21,706 nucleotides of DNA. Origin: a virus. The notes below the pieces were generated by a model. That model was not told where the DNA came from, searched no databases, and saw only the letters and a list, made by a program, of their open reading frames with translations. Numbering within the stretch: position 1 is the stretch's first letter; each line of letters starts with the position of its first letter. Of the stretch, positions 1-21,706 are shown piece by piece. The stretch lies in IMG/VR virus record IMGVR_UViG_3300032238_001596, positions 1 through 21,706 of that record. One strand, written 5' to 3'. Made by a program: the position numbers and the translations under genes.

Positions 1-414
1 AGTGCTAGAGAGTTCACAAAAAGATTATGCTCTGGCCCATATGCTATAGTCAAAATTGATGATAGACAATTTGATTCATGGCAACGTCTAGCTGAATTAG
101 CCAAAAGCAATTCTGCAGCTAGAACCTCCCTTCACACTGAGCTTAAGCCTTGGGTTGAAGAAGCATTATTGAACTCTGTTCTAGTTGCAGAAAAAAATAA
201 AGGGCAAGTAGTTACAGCAGATAATAATAATAAAGTTTACAAGGTAGCTATGAAAAATACAGAAGCTACTGTAGATCTTGCAAATGGCACCTCAACATCA
301 GATAAATATGTCCAAGGTAATTATTCTACTTTTGGTCTTGCTGATGAATATATGGTAGCTGCAGCAGATAAAGTTTCTCCATACGAGAGACTCAAAAGAG
401 CATTAGACTTTTAA
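1..414 (+). CDS. Hypothetical protein, 5' end outside window
   Basis: Frame 1 is open from the first base to TAA at 412-414, giving 137 residues of a protein that begins upstream of the window. A TTG at 169 could be read as a start, but coding-like sequence continues unbroken before it, so a truncated longer gene is the better reading. The visible part is soluble, with no membrane segment and no motif I recognise; it ends in the charged stretch SPYERLKRALDF. A strong terminator follows directly, so this is probably the last gene of the preceding transcription unit. The function is unknown. Its position next to the terminase genes suggests a phage gene but says little more. Confidence 0.7.
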   Translation, partial: SAREFTKRLCSGPYAIVKIDDRQFDSWQRLAELAKSNSAARTSLHTELKPWVEEALLNSVLVAEKNKGQVVTADNNNKVYKVAMKNTEATVDLANGTSTSDKYVQGNYSTFGLADEYMVAAADKVSPYERLKRALDF

Positions 415-432
415 TTAACAATAATTCTTTTT

Positions 433-463
433 AAACCCGTCGATTTCGGCGGGTTTTCTTTTT
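433..463 (+). terminator. Rho-independent terminator after the first gene
   Basis: A 10-bp stem (AAACCCGTCG, 433-442, with CGGCGGGTTT, 447-456, one T-G pair) closes a 4-base ATTT loop and is followed by a T-rich run to 463. It lies 18 bases after the stop at 414 and separates the first gene from the terminase genes. GC-rich stem plus T tail is the classical intrinsic terminator form. Confidence 0.88.
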
Positions 464-480
464 CTGTACAATTTTAAGAA

Positions 481-1179
481 ATGGCCACTAATTCCAATAA
501 CGATAATGTAGTTAATTCTCTAATTTCTCAGGATTCAAAAGATATCTCAAACGAATCATCTTTAAAATTGTTTAAGGAAATTAAACCTGATGATTTACCC
601 CTAATTCCTTTACCACCTGACAATTGCAGCGATATGAACTATCCTCAATTTATAGAGGTAAGATGTTCAATTTGTAGCTCTCACCTTAGAGATTTAGCAG
701 AACATGTTTATCTTGAAAGTGGTAAAAAACCTCAATCTGTAATTAAGTTTTTTGAAAAGTATTACGGTGCTAAGCTTAACTGGATGCAAGTTCAGACGCA
801 CATGGAAACTCACTGTGACTTTAAAAAACTTATCACTTCTGGACTTAAAAGTTATGAGCAAAGAGAAGATTTAATTGCTCCTTGGATGTTCAGGGAAAGC
901 CAACTTGCTCTTACTGCTCTCATGGTAGAGCTTGATGATGTAAGAGGAATTGATTGTAGCAAGAATAATGATCTAAAACTTAAACGTGCTGCAATGGTTG
1001 AGAAATTGATTAGTAAGATTCTTGACATCAAAGAAAAAAGAGATAATCAATCCTCATATGCATTTAATATATTTGAGATTCTTATGGATTTGCATGATAG
1101 GTTTGATAGCGAGCATGACAAAAGATTAATTCGTGATCAATTGAAAAAGCTCAGGGAAAAATTGACAGATAATCAATGA
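481..1179 (+). CDS. Putative terminase small subunit (zinc-finger/HTH type)
   Basis: 232 residues. The central part has C62-x2-C65 and, about 40 residues later, H107-x3-H111 (then C112), around helices of the form RDLAEHVYLESGKKPQSVI. This resembles the Cys2-His2 plus helix-turn-helix layout seen in many putative phage terminase small subunits (family knowledge, not searched here). The stop overlaps the start of the large terminase (ATGA, 1176-1179), so the two are translationally coupled and the position fits TerS, which recognises phage DNA and hands it to the motor. The C-terminal third is helical and charged, as expected for oligomerisation. ATG 481 is the first start after the terminator, but no clear Shine-Dalgarno precedes it. 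The name rests on context plus motif; another DNA-binding protein is possible. Confidence 0.65.
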   Translation: MATNSNNDNVVNSLISQDSKDISNESSLKLFKEIKPDDLPLIPLPPDNCSDMNYPQFIEVRCSICSSHLRDLAEHVYLESGKKPQSVIKFFEKYYGAKLNWMQVQTHMETHCDFKKLITSGLKSYEQREDLIAPWMFRESQLALTALMVELDDVRGIDCSKNNDLKLKRAAMVEKLISKILDIKEKRDNQSSYAFNIFEILMDLHDRFDSEHDKRLIRDQLKKLREKLTDNQ

Positions 1180-3302
1180 GAAAAAACGCATCAAAAGCTA
1201 CACTATCAGCAGCTGAATTAAAACAACAATTAATTCAACAAGCAAATCAAGCAGCAGATAAGTTTAAAGATTCTGAATATGCTGAAGAGTTTGCAGATTC
1301 AATCACGCCTAGTGTTAGAAGTGAAGTAGCCCCACCTTTAAAACCTGAAAAGTCAAGATTCAACCCAGACCAAATAGTTGATATTGTTACTTTTATTGAG
1401 CATCCATATTTTTGTAACTTGAAACCATATCCATTACAAAGACTTATTCTTAAATGTTTTTATATGGGCCAGGAAGGTAACACTAATTTAGAGATTCAAG
1501 ATATTCCCGAAGAGGAAAGAATTGGATGCAAGGGATGTATTTGGGAGTTCGTAAAGAAAAGCGAAATAGAATCAGTCCAAAAAAGAAAAGAAAACAGACC
1601 ATTTAAAGCTTCATTTGCTGTTACTAATTCTCCATGTTTGACTTGTTCTAGAATGGATCCTGATGTAATACAAGACAGATATATAGCATCAAAAGAAGAT
1701 GCCACAAATCCAGATGCAGAAAAGAAAATTATTCAATTAGAAGAAAGACCTTTGATTGATAATTTTCAAACAGAAAAAGACTTATTTTATTCTGAAGAGT
1801 TTGATCCTAAATTACGCATGCAGATTCTTCATAAATGCAACAGTAGATTTAAGTTTGAAGAACTTGTTTTAGTGCTTGGTAGACGTTCAGGTAAGTCATT
1901 CCTTGTTTCAGCTATTGCACTTTATGAACTATATAGATTAATTTCTATGGGTCATCCTCAAGCAAGATATGGTCTTATGGAGTTTGATCAAATTGTTCTT
2001 CTTAATGTAGCTAGAAATGAAGAACAAGCCAAGAATGCTATCTTTGCTAAACTCAAACAAACAGTATTAGCATCACCATTTTTTGAGCCTTATATTGGAA
2101 AAGATACTGAACTTGAAATGCGCTTTTTTACCGAGCATGACAGAAAAGAAAATGAAAGAAGAGAAGGTTTAGGTCTCAATTTATTCTCAGGAAGTTTAGT
2201 TCTTAGATGCGGTTCAAGTAGCGCTTCAGGCTTAGTTGGTCTTACTTGTTGGTGTATTATCATGGACGAAATTGCTGCTATGGCTGGTGATTCTCCTGAT
2301 AGTGGGTTAGATTATGCATTATATAATGATTTGAAACCATCTTTAGCTACATTTGGTAAAGATGGAAAAATGATGATGCTTTCCAACCCTAAAGGACCAA
2401 TTGGATTATTATATGATTTACACGAAAATAGACAAGACGACCCAACTACTCTTGTCATGCGTGGTCCTACATGGTTAGTAAATCCTAATATTGATAAAGA
2501 CTTCCTTGAATCTGAGAAAAAGAAAAACCCTACCGAATATCAGATGCAATATGGTGCTGAGTTTGGTGCATCTTCATCTGATCCAATGTTCCCAGAAGAT
2601 GCAGTGAGTAGATTTTTCTCATCACTTTCAATGGTTCCTAGAAGAGAGCACGGAGATAGGATGGTTGAATATTTCTGCCATCTCGATCCAGCAAGAACAT
2701 CTGACTATTATGCACTAGCCGTAGCACATCATGAATTAATGTATGGGAAGTTTGGGACAGATGGAAAGCCTTTAAGAAGAATTATAATTGACCATATTCA
2801 CTTCTGGGCACCTATAACCAAAAACCAACCTATTCCTGAAAAATCTGTTGAAGACTATGTTCTTGATTTACATAGAAAATTCAGATTTAAACAAGTTAGT
2901 ATAGACCAATGGAACTCTCAATCTTCAGTTATTAAATTGAGATCATTAGGTGTTCCAATTGTTGAAAAACAATTTAATAAAAATTACAAAGAATCAATAT
3001 ACACTGAACTTTCACTTTTATTAAGAGAAGACAGAATTGATATTTATGATATTTCTGGTGGAACATTTAAAGATCAAAATGGAAGAGAATTTGCCCTTAA
3101 TGAAATACAAGAAGCTAAGATTCAATTCCAATTTTTACAAAAGAAATGGAAAGGAAAGAGATTTATTATTGAAGCTATGACAGGTTACAAAGACGACCTG
3201 TGTGATGCTGTAGCTGCTGTTGCTTATGAAACATTATTTAGTAAAATTGCAGACATTTTGCCACGCTCAAGGACGATAAACCTTGGCGGAAGAATAAAAT
3301 AA
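1176..3302 (+). CDS. terL: Terminase large subunit (packaging ATPase-nuclease)
   Basis: 708 residues. The motor cuts concatemeric DNA and pumps it into the prohead using ATP. Visible motifs: an adenine-type motif near residue 84 (YPLQRLIL), Walker A GRRSGKS at 235-241, Walker B IIMDE with D364-E365, then the RNase H-like nuclease with acidic residues D504 (HLDPARTSDYY), D577 (SIDQWNS) and the cluster D673/D674/D677 (KDDLCDA). All catalytic positions look intact and the ORF is uninterrupted. Unusually, about 140 residues separate the adenine motif from Walker A and carry two CxxC pairs (C118/C121, C154/C157), suggesting a zinc-binding insertion. The start overlaps the upstream stop as ATGA. 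This is the most secure landmark of the window. Confidence 0.96.
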   Translation: MRKNASKATLSAAELKQQLIQQANQAADKFKDSEYAEEFADSITPSVRSEVAPPLKPEKSRFNPDQIVDIVTFIEHPYFCNLKPYPLQRLILKCFYMGQEGNTNLEIQDIPEEERIGCKGCIWEFVKKSEIESVQKRKENRPFKASFAVTNSPCLTCSRMDPDVIQDRYIASKEDATNPDAEKKIIQLEERPLIDNFQTEKDLFYSEEFDPKLRMQILHKCNSRFKFEELVLVLGRRSGKSFLVSAIALYELYRLISMGHPQARYGLMEFDQIVLLNVARNEEQAKNAIFAKLKQTVLASPFFEPYIGKDTELEMRFFTEHDRKENERREGLGLNLFSGSLVLRCGSSSASGLVGLTCWCIIMDEIAAMAGDSPDSGLDYALYNDLKPSLATFGKDGKMMMLSNPKGPIGLLYDLHENRQDDPTTLVMRGPTWLVNPNIDKDFLESEKKKNPTEYQMQYGAEFGASSSDPMFPEDAVSRFFSSLSMVPRREHGDRMVEYFCHLDPARTSDYYALAVAHHELMYGKFGTDGKPLRRIIIDHIHFWAPITKNQPIPEKSVEDYVLDLHRKFRFKQVSIDQWNSQSSVIKLRSLGVPIVEKQFNKNYKESIYTELSLLLREDRIDIYDISGGTFKDQNGREFALNEIQEAKIQFQFLQKKWKGKRFIIEAMTGYKDDLCDAVAAVAYETLFSKIADILPRSRTINLGGRIK

Positions 3303-3331
3303 ATATTGCCTGTATCTTGAGGTTAAGTTTC

Positions 3332-4330
3332 ATGTCATCCAATAAGAAAAATATAAGAACAGCTGCTGGTTTTGGTGGTGTTGGCGGAGCAGGATCGGCC
3401 CCATATTCACCTGGTGGAAGCCCTATTGGAAAAGGTGGACAAGTACCTGGAAATTATAATCAATGGATAGATGATAAAAGCTTTGAAGCAATTTTATCTA
3501 GAAGTCATAATCCCCTACCAGTTGATCCAGAAAGAAATTTCGAAAGTAGATTAGTTCCTATGCATGCGTACAAAGAAGATGATGCCATAGGAAATATTGA
3601 TATCTTAAGCCCTGATGAAAGAGAGAGATTGAAATTCAGAGCTAGATTAAGAGAATATAAATCAATGTTAGAAAATGAGGCTAATTTAATTAAGTCTAAT
3701 GATTATGGCGTTGAAAATATGAAAAATTATTTGGACAAGCCTGAAACATTTATGACTATGGAAGATTCTTTAGCTTCCAAACATAAATACAAAGCAAACC
3801 AAAAGTTCAAATATGAAGATGATATTCCAGAATTAATTAAGCCTGAAAGATATCACCCAGTAATGTCTCAATCAAAAAATATCAAAAAGGCATTCAAAGA
3901 TTATCCCTCAAGAAATAGAGTTAACATCACAGATAGTTATGGAAATGATAATCCATTCTATGAAGCGCAATACCAAACCCCATCTTTAGGAAAAGAACTT
4001 CCATTTGAGGGTGCTGATATTTCTGGATATGCAGAGGGATTAAGAACAGTAACTACACCTGATGAAGATGGCTTTAAAGAATCTGGAGACCTTGTTACCG
4101 ACATGCCGTATCCTGACACAATGCCTAATTTTTCAGGATATAACGCTGCTGATCATTATGATGAAGATGAAGACCCATATATTCCTTTGGAGCAAAAACT
4201 TCATCCAAAAACCACTCCTCTCACTCAAGAAGAAAGAAATAACATGGGTGGAGAAAAAGTAAGCTTTGATGATGAACCATTAATGCAAGGTCAAGGAAAT
4301 TATCCAAGAGTACCAGCAGCAAGTGTATAA
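3332..4330 (+). CDS. Hypothetical phage protein with Gly/Pro-rich N-terminus
   Basis: 332 residues from ATG 3332, which has GAGG at 3319-3322 nine bases upstream; a TTG at 3317 is in frame but lacks such a site. The N-terminus contains IRTAAG followed by a Gly/Pro/Ser-rich stretch to about residue 40, then a polar, charged body with many Tyr-Asp-Glu and Pro segments and no obvious catalytic motif, membrane segment or coiled coil. It looks largely extended or disordered, as structural adaptor or internal head proteins can be. It lies 29 bases after the terminase and 9 bases before glf. I do not recognise the family; a virion or assembly role is inferred only from context and the shared TA-type motif. 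Confidence 0.75.
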   Translation: MSSNKKNIRTAAGFGGVGGAGSAPYSPGGSPIGKGGQVPGNYNQWIDDKSFEAILSRSHNPLPVDPERNFESRLVPMHAYKEDDAIGNIDILSPDERERLKFRARLREYKSMLENEANLIKSNDYGVENMKNYLDKPETFMTMEDSLASKHKYKANQKFKYEDDIPELIKPERYHPVMSQSKNIKKAFKDYPSRNRVNITDSYGNDNPFYEAQYQTPSLGKELPFEGADISGYAEGLRTVTTPDEDGFKESGDLVTDMPYPDTMPNFSGYNAADHYDEDEDPYIPLEQKLHPKTTPLTQEERNNMGGEKVSFDDEPLMQGQGNYPRVPAASV

Positions 4331-4339
4331 AATATTATT

Positions 4340-5446
4340 ATGAAATATGATTATCTCGTAATTGGAGCCGGATTATTCGGCTCCATTTTTGCATATGAAG
4401 CAAATAAAGCTGGAAAGAAAGTTTTAGTATTAGAGAAAAGATCTCATATTGGTGGAAATTGTTTTACTGAACCATATGCTGACTATCATATACATAAATA
4501 TGGCCCTCATGTTTTTCATACATCTAATAAAAAAGTTTGGGACTATATTAATCAATTTACAGAGTTCAATAATTTCACTCTAAGATGCAAGGCTAATGTT
4601 AAAGGAAGGATTTATTCTCTTCCTATTAATTTGATGACAATATATCAAATATGGCCAGAAGTAAACACCCCTGAGTTTGCTAAAATCAAAATTGCTAATG
4701 AGGTTGTATTTAATAAAGATCCACAAAACTTTGAAGAATATTGTCTTTCTAAAGTTGGAAAAACATTATATGAAATGTTCTTTTATGGATATACAAAAAA
4801 GCAATGGGGCAAAGATCCAAAAGATTTACCAGCATCATTAGCAAAAAGACTTCCGATTAGATTTGATATGAACGATAGATATTATCCTGATCATGATATC
4901 TATGAAGGAGTTCCAGTTAATGGATATACAGCTATATTTGAAAAACTACTTGAAGGGATTGAAGTATTCACTAACACAGATTTTCTTAAAGATAAAGAGT
5001 TTTGGGAATCAGAATCTCGCAAAGTTGTCTATTCTGGTCAAATTGATAGTTATTTTGACTATTGCTTTGGTGATTTAGAATATCGCTCGTTATCATTCAA
5101 AGATTATCAAATGGGTGTTGATTTTCAAGGCACAGCTCAAATCAACTATCCACAGCCAAATATAGCTTGGACAAGAATCATTCAGCACAGACACTTTGGT
5201 TTGGGAAAATCTGAAAAAGAATGGGTTACTTTTGAACACCCTGAAGATTATCAGAGAGGCAAAGAACCATTTTACCCTATTAATGATCAAAGAAATAATG
5301 ATCTTTATAATTTATATAAAAATCTTGCGAATGAAAAACCAAATCTTATTGTAGGTGGTCGATTAGGCAACTATAGATACTACGATATGGATATGACAAT
5401 TGCAAACGCCCTAAGTACTGTAGAAAAAGAATTAGCAGGTAAATAG
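4340..5446 (+). CDS. glf: UDP-galactopyranose mutase
   Basis: 368 residues, matching the usual length of bacterial Glf. The enzyme is a flavoprotein that interconverts UDP-galactopyranose and UDP-galactofuranose, the donor for galactofuranose-containing glycans. Visible: FAD dinucleotide fold VIGAGLFGS (G9-x-G11-x2-G14), the ERxxHIGGNC-type segment (EKRSHIGGNC), HKYGPHVFHT, GYTKKQWG at 150-157, VPVNGYTAIF, YSGQIDSYFDY, INYPQPNIAWTRIIQHRHF and the C-terminal GRLGNYRYYDMDMTIANAL. No key block is missing, so it is probably active. It sits inside the packaging/head operon, with no Shine-Dalgarno of note and no flanking repeats or terminators. Base composition resembles its neighbours, arguing against very recent transfer. 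The role could be virion glycosylation or alteration of the host surface polymer (inference). Confidence 0.96.
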   Translation: MKYDYLVIGAGLFGSIFAYEANKAGKKVLVLEKRSHIGGNCFTEPYADYHIHKYGPHVFHTSNKKVWDYINQFTEFNNFTLRCKANVKGRIYSLPINLMTIYQIWPEVNTPEFAKIKIANEVVFNKDPQNFEEYCLSKVGKTLYEMFFYGYTKKQWGKDPKDLPASLAKRLPIRFDMNDRYYPDHDIYEGVPVNGYTAIFEKLLEGIEVFTNTDFLKDKEFWESESRKVVYSGQIDSYFDYCFGDLEYRSLSFKDYQMGVDFQGTAQINYPQPNIAWTRIIQHRHFGLGKSEKEWVTFEHPEDYQRGKEPFYPINDQRNNDLYNLYKNLANEKPNLIVGGRLGNYRYYDMDMTIANALSTVEKELAGK

Positions 5447-5470
5447 GACATTTAATTGTAATTTTAAAAT

Positions 5471-5962
5471 ATGCGCATGCCAAAATCTATATCTCAAAAA
5501 ATCAAACTTGCTGCTTTATTTGATAAGCAGGGCAAGTATGAAAAATCAGATCGCATCACATTACAATTAGTTAAGCTTGCTCAACTTTACCCATCATTGA
5601 ACGTGAATAAACATGACCACGTCTTTCAAACACCTTATGATGAATTAGAAGATGAATTTGAAAATGCGGATGAAGCAAGACTTGACAAAATGCAAAGGCT
5701 TACTCCTCCAGATTCTTATCAAAGTGAATCAGAGGTTGAAGAAGAAGAAACAGTTGGTTTGAGTTTAGAAGGCCAATTAAGTGAGCTGAATGGAACCACT
5801 AATAAATCTGGAATTACATATATTGATCCAGGTCCAACTACAAAAGCACCAGGCATGGATGAAAGTGCCAATGATGGTAGCTTAAATAATTTCACTTTCG
5901 AAAACACTTACCAAAAGAATGTTGATGAAGGCAAAGCCTATCTCAACACTATACCAAGATAG
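5471..5962 (+). CDS. Hypothetical small acidic phage protein
   Basis: 163 residues from ATG 5471; ATG 5477 is an equally plausible start (MPKSISQ) since no Shine-Dalgarno distinguishes them. The N-terminal 40 residues form an amphipathic helical pair (KIKLAALFDKQGKYEKSD, then LVKLAQLYP). The pattern 'A..LD..G.Y..AD...L..LA' is one I associate with short helical segments in large-phage virion proteins, though I cannot name a family. The remainder is acidic and rich in Glu, Asp, Gly and Thr, probably disordered. The stop TAG at 5960-5962 overlaps the ribosome-binding site of the next gene, so the two are co-translated. Function unknown. Confidence 0.72.
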   Translation: MRMPKSISQKIKLAALFDKQGKYEKSDRITLQLVKLAQLYPSLNVNKHDHVFQTPYDELEDEFENADEARLDKMQRLTPPDSYQSESEVEEEETVGLSLEGQLSELNGTTNKSGITYIDPGPTTKAPGMDESANDGSLNNFTFENTYQKNVDEGKAYLNTIPR

Positions 5963-5972
5963 GAGAAAACAA

Positions 5973-6458
5973 ATGCCTCTACCAATTCAATCTTTAAATA
6001 ACTGGAATGACGATGAAAGCAATAAAGTTTCTATGGAATCTTTAGGTTTATCTGATATTCAAATTCAACTTTTAGGTATTTCAACAGGACCTACTAGAGA
6101 AGCAAAGCTTACTGTAAGTGATAAGCATTTAAACTTATTAAAAACCATTGATAAGAATCAAGATGACTTAGTTACAGCTGCTAGCCTTTTAAATAATATC
6201 AAAGACGCTAAGATTTGCAAAGTTCCAGAAGCAATTTCTGACAATGATTTATTAGCTCTTAAGACTGCTGGATTAGTTTCTGGTAATGGAAGATCAGTTT
6301 CATTGACTGACAGAGGCAGATTAGCTTTAAGAGATCATTATCTTAGCCAAGAAACTGTTAATGAGTTTAGAAAAAATAGAGTTAAAAGCAAGTTTGATTA
6401 CAATGAAGCTGCTTCAGTAAAAGTTGCTAGCAAAAAGAGCAAATATTCTAAAACTTGA
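5973..6458 (+). CDS. Hypothetical protein with winged-helix-like segment
   Basis: 161 residues. The start is ATG 5973, fixed by AGGAG at 5961-5965 seven bases upstream; an in-frame ATG at 5919 lies inside the previous gene and has no such site. Residues about 90-126 (DNDLLALKTAGLVSGNGR, then SVSLTDRGRLALRDHYL) read like helix, wing and LTxxGRxAL of a winged helix domain, so DNA binding or a structural use of that fold is possible. The C-terminus is Lys/Ser-rich. The stop is TGA followed by C (6456-6459). The same frame stays open beyond it and encodes the beginning of a DUF192 domain, so a readthrough fusion is possible (see separate entry). Function unknown. Confidence 0.78.
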   Translation: MPLPIQSLNNWNDDESNKVSMESLGLSDIQIQLLGISTGPTREAKLTVSDKHLNLLKTIDKNQDDLVTAASLLNNIKDAKICKVPEAISDNDLLALKTAGLVSGNGRSVSLTDRGRLALRDHYLSQETVNEFRKNRVKSKFDYNEAASVKVASKKSKYSKT

Positions 6459-6533
6459 CTCAGTGATAATTTTGAAAGTCAGTTTGACATTCGTTTTATA
6501 GCTGATAAGCCATCAACATTATCTAAAGGTTTA
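6456..6533 (+). other. In-frame TGA followed by coding-like DUF192 N-terminus
   Basis: After TGA 6456-6458 the same frame reads LSDNFESQFDIRFIADKP, then STLSKGLM, joining directly to the ATG at 6534. DUF192 domains normally start with a strand of the type 'v.v..A.t...r..GLM', so these 25 codons look like genuine domain sequence. The stretch has no ATG, GTG or TTG in frame (only ATT 6489 and ATA 6498), leaving UGA readthrough, a rare start codon, or a recent mutation as explanations. UGA followed by C is a known leaky context. Confidence 0.55.
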
Positions 6534-6839
6534 ATGCATGCAGAACCTTTAGAAGAGTTTGAGGTTGCATATTTTGTTTTTCCTGAAGTAGGAAATTACT
6601 CATTTTGGAATAAAAATGTTTCATTTCCTTTAACTTTAGCTTTCTTAGATTCAAAAAATATGATTGTTGATTTTAAGGATTTAGACGAAGAACAAACTAA
6701 AAGTGTTGCTCCTAAAAGCAATTCTGTAAAATATGTAGTTGAAGCTAATAAAAATTTATTCAAAGATCTAGACATTCAAATTGGAGATGTTTTAGAGCAA
6801 AAGGATAAAAAGCTTATTTTGCATAAAAGAAATAAATAA
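6534..6839 (+). CDS. DUF192 family protein (conserved region begins upstream)
   Basis: 101 residues from the first available ATG. The sequence matches the DUF192 pattern: a hydrophobic strand (VAYFVFPEVGNYSFW), the hallmark FWNKNVSFPLTLAFLD, a middle IVDFKDL, then KYVVEAN and the closing IQIGDVLEQ. DUF192 proteins are small beta-rich proteins of uncertain biochemical role, often exported in bacteria; no signal peptide is visible here. ATG 6534 coincides with the Met of the family's GLM motif, so starting there would remove the first strand. AAAGG at 6525-6529 is only 4 bases away. The domain probably includes codons from about 6459, in frame with the gene upstream. Alternatively the protein is a shortened variant. 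Confidence 0.8.
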   Translation: MHAEPLEEFEVAYFVFPEVGNYSFWNKNVSFPLTLAFLDSKNMIVDFKDLDEEQTKSVAPKSNSVKYVVEANKNLFKDLDIQIGDVLEQKDKKLILHKRNK

Positions 6840-6857
6840 TACCTAATTTGCAGGGGT

Positions 6858-6885
6858 TTGATTTCAATTATTAGAAGGTTTTAAT
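6858..6885 (+). promoter_or_regulatory. Candidate sigma70-like promoter
   Basis: TTGATT (6858-6863), a 16-base spacer and TTTAAT (6880-6885) give a reasonable match to -35 and -10 boxes in the 123-base gap before the gene at 6963. The segment TAGAAGG-TTTTAA (6872-6884) recurs in the leader of the protease gene. AT-rich DNA gives chance matches, so this is tentative. Confidence 0.35.
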
Positions 6886-6895
6886 TAACACTCAA

Positions 6896-6934
6896 TGCAA
6901 ATTAAAATGTTTGCAATATTTACACAAGTAAATA
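6896..6934 (+). promoter_or_regulatory. Two adjacent inverted repeats in leader
   Basis: TGCAAA (6896-6901) pairs with TTTGCA (6910-6915), and immediately after, TATTTAC (6917-6923) pairs with GTAAATA (6928-6934) around ACAA. They lie between the candidate promoter and the GGAG at 6948-6951. They could be an operator or weak leader hairpins; neither has a terminator-like T run. Confidence 0.35.
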
Positions 6935-6962
6935 AGGATGAACTTGAGGAGAAATAAAAATA

Positions 6963-7925
6963 ATGGCAGATAGAATTTTCCCAAACAAGTTTCAAGAATC
7001 TGGCTTAGATTCCGAGCTTGTTTTTACAGGTATTGATTGGGACAACTTCCAATCAAGATTGGCAGAGAAGAAAGAAGACTCTGACTCAGACGAAAAAAAC
7101 CCTGGTTTAAAAAAGCTTCTTGAAGAACTCAGCAAGAAAGAAGAGCCAAATGGCATTGACGAAAGTGAACTTAAGCGCATGGCTGGAGATGATGCCGGTG
7201 ATCCTTTCTTATATAAATTAATGAAAGATGATATCCACCCACATGGCGATCCTGACGGTGATGATGACGATGACGATGATGAAGAAGAAGATGAAGAAAC
7301 TGAAGCTTATTCCGAATTGAATAAGACAGCATCTAAAATCGTTTTTGACAATCCTAATCAAATTACAGCAGAAGCAGTTGAAGCAGCTATCGAATCTGGC
7401 AATACTAAGCTTGCAAATGCAATCTTAGCTGTAAGACATGAAAGAAGAGTCAGACTTGCTTCACAAATTGAGAACAACATCAAGACAGCTTCCGAAAACA
7501 AACTTAAGCTTGCGCAAAGAAGAGCTTACAGAGAGTCATTAGTAAGACAAGCTGAAAAGTCTGAAAAGGTTGTTCGCACAGCTTCTACAACTAAGAAGAA
7601 TGATGATTTTGTTGCAATTGCTAATTTAGATGCAAACAGCAAGAAAGTTTTTGCAGCTAAGGCATTAGCAGCTGGATTCCCACAAGAATATGTTGAAGCA
7701 ATGATCAACGAAACAGTTGCTCCAAAGAATGACAATCTTTCTGAAATCAAAGAAGTCATGGCTTCCAATATTAACCCAAATGTCAAGAAGACAGTTGTCG
7801 CTAATATGATGAAAGTTGCAAACTTAGATGCAGCAAATATCAATAGATGCAAAGACTACTGGAAGAATGAGCTTGGTTATGGCGATCCAGAATGGGTTGA
7901 CGAATTATTCGATAATAAAAACTAG
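6963..7925 (+). CDS. Hypothetical acidic/helical phage protein, probable virion or assembly protein
   Basis: 320 residues. ATG 6963 has GGAG at 6948-6951, eleven bases upstream, the same long spacing as the capsid gene. An Asp/Glu run (about residues 98-116, including seven consecutive Asp) separates a polar N-terminal third from an Ala/Lys-rich helical region containing three copies of the [KR]TAS tetrapeptide (NKTASK, IKTASE, VRTAST). The C-terminal 100 residues look like a compact helical domain ending YWKNELGYGDPEWVDELF. Acidic tract plus basic helices resembles scaffold or internal head proteins, but no family is recognised. It opens the unit after the leader at 6840-6962 and ends TAG-TAA. 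Confidence 0.8.
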   Translation: MADRIFPNKFQESGLDSELVFTGIDWDNFQSRLAEKKEDSDSDEKNPGLKKLLEELSKKEEPNGIDESELKRMAGDDAGDPFLYKLMKDDIHPHGDPDGDDDDDDDEEEDEETEAYSELNKTASKIVFDNPNQITAEAVEAAIESGNTKLANAILAVRHERRVRLASQIENNIKTASENKLKLAQRRAYRESLVRQAEKSEKVVRTASTTKKNDDFVAIANLDANSKKVFAAKALAAGFPQEYVEAMINETVAPKNDNLSEIKEVMASNINPNVKKTVVANMMKVANLDAANINRCKDYWKNELGYGDPEWVDELFDNKN

Positions 7926-7933
7926 TAACTAAT

Positions 7934-7984
7934 CCTCAAGTTCAAAATATCCCAGGGCAAATGTCCTGGGATATACCCTTGAGG
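7934..7984 (+). promoter_or_regulatory. Two-tier stem-loop before the 8003 gene
   Basis: An outer 7-bp stem (CCTCAAG 7934-7940 with CTTGAGG 7978-7984) encloses a perfect 10-bp inner stem (ATATCCCAGG 7947-7956 with CCTGGGATAT 7965-7974) and an 8-base loop. There is no T run, so it does not look like an ordinary terminator. The outer arm holds a GAGG sequence close to the start region, so it may control translation or mark an RNA processing site. Confidence 0.6.
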
Positions 7985-8002
7985 GAAAATATAGGTAAGA
8001 AA

Positions 8003-8824
8003 ATGAGCAAATTCAGAAAAGTTGCAGAAACAGAAAATATCCCATCGTTCATGGAAAGCAAGTTTGTAGGTGCTAGCTATGAGGCATATGATGATCCATA
8101 TGCAGATTTGAAGAATAATTCTGCTGAAAATAGAATTAAGATTTCAAAGCAAACAATTGGCATGCCAAAGCAAGCACAAATTACAGAAAACTCCTGGGAA
8201 AGAATCCAAGGTGCTTCTATCTATGATGAATTAAGAGGACAATCACTTGCTGATAGATTAGCAGAAGAAATGTCATCCTCTAATGCTATTCGTAGAGCTG
8301 GTTCAGATTTTGATAGTGGAGACAATGTTCGTACCACTACAAGCAATTTGAAAGCTTTTTCTGCAGATGAATATATGAATGCAATGCTTACAAGAAGTGC
8401 ATCAATTTTCAATCCAGACATGATTGCTCTTTCAGAAGAGTTTTTAAATAGCCAAAACAACAGTTCTGAGCAAATCAAAGTAGATGCACAAGCTAGAAGA
8501 GAAGCCAGCGCCTCTAAACATTCTTCATGGGAAGCTAATAAGCTCAATTCAATCAGAGAGAAAAATGTAGTTTCTAATAGAGCACATTCAGTTTTAAGAA
8601 CTGCCAGTGAATCAAGTTTCTCCTCACAATTTGGAATGATTGATGCTGAACAATTAGATAGCAGAGAATCTCAAAGAATTGCCATGCAAGAAAAGAGCAG
8701 AGAACAAAGATTAGCTCTCAAGAAAAACTTCACAGAAGATGTGGAAAACAGAGCTATCAATAAGGCTCAAACAATTTCTGATATTTATAGAAATATCAAT
8801 TTAAACCTGGATGATCTCGATTAA
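8003..8824 (+). CDS. Hypothetical helical phage protein
   Basis: 273 residues from ATG 8003 (MSKFRKVAETENIPSF). An upstream in-frame ATG at 7961 lies in the loop of the stem-loop and has no usable Shine-Dalgarno, while ATG 8003 has AGG at 7993-7995 seven bases upstream; I therefore prefer 8003. The protein is rich in Ser, Glu, Lys, Arg and Gln, largely helical, with no Cys clusters, membrane segments or enzyme motif. It carries one copy of LRTASE and a long charged C-terminal helix region. The stop overlaps the next ATG by one base. It is one of a run of unfamiliar genes between DUF192 and the portal; a structural or assembly role is inferred from context. Confidence 0.75.
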   Translation: MSKFRKVAETENIPSFMESKFVGASYEAYDDPYADLKNNSAENRIKISKQTIGMPKQAQITENSWERIQGASIYDELRGQSLADRLAEEMSSSNAIRRAGSDFDSGDNVRTTTSNLKAFSADEYMNAMLTRSASIFNPDMIALSEEFLNSQNNSSEQIKVDAQARREASASKHSSWEANKLNSIREKNVVSNRAHSVLRTASESSFSSQFGMIDAEQLDSRESQRIAMQEKSREQRLALKKNFTEDVENRAINKAQTISDIYRNINLNLDDLD

Positions 8825-9720
8825 TGATTAAAAGATTCACTTATAGTGGTATTGCATCAAATCCCGCCTCTGGAATTAATAATATAGCATTAAGTTCAGA
8901 TGGTGGGAATGGTGTTACTAAAAGTGAAATGATTGAACTTTTAAAGAAGATCATCAGCGCAAGCAATCAAGAATTGTTGGATATGAAAACTGATCTTGAG
9001 GAAATAATTGAAAGAATTACAAGACCTGAATACAAGAGACGTGTAAGTCAAATGATTACAGCGATTGATATGGCTCAAGATCCTAGAAAAAGAACCAAAG
9101 ACCCAAGTACAGGTAAATACGATCCAACAGCTAGAGAACTTGCAAAAACAATGCTCAAAAAACTAACTCATTTAGAAAAAGAAAATCACCATAAGGAAAG
9201 CCAAATGGAAACTCAAGCCAGTCAATTCAATTATAAAGAAGCCCAAAAGAAAAAGAAAAAAACTAGAGGAAATCCTTTTAGAGTTTTGATGGGAAAAGTT
9301 GGTAAGTTGCTTGACCATGGTGTTGAAAAGAAAGATATTGTTAGATATTTAGCTAAACAAAAATACTGGTCAAACGAAACCATTGAAAGAGCAGTTGACA
9401 TTGTAAAAGATTATAATAAAAAGAAGCACCAAGAATCTCCAAAAGATGAAGTTGAAGAAACCAAAAAGGCTTCAGATAATTCTACAATTAAAACAGCTGG
9501 ATATGATTATGACACAGAACCTGATTTCTCTAAAAGATCAACAGGTGAACTTGTATCAAGAGCTTATTTTCTTGAAGATTTAAACACTTATGACAAAAAT
9601 ACACCTCAAGGTGATCGTAAAGATGCTGCAGATAAAGATGGTGTAAAAGCTGAACTTAAGAAAATTAAAGCAGAATTAAAAAATAGAGGAATGGATCTAA
9701 AAGCATTAGATTTAGGGTAA
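8824..9720 (+). CDS. Hypothetical phage protein with basic helical core
   Basis: 298 residues; ATG 8824 overlaps the previous TAA by one base, and lack of a Shine-Dalgarno suggests coupled translation. Residues about 35-85 form helices (KSEMIELLKKIISASNQEL). A Lys-rich stretch (KKKKKTRG, near 143) precedes a compact helical segment, PFRVLMGKVGKLLDHGV followed by KYWSNETIERAVDIVKDY, which has the look of a small helical-bundle domain. IKTAGYD is a copy of the recurrent TA motif, and the C-terminus is charged and helical. No catalytic signature is visible. Function unknown; a virion or assembly protein is likely from position. Confidence 0.75.
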   Translation: MIKRFTYSGIASNPASGINNIALSSDGGNGVTKSEMIELLKKIISASNQELLDMKTDLEEIIERITRPEYKRRVSQMITAIDMAQDPRKRTKDPSTGKYDPTARELAKTMLKKLTHLEKENHHKESQMETQASQFNYKEAQKKKKKTRGNPFRVLMGKVGKLLDHGVEKKDIVRYLAKQKYWSNETIERAVDIVKDYNKKKHQESPKDEVEETKKASDNSTIKTAGYDYDTEPDFSKRSTGELVSRAYFLEDLNTYDKNTPQGDRKDAADKDGVKAELKKIKAELKNRGMDLKALDLG

Positions 9721-9724
9721 CATT

Positions 9725-11284
9725 ATGGATACAAATAAGAATTACAAAATTAAAACCAAAGTACACACACATAACCCTAAAATTGTTGACAAGCTTATTG
9801 GCGGTGGTGGGATTTTAAAAATGCTTGGAGACATGATTGGTAATATTGGCAGAACAAATATACCAAATCCATTCGATGTTTTAGAAGAAGACGACTTTGG
9901 ATCTGACCCAATTGCACAACAATTTTTAAATATGGGTGGTCCTAAGCATGTGGTTAAGGTTTTTAGAATTGACTCACCAGACCAAGCTGAAGAAGCAATG
10001 AGACATATGGCATCAGTTTTAAATCAAACCAAACTTGCTGAAATGAGAAAAGGCTTAAGATCCATTTTCGCATCTTTACAGTCAACATTAGAAATTGATA
10101 ACCAAGCAGTTCAAATGGAAAGAATTGCTAGTAAAATGCCTAGAAAAAGCCCAGGTTATTGGCAAGCTGAATCTTTATCACAAATCGATTCATTGAAAAG
10201 AATTGCAAATAGAGAAGAATATTCAATTTTAGATTCAACAGAAAAGATGGTTAATTCTGGTGGCTATGTTTACATCGCCAAAGCAGCACAAACAATCAAG
10301 AGTATGTATGAATCAATTTCCACTCCAAGAAACACAAGAGTGGCATATACAACATTAGGAACAACTGACGGCGAACCAATTTTAATGTGTCCAAAGGGCA
10401 TTGTTGAGTATGGTGGTGCAGTTCCTATGGAAGCATCAAAATGTAGATGGAATTGTGTAGATTCCAGAATGGACAAAGATGGTAATGTCAGATGCAACTA
10501 CGAAACATGGATGAAGCAAAGTTTCCAATCCCATGATGTAGTTATGGGCAATTTAGATGTTACAAGACATCCTGATAATGAAGCCAACTTACTCAATATC
10601 AAAGATGGTGAAAGAAAAACTCATGAAGACCAAATCGGATATGAAAAAATGTTCGAGGATTCTAAATTAAAGTCTTCTAAGAGAGATTCATCAAACACAG
10701 AAGAAAGCAGAGAAAAGCAACTTGATGAATTGAAACCATCACTTTATGGACACTCTGTTGATGATAAGAAATTAAACAAAAGAACATCACAATCTGACCA
10801 TTTTAAGACTGTAGAAAACCAATTGCCAAATAGAGAAGAAGTTAAGAAATCTTTGTTTGATAGATTAATTGAAAAATACAATAACAAAACAGATAGCGAA
10901 GAAGTCATTGAAGAAAACTTAGCTAACAACGCTGGCCTTTATGATCAAAAAGGCGATATGAAAGATTCTATTGCTCATCAAACAAATGCCAAAGAAAGCA
11001 AGCCTGTTCATGTATCTGAAGAAATCAATAAAGATGCCGGAGATGGTGATGAAGATACCGTTTCTGGACATTTAAATAAAACAGCTAAAAAGAAAATGAA
11101 TCTTGAATCTTTTGATTCTCATTTAGAAGAAAAGAGAACAAATGAAGATATTGACAAGACAATTGAAGAACTATTAGCTGAAGATACTGAAGACTGGGGA
11201 CATCAATTCACAGACGAAGATATTAAAATGTTCGAAAGTGAATTAGGCCTAGATCATATTTTATCTGAATCAAGAGAGAAGTAA
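9725..11284 (+). CDS. Hypothetical phage protein with Cys4 cluster and acidic C-terminal half
   Basis: 519 residues. The N-terminal half is folded-looking, with Gly-rich IGGGGILKMLGDMIGNIG and a cluster of four cysteines (C222, C240, C244, C257: LMCPKG, CRWNC, VRCNYETW) that could bind zinc. The C-terminal half (from about 290) is polar and acidic, with R329-E-K-Q-L and N402-A-G-L-Y-D-Q-K, both of which have counterparts in the protease/scaffold protein (R674-E-E-Q-L and N699-A-G-L-Y-D-H-K). It also has LNKTAK. The start is four bases after the previous stop; the end is one base before the next ATG. No family is recognised. The shared motifs suggest a partner or substrate of the head-assembly machinery. 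Confidence 0.78.
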   Translation: MDTNKNYKIKTKVHTHNPKIVDKLIGGGGILKMLGDMIGNIGRTNIPNPFDVLEEDDFGSDPIAQQFLNMGGPKHVVKVFRIDSPDQAEEAMRHMASVLNQTKLAEMRKGLRSIFASLQSTLEIDNQAVQMERIASKMPRKSPGYWQAESLSQIDSLKRIANREEYSILDSTEKMVNSGGYVYIAKAAQTIKSMYESISTPRNTRVAYTTLGTTDGEPILMCPKGIVEYGGAVPMEASKCRWNCVDSRMDKDGNVRCNYETWMKQSFQSHDVVMGNLDVTRHPDNEANLLNIKDGERKTHEDQIGYEKMFEDSKLKSSKRDSSNTEESREKQLDELKPSLYGHSVDDKKLNKRTSQSDHFKTVENQLPNREEVKKSLFDRLIEKYNNKTDSEEVIEENLANNAGLYDQKGDMKDSIAHQTNAKESKPVHVSEEINKDAGDGDEDTVSGHLNKTAKKKMNLESFDSHLEEKRTNEDIDKTIEELLAEDTEDWGHQFTDEDIKMFESELGLDHILSESREK

Positions 11285-11285
11285 A

Positions 11286-11825
11286 ATGTGGTACAAAATT
11301 GCTCGTGGAATGATTGGTGGAGGAGCTATTAAGGCAGCTCCTCTTCTTCCAATTTCCCAATATGAGGGACAATTAGAAGCAGCCCAATATGAAGTTAAAG
11401 AACAACATACTACCTATGAAAAGTTCAACCAAGAGCTTAAGTTTCTTTTAGAACAAATGGGCAAAACTATTGAAGATTTTCAAGAAATGGCTGAAGAAGA
11501 GCAAAAAGAATTATGGGATATTTTAGTCTTTAGACCTCATCATATTGGAGGGGCTGAAACCAATGGTGATGTTGCAAGCGGTGTTTATGGAGATCAATTA
11601 GCTTCAAACATGGCAAGAATGCAATCTCCTTATCATGATTATTTTGCAACTAATTTGGAAGGACTTTTAGAAGGGTCTAGACATTTCAATAATAATGTAG
11701 ATCCAATAAACATGCAAAAATTAGAAAAAGCCCAAGGTGCTATGTTGGTAAGAGGCATTCCACAATATAATTCAGGCAAACCTACTGAAAGAGAGGACTT
11801 ACCATCAAACATTAGGTTTGTGTAA
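11286..11825 (+). CDS. Hypothetical small phage protein upstream of portal
   Basis: 179 residues beginning MWYKIARGMIGGGAI, one base after the previous stop. A Glu/Gln-rich helical middle (about residues 28-80) looks like a coiled coil, followed by FRPHHIGGAETNGDVASG and a C-terminal half with ASNMARMQSPYHDYF. No membrane anchor or enzyme motif. Position just before the portal suggests an assembly factor or portal-associated protein, but that is inference only. Confidence 0.74.
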   Translation: MWYKIARGMIGGGAIKAAPLLPISQYEGQLEAAQYEVKEQHTTYEKFNQELKFLLEQMGKTIEDFQEMAEEEQKELWDILVFRPHHIGGAETNGDVASGVYGDQLASNMARMQSPYHDYFATNLEGLLEGSRHFNNNVDPINMQKLEKAQGAMLVRGIPQYNSGKPTEREDLPSNIRFV

Positions 11826-11862
11826 CTTTCAAAATCAAATAAATGTGGGTATAAATTAAAAC

Positions 11863-14214
11863 ATGAGCTCTAAAGATGCACCTACATTAGCAAACGTACT
11901 TAAAACTGCAGCGCAAAATGTAACCGGAGAAAGAATAGCAAATAGTTCCATTCCAGATAGGCAATATGCTAACTCTAGAATAAGTAATGGAATGGGTCCA
12001 TCTGTTTCAAGATCAGCGAACATGGGTGGTGGTAATAATACAATGACCACCGCACCTAATTTCTATTCTCCATTCTTAACACCTACATCATTCCAAATCC
12101 CAAATGCTAGACGTGAAGTTTATCTCTGGGCAAACTGGTGGAGAAATAACGAGCCAAAGATTGCTGCTGCTATCAATTTCTATACCAATTATCCATTCTC
12201 TGGTTGGAAATTAGAGTGTTCTTCTTCATATGTTAAAGATTATTTTGAGAAGTTGACACAAAAGCTTCATTTCCAAAAATGGCTTCCTGAAATATCAAAA
12301 GTTTATCACCTTTTAGGAGATACTTTTGTACTTTTATCCTTGGACTGCCCTCATTGTCAAGGTTCAAACGTAAATGAAGATGGTCAAGATTGTACCCATG
12401 ATGGTGCAACTTGGAAATCTATTTCAATTTTAAATCCTGATAGCGTTCTTAAAACCCCAGGCATGATTGACCAGCCAGGAATGTATGCTTACAGACCATC
12501 TGCAGAAGAAATAAGAATTGTAAACGAGCGAAATCCTAAAGAATTATATGACTCCATTCCTGATGGTGTCAAGAAAATGATTATGAAAGGAGATCCAATT
12601 AAGTTAAATCCTATTTCTATTCATCACTTTAAGCATGGTTCTAACCCTTGGGAAGATTATGGCACACCGCTCATTAGACCGCTCTTTCCTACTTTAGCTT
12701 ACAAGGACAAACTAAGACAGTCACAATGGATTGTTGCTGAAAGGCATATTCTTCCAGTCAAAGTTGTTAAAGTTGGTAATGACACACGCCCTGCCTCACA
12801 AGAAGATTTAGATAGTGTTCAAGAAGAATTAGCTGCAATTGCTAACGATCCAAACTTAACTCTTGTCACTCACCATGCATTTGATTTCGATTATGTTGGT
12901 GCTTCAGGGAAAGTTCTTCAGTTAACAAATGAATATGAACTAATTGATCAAGAAATCCTTGATGGTGTTATGCTTAATAAGGCTCTCCTTAATGGTGAAG
13001 GCCCTACATATGGTAATGCTCAAGTTGGTCTTTTAGCTATGGCACAAAGACTTGAAACATTCCGTAGAGAAGTTGCACACTGGATTGAAGAATGTGTTTT
13101 CAAGCCTGTAGCTGAATGGAACGGTTTTACTGTTGAAGGCGAAAGAGGGCAAGAAGAAATTATCTACCCAACTATCAAATTTGACGACCTTCAATTAAGA
13201 GATGATACAGGCAAGCTTCAAATGTTAGTCACAGCTAACTCAAATGGAGTTATTTCAAACATGACTCTAATTGAAGCATTCGGACTTGATCCAGACCAAG
13301 AAATCGAAAGACTAAGATTTGAACAAGGTGCTAACTTTGTTCAAAATCCAGCTTTGATGAATACAGACATCAATAATGGCTTTCAATCTGGAAATGTAAC
13401 AGGTCAAGGTTTTGGAGCACCTAATCCAGCAGATATGGGTATGGGAGCACCAGGAATGGGTATGACTCCTCCACCACCAGGTGGAATGCCAGGAATGCCT
13501 ATGGCTTCAAATAGCTTTAAAAATTATAGATTAGCTTCTTCAATTGTAAACGAGATTTATTACGATAGGCTTGAAAGTTTGAATAGTTTAATCAATATGA
13601 GAACAGCTGGAAGAAGATTTAAATCTGCAGCTCATGAAGGCTTTATCAAGAGTTTATCACCAGTTTCAGGAAGAGGCTTATTGGGTTCTTTACCTGAAGA
13701 ATATGAAGGCTTTGGAACACCACTTACACCTTTAGAGTTTGGTGGTCCTAATGCTGTTGCTTATAATATATATGCGCAACAAGAACAATATCATTTTGCT
13801 AGTTCTGAAGAAACCAAAGAAGTATATGCAAAGAAAAAATTAGAAAGACCACAAGCTCAAATGTTTACTTCAATTGAGAAGAAGCTTTACGGTTTGCTAT
13901 TATCTTTAAATATGCCCTTCCCGCTATATGCTCAATATTCAGCTGGACCTACTGGAGATTATCAATTAGATGGAGCAATTCCATCATTGAGAATTGGTGT
14001 TGAAGCTGATGGTGAGATCTGGCATAACAATCCAGAAAAAATCGCTAGAGATAAAAGAAGAGATGTTGAATTAGCTGCAAATGGGTGGGTAATTCTTAGA
14101 TTTACAGATAAAGAATTAAATGATCACCCACAAGATGTTATGAATGTAATCATGCAAGCAATCAGGAAAAAGACAGGGCAATCAAGCTCAACACCTCAAG
14201 AAGAAATTATTTAA
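11863..14214 (+). CDS. Portal protein fused to a C-terminal DUF559/Vsr-like nuclease domain
   Basis: 783 residues. Residues about 80-500 resemble a phage portal, the dodecameric ring through which DNA enters and leaves the head: YLWANWWRNNEPKIAAAINF, KVYHLLGDTFVLLSLD, SILNPDSV, YGTPLIRPLFPTLAYKDKL, and the long helix region ending FRREVAHWIEECVFKPVAEW. A zinc-type cluster interrupts it (C162-x2-C165, C177-x-H179). A Met/Gly/Pro linker (525-549) leads to a second part whose last 110 residues match a PD-(D/E)XK nuclease of DUF559/Vsr type: E672 in helix 1, D703 (YQLDGAI), E714-A-D716-G with H721 (VEADGEIWH), then DKRRDVELAANGWVILRF. All expected acidic residues are present, so activity is plausible. 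The join is one continuous frame with no stop. A terminator follows. Confidence 0.88.
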   Translation: MSSKDAPTLANVLKTAAQNVTGERIANSSIPDRQYANSRISNGMGPSVSRSANMGGGNNTMTTAPNFYSPFLTPTSFQIPNARREVYLWANWWRNNEPKIAAAINFYTNYPFSGWKLECSSSYVKDYFEKLTQKLHFQKWLPEISKVYHLLGDTFVLLSLDCPHCQGSNVNEDGQDCTHDGATWKSISILNPDSVLKTPGMIDQPGMYAYRPSAEEIRIVNERNPKELYDSIPDGVKKMIMKGDPIKLNPISIHHFKHGSNPWEDYGTPLIRPLFPTLAYKDKLRQSQWIVAERHILPVKVVKVGNDTRPASQEDLDSVQEELAAIANDPNLTLVTHHAFDFDYVGASGKVLQLTNEYELIDQEILDGVMLNKALLNGEGPTYGNAQVGLLAMAQRLETFRREVAHWIEECVFKPVAEWNGFTVEGERGQEEIIYPTIKFDDLQLRDDTGKLQMLVTANSNGVISNMTLIEAFGLDPDQEIERLRFEQGANFVQNPALMNTDINNGFQSGNVTGQGFGAPNPADMGMGAPGMGMTPPPPGGMPGMPMASNSFKNYRLASSIVNEIYYDRLESLNSLINMRTAGRRFKSAAHEGFIKSLSPVSGRGLLGSLPEEYEGFGTPLTPLEFGGPNAVAYNIYAQQEQYHFASSEETKEVYAKKKLERPQAQMFTSIEKKLYGLLLSLNMPFPLYAQYSAGPTGDYQLDGAIPSLRIGVEADGEIWHNNPEKIARDKRRDVELAANGWVILRFTDKELNDHPQDVMNVIMQAIRKKTGQSSSTPQEEII
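13861..14181 (+). other. PD-(D/E)XK nuclease domain within the portal ORF
   Basis: Portal residues 667-773. The pattern E-x2-L, then YQLDGAI, then VEADG-x3-H, then D-x2-R-x3-L-x3-G-W-x-ILRF is characteristic of DUF559 and the related very-short-patch-repair fold. In that fold the Asp and Glu residues bind metal for DNA cleavage. No convincing internal ribosome-binding site precedes it, so it is probably made only as part of the portal. Confidence 0.8.
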
Positions 14215-14233
14215 ACAATACTTAATTCTGTAC

Positions 14234-14263
14234 AAAAAACCTATCTACCAGGATAGGTTTTTT
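14234..14263 (+). terminator. Rho-independent terminator after portal
   Basis: A perfect 12-bp stem, AAAAAACCTATC (14234-14245) with GATAGGTTTTTT (14252-14263), around a TACCAG loop. The T run forms part of the stem and the A run makes it usable in both directions. It lies 20 bases after the portal stop. Confidence 0.88.
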
Positions 14264-14278
14264 ATTTTAAACAGGATT

Positions 14279-14307
14279 TTTAGAGTCATAACTAGAAGGA
14301 TTTTAAG
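14279..14307 (+). promoter_or_regulatory. Candidate promoter/leader element before the protease gene
   Basis: Between the terminator and the protease start, TAGAAGG-A-TTTTAA (14293-14306) repeats the element at 6872-6884. TTTAGA (14279-14284), 17 bases before TTTAAG (14302-14307), could be -35/-10 boxes. Further on, TTACACAA (14331-14338) and GGAGAAATAA (14344-14353) also recur in the same order as in the 6840-6962 leader. The placement after a terminator supports a new transcript start; the boxes themselves are weak. Confidence 0.35.
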
Positions 14308-14359
14308 TAAATGTCTTATTTATTTCAGCATTACACAATTGCAGGAGAAATAATTATTT

Positions 14360-17300
14360 ATGTATAGAACAGCGAAGGGAGGATCTATTACAATTAATAG
14401 CTTCCTTACCGAACAAGATAGAAATACTGCAAGAGAGCATATGCTTAAAACTGCGTCAAAACAAATGAGAGAAGCAGCAAAAATTGGCCTTCAGTCACTT
14501 TATGCGGATCCTTCAGAAGTATTAGAAAAATACAAGGATTTTGATATTGTTAAAGAAATGAAAGCTCGTAAGAATGCGAAGCTTTTATGGGTCAGAGCGA
14601 GAGCTATTGATGCAGATACAGTGAATCATAATGGCGACTATTTTTCTAAAGAAGAGTTATTAAAAGAAGCTGAAGTTAAAGGCGTAAAGATACCTGCTTA
14701 CAAAACATTCGAAGGCGTACCTATTTATACCAACCACAAGAATGATGATATTGAACAAGCAAAAGGTATGGTTGTCTACGCTGAATGGGATGAAGCAGAA
14801 AATTGCGTTTATTGTACTTTCTTTGTAGATGAAGAAGCTTATCCTGATATTGCAAGAAACATCCGTACTGGTGTAATTCATGATGTTTCTATGGGCTGTT
14901 CTGTTGCTTATGGTATTTGTTCTAAGTGTAGAAACAAAGCTTACACTGAAAAAGAATATTGTTCATGCCTTAAAAAGTGGAAAGGCAAGAAAGAAAATGG
15001 TTCAGGCAAGACAATTTACGAAGAGAACTTTGATCTTAAGTTTATTGAACTCTCATGTGTAGGTGATGGGGCTTTTGACTCCTGTGAAATCCAAGAAATC
15101 TATGATGTAGATGAGATTTTAAGTGCTGCTGGAGAAGTTGAGAAAAAAGCAAGTGAAATAATGTCTAACATTGTTATTGCACTTGATGGCGCTCCACATG
15201 ATAGTTCTAACAGAGTTGCATATGTTGAATGTTTAAGAGTTGCTGAAGACACAACTCGTACAGCTTTGAAATTGGCTCAAAATGCTGGAACCTTAGTTGG
15301 TGGAGCCTTAATGGCTTCAGAAGGCACTGGTCAGAATGCAACTGTATCAGCTGTTTTACAAGCCTTAGGAATTGACCCTGCAAGTGGTTTAAATATTTTA
15401 GACTTAATCAATTTATCACTCAATTTCCTAGAAGTTGCAGTTATGAATATGTTTGCAAGAAAAGACAATGTTGACTTAGCTCACGTTGGTAAGATTACAA
15501 AATCTATGGCTGATTTGCAAACAACAATGCAAGATATGATTGATGATGGAATTGATGTAAGTTCAGAGCAGCAACCACAAGCTATCAATCAACAACAATT
15601 ACAGCAACAACAAGCTCAACAACCTCAGGCAGCTAATCCACAAGTTGCACAGGCAAGCTATACACCTGCTGGAAATGTTGGAAGAATGATTGAACCATCA
15701 ATTTTTCAAAATGAACCACAAGGAGTTGGAGGAGCTGTTGCTTTAGCATCTTCAAACTCTCACTTGGTTTGGGCTTCTCGTGATGGTAGACGAGAAATAT
15801 TTGCAAGCACTAATCATAAAAGGGAAGATAATTCATTTATAAAATTATCCAAAGGTTTAGTGCAATTACAAGAAGCTTTAGGTGATAAATCAGCTTTAGC
15901 TTCAGTTACCAACAACGTTATTAGAGTTGCTAATGAACGAAACAAAAATATTAGAAACAATACGCCCCATACTCTAAGGGCGGAGGGAAATAATCAAATG
16001 GATCATTTTGCTAAAATAGCGCAAGAACAGCGCAAAAAATTAGCAGCCGCCGTTACAATCGATTTTAAGGTTGAGGATGGGGCTGGTAATCGTGTAGTTC
16101 TCTCAACAGACGGCACAATTACCGGATTTGCTAATGGCCAAAAAACAAATTGGGAGCCAATTTTGAATGAGCAACAATTATCTGCAATGGAATCTGGTCA
16201 AGGCGCTAGAGTTGCAGCTCAATTGTTGAATGACTTTTCAAAGACAGCACTCAGAGCACCACATGCTGATAGCACTGTAAAGGAAGAAGAGCTTTCTGAA
16301 TTACAAAAGGGCGTACCTTATAATTCATTAGCAGAAGGCTTGTCTTCACAACATAAATCATCACAAGCTGACATGACAAGAGAAGAACAACTTTCTGGAT
16401 CATTCTACAGCTCTAGAAGAGAAAATGCCAATCATGGCGAAGAAGCATTAATTAATGCTGGACTTTATGATCACAAAGTTAACGATGCTGAAGTTAAAGA
16501 AGCTTTATCAAAATTGGTTGCTCAAGCGCACAAGGGTGTTTCCGAGCAAGGCCTTAATGAAAGAATTCAAAAGTGTAGAGTGGAAGGTTCTGCTCCTGCT
16601 CATGAAATTATGGCATCTACAATCAAAGCACTAGGTAAAGCTGTTATTGCATCTTACGCAACTCCTGATGAAATTATTGAAGCATCTGCAAAGCTTGTTA
16701 AGATTGCACAACTTCCAGAAATGGTTGAAACATCTGCTGCTGGTGCTGATGTTCGTGAAGATGAAGCAGCTAAGGCTGATTTCTTTAAGAAAGAACAAGA
16801 ACCATCAAGCCCTGTTTCTGCAGTTTTAGAACAACTTGGTTCTGAAGTTTCTTCTTCAATTTCTTCTGCTGACTTAGCAGAAGCCCTTAAGGTTGCTGTT
16901 GAAGAAGGTGAAATGACCAAAGAAGGCGTTACTAGAATGGCTGAACTTCTTATGGCTGGAGCTACTGGCTCACCTGATGAAGCAATGGGTGCTCCTTCAA
17001 AATCAGAAGAGCTCAAGGCTGCTCTTCAATCAGCTGTTGATGGTGATGATAATCTTATTTCCAAAGAAGACCTTAAGTCCGCTGTATCTGCAATGGCTAT
17101 GTCATCCGAAGAAAGTGGCGCAACACCTGATGAAGTTGTTGACGAAGTTGATGGTATGGATGAGAAAGCACTTGTCGCAGCTGTTAATAAAGCTAGAACA
17201 GTTACAGCTACTAACGCTAGACTTAAGTCAAGAGCAAGAAGAGAGTTCTGGGGAGAAAGAGTTGCTTCCAAGACAGACATTTCAACTAATGTTATTGGCT

Positions 17301-18538
17301 GGCTTGCAGACTATGCAACCAATTTTAATTTATCAACAAAATCAATTGTCACAGCTGCTAAGAAGATTTGTGCTGATGGTAATTTAGCTGAAAGATTGGT
17401 CGAAAAGGCCATTGAAAGCAAGTTAAAAGCAGAAAGAACAGCATCTATGACTGTCACTCAAGAAACATCTGATGTAATCAGATTTGTCTGCAGAACTGAT
17501 GATCTTAATGGTCTTAAACCAAGTGATGAAGGCTTTGAAGATGCTTTCAGACAAAAGGCGATGGAAGTATTGCAAGGCCATGGCTTCCAAGTCGATCCTA
17601 ATACTTTTTCATTCACTGATTTAAACGTTTCAGCATATGGTGATATCACTGCATCCGTTTCATCAAGAACTTCTAAATCATTTGCTGCAGAGCAAGCTGA
17701 AGAGCCAGAAATGGGTCCTGAACAAATGGAAGAAACTCCTATTGTTATGTCAGACGCTGCAAAATATGCAAGAACAGAAAGAAGAAATAACATTTTAAAC
17801 AGATACGCACAAATGGCACCTGGAATGCAAGGAGCTGGCGCAGGCACTGCTATGCCAGAAACCATGGATGCAAATGCTATGGGTGGCCCTGGAATTAGTG
17901 CAATGACTACAGACCCAATGGCTGCTCCAGCTGAAGGTGAAGGCGATGACATGGACGCTATTAGCGAGCCTGGTAAGAAGAAGCCTTTTGGAGTAGTTTG
18001 TCCAAGTTGTGGTAGTACAAATACAAACGTATCTGGATTAAATGCAACATGTAAGGCATGCGAAACTGAATACAAGATTGAAATGAGCTTAACAATTGTT
18101 TCTCCTGGTACTTTAGAAGGTTCTGACACAGAAAATGAAATGCCAGAAGAAGAACCAGAAGCCCCAGTAGGCGGCCCTATGGGCGCTCCGGGTGCAATGG
18201 CTGGCGGTGCTCCACCTCCACCACCAGCTCCAGGCGCTCCGGGTGCTGGCGCTCCAATGCCAGGTATGCCTGCTATGGCAAGCCATAAAGCAATGTTTAG
18301 ATTGGCAACTACAGTTGATGCAGATGTATATCTCGCATCAGCCCAAGAAGGTTTCACAAGAACATCTTCTAAGAGAATGCCAATTGGTATGGTCTGCCCA
18401 AGTTGTGGAAATAGACAGGCTCATAAGGTCAAAGATACATCTTTCTGCCATGAGTGTGGAAATATTTCTAAAACAACTGTTACAGCTAACAAGAAAAATC
18501 CAACTAAACTTGACGTTACAATTACTTGGATTGATTAG
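14360..18538 (+). CDS. Head maturation protease fused to a very large scaffold-like region with zinc ribbons
   Basis: 1392 residues. GGAG at 14344-14347 lies 12 bases before ATG 14360. Residues about 65-250 resemble phage prohead proteases: LLWVRARAIDADTVNHNGDY, then GVPIYTNH with H126, then GVIHDVSMGCSV with S177, a 51-residue His-Ser gap like that of HK97-type proteases, then a Cys cluster (C187/C190, C201/C203) and FIELSCVGDGAFDS. Such enzymes degrade the inner scaffold and trim capsid proteins. The remaining 1100 residues are mostly helical and charged, with a Gln-rich run near 400, a Pro/Gly/Ala linker (1271-1308) and two zinc ribbons (C1214/1217/1231/1234 and C1346/1349/1363/1366), one either side of the linker. 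An internal Shine-Dalgarno and Met547 suggest a nested scaffold product. At this length it is far larger than typical head proteases. Confidence 0.82.
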   Translation: MYRTAKGGSITINSFLTEQDRNTAREHMLKTASKQMREAAKIGLQSLYADPSEVLEKYKDFDIVKEMKARKNAKLLWVRARAIDADTVNHNGDYFSKEELLKEAEVKGVKIPAYKTFEGVPIYTNHKNDDIEQAKGMVVYAEWDEAENCVYCTFFVDEEAYPDIARNIRTGVIHDVSMGCSVAYGICSKCRNKAYTEKEYCSCLKKWKGKKENGSGKTIYEENFDLKFIELSCVGDGAFDSCEIQEIYDVDEILSAAGEVEKKASEIMSNIVIALDGAPHDSSNRVAYVECLRVAEDTTRTALKLAQNAGTLVGGALMASEGTGQNATVSAVLQALGIDPASGLNILDLINLSLNFLEVAVMNMFARKDNVDLAHVGKITKSMADLQTTMQDMIDDGIDVSSEQQPQAINQQQLQQQQAQQPQAANPQVAQASYTPAGNVGRMIEPSIFQNEPQGVGGAVALASSNSHLVWASRDGRREIFASTNHKREDNSFIKLSKGLVQLQEALGDKSALASVTNNVIRVANERNKNIRNNTPHTLRAEGNNQMDHFAKIAQEQRKKLAAAVTIDFKVEDGAGNRVVLSTDGTITGFANGQKTNWEPILNEQQLSAMESGQGARVAAQLLNDFSKTALRAPHADSTVKEEELSELQKGVPYNSLAEGLSSQHKSSQADMTREEQLSGSFYSSRRENANHGEEALINAGLYDHKVNDAEVKEALSKLVAQAHKGVSEQGLNERIQKCRVEGSAPAHEIMASTIKALGKAVIASYATPDEIIEASAKLVKIAQLPEMVETSAAGADVREDEAAKADFFKKEQEPSSPVSAVLEQLGSEVSSSISSADLAEALKVAVEEGEMTKEGVTRMAELLMAGATGSPDEAMGAPSKSEELKAALQSAVDGDDNLISKEDLKSAVSAMAMSSEESGATPDEVVDEVDGMDEKALVAAVNKARTVTATNARLKSRARREFWGERVASKTDISTNVIGWLADYATNFNLSTKSIVTAAKKICADGNLAERLVEKAIESKLKAERTASMTVTQETSDVIRFVCRTDDLNGLKPSDEGFEDAFRQKAMEVLQGHGFQVDPNTFSFTDLNVSAYGDITASVSSRTSKSFAAEQAEEPEMGPEQMEETPIVMSDAAKYARTERRNNILNRYAQMAPGMQGAGAGTAMPETMDANAMGGPGISAMTTDPMAAPAEGEGDDMDAISEPGKKKPFGVVCPSCGSTNTNVSGLNATCKACETEYKIEMSLTIVSPGTLEGSDTENEMPEEEPEAPVGGPMGAPGAMAGGAPPPPPAPGAPGAGAPMPGMPAMASHKAMFRLATTVDADVYLASAQEGFTRTSSKRMPIGMVCPSCGNRQAHKVKDTSFCHECGNISKTTVTANKKNPTKLDVTITWID
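15998..18538 (+). other. Candidate nested in-frame scaffold translation unit
   Basis: Within the protease ORF, GGAGG at 15982-15986 (context AAGGGCGGAGGG) lies 11 bases before an in-frame ATG at 15998, the same spacing seen at the capsid gene and the 6963 gene. Translation from here would give an 846-residue protein beginning MDHFAKIAQEQRKKLAA, without the protease domain. The codons just upstream encode a polar linker-like stretch. Lambda C/Nu3 is the established example of a scaffold made by an internal start in a protease gene. Confidence 0.5.
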
Positions 18539-18547
18539 TATTTGACT

Positions 18548-18587
18548 TAGATAAGGGGATTATTGCTTACAATAGTCCCCTTATTTA
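18548..18587 (+). terminator. Strong stem-loop, probable terminator after the protease gene
   Basis: ATAAGGGGATTATTG (18551-18565) pairs with CAATAGTCCCCTTAT (18570-18584) around CTTA: 15 pairs with one T-G, extendable outward to 18548/18587. The following T run (TTATTTAG) is short, so termination may be partial, but stem strength and position ten bases after the stop fit a terminator. Confidence 0.75.
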
Positions 18588-18649
18588 GTGTAAAAGAAAA
18601 TAAATAAGCAGGTATAAAAACTAATTATTTAGAAAAGATTTAGCAATAA

Positions 18650-18671
18650 CAATCACTTTGCTGAGTGATTG
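18650..18671 (+). promoter_or_regulatory. Leader hairpin/operator-like palindrome
   Basis: CAATCACT (18650-18657) and AGTGATTG (18664-18671) form a perfect 8-bp inverted repeat with a 6-base loop, 33 bases before the start at 18704. No T run follows. It may be an RNA-stabilising hairpin or a protein-binding site; the surrounding gap (18588-18703) probably also holds a promoter, but I see no convincing boxes. Confidence 0.45.
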
Positions 18672-18703
18672 CGCATTGAATAAATGAGGGAAGCAGCAAA
18701 CAA

Positions 18704-20374
18704 ATGAAAAAATTTGAGAAGACAGCTAGAAATCAAGATAGATTTAAAGCTCTTCGTATCGCTGAAATCAAAGCAACAGATCAAGAAGATTTCCAAGCAT
18801 GTGTAGCTGATATGCAACGAACCGCATCATTATCAAAAGATGAAGCAGTAATTGTTGCTAATGCTATCAGAGCAAAGTATCTTCCAAACTTAGCCAAAGA
18901 AGCAGGTTTTACTGAAGAAGCAATAAACAAGTTTGTTAATCTTGGTGATAGCCATGAAACTGCAGACTTCGCAAAAGACACCCACAACGATGATGAAGAT
19001 GACATGTCAGACGATGACACAGAAGAATTAGATGGCGATGATGACTCCATGGAAATGGATGAAGATGCAAGCGAAGTAGAAGATGACGATATCGCAACTT
19101 TTGAGATTGAAGTTCCCGCTGATATGGTTGACGCCGCACAAAAAGCTGTGCAAGAAGCGCTCGACAAGGTATTAGGCGGACAAGATTCTGATGATGAAGA
19201 AGTTCATTTTAATGATGATGAAATGGATTCTGAATCAGATGATGATATGGAAGATGATTCCGAAGAGCAAAAAATGCATACAGCAAGCAGAGGAGAAAAA
19301 ATGATGAATAGACAATCATTAGCTGCTCGCCGTGCGGAAAGAGAAGAGATCTTAAAAAGATTTGCTTCTGAAGAAGAGCACGTTGAGGTGTCAGCTAGTT
19401 TTACACATAGTGAACAATTAAATCAATATCCTGGTGAATTGAAGTACCCTACAATGAAATTAGAGGGTGAAAACTCCATGAAGGGAGAAAACCCAGATTT
19501 CGCAAAGTCTGATGTTCCTACAATGAACCCAGACAATCTTCAATTGAAAGATTCCATGGATGTTACTAAGTTCGATGGCGGAGCAAGCGAAGAGTTCGTA
19601 GTAAAATGGGATAAGCTTGATGGCACAATTCCATCAAATGGCGAAGCCGACTTAGAATTATTTGAGATTCCTACTGAAATGGATCTCCCAGCTAATAAGG
19701 CAACTAGAGCAGCAGGCAAGAATTGCGAATGCTGTGGTAAGACTGCTGAAAAGTTAGCTGCAAAGAATACTAAGGTTCATTCTGTAAAATGTGATGACTG
19801 CAACACCAGAATGTCAGTTTGTGCATCCTGTGTAGAAGCTGACGCTGATTGCCCACATTGCAAGAAAGCAGAGAAGAATGATGACGAAAAGACAGTTGAA
19901 GCTGAAGATACAAGTATTGTAAACCAAGATCTTAATGCTGGTCTTGCAGGTGCTGCTGGAGCTGCTGAGGATATGCAAAAAGCAAAGGGTGTAACTCAAC
20001 AAACTACTAATCTTTTGCAAAAGACTCTTGCTTCAGTTGATTCTGCAAGAATCAAGGCTGCATATTCATGTTCTACAAAGTTAGCTTTAGCTGGAATTAT
20101 TAATTCTAATGAAGTTGATCAATATGCGGATCAAATGCTCAACGATAACCTCAGAGCTGACGCAATGATCAGACAAACCCAATTATTACTTAGATCTGCA
20201 CAAACAAGCGCTGAGCGCATTGCTGCTGCATCATCTGAAAAACTCAATGTTAGAACTGCTTCGTCAATGGGCATTTCTACTTCCCCTGCACTCTCTGGTT
20301 CAGCCAATAGTGCAGCACTCGACATTCAAAGTGCTCTTAAGGGCACTTGGACAATGCCAAAAATCGAGGATTAG
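18704..20374 (+). CDS. Acidic, cysteine-rich probable head core/scaffold protein
   Basis: 556 residues, between the protease and capsid genes, the usual place for scaffold or core proteins. The N-terminal 75 residues are helical (MKKFEKTARNQDRFKALRIA, MQRTASLSKDEA); residues about 85-195 are extremely Asp/Glu-rich. Residues 200-335 are polar with repeated EGENSMKGEN-like segments. A cysteine-rich module follows (C341/343/344, C363/366, C373/376, C383/386) of double zinc-ribbon or RING-like spacing. The C-terminal 160 residues are Ala/Ser/Gln-rich helices. The recurrent TA motif appears four times (KTAR, RTAS, HTAS, RTAS). The GAGG element before ATG 18704 is weakly placed. Precise function is inferred from location and composition. 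Confidence 0.75.
   Translation: MKKFEKTARNQDRFKALRIAEIKATDQEDFQACVADMQRTASLSKDEAVIVANAIRAKYLPNLAKEAGFTEEAINKFVNLGDSHETADFAKDTHNDDEDDMSDDDTEELDGDDDSMEMDEDASEVEDDDIATFEIEVPADMVDAAQKAVQEALDKVLGGQDSDDEEVHFNDDEMDSESDDDMEDDSEEQKMHTASRGEKMMNRQSLAARRAEREEILKRFASEEEHVEVSASFTHSEQLNQYPGELKYPTMKLEGENSMKGENPDFAKSDVPTMNPDNLQLKDSMDVTKFDGGASEEFVVKWDKLDGTIPSNGEADLELFEIPTEMDLPANKATRAAGKNCECCGKTAEKLAAKNTKVHSVKCDDCNTRMSVCASCVEADADCPHCKKAEKNDDEKTVEAEDTSIVNQDLNAGLAGAAGAAEDMQKAKGVTQQTTNLLQKTLASVDSARIKAAYSCSTKLALAGIINSNEVDQYADQMLNDNLRADAMIRQTQLLLRSAQTSAERIAAASSEKLNVRTASSMGISTSPALSGSANSAALDIQSALKGTWTMPKIED
19301..20374 (+). other. Possible internal start in the core protein gene
   Basis: AGGAG at 19291-19295 is followed five bases later by two in-frame ATGs (19301, 19304), a canonical arrangement. 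The product (357 residues, MMNRQSLAARRAEREEIL) would lack the acidic domain but keep the cysteine module. Because the bases also spell Arg-Gly-Glu-Lys codons in a purine-rich region, chance is a real alternative. Confidence 0.35.
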
Positions 20375-20406
20375 TTTCCTCACATTAATTTTAGGAGAAT
20401 AAAACA

Positions 20407-21066
20407 ATGGCAATTCGTGCATTAAATTCAGTTATCGTTGCTAACTACAACACAGCTGCTACTGCTTCATGGCAAGCAGGTGCTTGTTTGATGATCAAAG
20501 CTGATGGAACTGTTGCAAAGGCTGACAGAAATGACAGCATCTTTGACACCCTTGTAGAACAACAAGGTAGATTCGTAGGTTTTTCAGCTGATGACACTGC
20601 TAGAAGTGGTAATACCATGATTCTTGCAGATCCAGTCGGTGCTAACTACCTCGACGCAAGTGGTACTTTCCAATCTGGAAACAACGGCTTCTACGTTGCA
20701 GCTAAGAGAGCAATTGGTGATTTCCAATCTGAAATCGTTAATGGTGTAACCAACCTTTCCGCTCAATCATCTGGCTACGAAGGTCCACGCAGAGGCGTTG
20801 GCGTTTACAACACCCCAGGTGGACAATTTGTCACCGACCAATACGCAGAAGATCTTACAACTACTGTTTCCGCTGATGGCGGTTCCTATACTACATTTGC
20901 TCCTGGCGACCTTCTCGCTCCTGGTGCTTCAGCTAACGCTGGTAAGCTTGTAAAGCTTGACCCAGGTGTTGGTGGTTATGGTGTTGACAGTATCGTAGTT
21001 GGTAGAGTTGATTCATTCGACTCAGCAGCTGGCCTTCTTTATTTTACCCAAATGAGTGGTAGATAA
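20407..21066 (+). CDS. Probable capsid decoration or accessory head protein
   Basis: 219 residues; AGGAG at 20392-20396 precedes ATG 20407 by ten bases. The sequence is rich in Gly, Ala, Ser, Thr, Val and Asp with alternating hydrophobics, as in beta-rich structural proteins: RFVGFSADDTARSG, NGFYVAAKRAIGDF, GPRRGVGVYNTPGGQ, FAPGDLLAPGASANAGKLVK, SIVVGRVDSFDSAAGLLYF. No cysteine pair or enzyme motif. Location between the core protein and the capsid gene, plus more C-ending codons than upstream genes (shared with the capsid gene), suggests an abundant virion protein such as a head decoration or stabilising protein. The family is not recognised with certainty. Confidence 0.72.
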   Translation: MAIRALNSVIVANYNTAATASWQAGACLMIKADGTVAKADRNDSIFDTLVEQQGRFVGFSADDTARSGNTMILADPVGANYLDASGTFQSGNNGFYVAAKRAIGDFQSEIVNGVTNLSAQSSGYEGPRRGVGVYNTPGGQFVTDQYAEDLTTTVSADGGSYTTFAPGDLLAPGASANAGKLVKLDPGVGGYGVDSIVVGRVDSFDSAAGLLYFTQMSGR

Positions 21067-21097
21067 TAGGTAATTGATTTAAGGAGAAAATATTAAA

Positions 21098-21706
21098 ATG
21101 TCAATGATTAAAAGAAATACTAATGAGCAAAGAGAAACCATCATTGCGATGGCTCTTGAGTCTGCTGAAGGCAGAACAGCTCTTGCACAAGCAATGGTTG
21201 AGCCAATCAAGACCTCCCTTATGTACCAAGCAATTGGTCGTAAGCTCTTGATGGTTGACGAACTCCCACAAGGCGCTCTTGCTCGTTACGAGAGAGACGT
21301 TGCAGTAAAGTCCTATGTCATTCCTAAGCGTGGTGGCGTTCCATCAGCTGAAGTTGAAGCAGAAGAACTTCTCGTTCCAACAATTGAATTAGCTGCACAT
21401 CCTCAAATCAGACTTAATGAAATCAGACAAAGAAGATTCTACATTGTCGATAGAGCTCAAGTTCGTGCTAAGGACTCCCTCCAACGCCAAGAAGATACAG
21501 AAGTCTTCAAGGTCATCAACGCTGGTGTTCCTACCGATCAATCCATCGCTGTTTCCGGTACTCTTCAACCAGAGAACATCAACCTTGCGTTGACCCTCAT
21601 CGAAGAGCACGAACTCATCGGTGCTAAGGTTGTTCTTCACCCACAACGCTACAAGGATATCAGAAACTGGGGTAAGGAATTCTTCGATGAGGCAACTCAA
21701 AGAGAT
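21098..21706 (+). CDS. Major capsid protein, 3' end outside window
   Basis: 203 residues are visible from ATG 21098, preceded by AAGGAG (21081-21086) with 11 bases between; the frame is open to the window edge. The sequence resembles HK97-fold capsid proteins of myovirus-like phages: SLMYQAIGRKLLMVDELPQG, YVIPKRGGVPSAEVEAEELL, ELAAHPQIRLNEIRQRRFYI, then a long helix segment (KDSLQRQEDTEVFKVINAG) and HELIGAKVVLHPQRYKDIRN with WGKEFFDEA. Codon use is clearly biased to C-ending Leu, Ile and Thr codons compared with the rest of the window, as expected for the most abundant virion protein. Position right after the protease, core and decoration-like genes supports the call. Confidence 0.85.
   Translation, partial: MSMIKRNTNEQRETIIAMALESAEGRTALAQAMVEPIKTSLMYQAIGRKLLMVDELPQGALARYERDVAVKSYVIPKRGGVPSAEVEAEELLVPTIELAAHPQIRLNEIRQRRFYIVDRAQVRAKDSLQRQEDTEVFKVINAGVPTDQSIAVSGTLQPENINLALTLIEEHELIGAKVVLHPQRYKDIRNWGKEFFDEATQRD

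Follow-up and report, generated by a model that had tools for sequence, protein, structure and literature searches.

The portal gene and its surroundings

The window, by which we mean the whole 21,706-nucleotide stretch of DNA that was analysed (a virus record), carries at positions 11863..14214 (+) one uninterrupted ORF with an ATG start and a product of 783 amino acids. The portal core of this protein (wing, stem, clip and crown) is encoded at 12040..13344 (+, residues ~60-494), solved portals aligning to residues 76-445 with VIA-align and the crown helices being expected at residues ~449-494. Behind it come a flexible Gly/Pro/Met/Ala linker (13375..13512, +, residues ~505-550), a less conserved spacer with a low-confidence fold (13513..13842, +, residues ~551-660) and a DUF559/Vsr-like nuclease domain of the PD-(D/E)XK type (13843..14178, +, residues ~661-772). 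The spacer contains the motif YRxAS, joined in the near clade by KSAAHEGF...PVxGRG. Glycine makes up 35% and proline 15% of the first 60 residues of the tether, and in relatives 88-191 amino acids separate the end of the portal from the start of the nuclease. As position 13420 is the start of residue 520, the interval that the first-pass annotation had singled out corresponds to the linker plus the tail.

Portal_Mu (PF06074 in Pfam) matches residues 240-471 (E 3.2e-10, 40.3 bits against a cut-off of 23.9) and PHROG portal family 16240 matches residues 50-427 (E 1.8e-39); together with the predicted portal fold described below, these matches bear out the initial reading of this region as a portal. 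Among annotated portals, gp14 of Bacillus phage G comes nearest, with 32% over residues 42-495. In the same protein DUF559 (PF04480) matches residues 695-767 (E 1.5e-8, 34.9 bits against a gathering cut-off of 20.6), and this profile scores above its cut-off in all 22 portal-tail members (34.9-39.3 bits versus 20.6). A portal and a DUF559/Vsr-type nuclease are thus combined in one polypeptide, an architecture of which we are practically certain. The description given by the first-pass annotation, namely an uninterrupted ORF with a portal-like region, a linker and a PD-(D/E)XK domain, proved accurate, and all the residues that it named are present in the sequence.

The genes around this ORF are those of a head gene cluster. 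The terminase large subunit (TerL) is encoded at 1176..3302 (+), with intact Walker A (GRRSGKS) and Walker B (IIMDE) motifs and with conserved candidate nuclease-domain aspartates (~D504, D576 and D673/D676); the TerL of relatives likewise keeps the Walker A/B motifs and the nuclease-domain aspartates. The gene next to the portal gene (14360..18538, +) encodes a 1392-residue protein whose N-terminal region resembles head maturation proteases (PHROG 18299 at residues 86-242), and, judging from this resemblance, it is possible that the protein is a processor of head proteins. An HK97-fold major capsid protein gene, cut off by the end of the window (21098..21706, +), confirms the cluster. With TerL, protease-like and capsid genes around it, the portal gene therefore lies in an ordinary head gene cluster, and it is the portal itself that is unusual.

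Other features of these neighbours deserve mention. The 1392-residue protein has a long middle part and C-terminal cysteine pairs resembling zinc ribbons, and past its own Gly/Pro linker it carries an [FY]RxA[ST] motif like the one found past the portal linker at residue 555. In three relatives (L031, L052 and L065) the protease-fusion ORF downstream of the portal is longer (1634-1815 amino acids), and its matches break at about residue 180, pointing to an intein or another insertion within the protease region. Between the terminase and portal genes of the window (4340-5446) lies a gene for UDP-galactopyranose mutase (GLF, E 5.8e-67; PHROG 9677, E 7.8e-117), a sugar-metabolism enzyme that is unexpected in a head gene cluster.

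Fold and catalytic residues of the tail

An AlphaFold2 model of the tail, built from an alignment of 28 tails (mean pLDDT 74, the nuclease part mostly 77-94), has an alpha-beta-beta-beta-alpha-beta-alpha nuclease core. Foldseek and VIA-align place three structures at the top of its matches: the DUF559 protein 3hrl (Z 11.9, rmsd 1.9 over 93), the homing endonuclease I-Bth0305I (3r3p, Z 11.6) and Vsr (1cw0, Z 9.5, rmsd 2.2 over 100 residues). Two of them, 3hrl and 3r3p, were also recovered when PDB sequences were searched with a profile. Structure prediction and structural matches to 3hrl, 3r3p and 1cw0 thus agree on the PD-(D/E)XK fold that had been proposed from the letters of the sequence.

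The putative active site is made up of E672 in the first helix of the nuclease (13876..13878, +), D703 of the PD-(D/E)XK motif (13969..13971, +) and the segment E714-A-D716-G...H721 (14002..14025, +). An alignment of 41 full-length sequences, made up of the window and 40 distinct near relatives, shows no variation at E672, D703, E714, D716, G717 or H721. Across 83 sequences spanning the clade, E672, H721, D730, R733, D734, W742 and R746 are invariant, position 716 is D or E (E in two rows), and D703 and E714 are kept in every row except that of L379, which is split by an intein lying exactly between E714 and residue 715; the aligned segment of that row begins past the intein, so that D703 and E714 fail in the alignment. 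The catalytic residues are fixed more strictly across the clade than the remainder of the nuclease domain, and the tail is very probably a catalytically active nuclease.

Occurrence and inheritance of the fusion

Queries for searches of IMG/VR were the whole protein, its portal and nuclease parts taken separately, and wider alignments; the resulting loci yielded 112 distinct portal ORFs, of which 88 are full-length. The search for other portals with such a tail, which the first-pass annotation had proposed, was successful: the nuclease is present in 82 of the 88 distinct full-length portals, the six without it being four phage-G-type portals, Rctr197k and L052 (in-frame stop). Because queries containing the tail could bias this count, loci obtained with portal-only queries were counted separately; here the tail is present in 26 of 29 distinct full ORFs, the remaining three being of the phage G type. 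A phage-G-type portal (L115, ORF from 5701, +, 1016 amino acids) bears a different C-terminal extension of ~450 amino acids.

Two separate genes with a frame error at the junction would have been another explanation of the ORF, and related phages speak against it, as in 82/88 distinct full portals the reading frame runs through the junction, and the stop of L052 is isolated. This stop is a single in-frame TGA (~7678-7680) in the Gly-rich linker, behind which the nuclease part continues in frame, and L111, a near relative of L052, is open across the linker. The TGA may be a sequencing error, a real truncation or a site of readthrough; an alternative genetic code need not be invoked, the other genes of L052 reading about equally well in table 11. 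As the fusion is found in dozens of independent contigs, assembly error and chance can be excluded.

Each of the 15 nuclease-portal genomes or fragments (52-379 kb) contains exactly one DUF559 match, always in the portal frame, and there is one portal per genome in 11/11 genomes. DUF559 was absent throughout the three phage-G-type records tested. The full-protein profile found no match in bacterial and archaeal genomes, where the nuclease profile found seven loci only. The fusion was not found in the annotated phage collection either: the portal matches listed from annotated phages end near residue 499, and the DUF559 matches there belong to stand-alone, helicase or methylase-neighbour genes.

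In phylogenetic analysis the nuclease portals all fall on one side of a branch with an SH-aLRT value of 97, which corresponds to one change, in a quick tree whose rooting is unsure because the outgroup Rctr197k sits on a long branch; loss of the tail in the phage G line is possible. Distance matrices of portal and nuclease are strongly correlated (r 0.94, with 0/999 permutations as high), so that domain swapping is not detectable. Rough dN/dS estimates, the synonymous sites being near saturation, are ~0.015-0.1 for the nuclease, ~0.02-0.08 for the portal and ~0.1-0.22 for the linker. Purifying selection on the nuclease is thus strong, similar to that on the portal core, with dN/dS lower than in the linker. 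The nuclease tail is an old and conserved trait that became fixed a single time, in the common ancestor of a wide clade of large phages.

Predicted position of the nuclease relative to the head

The terminase docks at the clip of the portal, outside the head. In the full-length AlphaFold2 model (mean pLDDT 53.8, with low confidence in the crown and linker) the portal fold with wing, stem and clip is recognizable, and solved portals match residues 76-445 of the model with Z values of up to 18 (VIA-align). Residues 70-454 of T4 gp20 align to residues 81-445, and the tail comes afterwards. The crown of portals is inside the head, as stated in a passage of PMC9958956, and GFP placed on the C-terminus of T4 gp20 was found in the prohead interior, such proheads still packaging DNA, according to the account of T4 in a section of PMC10893049. 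As the tail follows the crown, the crown is inside and the T4 fusion is interior, we infer that the nuclease would lie in the head lumen. It would presumably stay attached to the portal.

Possible roles of the nuclease tail

Beyond the crown, the flexible Gly/Pro/Met linker would let the nuclease domains hang in the head lumen, where up to twelve of them might surround the inner mouth of the DNA channel. There, while DNA is packaged or the head matures, they could perform a housekeeping task on the phage's own DNA, candidate substrates being irregular DNA (mismatched, nicked, branched or broken) or a genome end in need of processing. We tentatively prefer this reading, that of a nuclease tethered in the head lumen for housekeeping DNA processing in packaging or maturation, while giving it somewhat less than an even chance. 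Uniform vertical inheritance is typical of housekeeping enzymes, unlike polymorphic warfare effectors. Such inheritance, along with selection about as strong as that on the portal, favours processing of the phage's own DNA and leaves delivery to the host as the main rival. The action on host or competing DNA suggested by the first-pass annotation is weakened by the same uniform, vertical and non-polymorphic pattern.

There is a precedent in T4, where endonuclease VII occurs in association with the packaging proteins and frees DNA that has stalled at the motor, according to part of PMC10893049 and to Golz and Kemper 1999 as cited in a passage of PMC9958956. Since a nuclease in the lumen would encounter DNA only once this has been translocated, debranching of DNA stalled outside would be beyond it unless it acted before head closure. 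Against a packaging role, the tail nuclease would have access to the phage's own genome; no uniform or shared DNA methylase was found in the large genomes with the two methylase families tested. An argument from a missing resolvase was also considered and gave a mixed picture with RuvC, Endonuclease VII and RusA as the families tested (RusA-like in up to four, Endonuclease VII in one), and since other resolvases occur sporadically in these phages, it is not a clean one.

T4 internal proteins and the ejection proteins of jumbo phages enter the host, and the tail, once freed by the head protease, might similarly exit with the genome and cut host or competing DNA in the new cell. Its predicted place past the crown, inside the head, would suit this, and since a protease-like gene lies immediately downstream of the portal gene, the tail may be cut off. 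The prohead protease of the giant phage SPN3US cleaves the portal at AxE, as described in a section of PMC10052503, and A-H-E is conserved in the spacer of the near clade. The cut in SPN3US, however, removes an N-terminal propeptide and not a C-terminal tail (same section of PMC10052503), and A-H-E is absent from the L043/L048/L065/L052 group, with no equivalent seen in distant-clade tails. A protease site shared by the portal spacer and the downstream protein (AxEGF) was considered and rejected, being found in the window and not conserved in relatives. With no common self-protection methylase in the two families tested, and with a strictly vertical and uniform inheritance unlike that of anti-host effectors, we consider delivery with the virion unlikely. 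The tethered nucleases might instead act as a checkpoint, cutting foreign, unmodified or satellite DNA on its entry into the head and leaving phage DNA alone to be packaged stably. Their location at the inner mouth of the channel would be well suited to this, and the modification-dependent enzymes PvuRts1I and AbaSI are among the structural relatives of the tail; these matches are weak, however (Z ~6-7), and the two methylase families tested revealed no modification system common to these phages, which makes such a checkpoint very unlikely. In more general terms, it is quite unlikely that a ring of nucleases at the portal's inner mouth inspects entering DNA in this lineage of big phages and cuts what is foreign or defective.

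As the nuclease sits on a component of the packaging motor, it could also be thought to replace the terminase or headful nuclease, and assistance in headful cutting was among the roles first suggested for it. For this the tail would be wrongly placed with respect to the shell, lying past the crown inside the head with the terminase at the outside clip, and a terminase devoid of nuclease was rejected, TerL of the window and of relatives keeping both the Walker motifs and the nuclease-domain aspartates; the tail is therefore unlikely to replace the terminase cut, and we regard replacement as hardly credible. Other portals of the superfamily have C-terminal extensions that are not nucleases, phage G and Rctr197k having Gly/Pro-rich tails of other content, and the tail studied here might in the same way be a catalytically silent DNA-binding or structural element that organises DNA at the crown. 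The stricter fixation of its catalytic residues across the clade argues against this, and we find it highly improbable. It is also conceivable that the working form is a free nuclease made from an internal translation start, as an in-frame ATG with a Shine-Dalgarno-like stretch occurs in 49/81 linkers and a stop codon separates the two halves in L052. Codon-shuffled linkers, however, give 51.8 +/- 3.5, so there is no excess of such starts, and L111 and other relatives are open, making a free form extremely improbable.

Relation to known portals and nucleases

Portals are among the most conserved of phage machines and are usually seen as gates and signal transmitters. With a portal chain that is itself a nuclease, either DNA would undergo processing on the inner face of the gate or the portal would serve as carrier of an injected enzyme, and either role, if true, would be new for portals. 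The tail also makes it possible to recognise, at the sequence level, a widespread group of uncultured phages that are related to phage G. The protein shares its fold, its sequence and its place among terminase, protease and capsid genes with the portals of tailed phages (PF06074, PHROG 16240, phage G gp14), but in phage G and its relatives the nuclease tail is absent. That no portal of this type had been described, as the first-pass annotation believed, agrees with our searches of open-licence PMC papers, where no portal with a nuclease, DUF559 or Vsr domain was found, an earlier description being possible; the relevant passages of a comparative review of jumbo phages do not mention the fusion.

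With DUF559/REase_MTES_1575 proteins (PF04480, PF18741; for example NGO0050, 3hrl) the tail shares its sequence family, the PD-(D/E)XK fold and the E..D..ExDG motif. The known members among the matches listed are stand-alone, helicase-linked or methylase-adjacent, and none is a portal tail. The Vsr mismatch endonuclease (1cw0, 1vsr) has a fold in common with the tail, but the tail remains far below the cut-off of the Vsr family model TIGR00632 (17.4 bits versus 97.85). VsrA of Caulobacter, which also belongs to DUF559, has been connected with DNA damage in a cell, as reported in a passage of PMC12907096. The catalytic-domain fold is also shared with I-Bth0305I, an EDxHD homing endonuclease (3r3p). 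The suggestion that the fusion is a domesticated homing nuclease holds as far as this closeness of fold goes, and it is possible that there was a homing-nuclease ancestor long ago, though no trace of one is seen in these sequences; the rest of the suggestion does not hold, as the domain is a DUF559 member, is not mobile, has one copy per genome and is co-inherited with the portal. Neither the intron or intergenic location nor the sporadic, mobile distribution of the homing type was found, the domain being always a portal tail with one change in the tree.

T4 endonuclease VII, associated with the portal gp20, and the HNH proteins of packaging motors likewise place a nuclease beside the portal during packaging. 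Those are separate proteins with other nuclease folds, whereas the tail nuclease belongs to the portal polypeptide itself and, by homology, would be inside the head. The MuF-fused toxins of phage heads, as described in part of PMC3482391, are comparable in that a head protein, encoded close to the portal, carries an enzymatic domain at its C-terminus. They are polymorphic, in contrast to the one invariant domain type of the portal-nuclease protein, for which Pfam and PHROGs gave no match to a MuF domain.

Inteins

The ORF of L379 (from 4642, +) contains an intein of ~365 amino acids inside the active-site motif (IE|C...SHN|CDGAIWH). Splicing would restore an intact motif. Portal genes of the distant clades carry many intein-like inserts, which recur at a few sites, with up to three or more per gene and ORFs of up to 1841 amino acids (L114, L181, L188, L190, L192, L233/L376, L288, L292, L296-L299, L303, L322, L324, L326, L327, L334, L374 and L379). 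Interruptions of the same sort affect TerL in the genomes L042, L103 and L181, where its ORFs are ~1050-1085 amino acids long and the matches are split.
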